This document shows positions 1 through 64,000 of a DNA stretch of 64,000 nt, in pieces. This DNA comes from Dyella japonica A8 (GTDB lineage Bacteria > Pseudomonadota > Gammaproteobacteria > Xanthomonadales > Rhodanobacteraceae): contig NZ_CP008884.1 of NCBI RefSeq assembly GCF_000725385.1, positions 4,340,001 to 4,404,000 of the forward strand. The letters run 5' to 3'. Made by a program: the position numbers and the translations under genes. Position 1 is the first letter of the stretch. The number at the start of each line of letters is the position of its first letter. Under the pieces are notes generated by a model that was given only the letters and a program-made list of their open reading frames with translations, was not told the origin of the DNA and searched no databases.

Positions 1-1386
1 CGCCGCCTGACCATCGCCGTAGAGCATGCGTGCGTTGTCGGCATAGAACAGCGCGTTTTCGATGCCGGCGAAGCCCGTGCCCTTGCCGCGCTTGACCACG
101 ATCACCTGCTTGGCATTAGCCACGTCCAGGATGGGCATGCCATAGATGGGCGAGGCCGGGTCGGTCTTGGCCAGCGGGTTCACCACGTCGTTGGCGCCAA
201 TCACCAGGGCCACGTCGGTCTGCGGGAACTCGGGGTTGATGTCGTCCATGTCGGCGATCAGGTCGTAGGGCACGCCCGCTTCCGCCAGCAGCACGTTCAT
301 GTGGCCGGGCATGCGCCCCGCCACCGGGTGGATGGCGAACTTCACCTTCACCCCGCGCTCGATCAGCAGCTTGGCGAACTCCCACACCTTGTGCTGCGCC
401 TGCGCCACGGCCATGCCGTAGCCGGGCACGATCACCACGCGCTCGGCGTAGGCCATCATCACCGCCGCGTCGCTCGCCTCGATCGGCTTCTGGGCGCCCG
501 CGATAGCCTGCGCTTCGGCGCCGCTGGCACCGAAACTGCCGAACAGCACGTTGCCGATCGAGCGGTTCATGGCCTTGGCCATCAGCTGCGTGAGCAGGGT
601 ACCGGCGGCACCCACCACCGTACCGGCAATGATCATCGCCTCGTTCTGCAGCACGAAGCCCTCGAACGCCACCGCCAGACCGGTGAAGGCGTTATAGAGC
701 GAGATCACCACCGGCATGTCCGCGCCGCCGATGGGCAGGGTCATCATCAGGCCGAACAGCAGGGCCAGCACGAAGAAGGCCACGATCAGCGGCATGGTCA
801 GCTGACCACTGGCGATCATCGCCCCCAGCACCACCGCGCCCGCCAGCACCAGCAGGTTCACCACGCGCTGGCCGGGGAATACGAAACGCTTGTCCAGCCA
901 GCCCTGCAGCTTGGCGAAGGCGATCAGCGAGCCGGAGAAGCTGACCGAGCCGATCAACGCACCCAGCACGGCCAGCGCCAACTGCGCCGCACCCGGGGTA
1001 GCGCCATTGGCGGTGAACTGCCCGCCATCCAGCAAAGTCACGGACTTGCCCGCGTAGCTGAACAACTCCGCCGCGCCGATGGCCGCCGCCGCGCCGCCGC
1101 CCATGCCGTTGTAGAGGGCCACCATCTGCGGCATCGCCGTCATGGCGACCCGCCGCCCCGACCACCAGGCGGCAGACACGCCAATCAGCACCGCCGCCAG
1201 GATCAGCCCCCGGTTGTGCATGTCCGGCAGGGCAAAGGTGGCCAGTACCGCGACCAGCATGCCCACGCCCGCCCACACGATGCCGCCCCGGGCAGACCGC
1301 GGGGAACTCATGCGCTTGAGACCGAGGATGAACAGGAGGGCAGCGAGGAAGTAACAGGCCTTGATCACATCCGACAGCCAGGCCAT
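1..1386 (-). CDS. pntB: NAD(P) transhydrogenase subunit beta, 3' end cut by window
   Basis: Membrane subunit of the proton-translocating transhydrogenase, which passes hydride from NADH to NADP+ using the proton gradient. Reading the minus strand from ATG at 1386 gives an N-terminus starting MAWLSDVIKACYF, several hydrophobic helices, and then the NADP(H)-binding domain. That domain contains VIVPGYGMAVAQAQ, VKFAIHPVAGRMPGHMN and VIGANDVVNPLA, all typical of PntB domain III. The frame is open to base 1, so the last few residues lie outside the window. The start overlaps the pntAb stop by one base (TAATG), so the two are translationally coupled. Confidence 0.97.
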   Translation of the reverse strand, partial: MAWLSDVIKACYFLAALLFILGLKRMSSPRSARGGIVWAGVGMLVAVLATFALPDMHNRGLILAAVLIGVSAAWWSGRRVAMTAMPQMVALYNGMGGGAAAAIGAAELFSYAGKSVTLLDGGQFTANGATPGAAQLALAVLGALIGSVSFSGSLIAFAKLQGWLDKRFVFPGQRVVNLLVLAGAVVLGAMIASGQLTMPLIVAFFVLALLFGLMMTLPIGGADMPVVISLYNAFTGLAVAFEGFVLQNEAMIIAGTVVGAAGTLLTQLMAKAMNRSIGNVLFGSFGASGAEAQAIAGAQKPIEASDAAVMMAYAERVVIVPGYGMAVAQAQHKVWEFAKLLIERGVKVKFAIHPVAGRMPGHMNVLLAEAGVPYDLIADMDDINPEFPQTDVALVIGANDVVNPLAKTDPASPIYGMPILDVANAKQVIVVKRGKGTGFAGIENALFYADNARMLYGDGQAA

Positions 1387-1691
1387 TACTTGGCCTCCTT
1401 GCCGGGGGCGGGCTTGCTGGCCTTGAACATCTCCAGCATCCGCTCGGTCACCACGTAACCACCGGCGGCGTTGCCGGCACCCAGTAGTACGCCGATGAAT
1501 CCGATGACCACCTCAAAAGGGGTCTGGGCGTGGCCTAGCGCTATCATGGCGCCGACCAGCACAATGCCGTGGATGAAATTTGAACCGGACATCAACGGCG
1601 TATGGAGAATCACCGGCACCCGGGCGATGATCTCGTACCCCGTGAAAGCGGCCAGCATAAAGATGTAGAGCGCCAGGAAACCATCGATCAT
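1386..1691 (-). CDS. pntAb: NAD(P) transhydrogenase subunit alpha part 2 (membrane)
   Basis: Small membrane part of the alpha subunit in the three-subunit form of the enzyme, about 101 residues with three hydrophobic helices (FLALYIFMLAAFTGYEII, FIHGIVLVGAMIALG, VVIGFIGVLLGAGNAAGGYV). The sequence VPVILHTPLMSGSNFIHGI is characteristic of this subunit. I chose the ATG at 1691 because GGAGGGG lies directly before it; a longer reading from 1712 adds seven unlikely residues. It is immediately followed by pntB. Its partner pntAa is not adjacent but 1.9 kb away on the same strand, beyond a sigma factor operon that is read in the opposite direction. Confidence 0.95.
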   Translation of the reverse strand: MIDGFLALYIFMLAAFTGYEIIARVPVILHTPLMSGSNFIHGIVLVGAMIALGHAQTPFEVVIGFIGVLLGAGNAAGGYVVTERMLEMFKASKPAPGKEAK

Positions 1692-1784
1692 GACCCCTCC
1701 CCGCCAGGACATCGGTGTAACCGCACTATACGGTTGCGGGTCAACGCGCGCGAGCCTCGGACGTTGATATCCAAGGACGCACCG

Positions 1785-2414
1785 ATGGAGTCTCAGGATG
1801 GCCGATCCGACGAACCGGACGATGACGGCATGAACAGCGTCGTCTCCACCCTAGATGCCGACCTGCTGCTCGAAGACGTCCGGGCGGCACCTGCTTCCAT
1901 GGACGCTTTCCTGGCGCAGGTGGAGCGCCGCGCCTTCCGCATGGCCGAGATGAACCTGGGCCACCGCGAGGATGCGCTGGACGCCGTGCAAGACGCCATG
2001 CTCAGGCTCGTCAAGCATTACAGCGACAAACCCGCCCAGGAATGGACGCCCTTGTTCTGGGGCATCCTGCGCCGGCGCATCGTGGACCTGCAGCGCCGCC
2101 GCAAGGTGCGCTCGATCATGGTGGGCTGGCTGGGTGGCCGGGACGAAGACGGCGACGACCTGCCCGCCTGGGAACCCGCCGACACCGGCCCCGGGCCGCT
2201 GGAACGGCTGACCGACTCCCAGTCGTACGCGGACATGGCAGCGGCCGTGAAACGGCTGCCCCAGCGCCAGCGTGAAGCTTTCATGCTGCGCGTGCTGGAA
2301 GGCCTGGACGTGGCAGAAACCGCGCAGGCCATGGGATGTTCGGAAGGGAGTGTCAAAACACATCTGTCGCGCGCGCTGCAACGTCTGCGCGATCAACTGG
2401 AGGACTGGCGATGA
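1785..2414 (+). CDS. ECF-type RNA polymerase sigma factor
   Basis: Sigma-70 family factor of about 209 residues. The region 2 core is seen in RMAEMNLGHREDALDAVQDAMLRLVKHY and FWGILRRRIVDLQRRRK. The region 4 helix-turn-helix is seen in LPQRQREAFMLRVLEGL, AETAQAMGCSEGSVKTHLSRA and LQRLRDQ. The start at 1785 has AAGGA about eight bases upstream; an in-frame ATG near 1830 is an alternative. Its stop overlaps the next start (ATGA), forming an operon with a small membrane protein and a DUF3106-type protein. This grouping is known from other proteobacteria, and the downstream membrane protein may be its partner or inhibitor (inference). Confidence 0.9.
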   Translation: MESQDGRSDEPDDDGMNSVVSTLDADLLLEDVRAAPASMDAFLAQVERRAFRMAEMNLGHREDALDAVQDAMLRLVKHYSDKPAQEWTPLFWGILRRRIVDLQRRRKVRSIMVGWLGGRDEDGDDLPAWEPADTGPGPLERLTDSQSYADMAAAVKRLPQRQREAFMLRVLEGLDVAETAQAMGCSEGSVKTHLSRALQRLRDQLEDWR

Positions 2415-2788
2415 ACGCGCCTGACAACCACCTCGAACGCCGCGCCCGCGCGCTGTATCGCGAGGCAGCGGTGCACCTCGATCCCGCCATGGCCGCGCGC
2501 CTGCGTGCGGCCCGGCGCGTAGCGCTGGCCAGCACCCGCGAGTCGTGGGCACACCGCCTGCTGCAACTGCTGCTGCCGGCAGGCGCCTTCGCCGCCATCG
2601 CCTTCGTCGCCCTGTTCCTGTCCTCACCGGTGCAGCGACCGACCTCGGCCGTCCCCACGGCGGTCCAGGCCATGGACACCGATGGTGAACTTCCACCCGA
2701 CGCGGCCGCCGCCGACCCGACGCTGTACCAGAACATGGAGTTCTACGGATGGCTGGCCAAGAACGGCGACAGCGAGGCGAGCAGGTAA
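2411..2788 (+). CDS. small single-pass membrane protein, DUF3619-like
   Basis: A 125-residue protein with a soluble, Arg/Ala-rich N-terminus (about residues 1-50), one transmembrane helix (about 52-75, LLQLLLPAGAFAAIAFVALFL) and a short acidic tail ending in a NMEFYGWLAKNGDSE-like stretch. This layout and its place between a sigma factor and a DUF3106 gene match proteins assigned to DUF3619 in other proteobacteria. No zinc-binding anti-sigma motif (HxxxCxxC) is visible, so calling it an anti-sigma factor would be speculative. Translation is coupled to the sigma gene by a 4-base overlap. Confidence 0.75.
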   Translation: MNAPDNHLERRARALYREAAVHLDPAMAARLRAARRVALASTRESWAHRLLQLLLPAGAFAAIAFVALFLSSPVQRPTSAVPTAVQAMDTDGELPPDAAAADPTLYQNMEFYGWLAKNGDSEASR

Positions 2789-2790
2789 CC

Positions 2791-3381
2791 ATGCGTCGAT
2801 GCCGTGTTTTCGCGTCGCTGCTTTTCGTCTTCGGACTCGGCGGCATCGCCAGCAACGCCATGGCCCAGCAGTTCCCTCCCCCGGGTCCGCCGCCGGGGGA
2901 TGTGCCGCATGGCCCGCCGCCGGGCCCGGGTGCGTTCCCGCCCGGCCCGCCCCCGGGCATGCCGCCCGGTCCGCCGCCCCAGCCGCGCCCCTGGCAGAGC
3001 CTGTCGCCCGATGAGCGCGACATCCTCGCGCCGCTGGCCGACAAGTGGAACTCGTATCCGCCGGAACGCCAGGCACGCATGCTGCAGCGCGCCCAACAGT
3101 GGAAGTCGCTGCCGCCGGACAAGCGCCAGGAAATCCGCCAGCGCATCGACCAGTGGCAGAAGATGACGCCCGAACAGCGTGAGCAGGCCCGCGAGAACAG
3201 CAAGCGCTTCCAGGAACTGCCGCCGCAGGAACGCGAGCAGCTGCATGCCGCCTTCCAGCGCTTCCAGCAGCTGCCACCGGACCAGCGCGAACAGCTGCTG
3301 CGCCAGTGGCATCACGACATGCGCCAGCGCCCGATGGGCCCACCGATGGGACCGCCGCCGCCCAGGCCCCCGCGGCACTGA
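2791..3381 (+). CDS. secreted proline-rich DUF3106 family protein
   Basis: A 196-residue protein with a signal peptide (cleavage expected after NAMA, near residue 26). Next comes a Pro/Gly-rich stretch (about 27-70, many PPG repeats). The rest is a charged helical domain built from repeated units such as LSPDERD, LPPDKRQEIRQRI, MTPEQREQARENS and LPPQEREQL. These repeated (L/M)xPxxRxx units are the hallmark of DUF3106. It likely sits in the periplasm; its function is unknown. The ATG at 2791 is two bases after the preceding stop, and the gene ends in a strong terminator, so it closes the sigma factor operon. Confidence 0.85.
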   Translation: MRRCRVFASLLFVFGLGGIASNAMAQQFPPPGPPPGDVPHGPPPGPGAFPPGPPPGMPPGPPPQPRPWQSLSPDERDILAPLADKWNSYPPERQARMLQRAQQWKSLPPDKRQEIRQRIDQWQKMTPEQREQARENSKRFQELPPQEREQLHAAFQRFQQLPPDQREQLLRQWHHDMRQRPMGPPMGPPPPRPPRH

Positions 3382-3410
3382 AAAAAGCCCTGCACCCGCA
3401 GGGCTTTTTT
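3382..3410 (+). terminator. Rho-independent terminator of the sigma factor operon
   Basis: A perfect GCCCTGC / GCAGGGC stem with an ACCC loop is flanked by A6 on the left and T6 on the right. The A and T runs extend the stem and also make it usable from either strand, though only the plus-strand operon reads into it directly. Confidence 0.9.
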
Positions 3411-3450
3411 GTAAGAGCCTGTTCACGATCTCCTTCAAACCCCAGATTTC

Positions 3451-3568
3451 CTCACCGTCATCCCCGCGAAAGCGGGGATCCAGTGCCTTTGAGTGCTATC
3501 GAAAACCGAAAGTCACTGGATTCCCGCGCTTGCCCCCTTTTGCGGGGTTCGCGGGAATGACGATGAGG
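3451..3568. repeat. family A palindromic repeat pair (REP-like)
   Basis: Two inverted copies of the unit CGTCATCCCCGCGAAAGCGG...ATCCAGTG face each other across a short spacer. The right copy has a longer loop (TTGCCCCCTTTTGCGGGGTTCG). It lies between the sigma operon terminator and the end of pntAa. Confidence 0.85.
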
Positions 3569-3621
3569 GGAAGCGAGGTGCTACAGCGAGACTTTGAACA
3601 GACTCTAAGGCGCTGGCGGCG

Positions 3622-4722
3622 TCAGGCCTGGAACTGCGCCTCGCCATTGCGCGTTACGCAGCTCTTGGCGACCAGTTCGTCGTTGAAGTCCGGCGTCAGC
3701 GCTCCACCAGAAATCAGCAACTCGACGAAGTTGTAGATATTGCGCGCCATCATCTCCGACGCGTGGAGCGGGGCCCCGGCGGGCAGGTTGAGCGGGCCCA
3801 GGATCACCACGCCCCGATGCTCCACCCGCTGGCCCGGCTGGGTCAGCTCGCAATTGCCGCCACCCTCGGCGGCGAGGTCCACGATGAGCGCGCCCGGCTT
3901 CATGCCGTCCACCATCGCGCGCGTCACGATCTTCGGTGAGGGGCGCCCGGGCACGGCGGCGGTGGTCACGACCACGTCGACGTTCTTCAGGTGTTCGGCC
4001 AGCGCCTGCTGCTGCGCCTGCCGCTCCTCGGCGGTGAGTTCGCGCGCATAACCGCCGCTGCCCGCCGCGCTCACGCCCAGTTCGATGAACTTCGCGCCCA
4101 GCGATTCCACCTGCTCGCGTGTCTCGGGACGCACGTCATAGCCTTCCGTCTGCGCGCCCAGCCGGCGTGCCGTGGCAACGGCCTGCAGGCCCGCCACACC
4201 GGCGCCGATCACCAGTACGCGCGACGGGCGAATGGTGCCGGCCGCCGTGGTGAGCATGGGAAAGAATTTCGGCGACGCCTCGGCCGCGATCAGCATGGCG
4301 CGATAGCCGGCCACCGCCGCCTGCGAACTGAGCACGTCCATCGCCTGCGCTCGGGTGGTACGCGGCAGCAGTTCCAGCGCGAATGCCGTCAGGCCACGCT
4401 GGCCCATCGCCGCGATGCGCGCGCCGGCACCATAGGGACGCAGCTGGCCGACCACCACCGCGCCCTCGCGCAGACGGGGCCACACGCTGTCATCGGGCGG
4501 GAGCACGCAGGCAAAGATGTCCGCTTGCGCCAGCACACTGTCCGCGTCGGCAAATTCGACGTCGGCATACGTTTCGTCGGGAAAACCCGCCGCCGCGCCC
4601 GCGCCGCGCTCCAGCAGCACGCGGACATCCTTGCCGCGCAACTTCTTCGCCACTTCGGGAGTGATCGCCACGCGGCGCTCGCCATCGGCGGTCTCACGCA
4701 ATGCAGCCACGGTGATCGGCAT
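3622..4722 (-). CDS. pntAa: NAD(P) transhydrogenase subunit alpha part 1 (NAD-binding)
   Basis: Soluble NAD(H)-binding subunit (domain I) of the transhydrogenase, 366 residues, the expected size. It starts MPITVAALRETADGERRVAI, has the alanine-dehydrogenase-like N domain, and then the Rossmann stretch VLVIGAGVAGLQAVATARRLGA. The loop GYDVRPETREQVESLGAKF follows, and a later stretch VVTTAAVPGRPSPKIVT is also typical. The ATG at 4722 has AGGGG eight bases upstream; a longer reading to 4776 lacks this support. It is on the same strand as pntAb-pntB but is separated from them, so the membrane genes need their own promoter or a long transcript. Confidence 0.95.
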   Translation of the reverse strand: MPITVAALRETADGERRVAITPEVAKKLRGKDVRVLLERGAGAAAGFPDETYADVEFADADSVLAQADIFACVLPPDDSVWPRLREGAVVVGQLRPYGAGARIAAMGQRGLTAFALELLPRTTRAQAMDVLSSQAAVAGYRAMLIAAEASPKFFPMLTTAAGTIRPSRVLVIGAGVAGLQAVATARRLGAQTEGYDVRPETREQVESLGAKFIELGVSAAGSGGYARELTAEERQAQQQALAEHLKNVDVVVTTAAVPGRPSPKIVTRAMVDGMKPGALIVDLAAEGGGNCELTQPGQRVEHRGVVILGPLNLPAGAPLHASEMMARNIYNFVELLISGGALTPDFNDELVAKSCVTRNGEAQFQA

Positions 4723-4884
4723 CGTGCATCCCCTGCGGAAAGGTTTCCGAATCCTAGCCCATGGCTCACGGGACAAACCACCGCCGACTTGCAGTCATCG
4801 GCCCAAGGGAGTTAACTGGCCCGCCACCGGCATCAAAACCGCCCTGGGCGACCGTGCCGGGGGGATCCCGTGATGGAGATCCCG

Positions 4885-5292
4885 ATGACTGAAGTCGTTG
4901 TTCCCGATGTCCTGCTGGGCCTCGCGCGCCAGGCGCGTGAAAACGCCTATGCACCCTACTCCCGCTTCCTGGTCGGCGCTGCGCTGGTCACGCGCGACGG
5001 GCGCCAATTCACCGGCTGCAACGTGGAGAACGCCTCCTACGGCCTGTGCAACTGCGCCGAGCGCACGGCGCTGTTCGCTGCCGTAGCCGCCGGCTGCCGC
5101 CCCGGCGATTTCGCCGCCATCGCGGTGATCGGCGACACACCCTCGCCCATCAGCCCCTGCGGCGCTTGCCGCCAGGTGATGTCGGAGCTGTGCGATGACA
5201 CCATGCCGGTGTGGCTGGGCAATTTGACGGGTGCGGTACAGGAAACCACCGTGCAGACGTTGCTGCCCGGGTCGTTTCGGTTGGCGGGTTGA
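4885..5292 (+). CDS. cdd: cytidine deaminase
   Basis: Zinc-dependent hydrolytic deaminase converting cytidine and deoxycytidine to uridine and deoxyuridine in pyrimidine salvage. It has about 135 residues, the size of the homotetrameric class. The substrate loop FTGCNVENASYG, the catalytic CAE motif (CNCAERTALFAA, Glu as proton shuttle) and the second zinc motif PCGACRQVM are all present. Three in-frame starts exist (GTG 4870, ATG 4873, ATG 4885). I prefer 4885 because GGAG is placed six bases before it. The gene stands alone, followed by a family A repeat. Confidence 0.95.
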   Translation: MTEVVVPDVLLGLARQARENAYAPYSRFLVGAALVTRDGRQFTGCNVENASYGLCNCAERTALFAAVAAGCRPGDFAAIAVIGDTPSPISPCGACRQVMSELCDDTMPVWLGNLTGAVQETTVQTLLPGSFRLAG

Positions 5293-5325
5293 GGGTGGAG
5301 TGTTCTCGGCTGATTCGTGGCGCCA

Positions 5326-5450
5326 GTAAAGTCACTGGATTCCCGCCTTCGCGGGAATGACGAACAAAGCAGGGTCGGCACCCGCCTTCCACCAGAAGGG
5401 CCTCTGCCCCCAATCGTCATTCCCGCGAAGGCGGGAATCCAGCGCCTTAA
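5326..5450. repeat. family A repeat pair, outward-facing arrangement
   Basis: Left copy AAAGTCACTGGATTCCCGCC...GGGAATGACGA and right copy TCGTCATTCCCGCGAAGGCG...ATCCAGCGCC are arranged back to back compared with the usual pairs, separated by about 50 bases. Confidence 0.8.
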
Positions 5451-5517
5451 AAGCCCCCATCCGTGGACAGCCCCACCCCCGACTCTTAGCATCAACGTTT
5501 TTCCCCCGGACCTCCCC

Positions 5518-6087
5518 ATGTCCAACCCACTTTCCCTGCTGCAACAGCGCCACTCGGTCCCGTCCCGCCAACTCGGCGAGCCCGGCCCCGATGCCGCCAC
5601 GCTGGCAACGCTGCTGGAAGCCGCCATCCGCGTGCCAGACCACGGCAAGCTCGAACCCTTTCGCCTGATCCTGCTGCAGGGCCAGGCCAAGCTCGATTTC
5701 GGCCATCGCCTTGCCGAACTGTCGCTGCGCGTGAATCCGCACATGGCCGATGCCAAGCGCGAGAAGGATCGCACGCGCTACGACTTCGCACCGTTGGTGA
5801 TCGCCGTGATCGCTCGCATCGATGCCTCGAGCACGGTTCCCGTGATCGAGCAGCAACTGAGCGCCGGCTGCGTGGCCTACAACCTGTTGCTGGGCGCCGG
5901 AGCGCTCGGCTTTGGTGCGCAGTGGCTCACCGGCTGGGCGGCGTACAACCGCGAGGCCACCGCCATCCTCGGCCTGAAGGACAACGAGCAGGTGATCGGC
6001 TACGTACATATCGGCACGCCGCAGATCGATGTCCCCGATCGCGAGCGACCGGTGCTCGCCGAGGTGGTCAGCACATGGACGCCATGA
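5518..6087 (+). CDS. nitroreductase family protein (YdjA-like)
   Basis: FMN-dependent oxidoreductase of 189 residues in the nitroreductase fold. Visible signatures are the N-terminal LLQQRHSVPSRQL (the Arg-Ser-x-Arg-like phosphate contact of FMN), IRVPDHGKLEPFRLILLQ, and the C-terminal GWAAYNREATAILGLKDNEQVIGYVHIGTP. These match the short YdjA/TdsD-like subgroup more than NfsB. The natural substrate is not predictable. ATG 5518 is the first Met after the repeat. The stop overlaps the nuclease gene that follows, so the two are probably co-transcribed. Confidence 0.88.
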   Translation: MSNPLSLLQQRHSVPSRQLGEPGPDAATLATLLEAAIRVPDHGKLEPFRLILLQGQAKLDFGHRLAELSLRVNPHMADAKREKDRTRYDFAPLVIAVIARIDASSTVPVIEQQLSAGCVAYNLLLGAGALGFGAQWLTGWAAYNREATAILGLKDNEQVIGYVHIGTPQIDVPDRERPVLAEVVSTWTP

Positions 6088-6974
6088 GCCGTCCAGCCGT
6101 CCATCTGGTCGATGGCAGCCTCTACGTCTTCCGCGCCTGGCACTCCATGCCGGACGAATTCCAGGATGCCGACGGCCATCCGGTCAACGCCGTGCACGGT
6201 TTCACGCGCTTCCTGTGCGAACTGCTGGAACGCGTGAAGCCCGAACACCTGGCCGTGGCGTTCGACGCCTCGCTGACCACCTCGTTCCGCAACGCCATCT
6301 ACCCCGCCTACAAGGCCAACCGCGAACTGCCACCGCCGGACCTGGAACGCCAGTTCGTGCTGTGCCGCGAAGTGGCCCTGGCGCTGGGCGTGCCAGTACT
6401 GATCGACCACACCTACGAAGCCGACGACCTCATCGGCAGCGCCTTGTGGACCCTGCGTGGCCACGGCTTCCGCAGCGTGATCGTCTCGGCGGACAAGGAT
6501 TTCGGCCAGCTGCTGGGCGAAGACGACGAGCAGTGGGATTACGCGCGCAACCTCCGCTGGGGGCCGGCCGGCGTGCACGAGAAGCTCGGCGTGCACCCGC
6601 ACCAGGTGGCGGATTACCTGGCGCTCTGCGGCGACGCCGTGGACAACATTCCCGGCGTGCCCGGCGTCGGCGCGAAAACGGCGGCCGCCCTGCTTGCGCA
6701 TTTCGGCAGTCTGGACGCACTGCTCGATCGCGTGGACGAAGTGCCCTTCCTGCGCATTCGCGGCGCCGCCAGCTGCGCGGCGAAGCTACGCGAACATGCG
6801 GAAGCAGCGCGCCTTTATCGCCGCCTGACCCGTATCGCGCTGGATGCACCGGTGCCACCGGAGGCCGATGCCTTGCGGCGACAGCGCGGCGAGATGGAAG
6901 CCATGGATGCGTTGTGCGAGCGGCTGCGTTTTGGGCCGTTGACGCGGACACGGTTGAAGGCGCTGCTGGGATAA
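6075..6974 (+). CDS. 5'-3' exonuclease, FEN/ExoIX-like
   Basis: Structure-specific 5' nuclease of about 299 residues, resembling the stand-alone 5' nuclease domain of DNA polymerase I (ExoIX/Xni type). Metal-binding acidic clusters are seen in HLVDGSLYVFRAW, AVAFDASL, YEADDLIGSALW and VSADKDFGQLL. The helix-3-turn-helix DNA-binding element is LCGDAVDNIPGVPGVGAKTAAALL. It is longer than E. coli Xni (about 250). The start at 6075 follows GAGG; ATG 6084 (ATGA overlap with the preceding stop) is the alternative. Confidence 0.9.
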   Translation: MDAMSRPAVHLVDGSLYVFRAWHSMPDEFQDADGHPVNAVHGFTRFLCELLERVKPEHLAVAFDASLTTSFRNAIYPAYKANRELPPPDLERQFVLCREVALALGVPVLIDHTYEADDLIGSALWTLRGHGFRSVIVSADKDFGQLLGEDDEQWDYARNLRWGPAGVHEKLGVHPHQVADYLALCGDAVDNIPGVPGVGAKTAAALLAHFGSLDALLDRVDEVPFLRIRGAASCAAKLREHAEAARLYRRLTRIALDAPVPPEADALRRQRGEMEAMDALCERLRFGPLTRTRLKALLG

Positions 6975-6990
6975 GCGCTGAGGTGACGTG

Positions 6991-7042
6991 TGTCGCGCAC
7001 AGGGTGCGCTCCCACAGGATGGCGAGGCACCCTGTGCGCGAC
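6991..7042. repeat. family B palindromic repeat pair (REP-like)
   Basis: GTCGCGCACAGGGTGCGCTC followed after a short spacer by its inverted, slightly shortened copy CACCCTGTGCGCGAC. It lies between the nuclease and the AraC regulator, where both genes read rightward. Confidence 0.8.
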
Positions 7043-7072
7043 GAGGCTCGCCCATCGCGATAGCATGAGGCC

Positions 7073-7897
7073 ATGCAAGGCGTCCCTTCCACGTTCCCGT
7101 CGCAGCGCGACGCGGCCGAATTCCGTCTGGCAGCCCACCGCCCGGGCGTGGAGCTGTATCGCGCGCATATCGTGCGGCACGCCTTCGATCCGCATACACA
7201 CGATGGCTTCGGTCTGGGCGCCATCGAATCGGGCGTGGAGCGCTTCCGCTATCGCGGTGCCGACCATCTCGCGCCGGCCGATTCGGTGGTGATGATGAAT
7301 CCCGACGAGCTGCACACGGGCCGCGCGGAAACGGCAGGCGGCTGGCATTACCGCATGGCCTACATTGAACCTTCCGTGGTGGCCGACGTCGCCGGCGAGC
7401 CCGGCTGGTGGTTCAGCGATGTGGTACGCGAGGACCTGCCCAGCGCGCGGCGCGTGACCGTGCTGCTCGATGCGCTATGGCAGGCACGTGAGCCGCTGGC
7501 GTTCGACAGCCTGCTGCATGAGCTGCTCGGCCTGTTCCGCCACCACGCACAGGTGCCGCGCAAGACGATGGATGGGGCCGCCGCGCGCTTCGCGCCGGTG
7601 GTGGATTACCTGCATGCGCACCTCTCGCAACGCCTGACGCTCGACGAGCTGGCTGCCATCGCCGGACTCAGCCCGTTCCATTTCCTGCGGCAGTTCCAGG
7701 CGCAGCATCACGCCACGCCACAGCAAATGCTTATGGCTTTTCGGCTGGCGGAAGCGAAGCGGCAACTGTCTCGCGGCGAACCGCCGGCACAGGTCGCCGC
7801 CGCGGTCGGCCTGGCGGACCAGGCGCATCTGACCAAGGCGTTCGCGCGGCGCTACGGCGTGACGCCGGCCCGCTATCAGCGGGCGTTGCGGTTGTAG
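7073..7897 (+). CDS. AraC family transcriptional regulator
   Basis: A 274-residue regulator with an N-terminal cupin-like ligand domain (about 1-150; HIVRHAFDPHTHDGFGLGAIESG, VVMMNPDELHTG). A C-terminal pair of helix-turn-helix units follows (about 175-272; LTLDELAAIAGLSPFHFLRQF and QVAAAVGLADQAHLTKAFARRYGVTPARYQ). The binding-domain motif is the type that often sits beside amino acid or drug/metabolite exporters. Here the next gene is an EamA-type permease, so it probably controls that permease (inference). The ligand is unknown. Confidence 0.93.
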   Translation: MQGVPSTFPSQRDAAEFRLAAHRPGVELYRAHIVRHAFDPHTHDGFGLGAIESGVERFRYRGADHLAPADSVVMMNPDELHTGRAETAGGWHYRMAYIEPSVVADVAGEPGWWFSDVVREDLPSARRVTVLLDALWQAREPLAFDSLLHELLGLFRHHAQVPRKTMDGAAARFAPVVDYLHAHLSQRLTLDELAAIAGLSPFHFLRQFQAQHHATPQQMLMAFRLAEAKRQLSRGEPPAQVAAAVGLADQAHLTKAFARRYGVTPARYQRALRL

Positions 7898-7910
7898 CCC
7901 ACGCGCTTTT

Positions 7911-7997
7911 CTGTGGGAGCGCACCCTGTGCGCGACAGCCTGACGGAGCGGCATCGACATGGCGCCGCCGTCGCGCACAGGGTGCGCTCCCACAGGG
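7911..7997. repeat. family B palindromic repeat pair
   Basis: CTGTGGGAGCGCACCCTGTG...CGCGAC and its inverted copy GTCGCGCACAGGGTGCGCTC...ACAGG enclose about 35 bases. It lies between araC-like and permease genes and close to the permease start. Confidence 0.85.
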
Positions 7998-8060
7998 TTC
8001 GTGCGGACCTTCCGCAATCTGGTACAAGACCGTGTCACACCATTCCGCCACGCTTCCCCT

Positions 8061-9023
8061 ATGTGGACAGGCATCTTCTACGCACTCGCCGCCGGCCTCA
8101 TGTGGGGCCTGGTGTTCGTCAGCCCCCTGCTGCTGCCGGAATACCCGGCGGCGCTGCAGTCGGTGGGGCGCTATCTCGCCTTCGGCGTGATCGCGCTGCC
8201 GCTGGGGTGGATGGATCGCCGCGCCCTGCGCATGCTCACCCGCGCGGACTGGCTCGAGGCCGCCAAGCTCTCCGCCGTGGGCGGCCTGCTCTATTACCTG
8301 TGCCTCGCCAGTGCAATCCAGCTCGCGGGCGCGCCGTTGCCGACGATGATCATCGGCACGCTGCCGGTGGTCATCGCCATCACGGCCAACCTGCGCGACG
8401 CGCATCGTGACGGTCGGTTGCCGTGGCTGTCGTTGGCACCATCGCTCGTTTTCATCGCGCTGGGTATCGCCTGCGTGAACCGGGCCGAGCTGGCGGCACT
8501 CGATCAACCCTCCAGCGCGGATCTCTGGCGCTACGCGCGCGGTGCCCTGCTCGCCACCGGCGCTGTGGCTTGTTGGACGTGGTATCCGCTGCGCAACGCG
8601 GATTGGCTGCGGTGCCATCCGGACCGCAGCCCGCGCACCTGGGCCACGGCGCAGGGGCTCGCCATGCTGCCGCTCGCGCTGTGTGGCTATGGGCTGCTGT
8701 GGTCGCTGATGAAGGTCAATGGCAACCCGTTTGCGATGCCTTTCGGGCCACATCCCTGGCGATTCATCGGCCTCATGGCGGCCATCGGCCTGTTCGCCTC
8801 GTGGCTGGGCTCGCTGTGCTGGAATGCGGCGAGCCAGCGCTTGCCGACAGCGCTCGCCGGGCAGCTGATTGTGTTCGAGACGCTGGCGGCACTCTCCTAT
8901 GCCTTCGTGCTGCGCGGTCATCCGCCCGGCACCTTGACGCTCACCGGCGTCGGCCTGCTGGTCGCGGGCGTGGCCTGGGCCGTGCGCATCCGGCCGCGAC
9001 CGGTGGAACTGACGGTGGAGTGA
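8061..9023 (+). CDS. EamA/DMT superfamily permease
   Basis: Inner-membrane permease of 320 residues with about ten hydrophobic helices arranged as two EamA repeats. The first half includes IFYALAAGLMWGLVFVSPLLL and LPTMIIGTLPVVIAI; the second half includes FIGLMAAIGLFASWLGSLCWN and LTGVGLLVAGVAWAVRI. Such proteins usually export small metabolites. The adjacent AraC regulator suggests inducible export. The start at 8061 (MWTGIFYAL) is favoured because the upstream in-frame extension lies inside the family B repeat. Confidence 0.9.
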   Translation: MWTGIFYALAAGLMWGLVFVSPLLLPEYPAALQSVGRYLAFGVIALPLGWMDRRALRMLTRADWLEAAKLSAVGGLLYYLCLASAIQLAGAPLPTMIIGTLPVVIAITANLRDAHRDGRLPWLSLAPSLVFIALGIACVNRAELAALDQPSSADLWRYARGALLATGAVACWTWYPLRNADWLRCHPDRSPRTWATAQGLAMLPLALCGYGLLWSLMKVNGNPFAMPFGPHPWRFIGLMAAIGLFASWLGSLCWNAASQRLPTALAGQLIVFETLAALSYAFVLRGHPPGTLTLTGVGLLVAGVAWAVRIRPRPVELTVE

Positions 9024-9093
9024 GCCCGCCGGAAGGTTGTCGCTGACACATCGGGCGGGGCAACATGCGGGACTCCGAATCCGCCGCGCGGTC

Positions 9094-9675
9094 ATGCCGA
9101 TGAATCACCCAGACTCCCGTATTCCCAGCGACGCCAACGCGCCCGTGGAAACCCTTTGCACTGGCAAGTGGCTGAGCCTGCGCAAGCGCGGGCGCTGGGA
9201 ATACGCCGAGCGCAACAACCCGGGTGGCGCGGTGATCATCCTGGCGGTCACGCCGGAGGACAAGGTGCTGTTCGTGGAGCAGTACCGCGTCTCCATCCTC
9301 AAGCACACCATCGAGATGCCCGCCGGCCTGGTCGGCGACCTGCACGAACACGGCGACGAAGACGCCATGCTCGCCGCCGGCCGGGAGCTGGAAGAGGAAA
9401 CCGGCTACCGCTGCGGGCGGCTGGAGTTCGTGCACGAGGGGCCGTCCTCCTCCGGCATGAGCACCGAAATGATTGCCTTCGTGCGCGCCTGGGATCTTCA
9501 GAAAGTAGGCCCGGGCGGCGGTGACGAATCGGAAAACATCATCGTCCACGAGGTGCCGCGTGCCACCGCAGGCCAATGGCTGTTCGCGCGCGCGGCGGAG
9601 GGCTACTCGATCGATCCCAAGCTGTTCGCCGGCCTGTGGTTCATCGAACACGCGACACTGAAGGCGCAAGGCTGA
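9094..9675 (+). CDS. Nudix hydrolase, ADP-ribose pyrophosphatase-like
   Basis: Cytoplasmic nucleoside-diphosphate-linked hydrolase of about 193 residues. The Nudix box is visible as AGRELEEETGYR preceded by IEMPAGLVGD, the layout of NudF/ADP-ribose pyrophosphatase-type enzymes. It also has FVEQYR, typical of that subgroup, and a C-terminal helix SIDPKLFAGLWFIE. Substrate is likely ADP-ribose or a nucleotide sugar (inference from subgroup). ATG 9094 and ATG 9100 are two codons apart and cannot be separated. Confidence 0.9.
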   Translation: MPMNHPDSRIPSDANAPVETLCTGKWLSLRKRGRWEYAERNNPGGAVIILAVTPEDKVLFVEQYRVSILKHTIEMPAGLVGDLHEHGDEDAMLAAGRELEEETGYRCGRLEFVHEGPSSSGMSTEMIAFVRAWDLQKVGPGGGDESENIIVHEVPRATAGQWLFARAAEGYSIDPKLFAGLWFIEHATLKAQG

Positions 9676-9769
9676 ACCGTTCCGGCGGCGATGGCTAAAG
9701 ATTCCGGCGGGACCGCCGATGTGTGTCATGTCGACCCTTTACGACCTGACCACATCACGGACCCCCTCT

Positions 9770-10135
9770 ATGAAGAAGACCTTGATCGCCGCCGCCCTGT
9801 TCCTGGCTGCTCCGCTCGCCGCCCATGCCGCCTGCGCCCCCACCGATTTCGCGGTGCAGGATTTCAAGATGAAGCTCGTTGGCGCCGGCGCCGCCGCCCG
9901 CCTCAGCCTCAGCGGCCAGCTGGTGAACCATTGCGCCGAAGCCGCTGCCGCGCAGGTGAGCATCGAGGCGAAGGACGGCTCCGGCAAGGTCATCCAGGCC
10001 AAGAAGGGCTGGCCGGCAGGTACCACCAACATCGGCCCGGGCCAGTCGGTGGAGTTCGACCTCGGACGCCTGTTCCGCTTCGACCCCGAAATGCAGCAGT
10101 ACACCGTCGGCGTGGCCGACGTGCGCACCTGGTAA
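9770..10135 (+). CDS. small secreted protein of unknown function
   Basis: A 121-residue protein with a clear signal peptide (MKKTLIAAALFLAAPLAAHA, cleavage after AHA). The mature part has two cysteines (CAPTDF near the start and NHCAEAAA), which could form a disulfide. Its beta-rich pattern (AARLSLSGQLVNHC, SVEFDLGRLF, YTVGVADVRTW) suggests a small periplasmic immunoglobulin-like fold, but I recognise no family. It is followed by a strong terminator, so it is a single-gene unit. Confidence 0.75.
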   Translation: MKKTLIAAALFLAAPLAAHAACAPTDFAVQDFKMKLVGAGAAARLSLSGQLVNHCAEAAAAQVSIEAKDGSGKVIQAKKGWPAGTTNIGPGQSVEFDLGRLFRFDPEMQQYTVGVADVRTW

Positions 10136-10179
10136 GCCAGCTTCGCGCAGCAAGCCCTGCGTTTGTCTTGTGTTGCTTG

Positions 10180-10206
10180 AAGGCCCCTCGCGGGGCCTTT
10201 TTTTTG
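10180..10206 (+). terminator. Rho-independent terminator after the small secreted protein
   Basis: AAGGCCCC / GGGGCCTT stem with a tight TCGC loop followed by eight T residues, 45 bases after the stop codon. Confidence 0.92.
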
Positions 10207-10245
10207 CCCCGACGGCAGGCCCGATCAAGCAAAGTGTGACGTGGC

Positions 10246-10272
10246 TCAAGTTTTTGGAATGTTGTCCGATAT
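10246..10272 (+). promoter_or_regulatory. putative sigma-28 (FliA) promoter of the diguanylate cyclase
   Basis: TCAAGTTT, then 11 bases, then TCCGATAT. Against the consensus TAAAGTTT-N11-GCCGATAA this differs at one base in the -35 and two in the -10, with the exact spacing. It lies 82 bases before the GGDEF gene start. Confidence 0.6.
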
Positions 10273-10353
10273 GCTGGTTGACTCAGTCACTGCCTCATCG
10301 GAGGCCCAGGGTGCCCTCATGGCCAGAAGGGTGCCCTGGCATCAGGGAGCGCC

Positions 10354-11550
10354 ATGCACCTAGACATTCCCACCCTGACCATCGTCAGCCTGCTGATGGG
10401 CATTGCCGCGTCAGTGGGCTTCACGTCGTTGATGGCGGTGCTGAACACACAGAAGGTGCTGCGCATCTGGGTGGCGAGCATCTGGATCACCACCTTCGGC
10501 ATCACCCTGATCGGGCTGCGTAATCAGATCCCGGACGCCATCTCCATCGTCGTCGGCAACGGCTTGCTGGTCACAGGCAATATCCTCGCGCTCAAAGGCA
10601 TTGCCCAGCATCTCGGCCTGGCGATGCGCTGGCGCTGGCCATGCAGCCTTGCCCTGGTCTACACCGGCGCCATCGCCTGGTTCGCCTACGTCTCGCCCAA
10701 CCTTGGCGCGCGCCTGCTGGCCGGCAGTCTGCAGGCCATGGCGTTCAATCTCGCCTACGCCTACCTGCTGCTGCGCTACCACGAGCCGGAAATCCGCAAG
10801 AGCTGCCTTATCGCCGGTATCGTGCTGCTCATCAATGGCCTGTTCTATGCCGCGCGCGCCTTCATGCCGCTCACGCCCGGCGCCAGCCAGAACCTGATGC
10901 TCGCGGGCATGCCGGTGGCGGCCACCTATGTCATCGGCATCCTCACCACGCTGGCCTCTTATTTCGCCCTGCTGCAGCTGATCACCGAGCGCCTGATGGT
11001 GGACCTGCGCCGCGCGGCCCGCACCGACGGCCTCACCGGCCTGCTCAACCGCAGCGCCATCGTCGGGGAAGGCCGCGCGGCGCTGGAGCGTTGCCTTGAA
11101 CGCGACCAGCCGTTTGCCCTGCTGATCTTCGATCTCGACTACTTCAAGCAGATCAACGACCGCTGGGGCCACGATGCCGGCGACGCCGTGCTACGCCACG
11201 TGACGCAGCAGTTGCGCGAGGTGATCCAGTGGCCGGGCCACCTCGCCAGCCGCTATGGCGGCGAGGAGTTCGTCGTCGCCCTGCCCGGCGCCACCCTGGA
11301 ACAGGCCCTGGCAACGGCCGAACGCCTGCGTCATGCCCTGGCCCACTCGCACGCACGCGTGGGGGAACACACCATCCCCGTTACCGCCAGCATCGGCGTG
11401 GCGGCGGCACGGCAAGGCACGCGCTTCGAACACCTGGTGCGTCAGGCCGACCAGGCGATGTACCGCACCAAATTCGACGGCCGCAACGGCGTGAGCGCCG
11501 CCGACGAGCACAACGGCGTGCTGGCGGAGGCCGGCAACTCCCGTTGCTGA
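10354..11550 (+). CDS. membrane-bound diguanylate cyclase (GGDEF)
   Basis: Makes the second messenger c-di-GMP from two GTP. A 398-residue protein with about six or seven transmembrane helices (residues 8-215) that form an uncharacterised sensor. A GGDEF domain follows (about 225-390) with DGLTGLLNRS, LIFDLDYFKQINDRWGHDAGD and the active-site loop RYGGEEF. The product-inhibition I-site (RxxD five residues before the loop) is absent: the positions read WPGH. The enzyme is therefore probably not feedback-inhibited. The FliA-type promoter upstream ties it to flagellar gene expression. Confidence 0.93.
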   Translation: MHLDIPTLTIVSLLMGIAASVGFTSLMAVLNTQKVLRIWVASIWITTFGITLIGLRNQIPDAISIVVGNGLLVTGNILALKGIAQHLGLAMRWRWPCSLALVYTGAIAWFAYVSPNLGARLLAGSLQAMAFNLAYAYLLLRYHEPEIRKSCLIAGIVLLINGLFYAARAFMPLTPGASQNLMLAGMPVAATYVIGILTTLASYFALLQLITERLMVDLRRAARTDGLTGLLNRSAIVGEGRAALERCLERDQPFALLIFDLDYFKQINDRWGHDAGDAVLRHVTQQLREVIQWPGHLASRYGGEEFVVALPGATLEQALATAERLRHALAHSHARVGEHTIPVTASIGVAAARQGTRFEHLVRQADQAMYRTKFDGRNGVSAADEHNGVLAEAGNSRC

Positions 11551-11880
11551 CGACTCCCTTGCGGGCACCGACGGACCGATGCCGGCAGCCGGCGTCCGTA
11601 GCCATCCGCCCGATAGACAGCCCAGCGGCACAGGCGTAGGGTCCAACGGGCCGGCGAGACTGCGTGTCCTGCGCATGCGCCTGGCGTTCCATCGCAGGCG
11701 CAAGCGCCGCTGCCTCCGCCCCGCAGCCTTGCGTACACACATGGCGTCATGTGTCGCACCGTCGCTCATCGGCAGGCCACGCCCATGGCGACACGTCTTT
11801 CTGGAGTCCAGGCGGATCCCAGTCCATCCGCCCATGCAGGGAACGCCCGGCAGTTTCCAATGCTCAGCGGAGGATGTGTC
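11551..11880. other. intergenic region without recognised feature
   Basis: About 330 bases between the diguanylate cyclase and the cupin gene. Short open frames here lack ribosome binding sites and codon bias. No repeat, terminator with T run or convincing promoter was seen; GGAGG at the right end belongs to the cupin gene. Confidence 0.5.
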
Positions 11881-12258
11881 ATGGTGAATCGCTTGGGATC
11901 CGGCATCGCAGGTGCCGCGCTGGCCTGCGCCTGCCTGTGTGGCGGCGCGGCCTATGCACAGGACATGGTGAAGGTAGCGCCCAACAACACCAAGGTGTTG
12001 CTGGAGAACGACCAGGTGCGGGTGATCGAGGTAACCGTCAAACCGGGTGAAACGATACCCATGCACTCTCACCCCGCCAACGTCGTGTACTTCGTGACGG
12101 GCGGAAAGACCAAGACGACCACGGCCGACGGAAAAGTCACCGATACGGACCACAAGGCGGGCGAGGCGCTATGGAGCGAACCGATCACCCATAGCAACAA
12201 GAACATGGGGACGCTGACCACCAAGGCGCTGGTGATCGAGCTCAAGACGGCCAAATAA
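11881..12258 (+). CDS. secreted cupin-domain protein
   Basis: A 125-residue periplasmic protein: signal peptide about 1-26 (GAALACACLCGGAAYA, cleavage after AYA) and then one small cupin barrel. The metal-binding motif is visible in VKPGETIPMHSHPANVVYFVTGG (two His and later Asp/Glu), and a second strand motif ALWSEPITHSNKN supplies another His. It resembles single-cupin proteins with no known reaction. GGAGG sits seven bases upstream of the ATG. It faces the last gene of the chemotaxis operon. Confidence 0.85.
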   Translation: MVNRLGSGIAGAALACACLCGGAAYAQDMVKVAPNNTKVLLENDQVRVIEVTVKPGETIPMHSHPANVVYFVTGGKTKTTTADGKVTDTDHKAGEALWSEPITHSNKNMGTLTTKALVIELKTAK

Positions 12259-12275
12259 GCCGGGCAGGAAGCGGC

Positions 12276-12300
12276 CCGTCCGTTCCGCATCGCCGGACGG
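12276..12300. terminator. hairpin between convergent genes, possible terminator
   Basis: CCGTCCG / CGGACGG stem with an 11-base loop between the cupin gene and the chemotaxis operon end. No T tract follows on either strand, so termination is only suggested by position. Confidence 0.35.
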
Positions 12301-12364
12301 ACGGAGCCCCCATCGCCAGTCGCACGTATCGCCCGGCGGGCATCCGCCGCGGGCGGCATGCGCC

Positions 12365-12667
12365 TCAGTGCAGCACGAACAACTTGTCGAAGCCTGCCAC
12401 GCGCAGCGTGCCGCGCAGGCCGGTGTCGGCGTTGACGATGCGGATCTCGGCCCGATCGGCACCCGCGTGCTCGCGCAGCAGAAGCAGCATGCCCAGCGCG
12501 GAGCTGTCCATGCTGGACACCTCACCCAGGTCGATGACGTAGCTGCGCGCGGCACGGCCCTCCAGGCAAGCATCGTGGAAGGCGCGGTGCACGCTGAAGT
12601 CAAAGCGCTCGCCTACCTGCAGGGTCACGCAGTCAAGGTCGGGGTCGTGGTGGACGGTCAGGCTCAT
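12365..12667 (-). CDS. STAS domain protein, last gene of chemotaxis operon
   Basis: A 100-residue single STAS domain of the anti-sigma-factor-antagonist type. The conserved switch segment reads VIDLGEVSSMDSSALGMLLLL, where the Ser after Asp is the residue phosphorylated in SpoIIAA-type proteins. No cognate anti-sigma kinase is visible in the window. It sits 11 bases after a receptor gene at the end of the che operon, opposite to another STAS gene that begins the operon. It may act in signalling inside the array or on a separate partner-switch (inference). Confidence 0.85.
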   Translation of the reverse strand: MSLTVHHDPDLDCVTLQVGERFDFSVHRAFHDACLEGRAARSYVIDLGEVSSMDSSALGMLLLLREHAGADRAEIRIVNADTGLRGTLRVAGFDKLFVLH

Positions 12668-12678
12668 GGCAGCGTTCC

Positions 12679-13863
12679 TTAAAAGAGTTCAATCTCGCCG
12701 GCGTCCATCGAGTTCTGCAGCGCCGGGCCGCGCGAGCGCAGGCGCGCCTTCTCGCGCTGAATCGCCAGGCGGTTGCGCACGCGCTCGGCACGCTGCGCCA
12801 GCGCATCGGCATCGATGGGGTTGCAGGCCAGTTCTTGGATGTCGCGCGTGCATTCGGTGGTGATGTCTTGCAGTTCCACCAGGCGCTGGCGCGTCTGGTT
12901 GATCAGCTGACTGAGGATGTCCTCGAACTGCAGCGAGCGCACCGTGGTAGCCACGTCAGTGCCCAGACCGCGGTTGATCTCCACCACCTGGTCGGCCACC
13001 TTGCTGGTGCGCGCGTCGCTCTCGGTCACGTGCGCCATCATGGCGTCGATGCCGCCCTTGGCGGACAGCGCCACATTGAGGTCCTGCGACGCCATGGTGC
13101 CAACCAGGCCGCGCAGCTCGCCCATGGCGGCGCGGGCGCGCTCGACGTGACTGCCGATCTGTTCGTTGAACTGGTTGGAATGGCTGGCCAGGTTGCGGAT
13201 CTCGCCCGCGACCACCGCGAAACCACGGCCGGATTCGCCGGCACGCGCCGCTTCGATGGCTGCATTGAGCGCCAGCAGGTTGGTTTCCTCGGCGATGGTG
13301 TTGACGTTCTTCAGCAGGCCGAACACGGCGTCCATTTCCTTCGCCATGCCGTCGATGCGGTAGACGATGCGCAGGCTTTCGCGCGACATCTGCACCACCA
13401 TGTCGACAAAGTGCTCCAGCAGGTCACCGGTGCGCGCAGCGAAATCCTGCACGGACACGCCCTCGCCCTGCACGTCGATGATCTGGCGCAGCAGCGACTG
13501 CTGCTGGCCGGTCTTGCGCGACAGGCCGTCGAAGCCGCCGCCGAGTTCGGTGACCGCATCGCGCAGCAGATCCATCGCCTGGTGCAATTCGCGCGTGGCG
13601 TGGCCCAGTTCGTCGACCAGCGAGCTGCGCACCTCTTCCAGCGCTTCGCGTACCGGCGCGTGGTGTTCCAGCGAGGCCTGGATGACCGGTGCCGCGACCG
13701 GCACGGCGCGGCGCGTCTCGACGATCCACACGGCCGTCAGCAGCACCACCAGCACCGGACCCAGCCAGGCCGACGGCCACACCATGGCCAGCACGAGCGC
13801 GACGGCACTGGCAGCCAGGCCAGCGGCAGGACGTTTGTGCACGAAGGAGTAGAGAGCATCCAT
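12679..13863 (-). CDS. methyl-accepting chemotaxis protein without periplasmic sensor
   Basis: A 394-residue receptor-like protein. Two hydrophobic helices near the N-terminus (about 14-32 and 33-48) are joined by almost no loop, so there is no periplasmic sensing domain and no HAMP is obvious. The signalling tip is well conserved ([39 protein letters not shown]). It continues into [22 protein letters not shown], a segment found in cytosolic-type receptors. It ends GEIELF rather than with a WxxF tether, and the same ending (GEVELF) occurs on CheD of this operon. Confidence 0.88.
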
Positions 13864-13878
13864 AGAGATATCCGCAGA

Positions 13879-14976
13879 TCAGGTGGCCGACACGGCGGCG
13901 CGGGAAACGGGTTGATGCGCCAGCGCCAGCAGGCGCGCGGCGATGTGGTCGAGCGGGAGCTTTTCGCTGGCGGCGCCGAGCTTCCAGGCGGCACCGGGCA
14001 TGCCCCACACGACCGAGGATTCTTCGTCCTGCACCAGCGTGCGCGCGCCGCCCTGCTGCAATTCCAGCAGGCCGCGCGCGCCGTCGTCGCCCATGCCGGT
14101 GAGCAGGGCGGCGATGGCCGACTTGCCGACGCTGGCGGCCATGGAGCGGAACAGCACATCCACGCTCGGCTTGTGACGATTCACCGGCGGCCCGTTGTGC
14201 AAGCGGCACACATACTTGGCGCCATCCCACATCACCAGCAGGTGCTCGCCACCCGGCGCGATGTACGCATGACCCGGCTGGATCGGCTGGCCGTCGCGCG
14301 CTTCGCACACGCGCATAGCCGAGCAGGTATCCATGCGCGCCGCGAACGGACCGCTGAAGGCCGCGGGAATGTGTTGCGTGATGACGATCGGCGGCGCATC
14401 CGGCGGCATGGCCTCCAGCACTACGCGGATCGCCTCGGTGCCGCCGGTGGACGCACCAATCGCGATGATGGGCATGCCGCCACGGGTGCCGGCCGACTGC
14501 GCGCGCGGCAGCACCGCGTCGGCGGTGAGCCGCGGCGGCACGTCCAGCTTGCGCACGGCCGTGCGCTGGCGCGGCCTGGCAAGGGCGGCGAGTTTCACCT
14601 TGGCGCAGATCTCCTGTGCGCCGTCGGCGAAGGTGCTCGCGAGGTCATTGTTTGGCTTGGTGAAGAAATCCACCGCGCCCAGTTCCAGCGCGCGCAGCGT
14701 GACCTCCGCGCCTTCCTGGGTGAGCGATGAAATCATCACCACCGGCATCGGGCGCAGGCGCATCAGGTTCTCCAGGAACGTGATGCCATCCATGCGCGGC
14801 ATTTCCACGTCCAGGGTGAGCACGTCCGGATTGAGCTGCTTGATCTTTTCGCGCGCAATCAGCGGATCGGCGGCGGTGCCCACCACCTCGATGGCCGGAT
14901 CGCACGAAAGCATGGTCGACAGCAGCTTCCGCACCAACGCGGAATCATCGACCACCAGGACACGTACTCTTTCCAT
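13879..14976 (-). CDS. cheB: chemotaxis protein-glutamate methylesterase/glutaminase
   Basis: Removes methyl groups from receptors during adaptation. 365 residues: receiver domain about 1-125 ([11 protein letters not shown], phosphoacceptor Asp in [18 protein letters not shown]) and catalytic domain about 170-355. Catalytic Ser lies in [10 protein letters not shown], His in TQHIPAAFS, and Asp in [11 protein letters not shown]. The start at 14976 gives the expected N-terminus [11 protein letters not shown]; longer readings run into the upstream repeat. This is the only cheB in the window, although there are two CheA proteins. Confidence 0.95.
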
Positions 14977-15108
14977 CGCGTATTCGTCTCGCCTTCGTCG
15001 TGCGGCGTGGGCGCCTGCCCACGTCCGCCGGCCCGTCCCGGCGCCTGATGCTTGCTGAGGAAAACTGCTCAAACGCCACGAGAGCTTGTTCACCGACCCG
15101 GCCCACCC

Positions 15109-15242
15109 TCACGTCATTCCCGCGAGGAGCTTCACAACAGCGAAGCTGGTCAAGCGGGAATCCAGCGCCTTTGCTAAGGCGTGAAAGTCACTGGATCCCC
15201 GCTCTCGCCCCCTTTTCGGGGTTCGCGGGGATGACGGTGAGG
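15109..15242. repeat. family A repeat pair with extended loop, inside che operon
   Basis: Inverted CGTCATTCCCGCG...CGGGAATCCAG and CTGGATCCCCGC...GGGGATGACG copies. The left copy has an extended hairpin loop containing GAGCTTCACAACAGCGAAGC. It lies between cheD and cheB. Confidence 0.85.
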
Positions 15243-15282
15243 AGATGGCCGTCTTACCGAGATCGTGAACAGGCTTCAGGCA

Positions 15283-15942
15283 TCAAAACAGTTCCACCTC
15301 TCCCTTTATCGGATCGTTTGCCAAACGCTTGAGATACTGGCGCTCGCCATCCACCAGCACCGTATCGGTACGGCCGCGCAGCTGGCGCACGCGCGCCTTG
15401 CCGGTGGCCGGGAAAAACTGCACATGGCGCGGATGCACGTCGCCCAGGTCTTCGGCGGCCACGTCCAGCCGCTCGGCCGCCAGATAGCGCCGCACGAAGG
15501 CGATGTTGCGCTGGCCGATGTCGGTCATCGTGGCGAGCACGCGCCCGCCGCCGAACACCTTCACCACCAGGTTCGCGCGCTGCCCGCCCGCCTTGAGGAT
15601 GGCGTTGATCAGCTGCTCCATCGCGTCGTTACCGTAGCGCGCCGCGCGCCCCACCGTGTCCGCCCAGCCGCCGCGCTCGCCGCCGATCGGCTCGGGCAGC
15701 ATGAAGTGGTTCATGCCGCCGATGCCGCGTAGCCGGTCGAAGATGCAAGCGGACACGCAGGAGCCGAGCACGGTGGAAATCATCTCGGTCTGCGCGCTCA
15801 CGTAGAACTCGCCCGGCAGGACCTTCACGGTCATGCACGAGTGCGCGGGATCCCAGAACCGGCGCAGATGTTCGAATCCCGGGATGACCCGCGCAGGGTC
15901 ATACCCTGCCCCCACGGGAACATTGGCTACAGCAACGTTCAT
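15283..15942 (-). CDS. cheD: chemoreceptor glutamine deamidase
   Basis: Deamidates receptor glutamines and can bind CheC/CheY-type partners. 219 residues, with the catalytic Cys in TVLGSCVSACIFD and His in GIGGMNHFMLPE. The conserved VVKVFGGGRVLATMTDIGQRN follows. It starts 4 bases inside cheR (ATGA overlap). The C-terminus reads GEVELF, nearly the same as the last six residues of the receptor at 12679-13863, which suggests a shared binding partner. It is followed by a family A repeat before cheB. Confidence 0.94.
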   Translation of the reverse strand: MNVAVANVPVGAGYDPARVIPGFEHLRRFWDPAHSCMTVKVLPGEFYVSAQTEMISTVLGSCVSACIFDRLRGIGGMNHFMLPEPIGGERGGWADTVGRAARYGNDAMEQLINAILKAGGQRANLVVKVFGGGRVLATMTDIGQRNIAFVRRYLAAERLDVAAEDLGDVHPRHVQFFPATGKARVRQLRGRTDTVLVDGERQYLKRLANDPIKGEVELF

Positions 15943-16820
15943 GCACTGCGTTTCCGGTAGACCGTCCTTCCGATCAGGTCAAAACTGTCGTTGAGTCCGT
16001 ACATGGACTCCGAATGGCCAAGGAACAGATAGCCGCCCTCGGGCAGCAATCCTGCGTAGCGCTGGAACAGCCGCTGCTTGGTGGGTTTGTCGAAATAGAT
16101 GACGACGTTGCGGCAGAAGATGGCGTCGAACGGCCCCTGCATCGGCCAGTCATGCAACAGGTTCAGCGGCAGGATGCTCACCAGTTCGCGCAGCCGCGGG
16201 TTGACGCAGACGTAGTCGGCGTAGTCGCCCTCGCCGCGCAGGAACCAGCGGCGGCGACGCTCCACGCTTACGCCTTCCAGACGCTCGAGTGCATACACGC
16301 CCTTGCGCGCGGTCTCCAGCGCCTGCGGCGAAAGATCGGTCGCCAGGATCTTGGCGTCCAGGCCGTTGGCGTTGTGCTTCTCCAGCGCCTCGGCCAGCAC
16401 CATGGCGAGCGTGTAGGGCTCCTCGCCCGTGGCGCAGCCGGCGGACCAGATGCGCAAGCGGCCGCCGTTCTTCTTTTCGTTGATCCAGCGCGGCAGCAGT
16501 TCGTCCGCCAGCAGGTCGAAGTGATGCGACTCGCGGAAGAACGCGGTGACGTTGGTGCTGATCGCGCTGGCCAGTTCGCCCAGCTCCTGCTGCGGATCAC
16601 GCCGCAGCAGGTCGCAGTAGGCCTGGAAATCCCGCAGCTTCAGCGCACGCAGGCGACGCACCAGGCGGCCCTGCACCAACTGGCGCTTGTGCTCGCCCAG
16701 CGAGATGCCGCATTGCTCGTAGACGAAGGCACGCAGGAACTCGAACTCGGCGTTGCCCAGCGTCGGGCCGCCCATGGCCGCCACGCCAACGTTGTTGTCC
16801 ATCGTGGCAGCCATGCTCAT
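15939..16820 (-). CDS. cheR: chemotaxis protein methyltransferase
   Basis: Transfers methyl from S-adenosylmethionine to receptor glutamates. 293 residues: N-terminal helical domain (about 20-95), then the SAM domain with LRIWSAGCATGEEPYTLAMVL (SAM-binding loop), AKILATDLSPQAL and FDAIFCRNVVIYFD. The C-terminal beta-subdomain LLPEGGYLFLGHSES is the element that binds receptor tail pentapeptides. Two receptors in this operon end in WKEF and WSEF and so could recruit it. It lies two bases from the upstream receptor gene. Confidence 0.96.
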   Translation of the reverse strand: MSMAATMDNNVGVAAMGGPTLGNAEFEFLRAFVYEQCGISLGEHKRQLVQGRLVRRLRALKLRDFQAYCDLLRRDPQQELGELASAISTNVTAFFRESHHFDLLADELLPRWINEKKNGGRLRIWSAGCATGEEPYTLAMVLAEALEKHNANGLDAKILATDLSPQALETARKGVYALERLEGVSVERRRRWFLRGEGDYADYVCVNPRLRELVSILPLNLLHDWPMQGPFDAIFCRNVVIYFDKPTKQRLFQRYAGLLPEGGYLFLGHSESMYGLNDSFDLIGRTVYRKRSA

Positions 16821-16822
16821 GC

Positions 16823-18538
16823 TCAGAACTCCTTCCAGGAACCGGCGTCAGCCGATTCCGTGCGGGTGGCGGGACGCGGTGCCGGCACATTCGAGCTGCG
16901 CACGGCGGCGAACACCGCTTCGGCTTCGGCCATCACCGACTGCCCGCGCGCCTTCTCGGTCGCGACGTCGGAACCGCCTTCGCCCAACTGGAAGAAGCTG
17001 ACCTGTCGGGCCAGTTCACCCGCCTGCTCCTGCATGGCGCGGGCAGCGGCGGCGGCCTCTTCCACCAGCGCGGCGTTCTGCTGGGTCATTTCGTCCATCT
17101 GCAGCACGGCATGGTTCACCTGGTCGATGCCGGCGGACTGTTCCTGTGAGGCGGCGGCGATCTCGGCCACGATGTCGGTGACCTTCTTCACGCTGTCGAC
17201 GATGTCGGCCAGCGCCTTGCCCGACTGGTCCACCAGCGACGAACCGGCGCGCACCTTCTCCGCGCTGTCGTTGATGAGGCCCTTGATCTCCTTCGCCGCA
17301 CCCGCGCTGCGCTGGGCGAGGTTGCGCACTTCCGTCGCCACCACCGCGAAGCCGCGGCCCTGCTCGCCGGCACGCGCGGCCTCGACGGCGGCGTTGAGCG
17401 CCAGCAGGTTGGTCTGGAAGGCGATCTCGTCGATGAGGCTGACGATGTCGGAGATCTTGCGGCTGGATTCGTTGATCTCGCGCATGGCCGCGCTGGCCTG
17501 CGAGGCCACCTCGCCACCATGTTCGGCCTGGCGGCGCGTGGCACTGGCGAGCTGGTTGGCGTGGCTGGCGTTCTCGGCGTTCTGCTTCACGGTGGAGGTC
17601 ATCTCCTCCATCGACGAGGCGGTTTCTTCCAGGCTCGAGGCCTGTTCCTGCGTGCGCTGGCTCAGGTCGTCGTTGCCGCGGGCGATCTGCTGCGCGGCGG
17701 AGCTGACGGAGCCGGCGCCATGACGCACTTCGCCGACGATGCTGCCCAGGCGCTCATCCATCGTGCGCAGGGCATCGAGCAACTCGCCCAGTTCGTCCTT
17801 GCGGGTGGTGGCGATCTTGTGGCCCAGCTTGCCGCCGGCGATGGCGTGGGCGACCTTCACGGCAACACCCAGCGTGCTCAGGATGGAGCGCATGAGCAGC
17901 ACGGCCATCACTGTGGCGATCATCAGGCCCAGCAGCAGCGCGATGATGCTGACCGTGCGCACGAGATGGAAACGCGCGACCTGTGCGTCATAGATCTGCT
18001 TGGCGTCGGCACGCTGTGCCTCGACCAGTTTGCTCAACGCGTCCTCGCGCTGGATCATGAGCGGGCGCACCTGCATTTCCAGCAGTTCGCTCGCGCCGGT
18101 GTCACCCTGGTTCAGCGCGTCGACCATCGAGGACAGCGCGTCGGCGTAGTCCGCGTCGGTGGACTTCCAGTCGTCGTACAGCTTCTTGACCGCCGGGCTC
18201 ATCGGCGTGGCGGCAAGCTGCTTCTTCAGCGCCGCCATGCTGACGCGGAGCTTTTCGTATTCGGCCAGCTTGGCCTTGACCTGGTCGGGCTTGCCCACCA
18301 GCGTGGCCGACTCACCCAGCAGGATGAAGGACATCAGGTGACGCTCGGTGACCTGGGCGACCATCTGGGCCGGCAGGATCTCTTCGTCATAGATCTTGCC
18401 CATGCCGTCGTTCTGCTGCTGCATGGAGCCGATACCGATCACCGCACCGGCGATCAGCATCAGGCCCAGCAGGCCGAACACCGCGCGCAGGCGGTTACGG
18501 ACGGAGAGTTCGGGGGCTTTCAGTGCGAACTTCTTCAT
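16823..18538 (-). CDS. methyl-accepting chemotaxis protein, four-helix-bundle sensor
   Basis: A 571-residue transmembrane receptor. TM1 lies at about 15-37, a periplasmic four-helix-bundle (Tar-like, 4HB_MCP) sensor at about 38-195, and TM2 at about 197-218. HAMP lies at about 220-275 and the long coiled-coil signalling domain has the tip [39 protein letters not shown]. Methylation regions with EE pairs are present ([14 protein letters not shown]). It ends SWKEF, a xWxxF pentapeptide of the type that tethers CheR/CheB. The ligand is not predictable. Confidence 0.95.
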
Positions 18539-18564
18539 GTTGATTCCACTTCCTGCTCTATCGT

Positions 18565-19071
18565 TCAGGCCACGGCTTTGACATCGGAGGCAGCCGGCAG
18601 CGCCGCCTCAAGCATCTGTGCATCCTGGGGCTGCAACAGCTTGTCCACGTCCAGCAGCAGCACCATGCGCTCGCCGGCGGAGGTCAACCCCTTGAGGTAT
18701 TCGGTATCCACGGTGGTGCCCATGTCCGGCACCGGGCGGACGGCGTCCGCCGCCACGTCCAGCACGTCGGAGACGGCATCGACCACCACGCCGAAATTGC
18801 GGCCGGCCACGGTGATGATCACGGTGACGGTGGTGGCGCCGTAGGCTTCGCGCTCCAGGCCGAAACGCAGGCGCATGTCGATCACCGGCACGATCGCGCC
18901 GCGCAGATTGAGCACGCCCAGCACGTAGTGCGGCGCCTGCGGAATGCGCGTGACCGGCGTCCAGCCACGGATCTCGCGGACGGCCAGGATGTCGATGCCG
19001 TATTCCTCGTGGGCGAGGTTGACGGTGAGGTACTGCGACTGGAGCGCCTCGCTCCGGGGGTTATCGGACAT
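18565..19071 (-). CDS. cheW: chemotaxis coupling protein
   Basis: Links receptors to CheA in the signalling array. A 168-residue CheW domain protein with [51 protein letters not shown] (the conserved NLRG(A)IVPVID core) and [12 protein letters not shown]. It sits between two receptor genes in the operon. The related CheW-like protein at 30601-31062 belongs to the flagellar locus and is more divergent. Confidence 0.95.
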
Positions 19072-19186
19072 GTTCGCCTCGTGGTCGGGGCCAGTTGAGA
19101 GGCCCCCTATCGATGTCTGGATCGGCGGTGGGCGGGGAAACTTGAGGGAAATGCACGTTTTCGGCAGGGCGCTGGGTCATCCCCTT

Positions 19187-19312
19187 GTAGGAGCGCACTT
19201 GTGCGCGACCGCAACCTCACGACTCGCCCGCCACGCCTGTTGGGACCAGCCGCGAAGGCCAGCCTCCGCGTTCCACTCCGGCGGGACGGTCGCGCACAAG
19301 TGCGCTCCTACC
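19187..19312. repeat. family B repeat pair, long spacer variant
   Basis: GTAGGAGCGCACTTGTGCGC...GACCG and inverted CGGTCGCGCACAAGTGCGCT...CCTAC enclose about 75 bases. It uses ACTTGT at the core where the other family B copies have ACCCTGT. It lies between a receptor gene and cheW in the operon. Confidence 0.85.
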
Positions 19313-19327
19313 TAGGGTTTCGGCGGA

Positions 19328-21010
19328 TCAGAACTCGCTCCAACCTCCGACAGCGACGGGGGCAGGCCCAGCCTCCGCGTTCCGGACTGCCGGGGTCGGC
19401 CTGGCCCGGGCGTGCGCGACGGGTGCCACCGCATTCCCCTCGATCTGGAAAAACCGCACCTGCGCCGCCAACTGGTCCGCCTGCTCCTGCATGGCGCGGG
19501 CCGCGGCGGCAGCCTCTTCCACCAGCGCCGCGTTCTGCTGGGTGGCCTCGTCCATCTGCATCACGGCGCGGTTCACCTGGTCGATGCCGGAGGACTGCTC
19601 CTGTGCGGCGGCGGCGATCTCGGCCACGATATCGGTCACGCGTTTGACGCTGTCGACGATGCCGGCCAGCGCCTGGCCCGATTCATCCACCAGCACCGAG
19701 CCGGCCTGCACTTTCTCCACGGTGTCGCCGATCAGCGCCTTGATCTCCTTCGCCGCGGTCGCACTGCGCTGGGCAAGGTGGCGCACTTCCCCGGCCACCA
19801 CCGCGAAGCCGCGGCCCTGCTCACCGGCCCGCGCGGCCTCGACGGCGGCGTTGAGCGCCAGCAGGTTGGTCTGGAAGGCGATCTCGTCGATCAGCTGCAC
19901 GATGTCGGTGATCTGGCGGCTCGCGCCTTCGATCTCGCGCATGGCGTGGCTGGTGCGCCCTGCCACGTCGCCTCCGCGCTCCGCCTGGGCGCGTGCGCTG
20001 CGGGCAAGCTGGTCGGCATGGCTGGCGTTGTCGGCGCTCTGGCGCACGATGGAGGTCATTTCCTCCATGGACGCAGCGGTTTCCTCCAGGCTCGACGCCT
20101 GCTCCTGCGTGCGATGGGACAGATCGTCATTGCCACGGGAGATCTGCTGCGCCGCCGTCGACACCCGCTGCGAGCCCTGCTGCACCCCGTGCACGATTTC
20201 CACCAGCTTCGCGCGCATGCGCTGCAGCGCATCGAGCATGCTGCCCGGTGCGAAGGTGTTGCCGTCGTCCCCCGCGCCGAGGTCGCCCTCAGCAATGCGT
20301 TCGGCCATGGCGAGCGCGAACCCCGGTTCGCCGCCGATGCTCTGGCGGATGCTGCGCATGGACTGCCACACCACGCCGATCACCAGCAGGCCCACCAGCA
20401 AGGCACGCAGCAGGCTGCCTTCCAGCATCTGGCGGAACTGGGCGTCGATGTCGGCGAAATACGCACCCGTGCCCATGTGCAGGTCCCACGGCTTGAACCA
20501 CTCGCTATAGGAGATCTTGGGCACGATCTTCTTGTCCGGCGGCATCGGCCACACGTACTCGGTGATGCCCGAACCCTGCGCGCGGTCGATCTGCTGAATC
20601 ATCTGCCAGATCGGCTTGCCATCCGGGTCCTTGTCGTCGATCACGTTCTTCCCTTCCTTCTCGGGCAGGAAGGCGTGCACGTGCATGACAAAGTTGGAGT
20701 CGAACACGAACACGTAGCCGGACCCGCCATTGCCCCAGCGCATCGCGCGGATCACGGCGAAGGTGCGGCGCTTGGCTTCCTCGTCGCTGAACTCACCCGC
20801 CTGGGCGCGATCGTGGAAGCTCTGCGCTACGGCCACGGCGGCAGCGACATGGTCGCGCAACGCGTGCACGCGCGCCTCCATCTGCAGGCGGCGGCTGTCG
20901 ATGGCCGAGATGACGGTGAGTGTCACCAACCCGGCGATCACAAACGCAATGACCATCCACACCTTGGCCGCGAGGCTGAGGCGATCGATGAACTTCAAGG
21001 GAGACTTCAT
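19328..21010 (-). CDS. methyl-accepting chemotaxis protein with single Cache sensor
   Basis: A 560-residue receptor. TM1 lies at about 15-35 and the periplasmic sensor at about 36-190, with [33 protein letters not shown] and [15 protein letters not shown]. These are typical of the single-Cache (sCache_2) fold that binds small organic acids or amines. TM2 is at about 193-210, followed by HAMP and a signalling domain with [39 protein letters not shown]. It ends GGWSEF, again a WxxF tether. Its signalling half is nearly the same as that of the receptor at 16823-18538. Confidence 0.95.
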
Positions 21011-21075
21011 GGGGGACCTTCAGAATGAAAGGGCGGCTCTGCGATTGCCCGGATTCATTCCCTGCATTGCACTGA

Positions 21076-21094
21076 CGCCGGCCGCAGGCCGGCG
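21076..21094. other. perfect GC hairpin between cheA and receptor
   Basis: CGCCGGCC / GGCCGGCG, 8-bp perfect stem with a GCA loop. It may slow decay or transcription between the two genes; no T tract follows. Confidence 0.4.
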
Positions 21095-21145
21095 TACCGC
21101 GGCTTCCCGTCGCGGCTTGGTCATCTGATCGTGGCTTGGTTTTTG

Positions 21146-21286
21146 CCGTCATTCCCGCAAAAGCGGGAAGCGCTCCTCAACAGCCAGACGGTTGATCATC
21201 CAGTGACTTGGGACGACACGCGGAAAGTCACTGGATCCCTGCTTGACCAGCTTCGCTGTTGTGAAGCTCCTCGCAGGGATGACGAA
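21146..21286. repeat. family A repeat pair with extended loops
   Basis: CGTCATTCCCGCAAAAGCGG... and its inverted partner ...CTGGATCCCTGC with the CAGCTTCGCTGTTGTGAAGC insertion before GCAGGGATGACG. Located inside the che operon between cheA and the Cache receptor. Confidence 0.85.
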
Positions 21287-21312
21287 TGGGCAGTGTTATG
21301 GGAGCCGTGAAA

Positions 21313-23295
21313 TCACGCCGCCTTGCGGCGCCCCTGCATACGGACCAGCCCGGCAATATCGACGATCAGCGCCACCGAGCCATCGGCAAGAATGGTGGCG
21401 CCGGAGACGCCCTGCACGCGCCGGTAATTGGCCTCAAGCGACTTCACCACGGCCTGCTGCTGGCCGATCAGGCCGTCGACGAACAGGCCTACGCGCGTGC
21501 CGTCGCCTTCGACGACCACCATCAGGCCCTGATCGATCGCCTGAATCGCGCCTTCGCAGCCAAACGCGTCGTGCAGCCGGATGACCGGGAGGTATTCGCC
21601 ACGGAAGCGGAACAGCTCGCCACCGTTCGCCAGGCTGCGCACCGCTTCGGCGCGCAGCTGCACCGACTCGACGATGGACACCAGCGGCACGATGTAACGC
21701 TCCTCGCCCACCGCGGCGGTCAGGCCGTCGATGATCGCCAGCGTCAGCGGCAGGGTGATGGTGAACACGCTGCCCTTGCCCTGCGTGCTGCGGATGGTGA
21801 CCGTACCGCCAAGATCCGACACGTTACGGCGCACCACGTCCATGCCCACGCCACGTCCGGACAGATCCGTGGTGACCGCGGCGGTGGAGAAGCCCGGCTG
21901 GAAGATGAGTTCCGCCACGGCCTCATCGCTCATGCCTTCGCCAGTGCTGATGATGCCGCGCTGGATCGCCTTGTTGACGATGGCATCGCGGTTGAGGCCG
22001 GCGCCGTCGTCGGAGACTTCCACCACGATGTTGCCGCCACGATGCGAAGCCTGCAGGGTGAGCGTGCCGGTATCGCCCTTGCCGGCAGCGCGGCGCTTGT
22101 CCGGCGTTTCCAGGCCGTGGTCGATGGCGTTGCGCACCAGGTGCACCATCGGGTCGCCGATCTTCTCCAGCACCGTCTTGTCCAGCTCGGTCTGTTCGCC
22201 GATCAGCTCCAGCTTCACCTGCTTGCCGAGTTTCTGGCTGATGTCGCGCACCATGCGCGGGAAACGGTTGAACACGGAAGCGATGGGCAGCATGCGGATG
22301 CCCATGACGCTTTCCTGCAGCTCGCGCGTGTGGCGCGCCAGCTGGGCCAGGCCCTGTTCGAGCAGGGCCAGCCGCGAGGCGTCGATGTCGCCTTCGCGGA
22401 AGGTGTCGAGCATGGACTGGGTAATCACCAGCTCGCCCACCAGGTTGATCAGTCCATCGATCTTGTCGATCGACACGCGGACGGAGCTGGACTCGGCACT
22501 CGCTTCGCGCTGGGCGCGCGCGGCGCCCGCATCGGCAACGGGCGCCGCCGGAGCAGGCACGGCCACGGGTGCGGGCGCGACGTCGGCCACCACATGCCTG
22601 GCTTCGATCTCAAGGTCGCACTCGTCTTCCACCCAGTCGAACACGCCGCTGATGTCAGCGCGCTTGACCGGGCCCTTCAGTTCGATGGTCCAGCCGAGAT
22701 GACACTCGGTGGGGTCCAGCGCGGCAAACGTCGGCAGGCGGTCGAACGACGGCGTGACCTGCAGCTCGCCAAGCCCGGCGAGTTCGCGGATGAGGCGCAG
22801 CGGCTCGTTGCCGCCGGCAAGCATGCCGGCGTGCGGACGAAAGCGGACGGTCCACGCATCGGCCTGGTCCGCGTTGCGTCGCGCCTGCACGGCCGCGGCA
22901 GGAACGCCACGGCCCATGGCCGCGGCCAGCTCGGCACGCAGCCCTTCGGCCACGGCATCGTTGAGCGGCTCGCCGGCCTGCGCGCGGGCGAACATGCCGC
23001 GCAGGCAGTCCACCGTCCGCAGCAGCAATTCGATGATGGTGCCGTCGATGGCGCGCTTGCCGCCACGCACTTCGTCGAGCAGCGACTCGGCCTCATGGGT
23101 GAACGAGGACATCTCCGGGAAGCCGAAGGTGGCCGCACCACCCTTGATCGAATGGGCGGCGCGGAAAATGGTGTGCACCAGCTCCGCATCACCGCCTTCG
23201 TCCAGCGCGAGCAGCGACGACTCCATCGTGTCGAGCCCTTCCAGACTCTCCTCGATGAACACCTGTTGGAACTGCGCCAGACCGGCCTTGCTCAT
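21313..23295 (-). CDS. cheA: chemotaxis histidine kinase, chemosensory operon copy
   Basis: Autophosphorylates on His48 in FRAAHSIKGGAATFG of the HPt (P1) domain and passes phosphate to CheY and CheB. 660 residues. A region at about 165-250 (WTVRFRPHAGML...GWTIELKGPVKRADI...VFDWVEDECDLEI) looks like a folded P2 domain. Dimerisation P3 starts near 285 (RVSIDKIDGLINLVGEL). The kinase P4 has HLVRNAIDHGLETP, VEVSDDGAGL and LSGRGVGMDVV. P5, the CheW-like part, ends the protein. It belongs with the adjacent receptors and CheW. A second CheA lies in the flagellar locus. Confidence 0.96.
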   Translation of the reverse strand: MSKAGLAQFQQVFIEESLEGLDTMESSLLALDEGGDAELVHTIFRAAHSIKGGAATFGFPEMSSFTHEAESLLDEVRGGKRAIDGTIIELLLRTVDCLRGMFARAQAGEPLNDAVAEGLRAELAAAMGRGVPAAAVQARRNADQADAWTVRFRPHAGMLAGGNEPLRLIRELAGLGELQVTPSFDRLPTFAALDPTECHLGWTIELKGPVKRADISGVFDWVEDECDLEIEARHVVADVAPAPVAVPAPAAPVADAGAARAQREASAESSSVRVSIDKIDGLINLVGELVITQSMLDTFREGDIDASRLALLEQGLAQLARHTRELQESVMGIRMLPIASVFNRFPRMVRDISQKLGKQVKLELIGEQTELDKTVLEKIGDPMVHLVRNAIDHGLETPDKRRAAGKGDTGTLTLQASHRGGNIVVEVSDDGAGLNRDAIVNKAIQRGIISTGEGMSDEAVAELIFQPGFSTAAVTTDLSGRGVGMDVVRRNVSDLGGTVTIRSTQGKGSVFTITLPLTLAIIDGLTAAVGEERYIVPLVSIVESVQLRAEAVRSLANGGELFRFRGEYLPVIRLHDAFGCEGAIQAIDQGLMVVVEGDGTRVGLFVDGLIGQQQAVVKSLEANYRRVQGVSGATILADGSVALIVDIAGLVRMQGRRKAA

Positions 23296-23330
23296 GATGA
23301 TCTCTACTATGGGGAACGTCGTCGCTTTTG

Positions 23331-23444
23331 ACCGTCATCCCTGCGAAGGCAGGGATCCAGCGTCTTTCGGCGCCACGAGGACAGTCACTGGATCCCTGCT
23401 TGACCAGCTTCGCTGTTGTGAAGCTCCTCGCAGGGATGACGAGC
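23331..23444. repeat. family A repeat pair with extended loop, between cheY-like and cheA
   Basis: CGTCATCCCTGCGAAGGCAG... and inverted ...CTGGATCCCTGC, CAGCTTCGCTGTTGTGAAGC insertion, GCAGGGATGACG. It starts 36 bases before the cheA start codon on the minus strand. Confidence 0.85.
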
Positions 23445-23461
23445 AAAAAGATGTCGCGCTT

Positions 23462-23824
23462 TTAGCCCAGCACGCGCTTGACCGTCGCCAGCAGCTGCTC
23501 CGGATCGAACGGCTTCACCAGCCAGCCAGTGGCGCCGGCGGCCTTGCCTTCCATCTTCTTGTCCGTGTGCGACTCGGTGGTCAGCATCAGGATCGGCACG
23601 CCCTTGTAGGCCGGCAGCGTGCGCAGCTCGCGCACCATGCTGATGCCGTCCATCACCGGCATGTTCACGTCCGCCAGCACCAGGTCGAAGCTGCCGCCCT
23701 TGGCCGCATCAAGCGCCAGCTGGCCGTTCTCCGCCTCGCTCACATCGTGGCCGGCATTGCGCAGGGTGAAGGCCACCATGCCGCGCATCGAAGCCGAATC
23801 GTCAACCGCAAGAATCTTTGCCAT
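23462..23824 (-). CDS. CheY-like single-domain response regulator
   Basis: A 120-residue receiver domain. The acidic pocket is VDDS, the phosphoacceptor Asp52 is in LVLADVNMPVMDG, Thr82/83 lie in LMLTTES, and Lys104 lies in WLVKPF. Located between STAS and cheA genes it is the natural phosphate acceptor of that CheA. It lacks the FliM/CheZ-facing residues seen in the flagellar CheY, so it may serve as phosphate sink or array regulator rather than a motor switch (inference). Confidence 0.92.
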   Translation of the reverse strand: MAKILAVDDSASMRGMVAFTLRNAGHDVSEAENGQLALDAAKGGSFDLVLADVNMPVMDGISMVRELRTLPAYKGVPILMLTTESHTDKKMEGKAAGATGWLVKPFDPEQLLATVKRVLG

Positions 23825-23838
23825 CTTCCACCTCAGTT

Positions 23839-24156
23839 TCAGGCCGGCATCGGTGCCGGCAATTCCAGAGCCTGTGCGAGGCCGAGCACGCCGGCCGCAT
23901 CACGCATGACATCGCTCACTCCCAGCCACGCGGGCGACTGGCCACGCGCCGTCGCCTCGCGACGGAACGCCACCAGCAGCTGCAGCGCGGCGGTATCCAC
24001 GCGCTCCACGGCGGCGCCGTCGAGCTGCGCGGCGGGCGCGTCGAACGCCTCGATCAGTTCGGCCTTGACGTCGGCCACGCTGCCGAGCCGGAAGTCGGCC
24101 GGCAACGCGATCACGCGTGCCCCGCCCTTGTCCTTACCCGCCGTCTTGCTGCCCAT
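23839..24156 (-). CDS. STAS domain protein, first gene of chemotaxis operon
   Basis: A 105-residue single STAS-like domain. The switch segment reads LDGAAVERVDTAALQLLVAFRREA, where Thr follows the conserved Asp, as in MlaB-like and some antagonist proteins. A STAS gene before cheY-cheA is a recurring arrangement in proteobacterial chemosensory operons; its role is unproven. The FliA-type promoter lies 43 bases upstream of the start codon, so this is the operon's leader gene. Confidence 0.82.
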   Translation of the reverse strand: MGSKTAGKDKGGARVIALPADFRLGSVADVKAELIEAFDAPAAQLDGAAVERVDTAALQLLVAFRREATARGQSPAWLGVSDVMRDAAGVLGLAQALELPAPMPA

Positions 24157-24198
24157 CGCGTTGGTCCCACGCCCGTCCAGAGAGCGTCTACGGGTGGT

Positions 24199-24225
24199 TT
24201 ATCGGCCATGCCCCTGCCCGCTTTA
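24199..24225 (-). promoter_or_regulatory. sigma-28 (FliA) promoter of the che operon
   Basis: On the minus strand CTAAAG, then bases to a consensus GCCGATAA, giving TAAA-N15-GCCGATAA. The -10 is identical to consensus and the spacing exact. It drives the operon that starts with the STAS gene. Confidence 0.85.
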
Positions 24226-24272
24226 GCGATTCTTTGCCCGGCCGGGTGGGTTCGCGGGGGCAAAAAAGGCCC

Positions 24273-24299
24273 TAAAGTTTTCCCGGGGCCGGCCGAAGG
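24273..24299 (+). promoter_or_regulatory. sigma-28 (FliA)-like promoter of the FliK-like gene
   Basis: TAAAGTTT-N11-GCCGAAGG on the plus strand, the full -35 with correct spacing and a partly matching -10, 52 bases before the FliK-like start. It is divergent from the che promoter 50 bases away. Confidence 0.6.
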
Positions 24300-24350
24300 A
24301 CAGGGCAAGGGCGGGCGCGCGCACATCGCCCGGCCCGCAAGGAGCATCGA

Positions 24351-25493
24351 TTGATCATTCAACCCACCAGCCTCGCAGCCCTCGCCTGGGCCGGCGCCGC
24401 CTCCGGCAGTGCCGCCGAGAGCTGGCGCATCGGTACCGTGCTGTCGGCGCGCCCGCTGGGGATCAATCCCGACGGGATGATGGTGCTGCAGATCGGCGCC
24501 CTCGCCGTGGAGACGGAAGCCCCGCGCGGCCAGCTGCCCTCGCAGTTCCAAGTGCGTGTGCTGAGCACGGGCGCCCAGCCGCTGCTGGAAGTGATCGCAC
24601 CACAGACGCCCGAGCCGGCCACCCAGCTGGCCATGCGCGAGCGCCTGCCACAACAGAACGGTTACGCGCCGCTGCTCGCCACGCTGGATGCGTTGGCCCA
24701 GCGTCCGGCCCTGCGGCAGTTGCCCTCCTATCTGCGGCCGGCCCTCGCCCTGCTGGAACACGGCGTACGCACGCCGGCGGAGATCACCCGCGGCGAAGGC
24801 CTGGAAGAAGCCATCAAGCGCAGCGGCCTGTTCCTCGAATCGCAATTGGCGCAACCGCACCTCGACATGGCGGGGTTGAGCCAGGAAGACTGGAAAGGCG
24901 CCCTGCTTCGCTTGGCCAGCCTGCTCGACGACTACCTGCCATCGCGTCGCGCCACCCCATCGGCCAGTACCGAAACGCCACCGCCGCTGCAGCAGCGTGG
25001 CCTGCAGGCGCAACCACGGGCCCTGTTGCCGCTGGCCCTGCTGGAAGACGACGTCGACGCCCTGCTCACCCGTCTGCATGGCGAAGTGCACGCGGCGCTG
25101 GCGCGGGTGGAAGTGGCACAGCTCGAAGCGACCACCGCCTCCGCCTGGATGATCGAGATCCCGCTGCAGGGCGAGGAAGGTCGCGACATCCTGCAGATCC
25201 AGCTGCAACAACACGCCGACGCCGATGCCGGTTCGTCGTGGACTTTCGGCTTCGCCATCGACCTGCCGGCCCTGGGGCCCATCCAGGGCGAACTGCAACT
25301 GCGCGAACTGCGCCTCGCGGTGCGTCTGTGGGCCGAACGCGCCAGCACGGCGCATCGCCTGGAACAGCAGTTCGGCGCGCTGCGCCAGGCGCTGTCGGCG
25401 AGCGGCCTGATACTCGACCAGCTGACTTGCCAACAAGGGCTGCCGCAATCGAGCAGCCCGCACAGCGCCATCCTGCTGAGGACCACCGCATGA
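24351..25493 (+). CDS. FliK-like hook-length control family protein
   Basis: A 380-residue protein whose C-terminal half (about 245-365) matches the Flg_hook/FliK substrate-switch domain: WMIEIPLQGEEGRDILQIQL, FGFAIDLPALGPIQGELQLREL, then RLEQQFGALRQALSASGL. The N-terminal half is Pro/Leu-rich and not recognised. Start is TTG at 24351, preceded by AAGGAG. A conventional FliK is encoded at 48663-49904, so this is a second family member. It overlaps by 4 bases the orphan FlhB-C gene, a pairing that fits interaction between FliK-type and FlhB-type domains in type III export. Confidence 0.8.
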   Translation: MIIQPTSLAALAWAGAASGSAAESWRIGTVLSARPLGINPDGMMVLQIGALAVETEAPRGQLPSQFQVRVLSTGAQPLLEVIAPQTPEPATQLAMRERLPQQNGYAPLLATLDALAQRPALRQLPSYLRPALALLEHGVRTPAEITRGEGLEEAIKRSGLFLESQLAQPHLDMAGLSQEDWKGALLRLASLLDDYLPSRRATPSASTETPPPLQQRGLQAQPRALLPLALLEDDVDALLTRLHGEVHAALARVEVAQLEATTASAWMIEIPLQGEEGRDILQIQLQQHADADAGSSWTFGFAIDLPALGPIQGELQLRELRLAVRLWAERASTAHRLEQQFGALRQALSASGLILDQLTCQQGLPQSSSPHSAILLRTTA

Positions 25494-25765
25494 GCCAGGC
25501 GCTTCCTCCCGCGCGTCGGCGCGTCACGCTGCGCCTGACCGGCGGCCCCAACGATGCCGCGGCCGCGCCGGTCAGCCTACCGCCCGAGTCGCTGGAAACC
25601 CTGCTGGCACGCGCCCGCGCACTGGGCATTCCGCTCCATCAGGATCCGCAGATGGCTGCGCTGTTGGCCTCGCTGCGCCTGCGCCAGGACGTGCCAGCCA
25701 CTCTTTACGCCGCGGCAGCCGCCGTCATGGCCAGCATTTACGACGCCGCTGAAGCCGAGCACTGA
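25490..25765 (+). CDS. orphan FlhB C-terminal-domain protein (FlhX-like)
   Basis: A 91-residue soluble protein. Residues about 38-88 (LETLLARARALGIPLHQDPQ, MAALLASLRLRQDVPATLYA and AAAAVMASIYD) align with the end of FlhB in this window (SHRIPVVEAPPLARALYATT, QLDREIPSTLYVAVAQVLAY). The NPTH autocleavage site and all membrane helices of FlhB are missing, so it corresponds only to the post-cleavage fragment. H. pylori FlhX is a known protein of this type that can stand in for that fragment. Translation is coupled to the FliK-like gene (ATGA). Confidence 0.85.
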   Translation: MSQALPPARRRVTLRLTGGPNDAAAAPVSLPPESLETLLARARALGIPLHQDPQMAALLASLRLRQDVPATLYAAAAAVMASIYDAAEAEH

Positions 25766-26202
25766 TATCGGCTCGCTAAGGCACGACGCCACGCGTCAGC
25801 CTTCCCACGATGCGCCACGCCGGCACGCCCCACGCAAAATCCATGGGTGACGTTGCGGCGCGCGGACATGGCTTTCACCCATGCCATTCGACGCCAGGCA
25901 AAAGGCCGAACGATACGTAGGCCATGCGGTTGTCGTGCCGTGATTTCAAGCATCAGTGAAAGCCGACATCGCTACCAGACGAAGCGAGCGGCAATGTAGG
26001 TTGATTGCTCTTGGCTCCCGCTGCTTGCCGCACGCAGACTGCAACTGCTGACGCGCGCATCGGCAACGTTGATTTGCGACGAATGAATCCCGGCTTGTCG
26101 GGGGCTTCGCCGTGAACGCTTGTCCATACACCAACAAGAAGACTCGATGGGTGCAGGCAGCGCACGACCCAGGCGCTGCGCCCACCAGTCAAGGAAAACG
26201 CC
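25766..26202. other. intergenic region, no recognised feature
   Basis: 437 bases between the FlhX-like gene and the outer-membrane protein gene. Short frames on both strands lack ribosome binding sites. No family A or B repeat and no T-tailed hairpin were seen. AAGGA near 26189 serves the following gene. Confidence 0.5.
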
Positions 26203-27273
26203 ATGCCCCATCAAAAGAAACCTTCGAAGCACTGGTGGTCCCCACTGGCTCTGCTGCCTCTGCTGGTCAGCGGAGTACATGCCGAAGCCGCCGACAGCAC
26301 CACCCCGCCGAGCCCATCGGCCACGACCGATAGCCAGGCGTCATCTCCCGAATGCGCCCACTTCTACGCTGACATCAATGCCGACCTGAAGGCCGAGATG
26401 AAGGCCGGCTGCAAACCTACGGACGCCCAGATTGGCCAGTTGATGAACAACCCCGTGGCCAACCTGGTCATGTTTCCCCTGCAGAACGACTACACGCGCG
26501 TCAAAGGCGGACCGATCGGCGACTACAAGGACGTGAACCGCACGCAGTTCATTCCCACCTTCCCCGTCAAGCTCGGCGACGACTGGAACCTGATCAACCG
26601 CATCTCGTTCCCTATCGTCAGCGAACCGGTCAACAAGCACATCGGCGGCCTGTTCGGCGATACGCCGCAGCAGATCGCGCAGGACCCTCGCACGCAGTCC
26701 ATCGTCAACGACCCCTACAGCCGCACCACGGGCCTGGGTGACATCACCTATGTGGGCCTGGTCGCCCCCTCGGAAACCAAGAAGCTGAGCAATGGCGGCG
26801 TGCTGGTGTGGGGCGTGGGCGGAACCGTCATGCTGCCCACCGCGAGTGAGGCCGTGCTGGGCACCGGCAAATACTCGGCCGGCCCCACCGCCGTGCTTGC
26901 CTACCTCGGTCCGGAATGGATTTTGGCCGTCTTTCCGCAACAGTGGTGGTCGTTCGCCTCCAGCAAGAAAGACCGCCCCAACGTGAACATGACCAATGTC
27001 CAGTACATCATCCAGCGAAAACTGGATGACGCCGGCAAGTGGCACATCGGTATGTCGCCCAACATCGCCATCAACTGGAATGCGCAGGGTGGCGGCAACA
27101 AGGTCAACTTTCCGGTGGGCCTTGGCATCAACTACTCGACCAAGCTGATGGGCGTTCCCATCAAGTACGGTTTTGAGGTGCAGTACTCCGTCATCCAGCA
27201 GTCGTCGATGCCGGGGGCACGCTGGAACTATCGCTTCGTCATCGTGCCGGCCGTGCCCAAGTTCCTGCTCTGA
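26203..27273 (+). CDS. putative outer-membrane channel/transporter-like protein
   Basis: A 356-residue protein with a signal peptide (LALLPLLVSGVHAEA, cleavage near residue 29), a short Ser/Thr/Pro linker, and a periplasmic helix region (SPECAHFYADINADLKAEMK). A beta-rich barrel-like region runs from about 85, with alternating aromatic strands (WNLINRISFPIVSEP, GLGDITYVGLVAP, VLVWGVGGTVMLPTASE, LGPEWILAVFPQQWWSF) and a C-terminal strand YRFVIVPAVPKFLL ending in Leu. The GLGD...LPTA(S)E pattern recurs in proteins annotated loosely as transporters related to the phenol-degradation MetA group. Function unknown. Confidence 0.7.
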   Translation: MPHQKKPSKHWWSPLALLPLLVSGVHAEAADSTTPPSPSATTDSQASSPECAHFYADINADLKAEMKAGCKPTDAQIGQLMNNPVANLVMFPLQNDYTRVKGGPIGDYKDVNRTQFIPTFPVKLGDDWNLINRISFPIVSEPVNKHIGGLFGDTPQQIAQDPRTQSIVNDPYSRTTGLGDITYVGLVAPSETKKLSNGGVLVWGVGGTVMLPTASEAVLGTGKYSAGPTAVLAYLGPEWILAVFPQQWWSFASSKKDRPNVNMTNVQYIIQRKLDDAGKWHIGMSPNIAINWNAQGGGNKVNFPVGLGINYSTKLMGVPIKYGFEVQYSVIQQSSMPGARWNYRFVIVPAVPKFLL

Positions 27274-27345
27274 ACAGAACGCCTCGCCAAGCCGGTGCGC
27301 ACGTCATCCACGATGACGCGCGCACCGGGCTCCACCCTGGCCTGG

Positions 27346-28290
27346 CTAGAGCGAAATCGTCGCCGACAGCATCGCAGGGTTGCCCTGCGTGCGGTTCTTC
27401 ACATCGAACTCGTGCAGCCAGCGCAGCGAAAATTCGACCTGGCCGCCCTGCCACTTCTTCAGGTAGTTCACCATGGGACCCAGCGACACAGCGCGTCCCT
27501 TGAAGCCATTCAAACGATCGGCGAGCGGGCCGGTGTCCTTGTCGATCTGATAGATCCATCCACCCACGGCCCCAATGCCCCAACCCGTGGGAAAGCGCTG
27601 CACCAACAGCGAATCGAGATGGAACACCGAGCCATTCTGGTAGTCGGTGGCATTGTCCTTGGTATAGAAATCCACACCGGCCGTCGTGCTCCATTCCAGC
27701 GAGCCTTGGCTGAACAACTGCGTGTAGCCCACGGTGGGGGTGAACACCCAGGTATTGAGGCTGGCATTGGCCAGCCGCCCCTTGGTGTAGCTGCCCGTCG
27801 GGGCCTCGATGTACAGCGCCAGCGACAGGTGCTGCGTCTGGCTGAAATGGTGGCTGGCGATGATGGGCACGAACGTCATGTCGTACAGGCCGGTCGTGCT
27901 GTCGTGCACGCTGCGATGGAACTGCCCCAGGTCCAGGTCCGCGGTCGCCCCCACGTAGGCGAACGGCAGGTCGACCATCGAGGCGAAATTCCACGATGAC
28001 GGCTTGGTGTTCCAGATATACATGCCCACCGCCGAGAAGAGCTGGAACTCCGCCCTGATGCCCAGCGACGAACCACCACCGGTCAGCGGGACTTCCTTCG
28101 AACCGCTGATGTCACCCTTGTAGTACGCATAGCCCAGCTGCCAGTTCCACCCGGACGCAGGCGGTACCAGCCCGGAGTACGAAGCGGCCTGCAGGCCGGT
28201 AATCGAACGTCCGACACCGCCTTCTGTCGCGTGCGCCGGAAGGCTGCCGAGAATGGCCAGGACAAGGAAACCCGAGAGAAGTCGCTTCAT
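27346..28290 (-). CDS. outer-membrane protein, phenol-degradation MetA-like family
   Basis: A 314-residue protein with signal peptide (LLSGFLVLAILGSLPAHA, cleavage after AHA) and a predicted beta-barrel built from many amphipathic strands (WNWQLGYAYYKGDI, FNFASMVDL-type, TWVFTPTVGYTQLF, WSTTAGVDFYTKDNATDYQNG). The YxNG...HLD motif and C-terminal LRWLHEFDVKNRTQG are typical of the MetA-pathway (SphA-like) family, thought to let hydrophobic substrates across the outer membrane. It converges with the outer-membrane gene at 26203. Substrate unknown. Confidence 0.8.
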   Translation of the reverse strand: MKRLLSGFLVLAILGSLPAHATEGGVGRSITGLQAASYSGLVPPASGWNWQLGYAYYKGDISGSKEVPLTGGGSSLGIRAEFQLFSAVGMYIWNTKPSSWNFASMVDLPFAYVGATADLDLGQFHRSVHDSTTGLYDMTFVPIIASHHFSQTQHLSLALYIEAPTGSYTKGRLANASLNTWVFTPTVGYTQLFSQGSLEWSTTAGVDFYTKDNATDYQNGSVFHLDSLLVQRFPTGWGIGAVGGWIYQIDKDTGPLADRLNGFKGRAVSLGPMVNYLKKWQGGQVEFSLRWLHEFDVKNRTQGNPAMLSATISL

Positions 28291-28574
28291 ACAATGATCG
28301 CCATTGGCAATGACAGGAAACGCCAGATGCTTGCGTCAGGTAACCCCGACTACACAGTCAGCGTGGCCGTCTGTGCGATGGCGAACAAGCGAAAATCCAC
28401 CTATGTGGATTACGTATAAATACGGAAACCTCGCGGCAGTTTCATGCCATGAAAAGGAACCGGCGACGCGCCGATACCCTTGGGGCCTGCTTACGATTTC
28501 CGCCTGCCCCGCGCAGTGCGCCGATGCACTACGGCGACCCACGATGTCGACGGCGTGATGCCGTCGTCCGGGGC

Positions 28575-30512
28575 TTAGGCCACAGCGGCACCGCTCTCGG
28601 GAATGCGCGCAATGGCTTGTTGCGCGGCCTGCTCCAGCGACCTCACCACTTCATTGACGTCCGCGTTGGCGGGTAGCGCGGTCTCGACCGTCGCCAACGG
28701 TTCGGGGAACAGCACGCCGACGATGCACGCGCCCGGAATGCGGGCACGCACCATAGCCACTGCATCGTCGAAAGCGCCCTGCTCGGCGGCGGGGTTGGCA
28801 CTCACCACATAGACCATCGACACCGCATTGGGCGTCGCATCCGGATGCGGCTCCGCGTCGAAGGCAGTGAAATCATCGATGGAAAGATGGCGTGCATCGA
28901 TGTGCAGGTCACGCAGGATGCGCGTGAGCAGCTCGGCGGACAGATCGTTGGCAACCGAGCCCAGCCCCAGGCACAACACCACCGAGCCGGCCGGAACGGC
29001 AAGCGGCCCCTGCCAGCGACCGTAAGCCTCCTCGCGATGCAGGCGCAGGCTGCGGCCGATGCTCGCGTCCTCCAGCACGGAGGCACGCCGGCGCCAGCGC
29101 GTCCACTTGCTCTCGTGGCTGTCCAGCGCTTCCACCACGGTCACGATGGTGCGTTTCACCGAGGTCTGCTGCACCGTACTGATCGCACCGGCCCCAAGAT
29201 CAACGCGCGCCAGTTGCAACGCCGGCAGCAACACCGCATCGCAATAGGCGGCAAAGCTCTTGCGCTTCAGGAAGTCGCGCGCCTCGCTGAGGATCTCGTT
29301 CGCATCGCCCGACAACGCGCGCTGGTACACGCGCTGCGGCATGGTCAGCGCGGGCGCGTCGCCAAGCAGCACGTTGAGCAGGTCCAGCGCCTTCACGTGC
29401 CGGCCGGCCACCACCAGGCAAAGGGTCAGCGGCGTGGACATGAGCAGGCCCACCGGCCCCCACAGCCAGCTCCAGAAGATCGCCGCCACCACCACCGCCA
29501 GCGGCGACAGGCCGGTGGTGTGCCCGTAGAGAAAGGGCTCGATCAGCTGCGACACCACGATCTCCACGAACAGGTAGAGCACGATCGTCATCGCCAGCAA
29601 CGACCAGCCCGGCGCCACCGCCGCCGCGAACAGGCTCACCAGGGCCGCCACCAGCCACACGCCGATGTAAGGCACGAAACGCAGGGCTGCCGTGAGGGCG
29701 CCCCATAGCGGCGCGCTGGGCACACCGATCACGGTGAGGCCCAGCCAGATCGCCACGCCGACACTGAAGTTCACCGAGAAGGTGGAGATGAAGAAGCGCG
29801 ACAGGCGTTCGCCCGCGTCGTTGATCGCCGCCGTGGTGGCGCGCAGGTCGGTGCCACCCGCCAGCCGGATGAAGCGATCGCGCAGGGACTCGTGCTCCAG
29901 CAACACGAAGATCAGCACCACCAGCACGATGCCCGCGGTTTCCAGCGGCACCCACGCGGTGGACAACACGCGCGTCAGCAACGCCAGTGGCGGAGAGGAT
30001 GTCTTGCCCGGTGCCTGCGCTGGCTTGGCTTCGGCCGGCGCGTTGGTGAGGTAGGGCGGCGCCACGAAGGCCGGTGCGGCCGTGCCGGCGGGTGCCGGCG
30101 CGGCGCCCTGCCCACCGCCGTCGATCACCTTGCCCAGTTCGCCCTGGAGGAAATCCAGCCGCCCCAGCGTCTCCTCGCGCAGCGATTTCACCTTGGTGCG
30201 GATGGTCACTTCGTACTGCGGCAGGCTGCGCGCCACGTGCACCACCTGGGTGCCGATCATGGTGGCCAGGCCGGAGACCACGACCACCAGCGCCAGTACG
30301 GCGATCAGCACTGACGCGCCGTGGCCCAAACCGACGCGACGGGACAGGCGCACCCACGGCGCCACCAACAGGCTGAGAAACACCGCCAGGACGATCGGCA
30401 CCAGCACCTCCCGCCCGAAGTACAGCAGTGCCAGCACGCAGGCCGCGGCGACGATGACGACCGCGCGCTGGCTGGCCGAGGCGGCAGGCGATGCGGGGGC
30501 TTGCGACGACAT
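28575..30512 (-). CDS. AI-2E/PerM family permease with long soluble C-terminal module
   Basis: A 645-residue protein. Residues about 15-385 form the AI-2E exporter/PerM permease: paired helices AVVIVAAACVLALLYF and VLVPIVLAVFLSLLVAPWV, a Pro/Ala-rich loop near 130-170, then WGALTAALRFVPYIGVWLVA and the family signature VVVAAIFWSWLWGPVGLLMSTPL. About 260 further residues follow. RALSGDANEILSEARDFLKR with CDAVLLPALQLA looks like the helical cap of cobalamin-binding modules. SVVLCLGLGSVANDLSAELL with VYVVSANP looks like its Rossmann half, but without the B12-binding DxHxxG motif. Transport substrate unknown. Confidence 0.85.
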   Translation of the reverse strand: MSSQAPASPAASASQRAVVIVAAACVLALLYFGREVLVPIVLAVFLSLLVAPWVRLSRRVGLGHGASVLIAVLALVVVVSGLATMIGTQVVHVARSLPQYEVTIRTKVKSLREETLGRLDFLQGELGKVIDGGGQGAAPAPAGTAAPAFVAPPYLTNAPAEAKPAQAPGKTSSPPLALLTRVLSTAWVPLETAGIVLVVLIFVLLEHESLRDRFIRLAGGTDLRATTAAINDAGERLSRFFISTFSVNFSVGVAIWLGLTVIGVPSAPLWGALTAALRFVPYIGVWLVAALVSLFAAAVAPGWSLLAMTIVLYLFVEIVVSQLIEPFLYGHTTGLSPLAVVVAAIFWSWLWGPVGLLMSTPLTLCLVVAGRHVKALDLLNVLLGDAPALTMPQRVYQRALSGDANEILSEARDFLKRKSFAAYCDAVLLPALQLARVDLGAGAISTVQQTSVKRTIVTVVEALDSHESKWTRWRRRASVLEDASIGRSLRLHREEAYGRWQGPLAVPAGSVVLCLGLGSVANDLSAELLTRILRDLHIDARHLSIDDFTAFDAEPHPDATPNAVSMVYVVSANPAAEQGAFDDAVAMVRARIPGACIVGVLFPEPLATVETALPANADVNEVVRSLEQAAQQAIARIPESGAAVA

Positions 30513-30600
30513 GGGCGGCTCCTATCCATCGCGGCACGGGCGGGGCAGACGGATGGCCCCGGGGGTGCCGCAAGGATAGCCTCGACCGGTGACGGATGGA

Positions 30601-31062
30601 TCAGGCCGCCTCGTGCTCCAGCGGCAGGCGGCACAGCCGACGAACGTCGAGCAAGGCCACGAAGCCGTTCGGCGAGGGCAGTACGCCCTGCACGGGGTCA
30701 TCCTCGCGCGCCGCGCCGCCGGGCAGCGGTGGCGCAACGTCGGCCGCCTTGGCCGACAACAGGTCGCCAATGGCATCCACGCGGATGCCCACCAGGTGCG
30801 GACCGTGCGAGAGCATCACCAGGCGCACCTGGAACGGGTCCACCCGCCCTTCCTCGTCGAGTCCGAGGCGACGCCGCCCGTCCAGTACCGGCACGATGCG
30901 TCCGCGCAGATGGCGAATGCCCAGCAGGTCAGCGGCCGCACCCGGCACGGGCGTGAGCTCGCCGTCGCGCAGTACTTCGCTCACCTGCGTCAGCGGCGCG
31001 GCATACCACTGCCCGCCGATGCGGAAGGACAGCCAGTCCTCGGTGTTGTGTCCCTGGGTCAT
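30601..31062 (-). CDS. CheW-like coupling protein, end of flagellar operon
   Basis: A 153-residue CheW domain (WLSFRIGGQWYAAPLTQVSEVL, LLGIRHLRGRIVPVLDGRRRLGL, LVGIRVDAIGDLL). It follows motD, the place where pseudomonads carry parC-parP-cheW, and it probably couples receptors to the CheA at 33024-34976. GGGGAGAG precedes the ATG at 31062. It is more divergent than the cheW at 18565; no ParC or ParP gene is visible here, so polar placement of arrays must use another route or genes elsewhere. Confidence 0.88.
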   Translation of the reverse strand: MTQGHNTEDWLSFRIGGQWYAAPLTQVSEVLRDGELTPVPGAAADLLGIRHLRGRIVPVLDGRRRLGLDEEGRVDPFQVRLVMLSHGPHLVGIRVDAIGDLLSAKAADVAPPLPGGAAREDDPVQGVLPSPNGFVALLDVRRLCRLPLEHEAA

Positions 31063-31114
31063 GACACGCTCTCCCCTGCTCTGGTCTTGGCGACCGGTAC
31101 GACGAATATGCAAT

Positions 31115-32266
31115 TCACGGGCCATGCTCGGGCGAGCTCACGCGCGCGCCGCCGACGCTGATGGCACCGGCGGCGACATCGGGCAGGGAAACCTGCGGCG
31201 CAAGATCCGGCCGCGCATCGCCGTCCTGTTGCGCGGTGCGCACGGGTCTGGCGAGGATGACCTTGTTCACCGGCGCGTCTTCCACCGGCTTGGGCGCCAC
31301 CACTTCCACGATCGGTGCGGACTTGCCGGCTGCCGGTGCCACCGCGACCACGGCAGCGGGCGCTGCGGGCGCTGCCGACACGGACGGCGCGGGCGCACCG
31401 CGATCGTCCGCCGTCAGCTGGCCGTTCTGAAGGTCGTTGAGGAAGCGCTTGGGCGCGTCCTCTTCGCTCAACACCACGATCAACACGCGGCGATTGTGGT
31501 TACGACCGTCCGCCGTGGTGTTGTCGGCACTGGGCCGGTACTCGCCCCAGCCCATGATGCCCAGCCGCGACGGATCCACACCCTGCTCGGAGAACAGTCG
31601 CGCCACGCTCGCGGCGCGCGCGGCGGACAGCTCCCAGTTGGACGGATACAGCGCGGTATTGATGGGACGGTCATCCGTATAGCCCTCGATGCGCACCGCA
31701 TTGGGAAACGGCTTGAGGATGGACGCCATGTTGTCGAGGATGTCGTTCGCCTCGGGCGAGAGCCTGGCCGCGCCGCTGGCGAACAGGATGTCGGTGCGCA
31801 GCTCGATCTCCAGCCACGACGTGGTCTTGCGCACGATCACCATCTGCTTGTCGATCAGGGGCTGCAACGCGCGCTGCACCTGGTCGCGGATCGATTCCAA
31901 GTTGCGCTTCTCCTGTGACTCCGAGCCCGAGCGCGAATCCGCGACACGCACCAGTTGCGGGCGCGCTGGAATCGGCACGCTCACCGGGGTGGTGGCAGCG
32001 CCCGGCCGGGACTGCGGTGACGCAATGGCCGGATCGACGTTGTGCGGCTGCGCACGCGTCTGCGGCATCGCGGCGATCACGTGGCTGGAGCCGTTGAACG
32101 CCTCGATGATGGAGTTGGACATCACGCGGTACTTGCCCTCGTTCACCACGGAGACCGCGTACATCACCACGAAGAAGGCCAGCAGCAGCGTCATCAGGTC
32201 GGCATAGGGGATCGCCCATGCCTCGTGGTTGACGTGGTCCTCGTGATGTTTTTTCTTCCTGGCCAC
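31115..32266 (-). CDS. motD: flagellar motor stator protein MotD (MotB-like)
   Basis: Stator subunit anchored to peptidoglycan, partner of MotC. 383 residues: N-terminal basic tail (ARKKKHHEDHVNHE), one TM helix with the proton-binding Asp in WAIPYADLMTLLLAFFVVMY, and the OmpA-like peptidoglycan domain about 150-265 (ILFASGAARLSPEANDIL, VRIEGYTDDRPINTALYPSN, WELSAARAASVARLF). A Pro/Ala-rich tail of about 110 residues follows, longer than usual. The start is GTG at 32266, 15 bases after motC; no ATG gives the full basic tail. Confidence 0.94.
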   Translation of the reverse strand: MARKKKHHEDHVNHEAWAIPYADLMTLLLAFFVVMYAVSVVNEGKYRVMSNSIIEAFNGSSHVIAAMPQTRAQPHNVDPAIASPQSRPGAATTPVSVPIPARPQLVRVADSRSGSESQEKRNLESIRDQVQRALQPLIDKQMVIVRKTTSWLEIELRTDILFASGAARLSPEANDILDNMASILKPFPNAVRIEGYTDDRPINTALYPSNWELSAARAASVARLFSEQGVDPSRLGIMGWGEYRPSADNTTADGRNHNRRVLIVVLSEEDAPKRFLNDLQNGQLTADDRGAPAPSVSAAPAAPAAVVAVAPAAGKSAPIVEVVAPKPVEDAPVNKVILARPVRTAQQDGDARPDLAPQVSLPDVAAGAISVGGARVSSPEHGP

Positions 32267-32280
32267 GATGCTGCGCCCGG

Positions 32281-33021
32281 TTACGCCAGGTAGCCTTGAA
32301 GCTTGGCTTCGATCTGGCGCGGGTTGGCGCCTTCGGCGATCGCGACCAGGCCTTCGATCAGGATTTCGCGCATCTGCGTCTGCTTGTGGATCAGCGCCTT
32401 CAAGCGGGCCGACATCGGCAGCATCAGCAGGTTGGCCAGCGCCACGCCGTAGATGGTGGCCACGAACGCGGCGGCGATGCCGTGGCCGAGCTTGCTCGGG
32501 TCGGCCAGGTTCTGCATCACCGCCATCAGGCCCATCACCGCGCCGATGATGCCCATGGTCGGCGAGAAGATGCCGGCGTTCTCGAATACCTTCGCACCGG
32601 CCAGGTCGTGATGCTCGCGCGCGCCCACTTCCACTTCCAGCACGCCGCGGATGGCCTCCGGCTCGCTGCCGTCGACCAGCAGTTGCAGGCCCTTGCGCAC
32701 GAACGTGTCGCTTTCCGAATCGATCTGCGGTTCCAGGCCCAGCAGGCCCTGGCGGCGCGAAATCTCGCTCCAGCCCACGATGCGGCTGATCAGGTCCGAT
32801 GGCTGATGCTGCGGCGGCTTGTACACCAGCGGGAACATCGACATGGCGTGCTTGAGCACCTTGCCGGAGTTCTGCACCAGCAACGCGGCGATGGTGCCCA
32901 GGAACACAATGACGAACGCGGCCGGGTTCCACAGCGCTTCCACGCTGGAACCCTTGAGGACGGTGCCGACGATGATGACGATGAACGCCAGGATCGTGCC
33001 GATGAGACTTACCAGGTCCAT
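32281..33021 (-). CDS. motC: flagellar motor stator protein MotC (MotA-like)
   Basis: Ion-channel stator protein of 246 residues with four TM helices (LIGTILAFIVIIVGTVL, FVIVFLGTIAALLV, GIFSPTMGIIGAVMGLMAVMQ, GIAAAFVATIYGVALANLLM). The conserved cytoplasmic loop contains charged residues thought to touch FliG. The GIIGAVMGLMAVM motif is typical of the pseudomonad MotC group. It is two bases downstream of cheA and upstream of motD in one operon. A second stator pair (MotAB) is not in the window. Confidence 0.95.
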   Translation of the reverse strand: MDLVSLIGTILAFIVIIVGTVLKGSSVEALWNPAAFVIVFLGTIAALLVQNSGKVLKHAMSMFPLVYKPPQHQPSDLISRIVGWSEISRRQGLLGLEPQIDSESDTFVRKGLQLLVDGSEPEAIRGVLEVEVGAREHHDLAGAKVFENAGIFSPTMGIIGAVMGLMAVMQNLADPSKLGHGIAAAFVATIYGVALANLLMLPMSARLKALIHKQTQMREILIEGLVAIAEGANPRQIEAKLQGYLA

Positions 33022-33023
33022 GG

Positions 33024-34976
33024 TCAGCTATTCACACGCAGAGTGGGGAGGAGTTGACCGTCTGCGCCGGACAAACCGGCCAGATCCATCACCAGCGCCA
33101 GACGGCCGTCGCCGGTAACCGTCGCACCCGCCACGGCGGGCACGCCTTCGAACAGGGGACCGAGCGGTTTCACCATCACGTCTTCGCGGCCGATCACCTC
33201 GTGCACCAGGCAACCCAGGCGCATGTGGCCGATGTGCAGCACCACCACGTGACGGCCCGACGGGCCTTCCACGCCGACCCAGCCGCCAAGGTCTGCCAGC
33301 GCCAGCGCGCGACCGCGATGCGAGGCCACGGCGCGGCCGTCGAGCTGTTGCTGCTGGCCCGGCGCCAGCTCGAACACCTCGTCCACGTTGCTCAGCGGCA
33401 GCGCGAGCAGGCGCGCTCCCACGCGCACCATCAGCACGCGCTGGATCGCCAGCGTCAGCGGCACGGCCAATTCCAGCGTGCTGCCCTTGCCCAGCTGTGA
33501 GCGCACGGAAAGCGTGCCGCCCAGTTCCACCACGCGCGTCTTCACCACGTCCATGCCCACGCCACGACCGGAGATGTCGGAGACGGTGGCCGCCGTGCTG
33601 AAGCCGGGGCGGAAGATGATTTCGTAGCATTCGTTCTCGGTAAGGCGCGAGGCCTGCGCCTCGTCCATCAATCCTTTCTCCACCGCCTTGCGGCGCAGGA
33701 CCTCGGGATTCATGCCGCGCCCGTCGTCGGACACGGTGATAACGATGCGCTCGCCGCGCTGACTCGCACCCAGCGTCACCTTGCCCTTGCGCGGCTTGCC
33801 GGCGCGCTCGCGTTCTTCCGGCATTTCCAGGCCGTGGTCGAGCGCATTGCGGATCAGGTGCACCATGGGGTCGGCAAGCGCCTCGACCAGGCTGCGGTCG
33901 AGATCAGTGCCCTCGCCTTCCTGCACCAATTCCACGTCCTTGCCGAGCTGGCGCGACAGGTCGCGAACGATGCGCGGAAAACGCTGGAACAAGCGGCCGA
34001 CCGGCTGCATGCGCATGCCGAGTACGGCGTTCTGCAGGGCGTCGGCGACGCGATCCAGTTCCGTGGCGGCCAGTTCGAGCGTTTCGTCGCCGTTCTTGGC
34101 CGCGAGGCTCAGCAGGCGATTGCGCACCAGCACCAGTTCACCGGCGCGGTGCACGAGTGCATCGAGGCGCGCGGTGTCCACGCGCACGGTGTTTTCCGGC
34201 GCAGGGGCTGCGGCCTTTGCCGAAGCAGCGGGCGCCGGCGCGGGAGCGGCCACCGGTGCGGATGCCTGCGTGCCCGGCACGCCACCCTTGCCATGGAGAT
34301 TGTCGAGCAGCGACTCGAATTCGTCGTCGGAAATCGTGCCGGCCGTGGTGGCCGCCGCCGGCGCTTCCACCGCACCGGGCATGCCGCCCTTGCCGTGCAG
34401 ATTGTCCAGCAAGGCCTCGAATTCGTCGTCGGTGATGCTGCCCGAGGACGATTCCGCCGCCGGTGCGCCCGGTGCGCCACCGGTGCCATACAGGCTGTCC
34501 AGCAGGGCCTCGAATTCCGAATCGTCAATGGTGCCGTCACTGGGCGGCGGCGCCACCGGCGGAGCGACGGGCTTGGGCACCGGCTTGGGAGCCGCCGCAC
34601 CGGGCATCAAGCGCTGCAGCAGCGCCTGCGGCGGCATCGCCATCGGCTGGCCACCGGCCAGCGCGGCCATCATGTCGTTGAGCAGATCCAGCGCTTCGAG
34701 CAGTGCGTCCATGCGCGCGGCATCGAGCAGCAGCTGCCCGTTGCGCGCCACGTTGAGCAGGTCCTCGGCGTGATGGCACAACTGCACCATCGGCTCGATG
34801 GCCAGAAACCCTGCGCCGCCCTTCACCGTGTGGAACGCGCGGAACACGGCGTTCAGCAGCTCGGCGTCGCGCGGCGAGCCTTCCAGCCCGATCAACTGTT
34901 CACCCAGGCGCTGCACCAGCTCCCCGGCTTCCACCAGGAAATCGTTGCGCAGCTCGCTGTCCAGCGTGGGATCCAT
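33024..34976 (-). CDS. cheA: chemotaxis histidine kinase, flagellar-locus copy
   Basis: 650 residues. HPt domain with His49 in FRAFHTVKGGAGFL. Residues about 128-262 form a Pro/Ala-rich linker that holds three copies of a short motif instead of an obvious globular P2: DDSEFEALLDSLYG near 151, TDDEFEALLDNLHG near 182 and SDDEFESLLDNLHG near 216. P3 starts near 263 (VRVDTARLDALVHRAGELVL). The P4 kinase has HLIRNALDHGLEMP, VSDDGRGM and ISGRGVGMDVV. P5 is C-terminal. It most likely phosphorylates the CheY two genes upstream and controls the motor. Confidence 0.96.
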   Translation of the reverse strand: MDPTLDSELRNDFLVEAGELVQRLGEQLIGLEGSPRDAELLNAVFRAFHTVKGGAGFLAIEPMVQLCHHAEDLLNVARNGQLLLDAARMDALLEALDLLNDMMAALAGGQPMAMPPQALLQRLMPGAAAPKPVPKPVAPPVAPPPSDGTIDDSEFEALLDSLYGTGGAPGAPAAESSSGSITDDEFEALLDNLHGKGGMPGAVEAPAAATTAGTISDDEFESLLDNLHGKGGVPGTQASAPVAAPAPAPAASAKAAAPAPENTVRVDTARLDALVHRAGELVLVRNRLLSLAAKNGDETLELAATELDRVADALQNAVLGMRMQPVGRLFQRFPRIVRDLSRQLGKDVELVQEGEGTDLDRSLVEALADPMVHLIRNALDHGLEMPEERERAGKPRKGKVTLGASQRGERIVITVSDDGRGMNPEVLRRKAVEKGLMDEAQASRLTENECYEIIFRPGFSTAATVSDISGRGVGMDVVKTRVVELGGTLSVRSQLGKGSTLELAVPLTLAIQRVLMVRVGARLLALPLSNVDEVFELAPGQQQQLDGRAVASHRGRALALADLGGWVGVEGPSGRHVVVLHIGHMRLGCLVHEVIGREDVMVKPLGPLFEGVPAVAGATVTGDGRLALVMDLAGLSGADGQLLPTLRVNS

Positions 34977-35020
34977 CAGGCGTGTGTCCTTGGTGCTTGT
35001 TCATGAACCCGGCATTGCTT

Positions 35021-35140
35021 CACCGTCATTCCAGCGAAAGCGGGAGGCGCTTCATCAACAGCCGGATGGCTGGTCATCCAGTGACTTTCACGCCATGCCA
35101 AAGTCACTGGATCCCCGCTTTCGCGGGGATGACGGTGAGG
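35021..35140. repeat. family A repeat pair between cheZ and cheA
   Basis: CGTCATTCCAGCGAAAGCGG... and inverted ...CTGGATCCCCGCTTTCGCGG...GATGACGG. It is inside the flagellar chemotaxis operon, 45 bases upstream of the cheA start. Confidence 0.85.
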
Positions 35141-35174
35141 AAGTAGCCGCCATACCGAGATCATGACCAGGCTC

Positions 35175-35816
35175 TTAGAAACCGAATTCGCTCAGCAGGC
35201 GATCCGCCTCGTCCTGGCTGGTCACCTTCACCGGGCCCGCGGCGGCTTCACCCGTTGCCAGCGCGCCGGTCAGGCTCACCAGTTCCAGCAGCGAGTTCTC
35301 CACGCTGCCGATGAAGTTCACGACTTTCTTGATGCGCTGGCCGGACAGGTCCTGCCACGACTGCGCCACCACGAAATCGGCCATGCCTTCGCGGTATTCG
35401 TTGGCGAACGACTGCGCCTGCGTGGCCAGCACGTGGGCAACGTCGCCTTCGCTCGTGCCCTCGATCACCGCGCTGGCGTTGGCGGCCAGCGTCTCGGCCT
35501 GCGGGCGCATGCGCTCGGCGAAGTCGAGCGTGCGGTGCGCGGCCTGCGAGCTCATTTCCAGCACGTCCTGCAGGTGCTTGCGCGCGTCGGCGACGCTGCC
35601 CGGCACGCCTTCCTGCGCGAGGTCGCCGCCCAGGCGGCGCACGGCATCGTGCAGGTCGCGGGCCAGCAGGCCCAGGGCGCGGAACAGGCGCTGCTCGCGC
35701 TGGCGTACCAGCACGTCGAGCGCCTGTTCGAAGGCAGCACCGTCGGTGCTGTTGAGAAGATCGTGCAGTTCCTGCGGCATCGATTCGCCGGCTAGCAGGG
35801 AGACTTGTGCGTTCAT
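35175..35816 (-). CDS. cheZ: CheY-P phosphatase
   Basis: Dephosphorylates CheY-P to end the signal. 213 residues, long helical hairpin with the catalytic-loop signature [21 protein letters not shown] (Gln that activates water). The C-terminal CheY-docking helix reads [12 protein letters not shown], as in other CheZ proteins. The ATG overlaps the cheY stop by 4 bases. Confidence 0.96.
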
Positions 35817-36220
35817 GCGTTGGCTCCGCTGGCGGCCAGGCGTTCGAAGATCTTGCTGAGTTTTTCCTGCAGGGTGACGGCGGTGAACGGCTTGACGATG
35901 TAACCGTTCACGCCCGCCTGCGCGGCGGCGATGATCTGGTCGCGGTTGTTTTCCGCGGTGACCATGAGCACCGGCATGCCCTTGAGCGAAGGCTCGGCGC
36001 GGATGGCGCGCAACAGGTCGATGCCCGTCATGTTGGGCATGTTCCAGTCGGTCACGACCATGTCGAAGGCGTTGTTGCGCAACATGGTCAGCGCGTTCTC
36101 GCCGTCGTCGGCTTCCTGGATCAGCGTATTGCTGAAACCGAGCTCGACCAGCAGGTTGCGAACGATGCGCCGCATGGTGGAAAAGTCGTCCACCACGAGG
36201 ATCTTCATATTCTTGTCCAA
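35813..36220 (-). CDS. cheY: chemotaxis response regulator, motor switch
   Basis: Phosphorylated CheY binds FliM and changes motor direction. 135 residues: acidic pocket Asp11/Asp12 ([10 protein letters not shown]), phosphoacceptor Asp58 ([12 protein letters not shown]), Thr88 (LMVTAENN) and Lys110 (YIVKPF). This matches the canonical motor-type CheY. I start at TTG 36220 because GGAG sits seven bases before it; the ATG at 36208, which would give the usual MKILVVDD start, has no ribosome binding site. Confidence 0.94.
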
Positions 36221-36354
36221 ACGCTTTCTCCGCTGCGCGTCACTTGGCTAGATGTGGTTGCTGAAACGACTGCTTGTACTGGGCGCCAACCCGATGGCCG
36301 CCGCGCTGCGAGAACCGAGAGCCCGTCTCTTCCGCTCCGGCGATCGCGCCCGTG

Positions 36355-37131
36355 TTACATGCCTTTCGTTCCCTTGCGTTGTTTCGCTGACCTCTCGGCC
36401 TGCCCCTCATGCCAACCGCTCATGCGCGCACGCAAGCGCACGATGGCCTGGCCGTGGATCTGGCACACGCGCGACTCCGTCACACCGAGCACCGCGCCAA
36501 TCTCCTTGAGGTTCAGCTCTTCCTCGTAATACAGGGACATCACCAGCTGCTCGCGTTCCGGCAGACTGCCGATGGCCTCCACCAGCGCCTCGCGCATGCC
36601 TTCGTGCTCGACGCTGTCGGCCGGGCTGAGGCTGTCGCCGTCGACCACGTCGAACGCCGCGCCACCGTCCGCGTCGTCCGGCGCGGAGAGGCTGAGCAGG
36701 CGCGCGCTCGCGGCATCCGCCAGCACCTGGTGATATTCCTCGGCACCCATGCCCAGTCGCCGCATCACTTCGGCGTCATCGGCATCCGCACCGGTTTCGA
36801 TTTCAATCTGACGAACGACCTCCGCCATTTCGCGCACTTTTCGATGCACCGACCGTGGGGTCCAGTCGGTGCGCCGCAATTCATCGAGCATCGCGCCACG
36901 GATGCGGATACCCGCAAACGTCTCGAAGCTCGCGTTCTTGCCGGTGGTGAAATTGCGGGCAGCCTCCAGCAAACCGATCATGCCGGCCTGAATCAGGTCG
37001 CTGACGTCCACGCTGGGCGGCAGGCGACCCATCAGGTGATAGGCGATCCTGCGTACCAGGGGCGCGTGCTGGCGAACCAGTTCGTCGGCACTCTGCCGCT
37101 GCAGCTGCAGATATTCGGAAGCCACGCTCAT
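36355..37131 (-). CDS. fliA: flagellar sigma factor sigma-28
   Basis: Directs transcription of late flagellar and chemotaxis genes. 258 residues: region 2 (LVRRIAYHLMGRLPPSVDVSDLIQAGMIGLLEA, FETFAGIRIRGAMLDELRRTDW) , region 3 (REMAEVVRQIEIETG) and region 4 (LPEREQLVMSLYYEEELNLKEIGAVLGVTESRVCQIHGQA). It follows flhG by one base. Its likely targets in this window are the promoters at 10246, 24199, 24273 and 62160. Confidence 0.97.
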   Translation of the reverse strand: MSVASEYLQLQRQSADELVRQHAPLVRRIAYHLMGRLPPSVDVSDLIQAGMIGLLEAARNFTTGKNASFETFAGIRIRGAMLDELRRTDWTPRSVHRKVREMAEVVRQIEIETGADADDAEVMRRLGMGAEEYHQVLADAASARLLSLSAPDDADGGAAFDVVDGDSLSPADSVEHEGMREALVEAIGSLPEREQLVMSLYYEEELNLKEIGAVLGVTESRVCQIHGQAIVRLRARMSGWHEGQAERSAKQRKGTKGM

Positions 37132-37132
37132 G

Positions 37133-38074
37133 TCACCACCCCGTCGCTACTGCGGCCTGCCTGCTGAAAAAGGCGATGCGGTCCAGGCCCAGTCGCTCGG
37201 GTTCACCCCATGTATCGACCGCACCCGCCAATTGCTTGAATGCCTGCCCCGAACGGCTCGACGGCCACAGATCCACCACCGCGCTCTGGCGGCGGATGGC
37301 CTGCTTGAGCCGTTCGTCGTGCGGGACATGCCCCATGAATTCCAGCGCCACGTCCAGGAAGCGGTCGCACACCCGTGCGAGCTTCTGGTGCAACTGCTTG
37401 GCCTCGCCCAGGTTGCGCACCATGTTCGCCACCATGCGGAAGCGGCGCACGCCGAAATCGCGGCTCAGCACCTTGAGCAAGGCGTAGGCATCGGTCAGCG
37501 AGGCCGGCTCGTCGCACACCACCACCACCACGTCGTCCGCCGCCGCGGCGAACATCGCCACGTTGTCGGACAACCCGGCGGCCGTATCCACCACCAGGTA
37601 GTCCGGCGGCGTGATCAGATCGTCGAAGGCACGGATCACCGCCGCGTGCTCGCCGGCACCGAGCTGGGCAAGCCGGCGCGTGCCCGAGCCGGCCGGCACG
37701 ACCTTCAGGCCGTGCGGCGCGGGCATCAGCAGCTCGTCGATGGTGCAGCTGCCGTCCAGCAGGTGGCCAATGTGGCGCGTGGGCGTCAGGCCCAGCAGCA
37801 CGTCAATGTTGGCCAGGCTCATGTCCGCGTCGAGCAGGATCACCTGGCGCCCTTCCCTGGCGAGCGCCATGCCCAGGTTCACCGATACGGTGGTCTTGCC
37901 CACGCCGCCCTTGCCACCGGCGACCGCGATGGCGCGGCAACGCTTGCGCGGCGCCACCCCGCTCAGTCCATAGGCCTGGTCCTGCACCGGCGCCTGCCGG
38001 CTATGTCGTTCGGTCAGCGCACGCAACATGCTCTCCAACCCCATCGCCTGGTTCATTGCGAAAACACCGCTCAT
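37133..38074 (-). CDS. flhG: MinD-like ATPase controlling flagellar number
   Basis: Also called FleN; limits flagellar number with FlhF and restrains FleQ. 313 residues: near the N-terminus NQAMGLESMLR resembles the DQAxxLR-type helix that activates the FlhF GTPase. Then come the deviant Walker A GGKGGVGKTT (residues 53-62), VILLDADMSLANIDVLLG, and YLVVDTAAGLSDNVAMF. The ATG overlaps the flhF stop (ATGA). In an organism with this arrangement a single polar flagellum is expected (inference). Confidence 0.95.
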   Translation of the reverse strand: MSGVFAMNQAMGLESMLRALTERHSRQAPVQDQAYGLSGVAPRKRCRAIAVAGGKGGVGKTTVSVNLGMALAREGRQVILLDADMSLANIDVLLGLTPTRHIGHLLDGSCTIDELLMPAPHGLKVVPAGSGTRRLAQLGAGEHAAVIRAFDDLITPPDYLVVDTAAGLSDNVAMFAAAADDVVVVVCDEPASLTDAYALLKVLSRDFGVRRFRMVANMVRNLGEAKQLHQKLARVCDRFLDVALEFMGHVPHDERLKQAIRRQSAVVDLWPSSRSGQAFKQLAGAVDTWGEPERLGLDRIAFFSRQAAVATGW

Positions 38075-39498
38075 GCGCTTGCCACCGCTAGTCCGAAACG
38101 ATCCGCCATGACCATGTCATCCGCCGCCGTGTTGCCCTTGAGCACCTGCGCGGCACGGCACACCAGCACCCGCGCATCGGCGGTGGCGATGTCCTCCGGC
38201 ACGCGCTGGCCGTCGGTGATGTAATCGAGCGCGAGACGGTGACGGATCAGCACCGACAGCGCGCCGCCGAGGCTGGGGGCCTCGTCGAGTTTGGTGAGGA
38301 TGCAGGCGTGCGGCTGCACCGGCAGGTAGGCGCGCACGGCCTCGTCCAGCGAGGAGGCGTGCGCGTTCGCCGCCAGCACCAGGCAGGCGCGCAGGTCGCC
38401 ACCGTTGCGCAGCACGTCCAGTTGTTCCGCCAGGCGCGGATCGCCACCGGCGAGGCCGGCGGTATCCACCAGCACGGTGTGATGGCCGCGCAGCAGCTCC
38501 AGTACGTGGCGCAGGCTGTCGGCGTCGTAGGCGGGATATACGCGCACGCCGAGCAGGCGGCCATAGTGTTCCAGCTGCGCCGCCGCGCCGATGCGGTAAT
38601 GGTCGGTGCTCACCAGCGCGACCTGCGATGCGCCATGGCGCATCACCGCGCGCGCGGCGAGCTTGGCGATGGTGGTGGTCTTGCCCACGCCGGTGGAACC
38701 GACCAACGCGGTGACGCCGCGACGCTCGGATTGGTCGCGCGGGCTGATCGACAGGCTGCGGCTCAACACGCCCAGCGGCAGGTAACGCGCCTGTTCGGCG
38801 TTGATTTCGACGGGAAGCTCGCCCACCAGCTGGCGCGCGACGTCCGGCTCGATACCCAGGCGGGTCATCTCGCGCAGGATGCGGGCACGCATCGGCTGGC
38901 GGCGCTCCATGTCGTTCCAGATCAGGCTCGACAGCTGCGTCTCCAGCAGGTCGCGCAGGCTGCCCAGTTCGGCGCGGACACGTGCGGTGTCCTGCAGGGC
39001 GCGTTCGAGCAGCGGGTGGATCGAGGCCGGCACGTCGGCGGCATCGCCCGCGTGCGCCGCTTCGGTCATCGCGGGCTTTGGCTCGACGGCCCGGCTGGCC
39101 GGGGTGACCGGGGCTTCCACGGTCCGGACCACGGACGCTTCGGCCACCGGTTCCACGCGGGGCGGCATGGCGCGGCGCGAGAGCGACACCGTCACGCCTT
39201 CGTCGTCGCGACGGCTGGCCGTCGGCAGCGGCGGCGGCGTGACGTCGGAACGTCGCGCGGCAACCGTCTTCATCTCGACAGCCGGCGCGGGAGCGACGGC
39301 GCGGTTTTCCACTTCCAGCGGGGCGCCGTGGCGTGCCGCTTCGCGAACCAGGGCTTCGTCGAAATCGACAGCGGCGATGATCTCGATGCCGTCATCCATC
39401 CGGCGGGTGGACAGGATGACCGCATCCGGCCCCTGGTCCTCGCGCACCGCACGCATGGCCTGGCGCATGTCAGGGGCCACGAAACGCTTGATCTTCAT
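38071..39498 (-). CDS. flhF: SRP-like GTPase for polar flagellar placement
   Basis: Places the first flagellar components at the cell pole. 475 residues: N-terminal basic B domain (MKIKRFVAPDMRQAMRAVRE), a long poorly conserved Pro/Ala/Glu linker (about 70-160), the N domain, then the G domain with P-loop GSTGVGKTTTIAKL (from residue 267), STDHYRIGAAAQLEHYGRLLG, VLVDTAGLAG and ILTKLDEAPSLGGALSVL. It lies 143 bases after flhA; I found no convincing RpoN or FliA promoter in that gap. Confidence 0.96.
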   Translation of the reverse strand: MKIKRFVAPDMRQAMRAVREDQGPDAVILSTRRMDDGIEIIAAVDFDEALVREAARHGAPLEVENRAVAPAPAVEMKTVAARRSDVTPPPLPTASRRDDEGVTVSLSRRAMPPRVEPVAEASVVRTVEAPVTPASRAVEPKPAMTEAAHAGDAADVPASIHPLLERALQDTARVRAELGSLRDLLETQLSSLIWNDMERRQPMRARILREMTRLGIEPDVARQLVGELPVEINAEQARYLPLGVLSRSLSISPRDQSERRGVTALVGSTGVGKTTTIAKLAARAVMRHGASQVALVSTDHYRIGAAAQLEHYGRLLGVRVYPAYDADSLRHVLELLRGHHTVLVDTAGLAGGDPRLAEQLDVLRNGGDLRACLVLAANAHASSLDEAVRAYLPVQPHACILTKLDEAPSLGGALSVLIRHRLALDYITDGQRVPEDIATADARVLVCRAAQVLKGNTAADDMVMADRFGLAVASA

Positions 39499-39641
39499 GC
39501 CTTGTGGCTCCGCGACACGGTGGCGAGCAGTGCGTGGCCCGAACGCACGGCCATGCCTTGCATGCCGTTCGCCGCAGCCCCCGAAAGCCGGCTTGTTGCG
39601 CCTTCGCTACGCATCCCTCATTCCTTCGCTCGTCTGTTCGT

Positions 39642-41735
39642 TTAACGGCCCAGCGCCTGCACCAAACGCACTCGGCGGTTGTCCGGCACTTCGTTGTAGG
39701 CCAGTACGTGCAGGTTCTGTGCCACATGACGGGTGAAGCGCGCGAGCCACGGACGGAGCTGCGGCGCGACCAGCAAAACCGCCGGTTCGCCGCTCATTTC
39801 CTGCTTGCGGGCGGCGTCGGCGACACCCTGCTGCAGGCGGTCTGCCAGGCCCGGTTCCACCGCGGCGCCCGCCACGCCGCCATTGGCGAGCGATCCCATG
39901 AGGATCTGCTCCAGTTCCGGCGCCAGCGTGATGACCGGGATCTCCGTGCCCAGCCCCGAGATCTCCTGCACGATCTGGCGCCCCAGCGCCACGCGCACGG
40001 CGGCCGTGAGCGCGCCGGGATCCTGACTCTGGCCGGCGTGTTCCGCCAAGGATTCGACGATGGAGCGCATGTTGCGGATCGGCACCCGCTCGGCCAGCAG
40101 GTTCTGCATGACCTTGACCACCACACCCAGCGACAGACGCTTGGGCACCAGATCTTCCACCAGTTTCGGCGCGGTCTGGGCCAGGCGGTCCAGCAACTGC
40201 TGCACGTCCTGGTGGCTGAGCAGCTCGTGCGCGTGGCTCTGCAGGATGTGCGAAAGGTGCGTGGCGATGACGGTGGCCGGGTCGACCACGGTGTAGCCCA
40301 GGCTCTGCGCGGTCTCGCGCTGGCCCGGCTCGATCCACAGGGCCTCCAGGCCAAACGCCGGATCGCGCGTGGGAATGCCCTGCAGGCCGTCCTGCACGCG
40401 GCCGGGGTTGATCGCCAGCAGGCGATCGTTGTGCACCTCGGCCTCGCCCATCGGCACGCCCATCAGGGTCACGCGATAGGTGTTCGGGCCCAGGTCCAGG
40501 TTGTCTCGGATATGCACCGCCGGCACCAGGAAGCCCATCTCCTGCGACAGCTTGCGGCGCACCGACTTGATGCGGCCCATCAGCTCGCCGCCCTGGTGCG
40601 TGTCCACCAGCGGAATGAGTCGATAACCCACTTCCAGCCCCAGTGGATCAACGCTGGCGACGTCTTCCCAGCCCAGCTCCAGGCGCTCCGTCGGGGGGGC
40701 GGCCGGCGGCGGCACGTCGGCGGCGGCCTTGGCTACGCGTTCCTGCGCCTCACGCTCGCGCTTGATCATCAGCCACGCGGCGCCGCCGCAGGTGCCGCCC
40801 AACAGCAGGAAGGCGATGTTCGGCATGCCCGGGATCAGGCCCATCACGCCCAGCACCACGCCGGCCACGGCCAGTGCGCGCGGCTGGCCGAACAGCTGGC
40901 CTACCAGCTGCTTGCCCATGTCGGTGGACTTGGACACGCGCGTAACGATCACGGCAGTGGCAATGGACAGCATCAGCGACGGCACCTGCGCGACCAGGCC
41001 ATCACCGATGGTGAGCAGCGTGTACGTCTTGGCTGCCTCGCCGGCGGAAAGGCCGTGCTGCAGGATGCCGACGAAGAAGCCGCCGACGATATTGATGATC
41101 AGGATCAGGATGCCCGCCGTGGCGTCGCCACGCACGAACTTGGAGGCACCGTCCATCGAGCCGTAGAAGTCCGCTTCCTCGCGCACTTCCTGGCGACGCT
41201 CGCGTGCCTGTTCCTGGTTGAGCAGGCCGGCGTTGAGGTCGGCATCGATGGCCATCTGCTTGCCGGGCATGGCATCCAGGGTGAAGCGCGCCGTCACTTC
41301 GGACACGCGCGTGGCGCCCTTGGTCACCACTACGAAGTTGATGATGGTGAGGATGGCGAACACCACCAGGCCCACGGCGAAGTTGCCGCCGATGACGAAC
41401 TCGCCGAAGGCCTCGATCACCTTGCCGGCCGCGCCGGGACCGTCATGGCCGTGCAGCAGCACCACGCGGGTGGAGGCGATGTTCAGCGCCAGTCGCAGCA
41501 GGGTCGCCATCAGCACCACGGTGGGGAACGCGGCGAATTCCAGCGGGCGCATCACGTAGATCACCGCCAGCAGGATCACCAGCGACAGCGCGATGTTGAA
41601 GCTGAAGAGCATGTCGAGGATGAAAGGCGGCAGCGGCAGCATCATCATCGCCAGCGCGGCGAGCATGATCACCGGCGCGCCGAGTCCGCGGCGGCCAAGG
41701 GACTTCAGATTGCCGAGGGCAGTAGCGTTGGCCAT
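39642..41735 (-). CDS. flhA: flagellar type III export gate protein
   Basis: 697 residues, usual length. Eight TM helices lie in the first about 330 residues, with the conserved cytoplasmic loop KGATRVSEVTARFTLDAMPGKQMAIDADLNAGL (FHIPEP signature region). The large cytoplasmic domain, which docks chaperone-substrate complexes such as FliS-FliC and FliT-FliD, follows a linker near 330-360. It is 10 bases after flhB. Confidence 0.97.
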   Translation of the reverse strand: MANATALGNLKSLGRRGLGAPVIMLAALAMMMLPLPPFILDMLFSFNIALSLVILLAVIYVMRPLEFAAFPTVVLMATLLRLALNIASTRVVLLHGHDGPGAAGKVIEAFGEFVIGGNFAVGLVVFAILTIINFVVVTKGATRVSEVTARFTLDAMPGKQMAIDADLNAGLLNQEQARERRQEVREEADFYGSMDGASKFVRGDATAGILILIINIVGGFFVGILQHGLSAGEAAKTYTLLTIGDGLVAQVPSLMLSIATAVIVTRVSKSTDMGKQLVGQLFGQPRALAVAGVVLGVMGLIPGMPNIAFLLLGGTCGGAAWLMIKREREAQERVAKAAADVPPPAAPPTERLELGWEDVASVDPLGLEVGYRLIPLVDTHQGGELMGRIKSVRRKLSQEMGFLVPAVHIRDNLDLGPNTYRVTLMGVPMGEAEVHNDRLLAINPGRVQDGLQGIPTRDPAFGLEALWIEPGQRETAQSLGYTVVDPATVIATHLSHILQSHAHELLSHQDVQQLLDRLAQTAPKLVEDLVPKRLSLGVVVKVMQNLLAERVPIRNMRSIVESLAEHAGQSQDPGALTAAVRVALGRQIVQEISGLGTEIPVITLAPELEQILMGSLANGGVAGAAVEPGLADRLQQGVADAARKQEMSGEPAVLLVAPQLRPWLARFTRHVAQNLHVLAYNEVPDNRRVRLVQALGR

Positions 41736-41745
41736 GGTGTTTCCG

Positions 41746-42882
41746 TCAGAACTTGTAGGGACCCATCAGGTCCGGATCGACATCGGGTTGCGGCGCCGTC
41801 GGCGGCGGCTCGCCGCGCGACACCGCCTGCTTGAGCTGGAACACGTACGCGAGCACCTGCGCCACGGCGACGTAGAGCGTCGAAGGAATCTCGCGATCGA
41901 GCTGGGTGGTGGCATACAAAGCGCGTGCCAACGGCGGCGCTTCCACCACGGGAATACGATGACTGGAGGCGACCAGGCGGATCTGCATGGCCAGTTCGTC
42001 CATGCCCTTGGCGATCACACGCGGTGCGCCCATGCGGCCTTCGTCATAGCGCAAGGCCACGGCGAAGTGCGTGGGGTTGGTCACCAGCACGTCCGCCTTG
42101 GGCAGCTCCTGCATCATGCGCCTGCGCGCCATCTGGAACTGCATCTGGCGAACGCGCGCCTTGAGCTCGGGGTTGCCGTCGCTCTCCTTCGCCTCATCCT
42201 TCAGTTCCTGGCGCGTCATGCGCAGGCGCTTGGTGTGGTCGAACTTCTGGTACAGCGCATCCGCGCCGCCGATCAACGCAAGGATGGAGCCGAACAGCAG
42301 CGCGCCATGGCCGAGCAGGCTCATGGCCTTCACCGTGCCCGCGCCGACTTCGCCGCGACCGGTGGACATCAGGTCGTTCTGCCAGCCCTTGAGCACCATC
42401 AGCAGCACACCGCCGATCAGCAGCAGCTTCAGCAGCGACTTGCCCAGCTCCACCAGGCCGCGCATGGCGAAGATGCGGCCCAGGCCGGCGATGGGATCGA
42501 GCCGCTCGAACTTCGGCTGCAACGCCTCGGCGCTGAAATTAAGGCCGCCCAGCAATACGGGCGCGGCCAGCGCGGCGAGCACCGTGGCCAAGGCCACCGG
42601 CGCGAACAGCGCGAACGCCTCGTGCATGGCCATGGACAGCACGCGGCCCGGCAGTTGGTCGCTGAACAAGGCGTCGCGCCCGTAACTCAGGCCAAGGCTG
42701 TAGATGCGGCGCACATGCAGCATCGAACCTTCGCCGCCGCTCATCAGGGCGGCCACGCCGGCCAGCACCACCACGGCGCCAGACAGGTCGCGTGAGCGGG
42801 GAACATCGCCCTTTTCGCGCGCTTCGCGCAGGCGTTTTTCTGAAGGTTGTTCGGTGCGTTCCTGTTCGTCATGTTCCGACAT
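41746..42882 (-). CDS. flhB: flagellar export switch protein
   Basis: 378 residues, four TM helices (about 30-215) and a cytoplasmic domain with the autocleavage site NPTH in ADVLVTNPTHFAVALRYDEG. Cleavage there, together with FliK, switches export from rod/hook to filament proteins. After the domain ends (VLAYVFQLKQAV) there is a short Pro-rich tail. A second gene at 25490-25765 encodes only a relative of the post-cleavage fragment. Confidence 0.97.
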   Translation of the reverse strand: MSEHDEQERTEQPSEKRLREAREKGDVPRSRDLSGAVVVLAGVAALMSGGEGSMLHVRRIYSLGLSYGRDALFSDQLPGRVLSMAMHEAFALFAPVALATVLAALAAPVLLGGLNFSAEALQPKFERLDPIAGLGRIFAMRGLVELGKSLLKLLLIGGVLLMVLKGWQNDLMSTGRGEVGAGTVKAMSLLGHGALLFGSILALIGGADALYQKFDHTKRLRMTRQELKDEAKESDGNPELKARVRQMQFQMARRRMMQELPKADVLVTNPTHFAVALRYDEGRMGAPRVIAKGMDELAMQIRLVASSHRIPVVEAPPLARALYATTQLDREIPSTLYVAVAQVLAYVFQLKQAVSRGEPPPTAPQPDVDPDLMGPYKF

Positions 42883-42892
42883 GGCAGGCTCC

Positions 42893-43663
42893 TCAACCGC
42901 CCGCCAGTTCGTGCATCAGCGTCCAGGCGCTGGTCTGCAGCGACTCGAACGCACCCGGCACGCTGTGCATCGACAACCACAGCGCAATGAAACCCAGGGT
43001 GACCGTGATGGGAAAGCCCACCGCGAACAGATTCATCGACGGCGCCGCGCGACTGATCGCGGCAAAGCCAATGTTCACCATCAGCAACGAGGTCATGGCC
43101 GGCAAGGCGACGCGCACCGCACCGCCGAACAGGTGCGTGGCGAAGGCCACCACGGCGTACAGACCGTTGGTGCCGATCACCGGCTGGCCCGGCGGCAGGA
43201 CGCGGAAACTGTCGGCCAGCAGCGAGATGAGCTGCAGGTGCCCATTCATGGCCAGAAACAGCAGCGTCACCATCAGCAGGTAGAACTGGCTCAGCACCGG
43301 CGAACTGCCACCGCCGCGCGGGTCCACCGTTTCCGCAAAACCCAGGCTCATGCTCTGGCCAACGAGCTGGCCACCGAAGGACACCGCTTCAAACGCCAGC
43401 TTCAGCACAAAGCCGATCGTCGCGCCCAGCAGTGCCTGGCTGACCATGGTGGAGATGCCATCGGCAGACATCAGGTCGATGGTGGTCGGTGCCAGCGGAG
43501 CCAGCACCATGGCGAGCAACATCATCACGCCGAGACGGATGCGGCGCGGCACCACGGCATCGCCGAACACGGGAGCGGTCATGAACAGTCCGCCGACGCG
43601 GGCCATCGCCCACAACATCGAACCCACCAGCCCCTGCAACTCGGCGAACGGCACCGTGGTCAT
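42893..43663 (-). CDS. fliR: flagellar export gate protein
   Basis: 256 residues with about six TM helices (ELQGLVGSMLWAMARVGGLFM, LGVMMLLAMVLAPLAP, FYLLMVTLLFLAMNGHLQLI and others), part of the FliPQR gate. The ATG at 43663 overlaps the fliQ stop (ATGA). A longer frame to 43729 exists but would overlap fliQ by 70 bases and lacks a hydrophobic start. Confidence 0.95.
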   Translation of the reverse strand: MTTVPFAELQGLVGSMLWAMARVGGLFMTAPVFGDAVVPRRIRLGVMMLLAMVLAPLAPTTIDLMSADGISTMVSQALLGATIGFVLKLAFEAVSFGGQLVGQSMSLGFAETVDPRGGGSSPVLSQFYLLMVTLLFLAMNGHLQLISLLADSFRVLPPGQPVIGTNGLYAVVAFATHLFGGAVRVALPAMTSLLMVNIGFAAISRAAPSMNLFAVGFPITVTLGFIALWLSMHSVPGAFESLQTSAWTLMHELAGG

Positions 43664-43929
43664 TTCACCGCCCCGGGCAAACTCTCGATCAGCTGGCGCG
43701 TGAACTGCACCAGCGTGCGCAGCATCCACGGGCCAGCGATCAGCGCCACGGCTGCCATGGCGATGACTTTCGGAATGAAGCTCAGCGTCATTTCGTTGAT
43801 CTGCGTGGCCGCCTGCACCACGCCGATGATCAGGCCCACCGCCAACGCGGTGAGCAGCAGCGGCGCGGCGACCATCATGGCCACATAGAGCGCGTGCTGG
43901 CCGAACTCGATGACGGATTCAGGGGTCAT
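43660..43929 (-). CDS. fliQ: flagellar export gate protein
   Basis: 89 residues, two TM helices (ALYVAMMVAAPLLLTALAVGLIIG and VIAMAAVALIAGPWMLRTLV) with the conserved linker VQAATQINEMTLSFIPK. Starts MTPESVIEF, typical of FliQ. Preceded by a family A repeat that separates it from fliP. Confidence 0.96.
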   Translation of the reverse strand: MTPESVIEFGQHALYVAMMVAAPLLLTALAVGLIIGVVQAATQINEMTLSFIPKVIAMAAVALIAGPWMLRTLVQFTRQLIESLPGAVK

Positions 43930-43970
43930 GGCGTGCCCTCAGACGCGGTCTTGCAGCCCCCCTTCCTACC

Positions 43971-44070
43971 CGTCATCCCTGCGAAAGCAGGGATCCAGCG
44001 ACTTTCAGCGGTGAGGCGGGGGAAGAGCGAGAGGCACTGGATCCCTGCTTTCGCAGGGATGACGGTGAGG
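43971..44070. repeat. family A repeat pair between fliP and fliQ
   Basis: CGTCATCCCTGCGAAAGCAG... and inverted ...CTGGATCCCTGCTTTCGCAG...GATGACGG, well matched. It breaks the otherwise tight fliLMNOPQR gene order. Confidence 0.88.
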
Positions 44071-44101
44071 GGCAACGAGCGGTGAAGAAACAGCCCGGCG
44101 C

Positions 44102-44893
44102 TCATGTATAAAAACTCCCCGCCAACGTCCCCAGCAACAACGTCCACCCATCCACCAGCACAAACAACATGATCTTGAACGGCAACGAGATGATGGTGGG
44201 CGACACCATCATCATGCCCATCGACATCAACACGCTCGCCACCACCAGGTCGATGATCAGGAACGGGATGAACAGCAGGAAGCCCATCTGGAACGCGGTC
44301 TTCAGCTCACTGGTGACGAAGGCCGGCATGGCGACGCGAAACGGCACGTCGTCCTTGCTGGCATAGGGCTTTTCATTGGCCAGGTGCGTGAACAACTGCA
44401 GGTCGGCGTCGCGCGTCTGGTCCAGCATGAAGTGCTTGAACGGCGCGGCGGCGGCGGGCACGGCCAGCTCGGCGGACATCTGGCCATCCATATAGGGCTT
44501 CACGCCTTCCGTGTAGGCGCGGTTGAGCACCGGTGACATCACGAACAAGGTGAGGAACAACGACAGGCCCAGCAGGATCTGATTCGACGGCGTGGATTGC
44601 GTCCCCAACGCCTGCCGCAGGAAGCCCAACACGATCATGATGCGCGTGAACGAGGTCATCATCAGCAGCACGGCCGGCAGCAGCGTGAGCACCGTCATCA
44701 GCGCCAGCAGCTGCAGCGACAACGTCCAGTTCTGCGCGCCACCCGGTGCGTTCTGCACGGTCAGCACGGGGATGCCCGACCCGGAACCCGGCATCTGCGG
44801 CATCGAGGGCATCTGTGGCATCGCCGGCGCGGCCCACAGCAGCATCGGGCACATCAGGAGCAGTGCCAGGAAGATCCAACGGAGTGACTTCAT
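44102..44893 (-). CDS. fliP: flagellar export gate protein
   Basis: About 263 residues with a cleavable signal peptide (LRWIFLALLLMCPMLLWAAPA), a Met/Pro-rich periplasmic segment (MPQMPSMPQMPGSGSG), then TM helices with MTSFTRIMIVLGFLRQALGTQSTPSNQIL, the FliP signature. PFLIIDLVVASVLMSMGMMM follows near the C-terminus. The ATG at 44893 overlaps the fliO stop; a GTG directly before it is an alternative. Confidence 0.96.
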   Translation of the reverse strand: MKSLRWIFLALLLMCPMLLWAAPAMPQMPSMPQMPGSGSGIPVLTVQNAPGGAQNWTLSLQLLALMTVLTLLPAVLLMMTSFTRIMIVLGFLRQALGTQSTPSNQILLGLSLFLTLFVMSPVLNRAYTEGVKPYMDGQMSAELAVPAAAAPFKHFMLDQTRDADLQLFTHLANEKPYASKDDVPFRVAMPAFVTSELKTAFQMGFLLFIPFLIIDLVVASVLMSMGMMMVSPTIISLPFKIMLFVLVDGWTLLLGTLAGSFYT

Positions 44894-45273
44894 CACTTGC
44901 GCTTCCAGCGGGCCAGCACGTCGCCGAACGGCGCGATCGGCGGTTGCGGCGCGGCGTCCGGCGCAGGTGCCGCGCCTTCGTAGACGTGCAGCGTGCGCAT
45001 GCCACCCTGCCCCACGCCGATCAACAGGCGCTTGCCGTCCGCGTCGACCAGCATCAGCCGATCGCGCGCGCCCACCGCCATGGATTCCACGCAGCGCATG
45101 CGGCGCCCGCCCGGCGTCGCACGGGCCTGCAGCCGGCGGCTGAGCCAGCCGGCAGCGAAGATCAGCGCGATGATGCCGATCAGGCTCAGCAGCACGCGCA
45201 CCAGTTCGCCACCGACATTGATCTCGGGCGCGGCGGCGACCGGAAGGGCAAGGGCCAGCATCATCAAACTCAC
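44893..45273 (-). CDS. fliO: flagellar export assembly protein
   Basis: 126 residues: signal-like N-terminus (LMMLALALPVAAAPE), one TM helix (LVRVLLSLIGIIALIFAAGWL), then a cytoplasmic domain MRCVESMAVGARDRLMLVDADGKRLLIGV typical of FliO, which helps assemble FliP. Coupled by overlaps to fliP and nearly so to fliN. Confidence 0.92.
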   Translation of the reverse strand: MSLMMLALALPVAAAPEINVGGELVRVLLSLIGIIALIFAAGWLSRRLQARATPGGRRMRCVESMAVGARDRLMLVDADGKRLLIGVGQGGMRTLHVYEGAAPAPDAAPQPPIAPFGDVLARWKRK

Positions 45274-45611
45274 CGCAGCTTGCGCACGCGTTCGGCCGGG
45301 CTGATCACGTCGGTCAGGCGGATGCCGAAACGTTCGTTGATCACCACCACTTCGCCATGCGCCACCAGCGTGCCATTGACGAACACGTCGAGCGGTTCAC
45401 CGGCCGAACGGTCCAGTTCCACCACCGAGCCCTGGTTGAGCTGCAGCAGGTTGCGAATGCTGATACGCGTACGGCCCACTTCCATGGCGAGCGTGACCGG
45501 TACGTCGAGGATCATGTCGAGGTTGACGTCGGCACCTTCGCCCATGGGGGCGCTGAGCTGGTCGAATTCGACGCGCTGGGTCGCGCTGACGGCGTCATTG
45601 GTCGGAATCAT
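45270..45611 (-). CDS. fliN: flagellar motor switch protein FliN
   Basis: 113 residues forming the SpoA-type C-ring domain: DVPVTLAMEVGRTRISIRNLL, LNQGSVVELDRSAGEPLDVFVNGTLVAHGEVVVINERFGIRLTDV in the usual order. It makes the lower C-ring and binds FliH. The ATG overlaps the fliM stop by 4 bases. Confidence 0.97.
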   Translation of the reverse strand: MIPTNDAVSATQRVEFDQLSAPMGEGADVNLDMILDVPVTLAMEVGRTRISIRNLLQLNQGSVVELDRSAGEPLDVFVNGTLVAHGEVVVINERFGIRLTDVISPAERVRKLR

Positions 45612-46624
45612 GCGGGGTCGATCTCCAGGGCGGGTTCAGTCGACAGGCGCATTTCGCGGCGACCCGTCGGGGCATGGAAGCGGACGGCCGTGCGGCCGTT
45701 GTTCTGGCCGTAGCGGCCACGGAATACCGGCACGTCTTCGGCGAAGACGGTGCTGAACTCCGGCAGTTGGATGGGAATGACATCGCCGGGACGAAGCTGC
45801 AGGAAGTCGCCGATGCTCAGGCGCGTTTCGAGCAGCAGCGAGCTCAGCTCCACTTCGGCGTCCAGCACTTCGTCCTGCAGGGTTTCGGCCCAGCGGTGAT
45901 CGCGATCCACGCGGTCGCTCTGCACGCCGGCATCGAGCAGCGTGCGGATCGGCTCGACCATGGCGTACGGCAGGGTCAGGTGCACTTCGCCGCCGCCGCC
46001 ATCGAGTTCGATGTGGAACTTCGACACCACCACCGTTTCGGTGGGGCTGACAATGTTGGCGAACTGCGGGTTGATCTCGGAATTGAGGTATTCGAAGTTG
46101 AGTGGCAGCACCGGCGCCCAGGCTTCCACCATCGAGGTGAACAGCTCGGCCAGCATGATCTGGATGACGCGATTCTCGGTGGGCGTGAAGTCGCGACCTT
46201 CGATGCGTGCGTGGAAACGGCCGTCGCCACCGAAGAAATTGTCGATCACGGTGAACACCAGGCGCGGCTCCATCACCACCAGCGCCGTGCCGCGCAGCGG
46301 CTTGATGCGTACCAGGTTCAGGTTGCTCGGCACGGCCAGGCCATGCACGTACTCGGCGAACTTGAGCATCTTCACGCCGAGCACCGACACCTCGCAGGTC
46401 TTGCGCAGCACGCCGAAGACGGCGGTGCGGAAGAAGCGGGCGAAGCGGTCGTTGACCATTTCCAGCGTCGGCAGGCGACCGCGCACGATGCGGTCCTGCT
46501 GAGTGAAGTCATACGAAATGACCGCATCGGGCGGCAAGGGTTCGTCGTTACCCGTCTCGACCGCGCCACCTTCCACGCCGTCGAGCAGGGCATCGATTTC
46601 TTCCTGTGAAAGCAGGTCGCTCAT
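45608..46624 (-). CDS. fliM: flagellar motor switch protein FliM
   Basis: 338 residues. The N-terminal CheY-P docking peptide LSQEEIDALLDGVEGG is intact. The middle domain includes GGxGRFHARIEGRDFTPTENRVI, and the C-terminal SpoA domain includes SIGDFLQLRPGDVIPIQL. It is 13 bases after fliL. The docking peptide is strikingly like the motif repeated three times in the CheA at 33024-34976. Confidence 0.97.
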   Translation of the reverse strand: MSDLLSQEEIDALLDGVEGGAVETGNDEPLPPDAVISYDFTQQDRIVRGRLPTLEMVNDRFARFFRTAVFGVLRKTCEVSVLGVKMLKFAEYVHGLAVPSNLNLVRIKPLRGTALVVMEPRLVFTVIDNFFGGDGRFHARIEGRDFTPTENRVIQIMLAELFTSMVEAWAPVLPLNFEYLNSEINPQFANIVSPTETVVVSKFHIELDGGGGEVHLTLPYAMVEPIRTLLDAGVQSDRVDRDHRWAETLQDEVLDAEVELSSLLLETRLSIGDFLQLRPGDVIPIQLPEFSTVFAEDVPVFRGRYGQNNGRTAVRFHAPTGRREMRLSTEPALEIDPA

Positions 46625-46637
46625 CGCCGCGATTCCG

Positions 46638-47135
46638 TTACTGCATCACGAAGCTGGTGAAGTACAACGCTTCCACGCCCGGGCGACCCAGGCGCTTCTC
46701 GAGAATCTTGCGCACGGCATCCAGCGCCTGCGCCTGCAACTTCTGCTTGCCGGCGGCGTCGCTGAGGATGGTGTAGTCCTGGCTGCTGAACAGCATGACC
46801 AGCGCGTTGCGGATCACCGGATCGGCGTCCTTGGCGGCGGCCAGCGCGGCGGCGTCATGCGACATCAGACTCACGCCGACCTGCAGAAAGCGCATCGACT
46901 GGTCGTCCTTGAAGTTGACGACGAACGGCGGGTCCATCGTCAGGTACTGCTCCTGCTTGGACATCACCACCTTCGGTTCTTCTGGGGCACCGCCATGTGC
47001 GCTGCGCGCGTTCATCACCAGGTAGCCGGACACGCCGGCCATGGCGACCATCGCCACGCCCATGATGATCACGACCTTGTTGGAACCCTTCTTGGGCGTC
47101 CCGGCCGTGGTTTCTGCTTGCTCGTTCTGAGCCAT
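46638..47135 (-). CDS. fliL: flagellar basal body-associated protein FliL
   Basis: Supports stator function at the basal body. 165 residues: Gly/Lys-rich cytoplasmic tail, one TM helix (VVIIMGVAMVAMAGVSGYLVM) and a periplasmic domain with YLTMDPPFVVNFKDDQSMRFLQVGVSLMS and a C-terminal YFTSFVMQ. It is the first gene of the fliLMNOPQR-flhBA unit; an RpoN-type promoter lies about 70-85 bases upstream. Confidence 0.94.
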   Translation of the reverse strand: MAQNEQAETTAGTPKKGSNKVVIIMGVAMVAMAGVSGYLVMNARSAHGGAPEEPKVVMSKQEQYLTMDPPFVVNFKDDQSMRFLQVGVSLMSHDAAALAAAKDADPVIRNALVMLFSSQDYTILSDAAGKQKLQAQALDAVRKILEKRLGRPGVEALYFTSFVMQ

Positions 47136-47203
47136 GCGAATGTGGTTCCCTATCGATTACCAGACGTCTGCCACTCGCTACGGGGTGGCGCATGCCCTTT
47201 GAT

Positions 47204-47220
47204 AGCAAGCGGCGTGCCAT
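47204..47220 (-). promoter_or_regulatory. sigma-54 (RpoN) promoter of the fliL operon
   Basis: On the minus strand TGGCAC-GCCGC-TTGCT, an exact match to TGGCAC-N5-TTGC. FleQ is the expected activator. Confidence 0.85.
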
Positions 47221-47578
47221 CCTTGGGAAGCCTTGGTGTGACGGGGTTTGCGGTGGATCGGCAGGAGGTGGCGGCGCTTTCTTGACGCGTGTCGGAGAGT
47301 GGGCGCGACGGGGGGATGGCGGCTGTCGGAAGGTTGTCGCGCGGGGCGGGGTTTGGGTGGTTTCGCCTGGGGGCGAACTGGCTTTCTCGCGTTGGGGGCC
47401 TGTAGGCGGATTGCCTTGCTCGCGCTCGCGGGGCGCCGCTTTGCCTGCTGGGGTACGCGGGGAAGTGGCTGTGGATCGCGATGGTTTAGCGGGCCGCGGC
47501 GCGACGACGCAAGGCGAGGCGAGGCGAGGCAAGGCAAGGATTGGAGTGAGGGGACACTCTTGCCGCACCCTTCCTACC

Positions 47579-47738
47579 CGTCATCCCGGCGCAGGCCGGG
47601 ATCCAGTTTCGGTAGTGGTCGGTCGTCGACTCGTGCGATCCCGCGATCTGGCCGCTTACGCCGCGGGCGTTTCGACCTTCTGCCGAAGGCCGAGTCACTT
47701 TTCTTTTGCTGGCCCAAAAGAAAAGTAACCCAAAGAAA
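47579..47738. repeat. left arm of long inverted repeat
   Basis: Starts with a family A half (CGTCATCCCGGCGCAGGCCG), continues through GTCGTCGAC, GATCTGGCCGCTTACGCCGC, CTGCCGAAGGCCGAGTCAC, and ends TTTTCTTTTGCTGGCCCAAA...GTAACCCAAAGAAA. The same series occurs inverted at 48324-48528. Confidence 0.8.
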
Positions 47739-47940
47739 ATGGCCTAGAGAGCCAGAACTGGCAGCATTCCGATGGGATAAACCCGAACGGTCGAGGAACG
47801 TTGCTGCATGGCAACCTCCGCCTCTACACAGCGGGTACCTCCAAGCGTTTCGCAACGCGCCATGGCGATGAGGACTTAAAGCGGCGCCTCGCTTCGCTTC
47901 TGCCCCGATGAACCCGCACGCCCGCCCGCTTTTCTCTTTT

Positions 47941-48026
47941 CTGTGGGAGCGCACCCTGTGCGCGACAACCTAACGGAGCGGTGACTACGACACGCCCCAG
48001 TCGCGCACAGGGTGCGCTCCCACAAG
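47941..48026. repeat. family B palindromic repeat pair
   Basis: CTGTGGGAGCGCACCCTGTG and inverted CAGGGTGCGCTCCCACAAGG, almost the same as the copy at 7911-7997, lying between the long inverted arms. Confidence 0.87.
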
Positions 48027-48079
48027 GTATCCGCCATCTTGGAGTGCTCCGCTGACGCCTCGAGCTCTCGCTTTGGCTT

Positions 48080-48142
48080 TTGGCTCTTGGCTCTTGGCTC
48101 TTGGCTCTTGGCTCTTGGCTCTTGGCTCTTGGCTCTTGGCTC
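48080..48142. repeat. 7-bp tandem repeat (TTGGCTC) x9
   Basis: Nine perfect consecutive TTGGCTC units, with degenerate units on both sides (from about 48072 to 48150). It is not in a gene. Confidence 0.95.
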
Positions 48143-48323
48143 TGGCTCTTGATCTCCCGGGTCCCCGTATGACGCGGCGGGCGGGTGGAGGAATAGCCCG
48201 AAGGGTGGCCGGCAAGGATGCCGGCCAGTTTGTCGTCAGGGCAGGATGCCCTGTCGACAAACCCCGCAACCCGGCCGCGAACCTTCCGGGCAACGCCCGG
48301 AAGGCGCGTCATCCGGGGGGCCC

Positions 48324-48528
48324 TTTCTTTGGGTTACTTTTCTTTGGGCAAGCAAAGAAAAGTGACCCGGCCTCCGGCAGGAGGTCGGAACGCCCGCCGC
48401 GTAGGCGGCCAGGTCGCGGGAGCGCATGAGGCGACGACCCGCCACTACAGAAACTGGATAACCAGCCATGCGGCTGTTGAAAAGCGCCTCTGGCGCTTGC
48501 CCCCTTTTCGGGGTGCGCCGGGATGACG
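48324..48528. repeat. right arm of long inverted repeat
   Basis: Inverted counterpart of 47579-47738: TTTCTTTGGGTTACTTTTCT, GGCCTCCGGCAGGAGGTCGG, GCGTAGGCGGCCAGGTCGCG, GAGGCGACGACCC, ending in a family A half GCGCCGGGATGACG with an enlarged loop. Confidence 0.8.
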
Positions 48529-48662
48529 GCTCTTATGAAAACGTGAGGCTAGATGGGCCCGTCACCACCATGAAAGTGGCGATGCCTCAGCCTCCCCTTG
48601 CTCCTTCAAGCCGCAACCGTCCACGGCCTCTCCCGCCTACCCAAGGAAGAGAGAGAAAAAAA

Positions 48663-49904
48663 TCAGGCAAACATATCCACCAACCCCACCACCTTCCCAA
48701 TGGGCGACACCGCGGAAACCACCTCACCCAAACCTTCCGCCAATCCACTCTCGCCACCCGACGAAGTCCCCGAAGAACCGCCCGGCTGCGCGGACGAGCC
48801 CTGCCCCGAATTCCCCTGCCCCACCTGTGCCTGCCCCAGCGACAGACCATGGTGCGCGAGCATGGCGTCGAGCTGACTCAAGGTCTGCTGCACGGCGTGC
48901 ACCGCCTGCGGATGCTGCGCGATGAAGGCCACGTCCACGTGGTCCTGCTTCACGCTCACCTTCACGTCCAGCTCGCCGAGATCTTCCGGGTGCAGACGGA
49001 TGCGTGCCTCCTTCACATCCTGGCCCCCAAGCCACGTCACCTGCTGGCTCAGTTCCTGGCCAAACGCCGGTGTGCCAACCGTTGACTGCATGGTCAGCAC
49101 ATGCGGCGCGGGCGTCGTGGCGATGTTGGGTTGCGCCTGTGCCGGCATGGCCGCGGCGGTGAGGTTTTTCAGCGCCTCGAGCGGATCGCTGCTGTCCTTC
49201 TGGCTTGATGGCGACGAGGTCGTCAGCGCCTGCAGGGCGCTGGCCAACGCATCGCCTTTTGCGGCTGCGCCTGTATCCGTCGTGGCCTGGCCTGCGGCGT
49301 CATCGCCGTCATCCGCGTTCTGCCCCAGCAAGAACAGGCTCTTGTCTTTGATGCCATCCATGGCCTTGGTGAACTCGTTCGCATCGCCGGCCTTGGCCGG
49401 GGCCGCGCCCTGCATCGCGCCAAGCAGCGAGATCGTCGCGGAAGCCGGCAAGGTCGCGGCGGCCGACGTGCCGGCACCGCTCACTGCGTCGGTGGCGCCT
49501 GTGGAAGCATCGCCGTCGCTCGTGGAAACCGTGGACGCGGAAGCCGATGCCGGCACGCTCTGGCCGAGCAAGGCCAGCATCGCGGCGGCGGCACCTGATG
49601 CGGCGGCCGCTGCCGTGTCGTCGACCTTGTCATGGTTCGACTTGCCGCTGGCCTGCACCTGCGAAGAAGAGGAAGAGGAAGAGGAAGAGGAAGAGGATGA
49701 CGACAACGCCGACGCCGGCTTTGGCGATGCGGGGCGCGCCGGCTCGCTCTGTCGCGCCAGTTGCTGATGCGCCTGTTGCAGCGGCGTGCTGAACGTGTTG
49801 CTCGCGGCATTCGACGATGCCTGGCTCGCATCGCTGGCTGGCGCGCTGGCGGGCGCGCTCGGGGCCGGTGCCAGGTTCGCCATCAGGGCGGTGGAAGGCG
49901 TCAT
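48663..49904 (-). CDS. fliK: flagellar hook-length control protein
   Basis: Molecular ruler that stops hook growth and triggers the export switch. 413 residues. The long low-complexity N-terminal two thirds is Ala/Ser/Pro-rich and includes a run of at least fourteen Ser near residue 70, encoded by a 6-bp repeat. The C-terminal FliK domain is at about 285-385 (GQELSQQVTWLGGQDVKEARIRLHPEDLG, VDVAFIAQHPQAVHAVQQTL, LSQLDAMLAHHGLSLGQ). Start ATG 49904 has GGAG eight bases upstream. It is the last gene of fliEFGHIJK. Confidence 0.94.
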   Translation of the reverse strand: MTPSTALMANLAPAPSAPASAPASDASQASSNAASNTFSTPLQQAHQQLARQSEPARPASPKPASALSSSSSSSSSSSSSSQVQASGKSNHDKVDDTAAAAASGAAAAMLALLGQSVPASASASTVSTSDGDASTGATDAVSGAGTSAAATLPASATISLLGAMQGAAPAKAGDANEFTKAMDGIKDKSLFLLGQNADDGDDAAGQATTDTGAAAKGDALASALQALTTSSPSSQKDSSDPLEALKNLTAAAMPAQAQPNIATTPAPHVLTMQSTVGTPAFGQELSQQVTWLGGQDVKEARIRLHPEDLGELDVKVSVKQDHVDVAFIAQHPQAVHAVQQTLSQLDAMLAHHGLSLGQAQVGQGNSGQGSSAQPGGSSGTSSGGESGLAEGLGEVVSAVSPIGKVVGLVDMFA

Positions 49905-49938
49905 GGAGCGATCTCCGGGGAGGCGGTCTTGGACGGGG

Positions 49939-50373
49939 TCACGGCAAACCCCTGGTCGGGCGGCGGTATTGCATGCGCTCGTCGATCTCGGCTTGCTCGC
50001 GACGCTCCTCGCTCTTGCGCTCCTGCTCGCGATACCGGTCGATCACGCTGCCGAGCGCCTGTTCGCGGGCGTGGGCTTCGCGCCACTGGTGGCGTACACC
50101 GTCCAGGTTGCGGCGCTGGCGGGTCACTTCGTTGACCTGCTGGGCGATGACCTGGTCGATGCGCTCGACGAACTGGCGACGGTTGAGCAGTGCGCTCACG
50201 CTCACGCCGCCCTGCGTCTGGGCGTACTCGGCACGGTACTTCTGCAGCTCTTCCAGCTGCTGCTCGGCTTTGGCGAGCTTCTGCTGCTGCTCGGCCAGAC
50301 GTTGCATGGCCGCTTCCTGTCGTTCGTGCGCCAGGTCGGCGGCGGGCTGCAGGCGGTTCGCGCGGGACTTCAC
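49939..50373 (-). CDS. fliJ: flagellar export chaperone FliJ
   Basis: 144 residues, almost wholly a Glu/Gln/Arg-rich coiled coil ([55 protein letters not shown]). It sits in the FliI hexamer and escorts substrates. ATG overlaps the fliI stop by 4 bases. Confidence 0.92.
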
Positions 50374-51734
50374 GGCGTACCTCCGGCGGTCAGCGTTTCA
50401 AGCGAACCGATGGCATCGGCCAGCGTGGTCGGCGCATCCACCTCCTGCTGCAGGAAGTCGCGCAGCCTCGGCCACATGGCAATGGCGTGGTCCACCTGCG
50501 GATCGGAACCCTTCTGGTAGGCACCCACGGCAATCAGGTCGCGCTGCTGGCGGTACGCCGAATAGACCTGGCGGAAGCGTTGCGCGGCGCGCAGGTGTTC
50601 GCGCTGCACCACGGCGGGCATGACGCGGCTGATCGAGGCTTCGACGTCGATGGCGGGATAGTGGCCCGCCTCGGCAAGGTCGCGCGAGAGCACGATATGA
50701 CCGTCCAGAATGGCGCGTGACGCGTCCGCGATGGGATCGTGGCGGTAGTCGTCGCCCTCGGTGAGCACGGTGTAGAACGCGGTGATGGAGCCCCGCCCTT
50801 CCGCATCGTTGCCGGCGCGTTCGACCAGCGCAGGCAGCATGGCGAACACGGACGGCGGATATCCCTTGGTGGCCGGCGGTTCGCCGATGGCGAGCGCGAT
50901 CTCGCGCTGCGCCTGAGCATAGCGCGTGATCGAGTCCATCAGCAGCAGTACGCGTTGACCCCGATCGCGGAACCACTCGGCGATCGCCGTGGCGTACTGC
51001 GCACCACGCAGGCGCTTAAGCGGCGGCGCGTCGGCGGGTGCGGCAACGATCACCGCGCGGGCGCGACCTTCTGGCCCCAGTGTGTGTTCGACGAATTCCT
51101 TCACTTCGCGACCGCGCTCGCCGATCAGGCCCACCACCACCACGTCGGCGTCGGTGTAGCGCGTCATCATGCCGAGCAGGGTCGACTTGCCCACGCCGGA
51201 GCCGGCGAACAGGCCCAGACGCTGGCCGCGCCCCACGGTGAGCAGTGAATTGATCGCACGCACGCCAGTATCCAGCGGCGTGTCGATGGGCTTGCGCGCC
51301 ATCGGGTTGATCGGTTCGTTCTTGAGCAGCGCGTGTTCGTCGACGTCGAGCGGCCCGAGGCCATCCAGCGGCACGCCATCGGCACCGACCACGCGCCCCA
51401 GCAAGGCCAGCCCTACCGGCAGCCCGCCCGTATGCGCGCAGGGACGCACGCGTGCATTGGGCAGCACGCCGTGCATCTCGGTCACTGGCATCAATAGCAG
51501 GCGTTCATCGGCAAAGCCGACCACTTCGGTATCCAGCTCGCTGCCATCGGCGGTGGTGACCATGCAGCGCGCACCCAGTGGCGCCTCACATCCTTCCGCT
51601 TCCAGGGTGAGGCCGACCACGCGGCGCAGGCGGCCTTCCACGGTGAGCGTGCGCGTTCCCAGCGCGCGCTGGCGCCGGCGGGCAAGACGTTCCTGCCACA
51701 ACGCGCTGCGCGAGGGATCCCGCTGCGCGTTCAT
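50370..51734 (-). CDS. fliI: flagellum-specific export ATPase
   Basis: 454 residues. Walker A in [18 protein letters not shown], Walker B in [19 protein letters not shown], and the export-ATPase signature [19 protein letters not shown]. The ATG at 51734 overlaps the fliH stop (ATGA); longer frames add an implausible Arg-rich leader. Confidence 0.97.
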
Positions 51735-52381
51735 CCGCGTACCTCGTCGGCATCCTCGTCGGTTTCCTCGGCTTCGGCGCCGAGCACGGCATCGACGACA
51801 GCGGCAAGGCGGGTTTCGATGCGCGCATCGAGGCGCGAACGCTCGCTTTCGAGCATGCAATCGCCACGCTGCAGGCTGTTGTCGGGCAGCAGCTGCCAGT
51901 GCGACTCCACCATGTCGAGGGAGCGCAGCAAGGCAAGATCATCCGGGTGCAGCCGTACACGCAGGTTGCCTGACGCCGAAGGCAGCGCCAACGCGGCCTG
52001 GCGCACGGCTTCCACCACCAGGTCCGGCGCGGTGCGCAGCTCGTGCGCCAGCACCTGGCGCGCCACGGTCATGGCCAGGCGCGTCAGTTCGAGCTCCACC
52101 ATGTCGTCCATGCTGCGCAGGGGACGGGCTGCGGATGCCAGCAAATCGTCCAGGCGCTGTGCGCGCTCCTGCAGCAGGGCACGGGCTTCCGCCAGGCCCT
52201 GCTCGAGCCCCGCGGCATAGCCTTCCTCGCGCGCCTGCTGTTCCAGTGCCTCCAGTTCACGCACGGTCGGCTGCTGCACCGGTTCGGCAGCCACCGGCTC
52301 GGCTGCGACCGGCTCACCCACTTCGGGCGGCAGCCAGCGTTCGAAAGCGAGGAGGTTGTCCCGGTTCATCACGGCGCTCAT
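51731..52381 (-). CDS. fliH: flagellar assembly protein FliH
   Basis: Negative regulator of FliI and link to the C-ring via FliN. 216 residues: N-terminal [10 protein letters not shown] segment, a helical stalk ([29 protein letters not shown] with GxxxG spacing), and a C-terminal VTPE-like domain ([38 protein letters not shown]). Overlaps fliG and fliI by 4 bases each. Confidence 0.93.
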
Positions 52382-53391
52382 GCGACCAGCTCGTCACCCG
52401 AGCCTGAGAGGTTGATCGCGCCCGAATCGGCCAGCTTGCGCGCGATGCCGAGCACTTCCTTCTGCGCCGCGTCGACTTCGCTGAGGCGCACGGGGCCGGA
52501 CACTTCCAGGTCGTCTCGCAGCATGTCGGCGGCGCGCTTGGACATATTGGCAAAAATCTTCTCGCGCACGCCGGGCTCGGCGCCCTTCAGCGCGGTGACC
52601 AGGCGCGCCGTCGGCACTTCGCGCAGCAGCGTCTGCATGCTGCGGTCGTCCAGGTCGCCCAGGTCTTCGAACACGAACATCAGTTCCTCGATGCGTCCGC
52701 TGAGGCCCGAATCGTGGGTGCGGATGGCCGCCATCAGTTCGTTCTCGCGGCTGGTTTCCATCGCGTTGAGGATATTGGCCGCCGCCTTCAGGCCGCCGAC
52801 GCTGGCGGACTTGAGCTTCTTGGTGTTGCCGCCGGCGAACTGGCGCTCCATGATTTCGTCCAGCTCGTTCAGCGCGTGCGGCTGCACGCCGTCGAGCGTG
52901 GCGATGCGCATCACCGCATCGCTGCGCGTGCGCGGCGGCAGGTAGCCGATGACTTCGGCCGCCTGGTCCGGCTCGAGGTGCGCCAGCACCAGCGCGATGA
53001 TCTGCGGGTGTTCCTGGCCGATCATCTCGGCAATGGCGCGGCTTTCCATCCACTTCAGCGATTCCAGGCCCTTGCTGCTGCGGCCGAGCAGGATGCGGTC
53101 GATCAGGCCGCCCGCCTTGTTCTCGCCCAGCGCGTTGACCAGGATCTTGCGGATGTATTCCTCGGTGCCGACGCCCAGCGAGGTATGGCGGCCCATGTCC
53201 TCGTTGAGGCGCTCGAGCACGACCTCGACCTGCTCGCGCGTGACATTGGTGAGGCTGGCCATGGCCGTGCCCACTGCCTGCACGTCGCGTGCACTGAGGT
53301 GCTTGAGCACTTCGGCCGCATCCTGCTCGCCCAGGGTGAGCAGCAGGATGGCCGCGCGCTGCGCGCCGTTGATTTGCGTGTCTGCCTTCAT
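52378..53391 (-). CDS. fliG: flagellar motor switch protein FliG
   Basis: Torque-generating rotor protein, 337 residues. The N-domain (AAILLLTLGEQDAAEVLKHLS) binds FliF, the middle domain has the EHPQ motif (IGQEHPQIIALVLAHLEPDQAAEV), and the C-domain carries the charged helix facing the stator (MFVFEDLGDLDDRSMQTLLREV). Confidence 0.97.
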   Translation of the reverse strand: MKADTQINGAQRAAILLLTLGEQDAAEVLKHLSARDVQAVGTAMASLTNVTREQVEVVLERLNEDMGRHTSLGVGTEEYIRKILVNALGENKAGGLIDRILLGRSSKGLESLKWMESRAIAEMIGQEHPQIIALVLAHLEPDQAAEVIGYLPPRTRSDAVMRIATLDGVQPHALNELDEIMERQFAGGNTKKLKSASVGGLKAAANILNAMETSRENELMAAIRTHDSGLSGRIEELMFVFEDLGDLDDRSMQTLLREVPTARLVTALKGAEPGVREKIFANMSKRAADMLRDDLEVSGPVRLSEVDAAQKEVLGIARKLADSGAINLSGSGDELVA

Positions 53392-53430
53392 GATTCGTTT
53401 CGTCCGCCAGGGATGCCCTGCGATGTCAGA

Positions 53431-55131
53431 TCAGCCGCCATCCTCGCCCACCCAACTCTTGACCACCTGCGCCACTTGCTTGGGGTTCTCACTGACCATG
53501 CGGCGCGCGATGCCGATGCGCTGCTCATAGGCCAGCTGGGGCGGCACGCCGCCGAGGCGAACCGGTTCGTCCATATCGTCCTTGTCGTCCACGCGCACCG
53601 AGATGGTGGGCGCGCCGGGGCCACCCGCCCCGGCGACGGCCAGCTCGCGCCCGGGTATCGGGGCGCGCGACAGTCCGCGCAGCAACGGGCGCAGCAGGCC
53701 GAAAGCCACCAGCAGCGCCACCAGGATGCCGGCGGCCTGCTTGATCAGGTCGAGCATGCCCGGGCGCTCCCAGAACGGTTGCGAGGGCGCCTCGAGGTTG
53801 GCGTTCGGATCCTGGTGGAACGGCTGGTTGATCACACTGACACTGTCGCCACGGGCTTCGTTGTAGCCCACGGCGTTGCGCGTCAGCGTGGTGAGGTGTT
53901 CCAGCTCCTGCGGCGTGAACGGCACGCTCTTGGGCGCGCCCTTGTCGCCGGCCACGCTCTTGTTGTCCAGCACCACCGCCACGGTGAGCCGCGCGAGCCG
54001 CCCGGCGGGATCGCTGACATGACTGATGGTGCGGTCCAGCTCGTAATTGCGCGTGGCGCTGCTGGTGGTATCGCTGGGGCCACTGCTCTGCGCCGTTGCC
54101 GCTGTCTTTGCGCCTTTGCCTGCATTGGGCTTGGCCGCGGTCGGCTGCGCCACGGTGTTCGGCGGCTGATTGCTCAACGCGCCCGGCACGCCGGCGTCAT
54201 TGGCTTCGCCCACATGCTGTTCGCTGTTGGTCTGTTCGCTGCGCAGCGCCGGATGGTCGTGGCCGAAGGTTTCCGTCGCCTTCTCGGTTTCGCTGAAGTC
54301 GAGATCGGCGTAGACCTGCGCACGCACCTTGCCGGGGCCGACCAGCGGCGTCAGCAATTCTTCGATGCGCTGCGCATAGGTGTTCTCGATGCGGGTGGCC
54401 AGGCGCAGGCGCGAGTCGCCCACGGCGCTGGCACTGCCCGGATCGGTGGTGGTGAGCAGTTGGCCCTGCTGGTCGACCACCGAGACTTGCTTGGGATCGA
54501 GATTGGGCACGCTGGACGCGACCAGATGCACGATCGCCGCCACCTGGCTCGCATCGAGCTGGCGCCCGGGATACAGCGTCACCAGCACCGAGGCGCTGGC
54601 TTCCTTGTTGTCGCGGATGAAGGCCGACGGCTTGGGCAAGGCCAGGTGCACACGCGCGGCGCGCACCGACTGTAGGCCGGCAATGGTGTTGCCCAGGTCG
54701 GTTTCCAGCATCTGCTGGTAACGCGTGCGCTCGGCGAGGTCGCTCATGCCGAATGGCGAATCGCCACCGGGCGCGGCCGCGGTCGCTACGCTGCCCTGCG
54801 GCAGGCCCTGCGAGGCGAGCTTGAGGCGAATCGCCGCCAGGTCGGACGCGGGCACCATGATGGAGCTGCCGTCCGCGCCCAGCGTGTAAGGCGTGTTCGA
54901 TGCCTGCAGCGCCTGCGTGACGGCGGCGGCATCCTTCTGTTCCAGGCCGGCATACAGCAGGCCGTAATTGGGGCCGCGTGACCACAACACCACGGCGACG
55001 CCAAGGGCCACGGCCGCGGCTACACCCACCAGCAGCAGCAATTGCCGCGAAGCTGGCGTGCGCGCGAGCTGCTTGAGATCCAGGCGAGAACCGGGCTTTT
55101 CGTCGGTGGTCGCTAGGGCGTTATCGGCCAT
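53431..55131 (-). CDS. fliF: flagellar MS-ring protein
   Basis: 566 residues. TM1 at about 30-50 (LLLLVGVAAAVALGVAVVLW), ring-building domains with GLLYAGLEQKDAAAVTQAL and RVHLALPKPSAFIRDNKEASASVLVTL, a Gly/Thr/Asn-rich loop about 310-370, TM2 near 455 (IKQAAGILVALLVAFGLLRPLL), and the C-terminal FliG-binding tail (IGIARRMVSENPKQVAQVVKSWV). Confidence 0.97.
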   Translation of the reverse strand: MADNALATTDEKPGSRLDLKQLARTPASRQLLLLVGVAAAVALGVAVVLWSRGPNYGLLYAGLEQKDAAAVTQALQASNTPYTLGADGSSIMVPASDLAAIRLKLASQGLPQGSVATAAAPGGDSPFGMSDLAERTRYQQMLETDLGNTIAGLQSVRAARVHLALPKPSAFIRDNKEASASVLVTLYPGRQLDASQVAAIVHLVASSVPNLDPKQVSVVDQQGQLLTTTDPGSASAVGDSRLRLATRIENTYAQRIEELLTPLVGPGKVRAQVYADLDFSETEKATETFGHDHPALRSEQTNSEQHVGEANDAGVPGALSNQPPNTVAQPTAAKPNAGKGAKTAATAQSSGPSDTTSSATRNYELDRTISHVSDPAGRLARLTVAVVLDNKSVAGDKGAPKSVPFTPQELEHLTTLTRNAVGYNEARGDSVSVINQPFHQDPNANLEAPSQPFWERPGMLDLIKQAAGILVALLVAFGLLRPLLRGLSRAPIPGRELAVAGAGGPGAPTISVRVDDKDDMDEPVRLGGVPPQLAYEQRIGIARRMVSENPKQVAQVVKSWVGEDGG

Positions 55132-55181
55132 GAAGACTGCTCTTGCTCAGTGGACGCAGTGACGTCGTGGTCAAAAGCCGG

Positions 55182-55505
55182 TCAGACCGGCATGTTCATG
55201 ATGTTGTTGTACGCGTCGACCAGCTTGTTCCTCACCTGGGTCAACGTGTTCAACGACAGGTCGGCCTTGTTGATGGCCACCATGGTGCGCGCGAGATCGG
55301 CACCGTCGTCACCGCGCTCGAAACTCGCCGCCTGCTTGCCGGCATCCATCTGCGCGTCGGCCACGGAAGAGATCGACTTCTTCAGCAGGCTGGAAAAATC
55401 CATCTGCCCCGGCGCGGCCGCCGTGAAGGACTGCTCCACCGGCTTGGTCTGCAGGGAGAGCTGGCGCATCTGCGACAGCAGGCTGTTGACGTCGATTTGG
55501 CTCAT
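55182..55505 (-). CDS. fliE: flagellar hook-basal body complex protein FliE
   Basis: Joins the MS ring to the rod. 107 residues ending LVDAYNNIMNMPV, the conserved FliE tail. The start MSQIDVNSLLSQMRQL at 55505 places the RpoN promoter 40 bases upstream; a longer frame to 55568 would run through that promoter. First gene of the fliEFGHIJK operon. Confidence 0.95.
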   Translation of the reverse strand: MSQIDVNSLLSQMRQLSLQTKPVEQSFTAAAPGQMDFSSLLKKSISSVADAQMDAGKQAASFERGDDGADLARTMVAINKADLSLNTLTQVRNKLVDAYNNIMNMPV

Positions 55506-55544
55506 GACGGAATTCCAACGCGTGACGAGTAATTGGGGGTGGTA

Positions 55545-55562
55545 TTGCACAACCCGTGCCAG
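55545..55562 (-). promoter_or_regulatory. sigma-54 (RpoN) promoter of the fliE operon
   Basis: Minus strand TGGCAC-GGGTT-GTGCA: full -24 element, one mismatch in the -12 element, exact spacing. Confidence 0.82.
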
Positions 55563-55596
55563 CTTCATCGCACCAACAACGCCACGGTAATTTCCC

Positions 55597-55716
55597 TCAC
55601 CGTCATTCCGGCGAAGGCCGGAATCCAGTGCCTTTGCTCTTCGCCTTGTGGATCGCTTTGCGCCATCACCAAAGTAAAGGCACTGGATTCCGGCCTTCGC
55701 CGGAATGACGGTGAGG
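55597..55716. repeat. family A repeat pair between fleQ and fliE
   Basis: CCGTCATTCCGGCGAAGGCC... with a nearly perfect inverted copy ending GGCCTTCGCCGGAATGACGG; outer arms include CCTCAC/GTGAGG. It could also act as the end signal for fleQ. Confidence 0.9.
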
Positions 55717-55759
55717 GAGAGGCGACGTATTTCTTACGCCTGCTGGCCCGTTAGACCCT

Positions 55760-57205
55760 TTACGCCTGCAGGCTCGGCTGCAACCCGTACTTGCGCAGCT
55801 TTTCCACCAGCGTCGTGCGCTGCATGCGCAGCAATTTCGCCGCATGCGCGACGACGCCACCGGTGACGTCAAGCGCTTGACGGATCAGACCCACCTCGAT
55901 GTCGGCCAGGTGATCCTTCAGGTCGAGGCCGCCTTCAGGCAGCATCATCAGCGACTCGCTGGACACCGCCATCGGCTCGGTCATCACCGCGGCATGACCC
56001 GTCATCAGGGACAGCAGCGCCGCGCCGCGCACTTCTTCGACGATCTGCTGGCCGCGATATTTCTCCGGCAGGTCGTTCACGCGCACTTCGGCGTGCGGAT
56101 AGAGGATGGCCAGGCGTTCGACCAGGTTGTAGAGCTCGCGCACGTTGCCCGGCCACGCATAGTTGTGCAGCGCGTTCAGCGCACCGGCGCTGAAACGCAC
56201 GCTGGCCAGGCCACGGCGGGAAAGGCGGTGGTTGAATTCCTCCACCAGCTCCGGCAGGTCGTCCAGGTGCTCGCGCAGCGCCGGCATCTCCAGCGGGAAC
56301 ACGCTGAGGCGATAGAACAGGTCTTCGCGGAACTGGCCGTGGGCGATGGCTTCTTCAAGGTTGCGGTGCGTCGCGGCGATGATGCGGACGTCGCAACGCT
56401 GCGTGCGGTTGCTGCCCACGCGCTCGAACACGCGCTCCTGCAGCACGCGCAACAGCTTCACCTGCATGGGCAGGCTCATGTCGCCGATTTCATCGAGGAA
56501 CAGCGTGCCGCCCTCGGCCAGTTCGAAACGGCCCTTGCGGGTGCTGATGGCACCGGTGAAGGCGCCCTTCTCGTGGCCGAACAGTTCGCTTTCCAGCAGT
56601 TCGGCCGGGATGGCGCCGCAGTTGATCGCCACAAAGGGCTTGTCGCGGCGCGACGAGCACTCGTGGATGCTGCGCGCCACCATTTCCTTGCCGGTGCCCG
56701 ATTCGCCCAGCACCAGCACGCTGGAATCGAACGGCGCCACCTGGCGAACCAGCGCGTTGACGCGCGCCATCGGACCGGAGCTGCCCACCAGGCGCAGTTC
56801 TGGGCGACGCATCGCCGGGCTCTGCGGGTTGCGCAGCATGTCCGAGAGCTGCTCGTAGCGCAGCGGAAATTCGATGATGCCGACGCGGCTCGCGGACGCC
56901 ACGCCATCCATGCCCAAGCGGGACAGCCACTCCGAATCGGACGCCATCAACACCCTCGCATCATTGGCAGCCATACCAAGCCGGGCGAACTGTCGTTCGG
57001 CTTCGGCCTCATCCCGCACATTGCCCACATAAACGGCACGCCATGCATGCGTCGCTTCGTCCACCCTCTCGCACTCTTCGCCGCGCTGCGGGCGATAGCC
57101 GAGAAATTCCAGCGCCGAAACGACCGACTCCGCCCTGCGATGATCGGATTCGATCACCAGTACGTCGAACTTGCCCATGTGCTGCTCTCGTGCGTGCTGC
57201 TTCAT
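55760..57205 (-). CDS. fleQ: sigma-54-dependent flagellar master regulator
   Basis: Enhancer-binding activator of RpoN flagellar promoters. 481 residues from ATG 57205 (AGGGGG upstream; ATG 57178 is the alternative). N-terminal receiver-like domain about 10-125. AAA+ domain: Walker A GESGTGKE (168-175), GAFTGA loop (214-219) for sigma-54 contact, Walker [12 protein letters not shown], sensor [21 protein letters not shown]. Fis-type HTH at the end ([32 protein letters not shown]). The segment before Walker A reads [12 protein letters not shown], without the LFRS motif used by Pseudomonas FleQ for c-di-GMP. Confidence 0.94.
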
Positions 57206-57538
57206 TGGTGACCCCCTGGATTGCACCTTCGCGCGTGACGACAATCCGTCGCCGTCCGCGCGAGGTAATGAGCAAGAAGGAGGCCAGCCAGTCACGGTTT
57301 TCCGACAGGGCGTCTTCACATGGCCTGCCGGTGAGCGTCACCTTGGCTGAACACGATCGCCGGACCACTCAAAGGTACGTCACAGATACCTGTTTCCACT
57401 GGAGAAAACCCCCGGCAGGCAATATCCGGGAAGGTGACCCTGTACGACACCTGTTCGAGATCTGCGTCAAAGAACTTTCGTGTCGGCTTTTCGTAGCGTG
57501 ATATCGATCACATTTGATATGTGAAACGGGTTCGCCAT
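57206..57538. other. fleQ upstream regulatory region
   Basis: About 330 bases holding the control region of fleQ. It contains a CRP/Clp-like palindrome (57497-57512) and a possible sigma-70 -35 element (TTGACG on the minus strand, 57465-57470). A loose -10 (TCGTAC) follows 17 bases further down. No gene is seen. Confidence 0.5.
57497..57512 (-). promoter_or_regulatory. CRP/Clp-like binding site upstream of fleQ
   Basis: CGTGA-TATCGA-TCACA against the consensus TGTGA-N6-TCACA, one mismatch. It is centred about 35 bases upstream of the putative -35 element, near the position used by class I activators. Confidence 0.5.
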
Positions 57539-58096
57539 TCAGGAGGCCGTGGATCGGCGCTCTGCCACTTTACGTCGGTGGTGACGGAACACGAGTCGCT
57601 CAATCGCGTCACATGTGGCCTCATCCATCGTTTCGAATGCAACGAAAACGTGATCAATATCACACTCTTGCACGCGACGGGCGGCCAACTCCAGCGGCAG
57701 GGCCAGGCAGCCGTCGAAGTGCAGCCGCACCAGGCCCTGCGCCTGCCCGGCAGGCCAGAGCGCCCGGGGCAACACCGCGCCGATGGCGTTGAAACTGACG
57801 TGGACGCGGGGCGGAAGATCGGCGCCGCGCTGGAGCAACTGGTCCAGCATGGCCATCAGCACGTTCAGCTTGCTGTCGAGCCGCTGCATGTCCTGCGCGA
57901 CCGGGCTCTCCTCGTCCGGCGCTTCGATGCGGCGTTCGTTGAACACGGCCAGGGTGCCGAGCACGCTGAGATTGCGGTCGCGCATGGCTGCCCGCTGCAG
58001 CTCGCCGAGCGGCGCGGACAGGTCGGCACAGCTGACGTGAAGGCCATCCTCATAGGTGACCCGTTCTGAAAATGCCTGCCAGGAAGCGTCTTGCAT
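57539..58096 (-). CDS. atypical PilZ domain protein
   Basis: A 185-residue cytoplasmic protein. The second half (about 95-160) resembles a PilZ barrel: PRVHVSFNAIGAVLPRALWPAGQAQGLVRLHFDGCLALPLELAARRV. The usual c-di-GMP residues are degraded: the SxxG element survives as FNAIG, but no RxxxR lies before it. The N-terminal half holds a helix pair (VAQDMQRLDSKLNVLMAMLDQLL). It follows fliC-fliD-fliS-fliT and precedes fleQ, so a role in flagellar control is likely, perhaps without binding c-di-GMP (inference). Confidence 0.75.
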   Translation of the reverse strand: MQDASWQAFSERVTYEDGLHVSCADLSAPLGELQRAAMRDRNLSVLGTLAVFNERRIEAPDEESPVAQDMQRLDSKLNVLMAMLDQLLQRGADLPPRVHVSFNAIGAVLPRALWPAGQAQGLVRLHFDGCLALPLELAARRVQECDIDHVFVAFETMDEATCDAIERLVFRHHRRKVAERRSTAS

Positions 58097-58169
58097 GATG
58101 CCCTCGTCGCTGGACCGCGAACGGCGGCCGTGCGGGATTATGCGCGCACCCAGGCCTGTGCCGCCGCGC

Positions 58170-58463
58170 TCACTCAGCGCCGGCGACGAGGTAGGCGCTC
58201 AGCGCGCGATGGCGGTGCTGGTGCTCTCCCAGATCCGCCCCGAGGCGCTCGCGCTGGCAACGGGCCAGCTCGCGGACTTCTTCGGTATGCGCCAGCAGCG
58301 TCCTGAACAGCGCAAGCACGCCGGGTTCAGCGATGGAGAGTGAGGTGATCCCCTGGCCGCGCTCCGCCTCAAGTAATGCCACGGCATCCCAGTCGCCCGC
58401 GTGGGCGGCGGCGAGCATGCGCTCGCTCAGTGCCAACAGGGCGGCGTGCATGCTCTCGGCCAT
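58170..58463 (-). CDS. fliT: FliT-like flagellar chaperone
   Basis: 97 residues, all-helical, starts two bases after the fliS stop. Motif pattern LSERMLAAAHAGDWDAVALLEAERGQGI followed by LLAHTEEVRELARCQRERLGADL fits FliT, the FliD chaperone. Sequence conservation in this family is low, so the call depends mainly on position after fliD and fliS. Confidence 0.72.
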   Translation of the reverse strand: MAESMHAALLALSERMLAAAHAGDWDAVALLEAERGQGITSLSIAEPGVLALFRTLLAHTEEVRELARCQRERLGADLGEHQHRHRALSAYLVAGAE

Positions 58464-58465
58464 GT

Positions 58466-58897
58466 TCAGGCGGCCGCGCTGGGGGCGCGCTGCTGCGTCG
58501 CCAGGAATTCGTCGCGGATCTGGCGCCAGGCGTCGCGCACCGGCGTGAGCAGGTCCACCACCTCGTCAATGGCGCGCTCGTCGTTGTTGAGCTGGGCGTG
58601 CAGCATGCGGCGGCTGACGTAGTCGTACAGCGCATCCAGCCGGCCGGCGAGTTGGCCGCCCTGGTCATGGTCCAGGCTGCCACGCAGTTCGCCGATGATG
58701 GCGTGCGCCCGGGCGAAGTGCGTGCCCTTGGCCGGCACGTCGCCGCGGCGGATCGCGCCACGCGCCTGGTTGACGCGGTCGATCACCCCGTCGAACAGCA
58801 TGGCGGTCAGCTGGTGACGGTCGGCGCCTTCCACACTGCCGCGCGCACTGGTGTCCTGGTAGAGCGCACTGGCGTTGCGCATGTAGCCGTAGGTCAT
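58466..58897 (-). CDS. fliS: flagellin export chaperone
   Basis: 143 residues. Four-helix bundle with YQDTSARGSVEGADRHQLTAMLFDGVIDRVNQA, RGSLDHDQGGQLAGRLDALYDYVSRRMLHA and LTPVRDAWRQI, the FliS signatures. Protects FliC in the cytoplasm. It lies 16 bases after fliD. Confidence 0.94.
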   Translation of the reverse strand: MTYGYMRNASALYQDTSARGSVEGADRHQLTAMLFDGVIDRVNQARGAIRRGDVPAKGTHFARAHAIIGELRGSLDHDQGGQLAGRLDALYDYVSRRMLHAQLNNDERAIDEVVDLLTPVRDAWRQIRDEFLATQQRAPSAAA

Positions 58898-58913
58898 GAT
58901 CGCTTCCCCGCGT

Positions 58914-60428
58914 TCAGTTCTTCGAGCTGTTCGAGTTGTTCAGCGCCGCCAGCTGGGTCGTCAGGTAGCTGCTGGTGCTGTTGAGCGTGGACATCAGCGT
59001 GTCCAGCGCCGTGTACTGCTGCTGCAGCTGCGTCTGGTACGTGGCCATGCGGTTGTTCAGCGCGGTCTGCTGCTGGCTCAGCTGCGTCAGCGTGTTGTTC
59101 AGGCTGTCCATGCGCGCGCTGATGACGCCGCCGCTGGACGTGTACGCGTTAAGCGTGGTGTTGAGCTTGGTCCCGTAGCCGTTGGTGCCGACGAAGAGAT
59201 CCTTCACCGCCGCCGGGTTGTTCTGGAACGCTGTGGCGAGCTTGCCGCTGTCCAGGGCCAGCGTACCGTCGGCATTGCGCGTGATGCCCAGGTTCGCCAG
59301 CGTGCCGATGCTGTTGCCCTTGACCGAGTTGCTGAGCACGGAAGCGATGCCGCGCTGCACCGAGGAGAGCGTGGTGTCGCCCAGCAGCACGCCCGCCGTA
59401 CCGCTGCTCTGGTCGTAGCTCGACAGCGACGACGTCGTGCTGACGTAGCTGTTGTAGGCGTCGACCAGGCCCTGGATGGCATTGGTCGCCGCCGTGTTGT
59501 CCTGCGCCACCGTCAGCGTGTTGGTGCCGGTGCCGGTGAGGTTGAGCGTGACGCCGTCCATCATGCCGGTGACGGTATTGGTGGCGCTGGTCACCGCGAT
59601 GCCGTCGACGGTGAGCTTGGCGTCCTGCGCCTCGTTGCTGCCCGCCGTGTTCAGCGTGCTGGCCAGGCTGGTCAGGCCGGCGCTGCTGGTGGCGTTGGCG
59701 GAGATGGTGAAGCCGTTGGCCACCCCCGTCTTGCTCGAGCTCAGCATCAGCTGCTGGCCGTTGACGCCGTTGACGATGGTGGCGGTCACGCCCGGATTGG
59801 AGCTGGAACCGTTGATCGCGGTGGCGATATCCGACAGCGTGTTGGTGGCGGAGACCGCCACGTTCATGGTGTTGGAACCCACCGTAATGGTCAGCGTACC
59901 CTGCCCCACCGCCGTGCCCGAGGCCACGGCACTGCTGGCGCGCTTCTGCGCGGTGGCCAGCTGGCTCACGGCAATGGTGTACGTGCCGGCGTGCGCGCTC
60001 GACAAGGTGCTCGCGCTGCCGATGCTACTGCTCGAACCCTGCGGGGTGAGCGTGGCGTTGTAGCTGCTGAAGGTGTTGACCGAGGTCAGCGTGGCCAGCG
60101 CGGTCTGGATACCGCCCAGCGCCGAGTTCAGCGACGACAGGCCGGTGAGCAGGTTGTTGGTCTGCGTGGTGCGGGTGGTGATCTGCTGCTGCGAGGCCGC
60201 CTTGCGGGCATTCACCAGCGCGGTGACGATGGAATTCACGTCCAGGCCCGAGCCGATGCCCAGCGAGCTGATGGTGGCGCTGCCCGAGCTGCTGCCCGAC
60301 GACGTGCCGCTGGCGGAGCTGCTGCTGGAGCTGCCTGACGTGCTGCTGCCCGAGCCGGTGCTCGTACCCAGTTGGCTGAGCAGGGAACTCAGGCTGCTGC
60401 CGCTGGTGCTGCTGGTGGTGGTGGTCAT
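58914..60428 (-). CDS. fliD: flagellar filament cap protein
   Basis: 504 residues. A Ser/Gly/Thr-rich leader (about 1-45), then FliD_N (SSLGIGSGLDVNSIVTALVNARKAA), variable domains, and FliD_C (NPAAVKDLFVGTNGYGTKLNTTL, MDSLNNTLTQLSQQQTALNNRMATYQ). It ends with a coiled coil LQQQYTALDTLMSTLNSTSSYLTTQLA. The leader is longer and more repetitive than usual. AAGG sits eight bases before the ATG. Confidence 0.95.
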   Translation of the reverse strand: MTTTTSSTSGSSLSSLLSQLGTSTGSGSSTSGSSSSSSASGTSSGSSSGSATISSLGIGSGLDVNSIVTALVNARKAASQQQITTRTTQTNNLLTGLSSLNSALGGIQTALATLTSVNTFSSYNATLTPQGSSSSIGSASTLSSAHAGTYTIAVSQLATAQKRASSAVASGTAVGQGTLTITVGSNTMNVAVSATNTLSDIATAINGSSSNPGVTATIVNGVNGQQLMLSSSKTGVANGFTISANATSSAGLTSLASTLNTAGSNEAQDAKLTVDGIAVTSATNTVTGMMDGVTLNLTGTGTNTLTVAQDNTAATNAIQGLVDAYNSYVSTTSSLSSYDQSSGTAGVLLGDTTLSSVQRGIASVLSNSVKGNSIGTLANLGITRNADGTLALDSGKLATAFQNNPAAVKDLFVGTNGYGTKLNTTLNAYTSSGGVISARMDSLNNTLTQLSQQQTALNNRMATYQTQLQQQYTALDTLMSTLNSTSSYLTTQLAALNNSNSSKN

Positions 60429-60486
60429 CGCGCTGCCTTGTCAGTTTCCCGAAGTGGTTCCCGCCGTGGCGGGAGGTTTCGAGCCC

Positions 60487-60520
60487 CCGGCAAAACCCTC
60501 GCGCGCGAAGGCTTTGCCGG
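60487..60520. other. 34-base near-perfect palindrome between fliC and fliD
   Basis: CCGGCAAA...TTTGCCGG outer stem (8 bp) continuing through CC/GG and TCGC/GCGA inner stems with two mismatches. There is no T tract on the minus strand. It probably forms a strong mRNA hairpin at the 3' end of fliC. Confidence 0.6.
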
Positions 60521-60623
60521 AAGCTCCCGAAACACCGGGCGGTCTGCGAGGGGCAGCCCGCCCGGCGGTAAATCCGGCCCAGGTGGACGCGACCCGGGAG
60601 AGTCGCGTCCTGGCCTGTATCCG

Positions 60624-62063
60624 TTACTGCAACAGCTTGAGCACCTGCTGCGGGTTGGAGTTGGCCTGGGCCAACACCGAGATACCCGCCTGCTGGAGCA
60701 CGTTCGCCTTGCTGAGGTTCGCCGTCTCGGCCGCGAAGTCCGCGTCGCGGATGGTCGACTGCGACGCCTGCAGGTTGGTCGTCTGCGCGGCCACCGTGGA
60801 GATGGTGGACTGGAAGCGGTTCTGCACCGCACCCAGCTGGGCCGCGAAGTCGCTGACCGTCTTCAGCGCCACGTCGACGCGGGAGATCAGGTCATTGGCC
60901 GAATCGACCGACTGCACGTTGCCGGTGGCCAGCGAGCCACCGGAGGTGGCAGCCGTGCCCTGGACGTACGGCGTGGTCGGACCGGCGACGTTGTTCACGT
61001 CGGTGGCGGCACCGGTGATGATGCCGGCGATTGCGCCTGCAGCACCGTTGGTGTCGCCGATCTTCAGCGCACCGCTGGAGTAGAAGTTGAGGCCATTGCC
61101 CGCACCGTTCACTGCAGCGCTGACGCCCGTGATGCCAGCGGCGTTAACGGCATCGGACACGTCCTGCAGGGTCTTGGCGCTGCTCAGGTCGATGGTGGTG
61201 CCGTTGATGCTGAAGTTCTCGGTCGCCAGGTTCGGCGACAGCTTGTTGACGTTGGCAGCCACGCCGGTGGTGGTACCCGTACCGGTGGTAGCGGCCAGGG
61301 AGGCGGGCAAGCCGAGCGTGGAGGCCATGTTGCCGGTGATGTTCACCACCGAGGCGCTGGTGTTGGCGAGGTTGATTTCGCCGTTGGCGCCAACGGTCGC
61401 CGTCACGCCGGCGCCGCCAGCGGTCTGCATCGCCGCGGCCAGCGAGGTGGCCGTGTAGGTACCCGCGGCAACGGCGCCGGCACCGACGCTGAGGTCGCCT
61501 GCCTTCAGCGTGATCGTACCGATGTTGCCCGAGGACACTTCGGACACCTGGCCCATGGCGCTGGCCTTGACGCTGGTGCCCAGGCTGACCGAGATGGTCT
61601 GACCGACGTTGGCGCCGATCTGGAAGCTCTTGGTCTTCATCGAGCCGTCTAGCACGTTCGAACCGTTGAACGTGGTCTGGTTGGCGATACGGGTGATTTC
61701 AGCCAGGCGCTGCTGCACTTCCTGGTCGATCGACGAACGGTCGGCCGAGGTGTAGGTGCCGTTGGCCGACTGCACGGCCAGGTCGCGGATGGCCTGCAGG
61801 TTGGCGGTGACCTGGTCCAGGGCCGAACCGGCGGTCTGCGCCAGGTTGATGGCGTCCGAGGCGTTGGAGCTGGCCTGGCCGAGGCCGCCGATCTGCGTGG
61901 TGTAGCGCTGGGAGATCGCGAAGCCGGCGGCGTTGTCGGCCGCGCTGTTGATCTTCATGCCCGACGACAGACGCTGCGTGGCGGTAGCGAGCGCGCTCTG
62001 CGACTTGGTCAGGTTGTTCTGCGCATTCAGCGACGAAATGTTGGTGTTGATAACGAGAGACAT
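60624..62063 (-). CDS. fliC: flagellin
   Basis: 479 residues. Conserved D0/D1 ends: start SLVINTNISSLNAQNNLTKS, then RLSSGMKINSAADNAAGFAIS. The end is NLSKANVLQQAGISVLAQAN followed by a short Gln/Leu tail. The middle (about 175-400) is Ala/Gly/Thr-rich and includes a flagellin_IN-like stretch INGTTIDLSSAKTLQDVSDAVNAAGI. A FliA promoter lies about 100 bases upstream. It is the only flagellin gene in the window. Confidence 0.97.
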   Translation of the reverse strand: MSLVINTNISSLNAQNNLTKSQSALATATQRLSSGMKINSAADNAAGFAISQRYTTQIGGLGQASSNASDAINLAQTAGSALDQVTANLQAIRDLAVQSANGTYTSADRSSIDQEVQQRLAEITRIANQTTFNGSNVLDGSMKTKSFQIGANVGQTISVSLGTSVKASAMGQVSEVSSGNIGTITLKAGDLSVGAGAVAAGTYTATSLAAAMQTAGGAGVTATVGANGEINLANTSASVVNITGNMASTLGLPASLAATTGTGTTTGVAANVNKLSPNLATENFSINGTTIDLSSAKTLQDVSDAVNAAGITGVSAAVNGAGNGLNFYSSGALKIGDTNGAAGAIAGIITGAATDVNNVAGPTTPYVQGTAATSGGSLATGNVQSVDSANDLISRVDVALKTVSDFAAQLGAVQNRFQSTISTVAAQTTNLQASQSTIRDADFAAETANLSKANVLQQAGISVLAQANSNPQQVLKLLQ

Positions 62064-62159
62064 TGGATTTCTCCTACGTAACCGGTGACCGGTTTGGATT
62101 GGCGTTGTTCGTGCCGGCGACCAGGCTCCGTGCGTGGGATGCCATCCGCCTCAGTGAGT

Positions 62160-62187
62160 TTTTCGGCCCGTCAAGGGATTACTTGAG
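62160..62187 (-). promoter_or_regulatory. sigma-28 (FliA) promoter of fliC
   Basis: Minus strand CTCAAG then GCCGAAAA with TCAA-N15-GCCG spacing; two mismatches to TAAA-N15-GCCGATAA. Start codon lies about 100 bases downstream. Confidence 0.78.
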
Positions 62188-62264
62188 CCCTTGCTTGCCG
62201 GTGGCCGAAAACAACGCCCCTTACCCGTCCCATCACCCCTGCCCTCTCCCGGGCGGCTTTTTTT

Positions 62265-62370
62265 GCTCGTCATTCCGGCGCAGGCCGGAATCCAGTAGCG
62301 ACCACGGTCGGTCTTCGCGATAACCGACAGCTTCGGCTACTGGATTCCGGCCTGCGCCGGAATGACGAGC
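62265..62370. repeat. family A repeat pair between flgL and fliC
   Basis: GCTCGTCATTCCGGCGCAGG and its inverted copy CCTGCGCCGGAATGACGAGC enclose about 45 bases; nearly perfect arms. It sits directly after flgL on the transcribed strand. Confidence 0.9.
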
Positions 62371-62386
62371 GCTGGATCACGCACCA

Positions 62387-63613
62387 TTACTTCAGATAAT
62401 TGAACAGGCTCATCGACTTCACCTGCGCAAACATCTGCTGCGATGCCTGCAGCGCCGTCTGCTGCAACGACAGCTTGCTGATCGCGGTGTACGCATCGGC
62501 GCCCTGCACATCCGACAGCGCGGACTGATAGGTCACGTTGAGATCCTGATACACACTTTGTTGCTGCTGCACCGTGTTCAACCGCCCGCCGATGGACACC
62601 TGCACTGAACTGATCGACGACTGCGCCTGGTCGATGGATTCGATCTGGCGGCTCATCACATTGGTGAGCTGCGTGTCGCTGCCACCGCCTTGCAGCGCGC
62701 TGATCATGTTGTTCAACGTGCTGAAGATGTCCTGCTGCCCGCCCGTGCCCACCGACACCGTATCGCCCGCCGCAGGCGTGCCACTCATCGAGATGGTCAT
62801 GCCGTTGAAGCTGATCGAGCCGCCGTCGCTATAGGTGCCGCCGACCGGGTTGCCGCTGCTGTCGAGCACCGGGTTACCCTTCGCATCGGCGGCCGTCCAG
62901 GTACCGCCGGCACCGAACGTGATGGTGTAGCCGCCACCACTGGCAGCCTTGCCGCTGTTCCACGCGGCAAAGTCGGTGACGCTGTTGCTGCCCACCACCA
63001 GCGTGCCGGTATTGGCACCGCCGGCACTGGCCACGAACGAACCGTTGCCGGTGGGGATATTCATGAACAGGCCCGAGCCCGGATCGCTGGTCGCCACCTG
63101 CAGGCCCGAGCCCACGGCCGAGCGCTGCTGCCCATCGTTGCCGCCATAGGTGACCGCACCATTGGCGCCCACCAGGAACGGTGCCTTGGTGGTGCTGGTA
63201 CCGGCGAACAGCGCGTTGCCGTTGCTGTCGGTGGTATTGGCCAGTTGCACGAGCTGGTCGTGGATCTGGCTGAGCTGGCTGGCGATGCTCTTGCGGTCGC
63301 TGTCGGACAGCGTGCCGTTCACCGCCTGCAGCGCCAGCGTGCGCGCGGTGTCGAGCACGCTGTTCACCGAGCTGAGCGTGCTGGCTTCGGTGTTCAGCCG
63401 CGTGGTCGCCGAGTTGATGGTGTCCGAATACTGCGTGTTCGCCGCAATGACGTGGTTAAGGCTGACCACCTGTCCCGCGCCCGCCGGATCGTCCGAGGCG
63501 ACATTGATGCGGTTGCCCGTGGACACCTCGTTCTGGGTCGCCGCCAGCGCCGTCTGCTGGCTGATCATGGTGTTGAGCGATTGCTGGTACATCCAACTCG
63601 TTGAGAGACGCAT
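62387..63613 (-). CDS. flgL: hook-filament junction protein FlgL
   Basis: 408 residues. N-terminus MRLSTSWMYQQSLNTMISQQ and the flagellin-like D0/D1 helices (AATQNEVSTGNRINVASDDPAGAGQVVSL); C-terminus QQTALQASQQMFAQVKSMSLFNYL. The variable middle is Gly/Ser-rich. Follows flgK by six bases. Confidence 0.95.
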   Translation of the reverse strand: MRLSTSWMYQQSLNTMISQQTALAATQNEVSTGNRINVASDDPAGAGQVVSLNHVIAANTQYSDTINSATTRLNTEASTLSSVNSVLDTARTLALQAVNGTLSDSDRKSIASQLSQIHDQLVQLANTTDSNGNALFAGTSTTKAPFLVGANGAVTYGGNDGQQRSAVGSGLQVATSDPGSGLFMNIPTGNGSFVASAGGANTGTLVVGSNSVTDFAAWNSGKAASGGGYTITFGAGGTWTAADAKGNPVLDSSGNPVGGTYSDGGSISFNGMTISMSGTPAAGDTVSVGTGGQQDIFSTLNNMISALQGGGSDTQLTNVMSRQIESIDQAQSSISSVQVSIGGRLNTVQQQQSVYQDLNVTYQSALSDVQGADAYTAISKLSLQQTALQASQQMFAQVKSMSLFNYLK

Positions 63614-63619
63614 GGCTCT

Positions 63620-64000
63620 TTACCCGTGCAGCGCGGTGATCAAACTGCTGAAAATCGTCTGCGCGGTGGAGATCACCTGCGCGGAGGCCTGGTAAGCTTG
63701 CTGGTACTTGACCATGCTGGCCGCCTCTTCATCGAGGTTCACGCCCGACACGCTCTGCTGCGCGGACATGGCCTGGTTGTACAGGCTGGTTTGCGTGGTG
63801 AGGTTGCTTGCTGCCTGGCTGCCCACCGTGCCGATGCTGGTGGTGAGCGTGCCGTAGGAGTCGATCACCGACTGCGTGCCGCCATTCAGGATCTTGGTAT
63901 CGGCCAGCCCCGCCAGCGCCAGTGCGTTGCTGGTGTCGTTGAGGCCATTGCTGTTCGCGCCGATGGTGAACTTGTCGTTCGCGGCCGGTGTGCCCGAAGG
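63620..64000 (-). CDS. flgK: hook-filament junction protein FlgK, C-terminal part
   Basis: Only the last about 126 residues are in the window; the frame is open at base 64000. They include GANSNGLNDTSNALALAGL, a coiled segment SNLTTQTSLYNQAMSAQQS, and the diagnostic FlgK end SGVNLDEEAASMVKYQQAYQASAQVISTAQ. The 5' part lies beyond the window. Confidence 0.95.
   Translation of the reverse strand, partial: PSGTPAANDKFTIGANSNGLNDTSNALALAGLADTKILNGGTQSVIDSYGTLTTSIGTVGSQAASNLTTQTSLYNQAMSAQQSVSGVNLDEEAASMVKYQQAYQASAQVISTAQTIFSSLITALHG

Follow-up and report, generated by a model that had tools for sequence, protein, structure and literature searches.

The flagellar chemotaxis kinase CheA encoded in the window—the whole stretch of 64,000 nucleotides analysed here—carries three copies of a short acidic motif in the linker between its P1 and P3 domains (Table 1). 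Textbook CheA docks CheY through P2, a folded ferredoxin-like domain; here, the linker probably replaces P2 by multivalent, FliM-like docking of CheY. Recruitment of CheY by repeated short motifs had been proposed from the DNA alone, and it remains the best-supported reading after our analysis: the motif shares a register with the peptides of FliM and CheZ, no P2 is detected, and every linker of this type that was scanned retains at least one copy.

Table 1 Features of the flagellar CheA locus and of the second CheA in the window
Feature	Position in window	Strand	Residues	Basis or remark
Flagellar CheA	33024..34976	minus	650 aa	translation, Pfam, PDB relatives
Domains of flagellar CheA			P1 (Hpt) 8-99; linker about 128-261; P3 262-319; P4 370-508; P5 514-635	
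P1–P3 linker	34194..34595	minus	128-261	Pro/Ala-rich, without folded P2
Motif copy 1, IDDSEFEALLDSLYG	34485-34529	minus	150-164	predicted helix 152-163
Motif copy 2, ITDDEFEALLDNLHG	34392-34436	minus	181-195	predicted helix 183-193
Motif copy 3, ISDDEFESLLDNLHG	34290-34334	minus	215-229	predicted helix 217-227
CheZ	35175..35816	minus		Pfam CheZ; sits between cheY and cheA
CheZ C-terminal peptide	35178..35222	minus	15 residues	compared with the motif; diverged
CheY	35813..36220	minus		Pfam Response_reg; proposed partner
motC	32281-33021	minus		Pfam MotA_ExbB
motD	31115 to about 32281	minus		by inspection
CheW	30601..31125	minus		CheW domain; directly after MotD
FliM	45608..46624	minus		N-terminal sequence, not Pfam
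FliM N-terminal peptide, LSQEEIDALLDGVEG	46568-46612	minus		compared with the motif
Second CheA	21313..23295	minus		P2 type, without the motif
Folded beta-alpha-beta-beta-alpha-beta domain of second CheA	22597..22857	minus	P2 position	structure model; ferredoxin-like folds

By its domain content the protein is a CheA kinase: Hpt, H-kinase_dim, HATPase_c, and CheW, corresponding to P1, P3, P4, and P5, all scored above their Pfam cut-offs, and residues 100–261 held no Pfam domain above cut-off. The gene belongs to a single-strand cluster ordered flhF-flhG-fliA-cheY-cheZ-cheA-motC-motD-cheW, in which cheY, cheZ, cheA, and motC were identified by Pfam, cheW by its CheW domain, and the remaining members by inspection. 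The product of a further frame we take, from its N-terminal sequence, to be FliM. Unlike in most relatives, parC and parP are absent between motD and cheW, and since cheW follows motD immediately, there is no room for either gene at this site.

Each motif copy comprises 15 residues of the 134-residue linker. The sequence-only reading had described three copies spaced 31–34 residues apart; all three were found, at measured distances of 31 and 34 residues, and the last two do run on as KGGxPG (KGGMPG and KGGVPG, respectively), with copy 1 continuing as TGGAPG. A 20-column profile made from 38 of the copies—38 rows, which match by construction—recovered the three copies from the whole 4.83-Mb genome at E-values of 2e-8 to 2e-11 and nothing beyond them below E 0.6; against PDB chains it gave no match at E ≤ 10. 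No Pfam or NCBIfam model reached its cut-off on the motif here. SHOCT matched 16 of 20 members, but with 22.9 bits it stayed under the 27-bit cut-off and was rejected as the identity of the motif; matches to GemA and EF-hand were likewise discarded, since they fell short of the cut-off or reflected a chance resemblance between acidic helices.

The motif is no peculiarity of this genome: it marks a wide branch of gammaproteobacterial CheA. Of 46 genomes across genus, family, and order, 29 (the window's among them) gave matches below E 1e-3, in frames that are flagellar CheA judged by place. Three copies were present in 19 of 20 genus genomes, the twentieth (G004) having its CheA split across two contigs. 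In a phylum sample, at least 54 of 299 genomes matched; all the matches listed, through which alone the classes drawn are visible, lie in the window's class or nearer. With the flagellar CheA or its relatives as query, we further drew 229 distinct linkers from relatives, from 120 regions taken among the matches listed from a class sample of 370 genomes, and from 80 named loci (the best 80 of 589: Pseudomonas, Vibrio, Photobacterium, Shewanella, Marinobacter, Alteromonas, and others). To contribute, an open frame had to show a P1 as well as an ATPase signature, which left L034, L096, L102, and L154 without a linker, and three P2-type linkers were taken out before the count. Scanning related linkers for motif copies, the check that the earlier reading had called for, returned one to five copies in every one of the 229 (one in 7, two in 49, three in 139, four in 33, and five in 1; median spacing 40 residues), compared with a match in 1 of 229 shuffled linkers. 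An earlier pattern had given zero for L100, L105, L108, L109, L110, L185, and L187; the profile finds at least one copy in each. These counts, together with the genome-wide profile E-values, argue that the motif does not arise by chance.

Within the genus, pN/pS was 0.119 for the motifs, 0.135 for P1, and 0.124 for P3–P5, compared with 0.378 for the spacers (10 of the 19 genus CheA proteins, those beginning MDPTLDSELR), which argues for strong purifying selection on the copies and drift of the spacers. The linkers of L105, L110, and L185 keep the core TDEEF(D/E)xLL and have lost the LHGKG part; an extended variant, around LPEGxDPDxD(I/M)TDEEF(D/E)xLLxxR, occurs two or three times in them, and what survives there is the part common to FliM and CheZ.

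That the flagellar CheA has no obvious P2 was borne out by both a structure model and a profile search. In a low-confidence AlphaFold2 model (pTM 0.30, from 13 sequences), linker segments 128–151, 162–181, 194–216, and 228–271 fall under pLDDT 50, and the only regular structure predicted is three isolated low-confidence helices, one per motif copy—by this prediction, a helical peptide in an otherwise disordered region, as in FliM and CheZ. A profile built from P2-type CheA proteins, which scored a held-out P2 control at 8.5e-24, matched none of the 229 motif-type linkers at E ≤ 0.01 (best 0.047); no folded ferredoxin-like domain was thus found between P1 and P3. We used this profile because the Pfam models PF07194 and PF09078, which we take to be those of P2, were absent at E ≤ 1 from the flagellar CheA and also from the second CheA of the window, which bears a folded domain, so that their negative result (likewise obtained for 20 relatives at E ≤ 0.01) is weak. 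This second CheA had been thought to have a folded P2, and a structure model indeed gives a folded domain at that site, which falls among ferredoxin-like folds; the genome-wide motif profile found no copy in it. As the linkers of 20 of 20 other CheA proteins also contained no motif, P2 and motif are so far mutually exclusive. Compared with P2 of the E. coli and Thermotoga types, the linker occupies the same site between P1 and P3 and would share the proposed task of holding CheY; however, P2 is folded, whereas the linker is predicted to be disordered with short helices.

The peptides of FliM and CheZ bind CheY at its alpha4-beta5-alpha5 face, like E. coli-type P2. The likeness of the motif to the FliM N-terminus in the same window, which had prompted the original proposal, is real: FliM LSQDEIDALLHGV, CheZ GQDEVDDLLSSLG, and CheA ITDDEFEALLDQLHG align without gaps in one register, around a core of (D/E)-phi-(D/E)-x-L-L-x-x-phi. 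The corresponding pattern, [DEQ][FIV][DE]x[LI][LI]xx[LVIM], is present in 321 of 328 CheA copies, which hence display the acidic helix spacing phi-xx-LL-xx-phi of CheY-binding peptides, and in all 30 FliM N-termini chosen by similarity to the window's FliM (a pattern-chosen set, without L203, gave 29/29). Elsewhere in FliM and Che/fla proteins, 245,608 residues in all, it occurs three times (once in FliM, twice in CheZ); given that the pattern was written post hoc and that the background proteins are mutually related, these counts do not constitute a probability. The CheZ half of the comparison stood in part. The CheZ C-terminal peptide (DEVDDLLSSLGF) is as described and has the same hydrophobic spacing as the CheA motif, with the pattern in 105 of 111 tails, but the window's own tail (EADRLLSEF) has diverged and, read by eye, fails the strict pattern.

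Two further comparisons support the likeness less than the pattern does. With a score matrix, FliM N-terminal 15-mers (20 variants) were beaten by 0 to 9e-5 of background 15-mers from the remaining proteins of the loci, CheA and CheZ excepted, and CheZ tails by 2.4e-4 (median; 4e-4 for the window's own tail); internal CheZ segments outscored the tails and headed the single 15-mer list. In a profile–profile scan, the FliM N-terminus reached only rank 3 of 2222 scanned windows, below two internal CheZ segments—a result that tempers the case for CheY recruitment—and the CheZ tail was outside the top 25. The CheA motif profile itself retrieved neither FliM nor CheZ from the own genome at E ≤ 10. 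The three peptides also differ in layout. FliM has the same acidic amphipathic helix, but as one N-terminal copy with (S/T)Q ahead of it, and CheZ has one copy at the chain end, mostly ending in GF, whereas CheA has one to five internal copies (here within residues 150–229 of 650, away from either terminus). Moreover, CheA has a conserved Phe where FliM has Ile or Val, and this Phe and the LHGKG extension are missing in FliM and CheZ.

From these comparisons, we infer that the motifs bind CheY, with avidity and with some preference as to its phosphorylation. The linker would be a disordered tether with three acidic amphipathic helix-forming motifs, each of which would form a short helix upon docking to CheY at its alpha4-beta5-alpha5 face. 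Placed on that face, the array would do the job of P2: it would raise the CheY concentration beside the P1 phosphohistidine, and several weak sites could give avidity or fast turnover. Since that face is also the one bound by the FliM and CheZ peptides, competition for CheY is to be expected between linker, motor, and phosphatase. FliM-type peptides prefer phosphorylated CheY, which by analogy poses a difficulty, in that such a linker would hold the product and not the substrate. The Phe and the LHGKG tail may alter this preference or point to another partner.

The CheY side is consistent with docking by the linker. In nearly all of 114 CheY relatives, 12 of the 13 positions that presumably form the FliM/CheZ/P2-binding face carry one common or closely similar residue, and position 90 varies; since CheY is conserved as a whole, this only permits the interpretation as CheY docking. 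Speaking against it, residues 90 and 91 (E. coli numbering) are both Asn in the window's CheY, compared with mostly A/S/Q and K in the relatives, and this change may, together with the diverged CheZ tail, reflect a joint change of the docking face. Among the 120 loci, cheY was found in 114 and not in L072, L091, L094, L099, L119, and L179. Four of the latter (L091, L094, L099, and L179, all of family f110) have a motif-type CheA with no cheY in the flank; their cheY may lie elsewhere in the genome.

Other partners have to be weighed against CheY. In Vibrio CheA, a segment called LID, together with ParP, keeps the kinase in polar arrays, and LID must presumably lie in the linker where the motifs occur. 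The motifs could thus be a LID-like segment that docks ParP, in the window's genome a relic or reassigned to another polar partner; we consider this unlikely. It is favoured by the CheA proteins of Vibrio, Photobacterium, and Shewanella, in which this linker bears these motifs too, and by a ParP-like frame in 77 of the 102 CheA rows with cheW in the locus (a tally that excludes L101). Yet the earlier remark that no ParP gene is seen applies genome-wide too, within the reach of a profile built from 18 ParP-like proteins (leaving out L077 and the CheW of L101): its best match in the own genome has 24 bits, in a CheW-domain frame, and the ParP of G128, outside the profile's rows, has 122 bits and that of G350, inside the training set, 142 bits. 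Of the 29 genomes across genus, family, and order that bear the motif, the window's among them, 26 gave no match above 33 bits (exceptions G020, G042, and G052), and 16 of 18 chosen genomes gave none of ParP grade, G350 and G128 having one. The genus copies nonetheless stay at three and under strong constraint. ParP-like scores across the loci range from 18 to 168 bits, so that distant ParPs could be missed. As a separate observation, the own genome encodes a single 532-residue frame with three tandem CheW domains (G000:C1:2474312-2475736).

Comparably improbable is a contact of the motifs with the P1, P4, or P5 domain of CheA itself, with CheW or CheB, or with receptor tips, for instance as an inhibitory or packing element. 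Such partners are general to chemotaxis arrays, which deprives co-occurrence tests of discriminating power, acidic amphipathic helices are of a common kind, and the AlphaFold2 model (pTM 0.30) gives no indication for or against a packed site. However, contacts of this sort leave both the FliM/CheZ match and the mutual exclusion with P2 unexplained, and the second CheA type also needs CheW and receptors, yet is without the motif.

Recruitment of CheZ, placing the phosphatase at the pole, is very improbable. CheA-short of E. coli recruits CheZ and cheZ is present in 111 of 120 loci, but PF04344 (CheZ) was absent genome-wide from three of ten genomes searched (G079, G210, and G190), all of which have cheY adjoining cheA and retain FSDAEFEALLDRLHGKG or AISDEEFETLLDGMYG in the linker. 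A ParP-like frame is present in G190; G079 and G210 have neither a ParP-grade match nor CheZ genome-wide and keep one motif. This co-occurrence, with the motif kept in genomes lacking them, rejects ParP and CheZ as required partners, and retention in the latter two genomes adds to the case for CheY. Finally, that the linker is a low-complexity region in which a peptide without special function has recently been duplicated, as its Pro/Ala-rich spacers and the likeness of copies within one protein might suggest, has a negligible chance of being right and is refuted by conservation, with the motif in all 229 linkers and constrained, by pN/pS, as strongly as the kinase domains.

We see an even chance that FliM-mimicking docking extends across the branch, that is, that P2 was lost in a group to which Pseudomonas, Vibrio, Shewanella, and Marinobacter belong, with CheY docked instead by one to five such motifs on a disordered tether under one peptide code. 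If so, kinase, phosphatase, and motor would read CheY with this shared code, and copy number would consequently tune how strongly CheY is buffered and competed for at the pole. The CheY docking step would then differ in Pseudomonas, Vibrio, Shewanella, and similar groups, and phosphoflow, CheY localisation, and gain would have to be modelled differently in well-studied swimmer genera. Docking of CheY by the linker would also open up simple peptide-binding and point-mutation tests, and the natural series of one to five copies is material for studying multivalency in signalling.

A further type of CheA was encountered in L241 (G359:C4:3651475-3653734), a 646-residue frame whose linker is without the EFEALLD motif and instead bears three copies of a different short motif, approximately (I/V)(E/D)EGFG(F/L)F(D/E)—perhaps a second, independent linear-motif linker.
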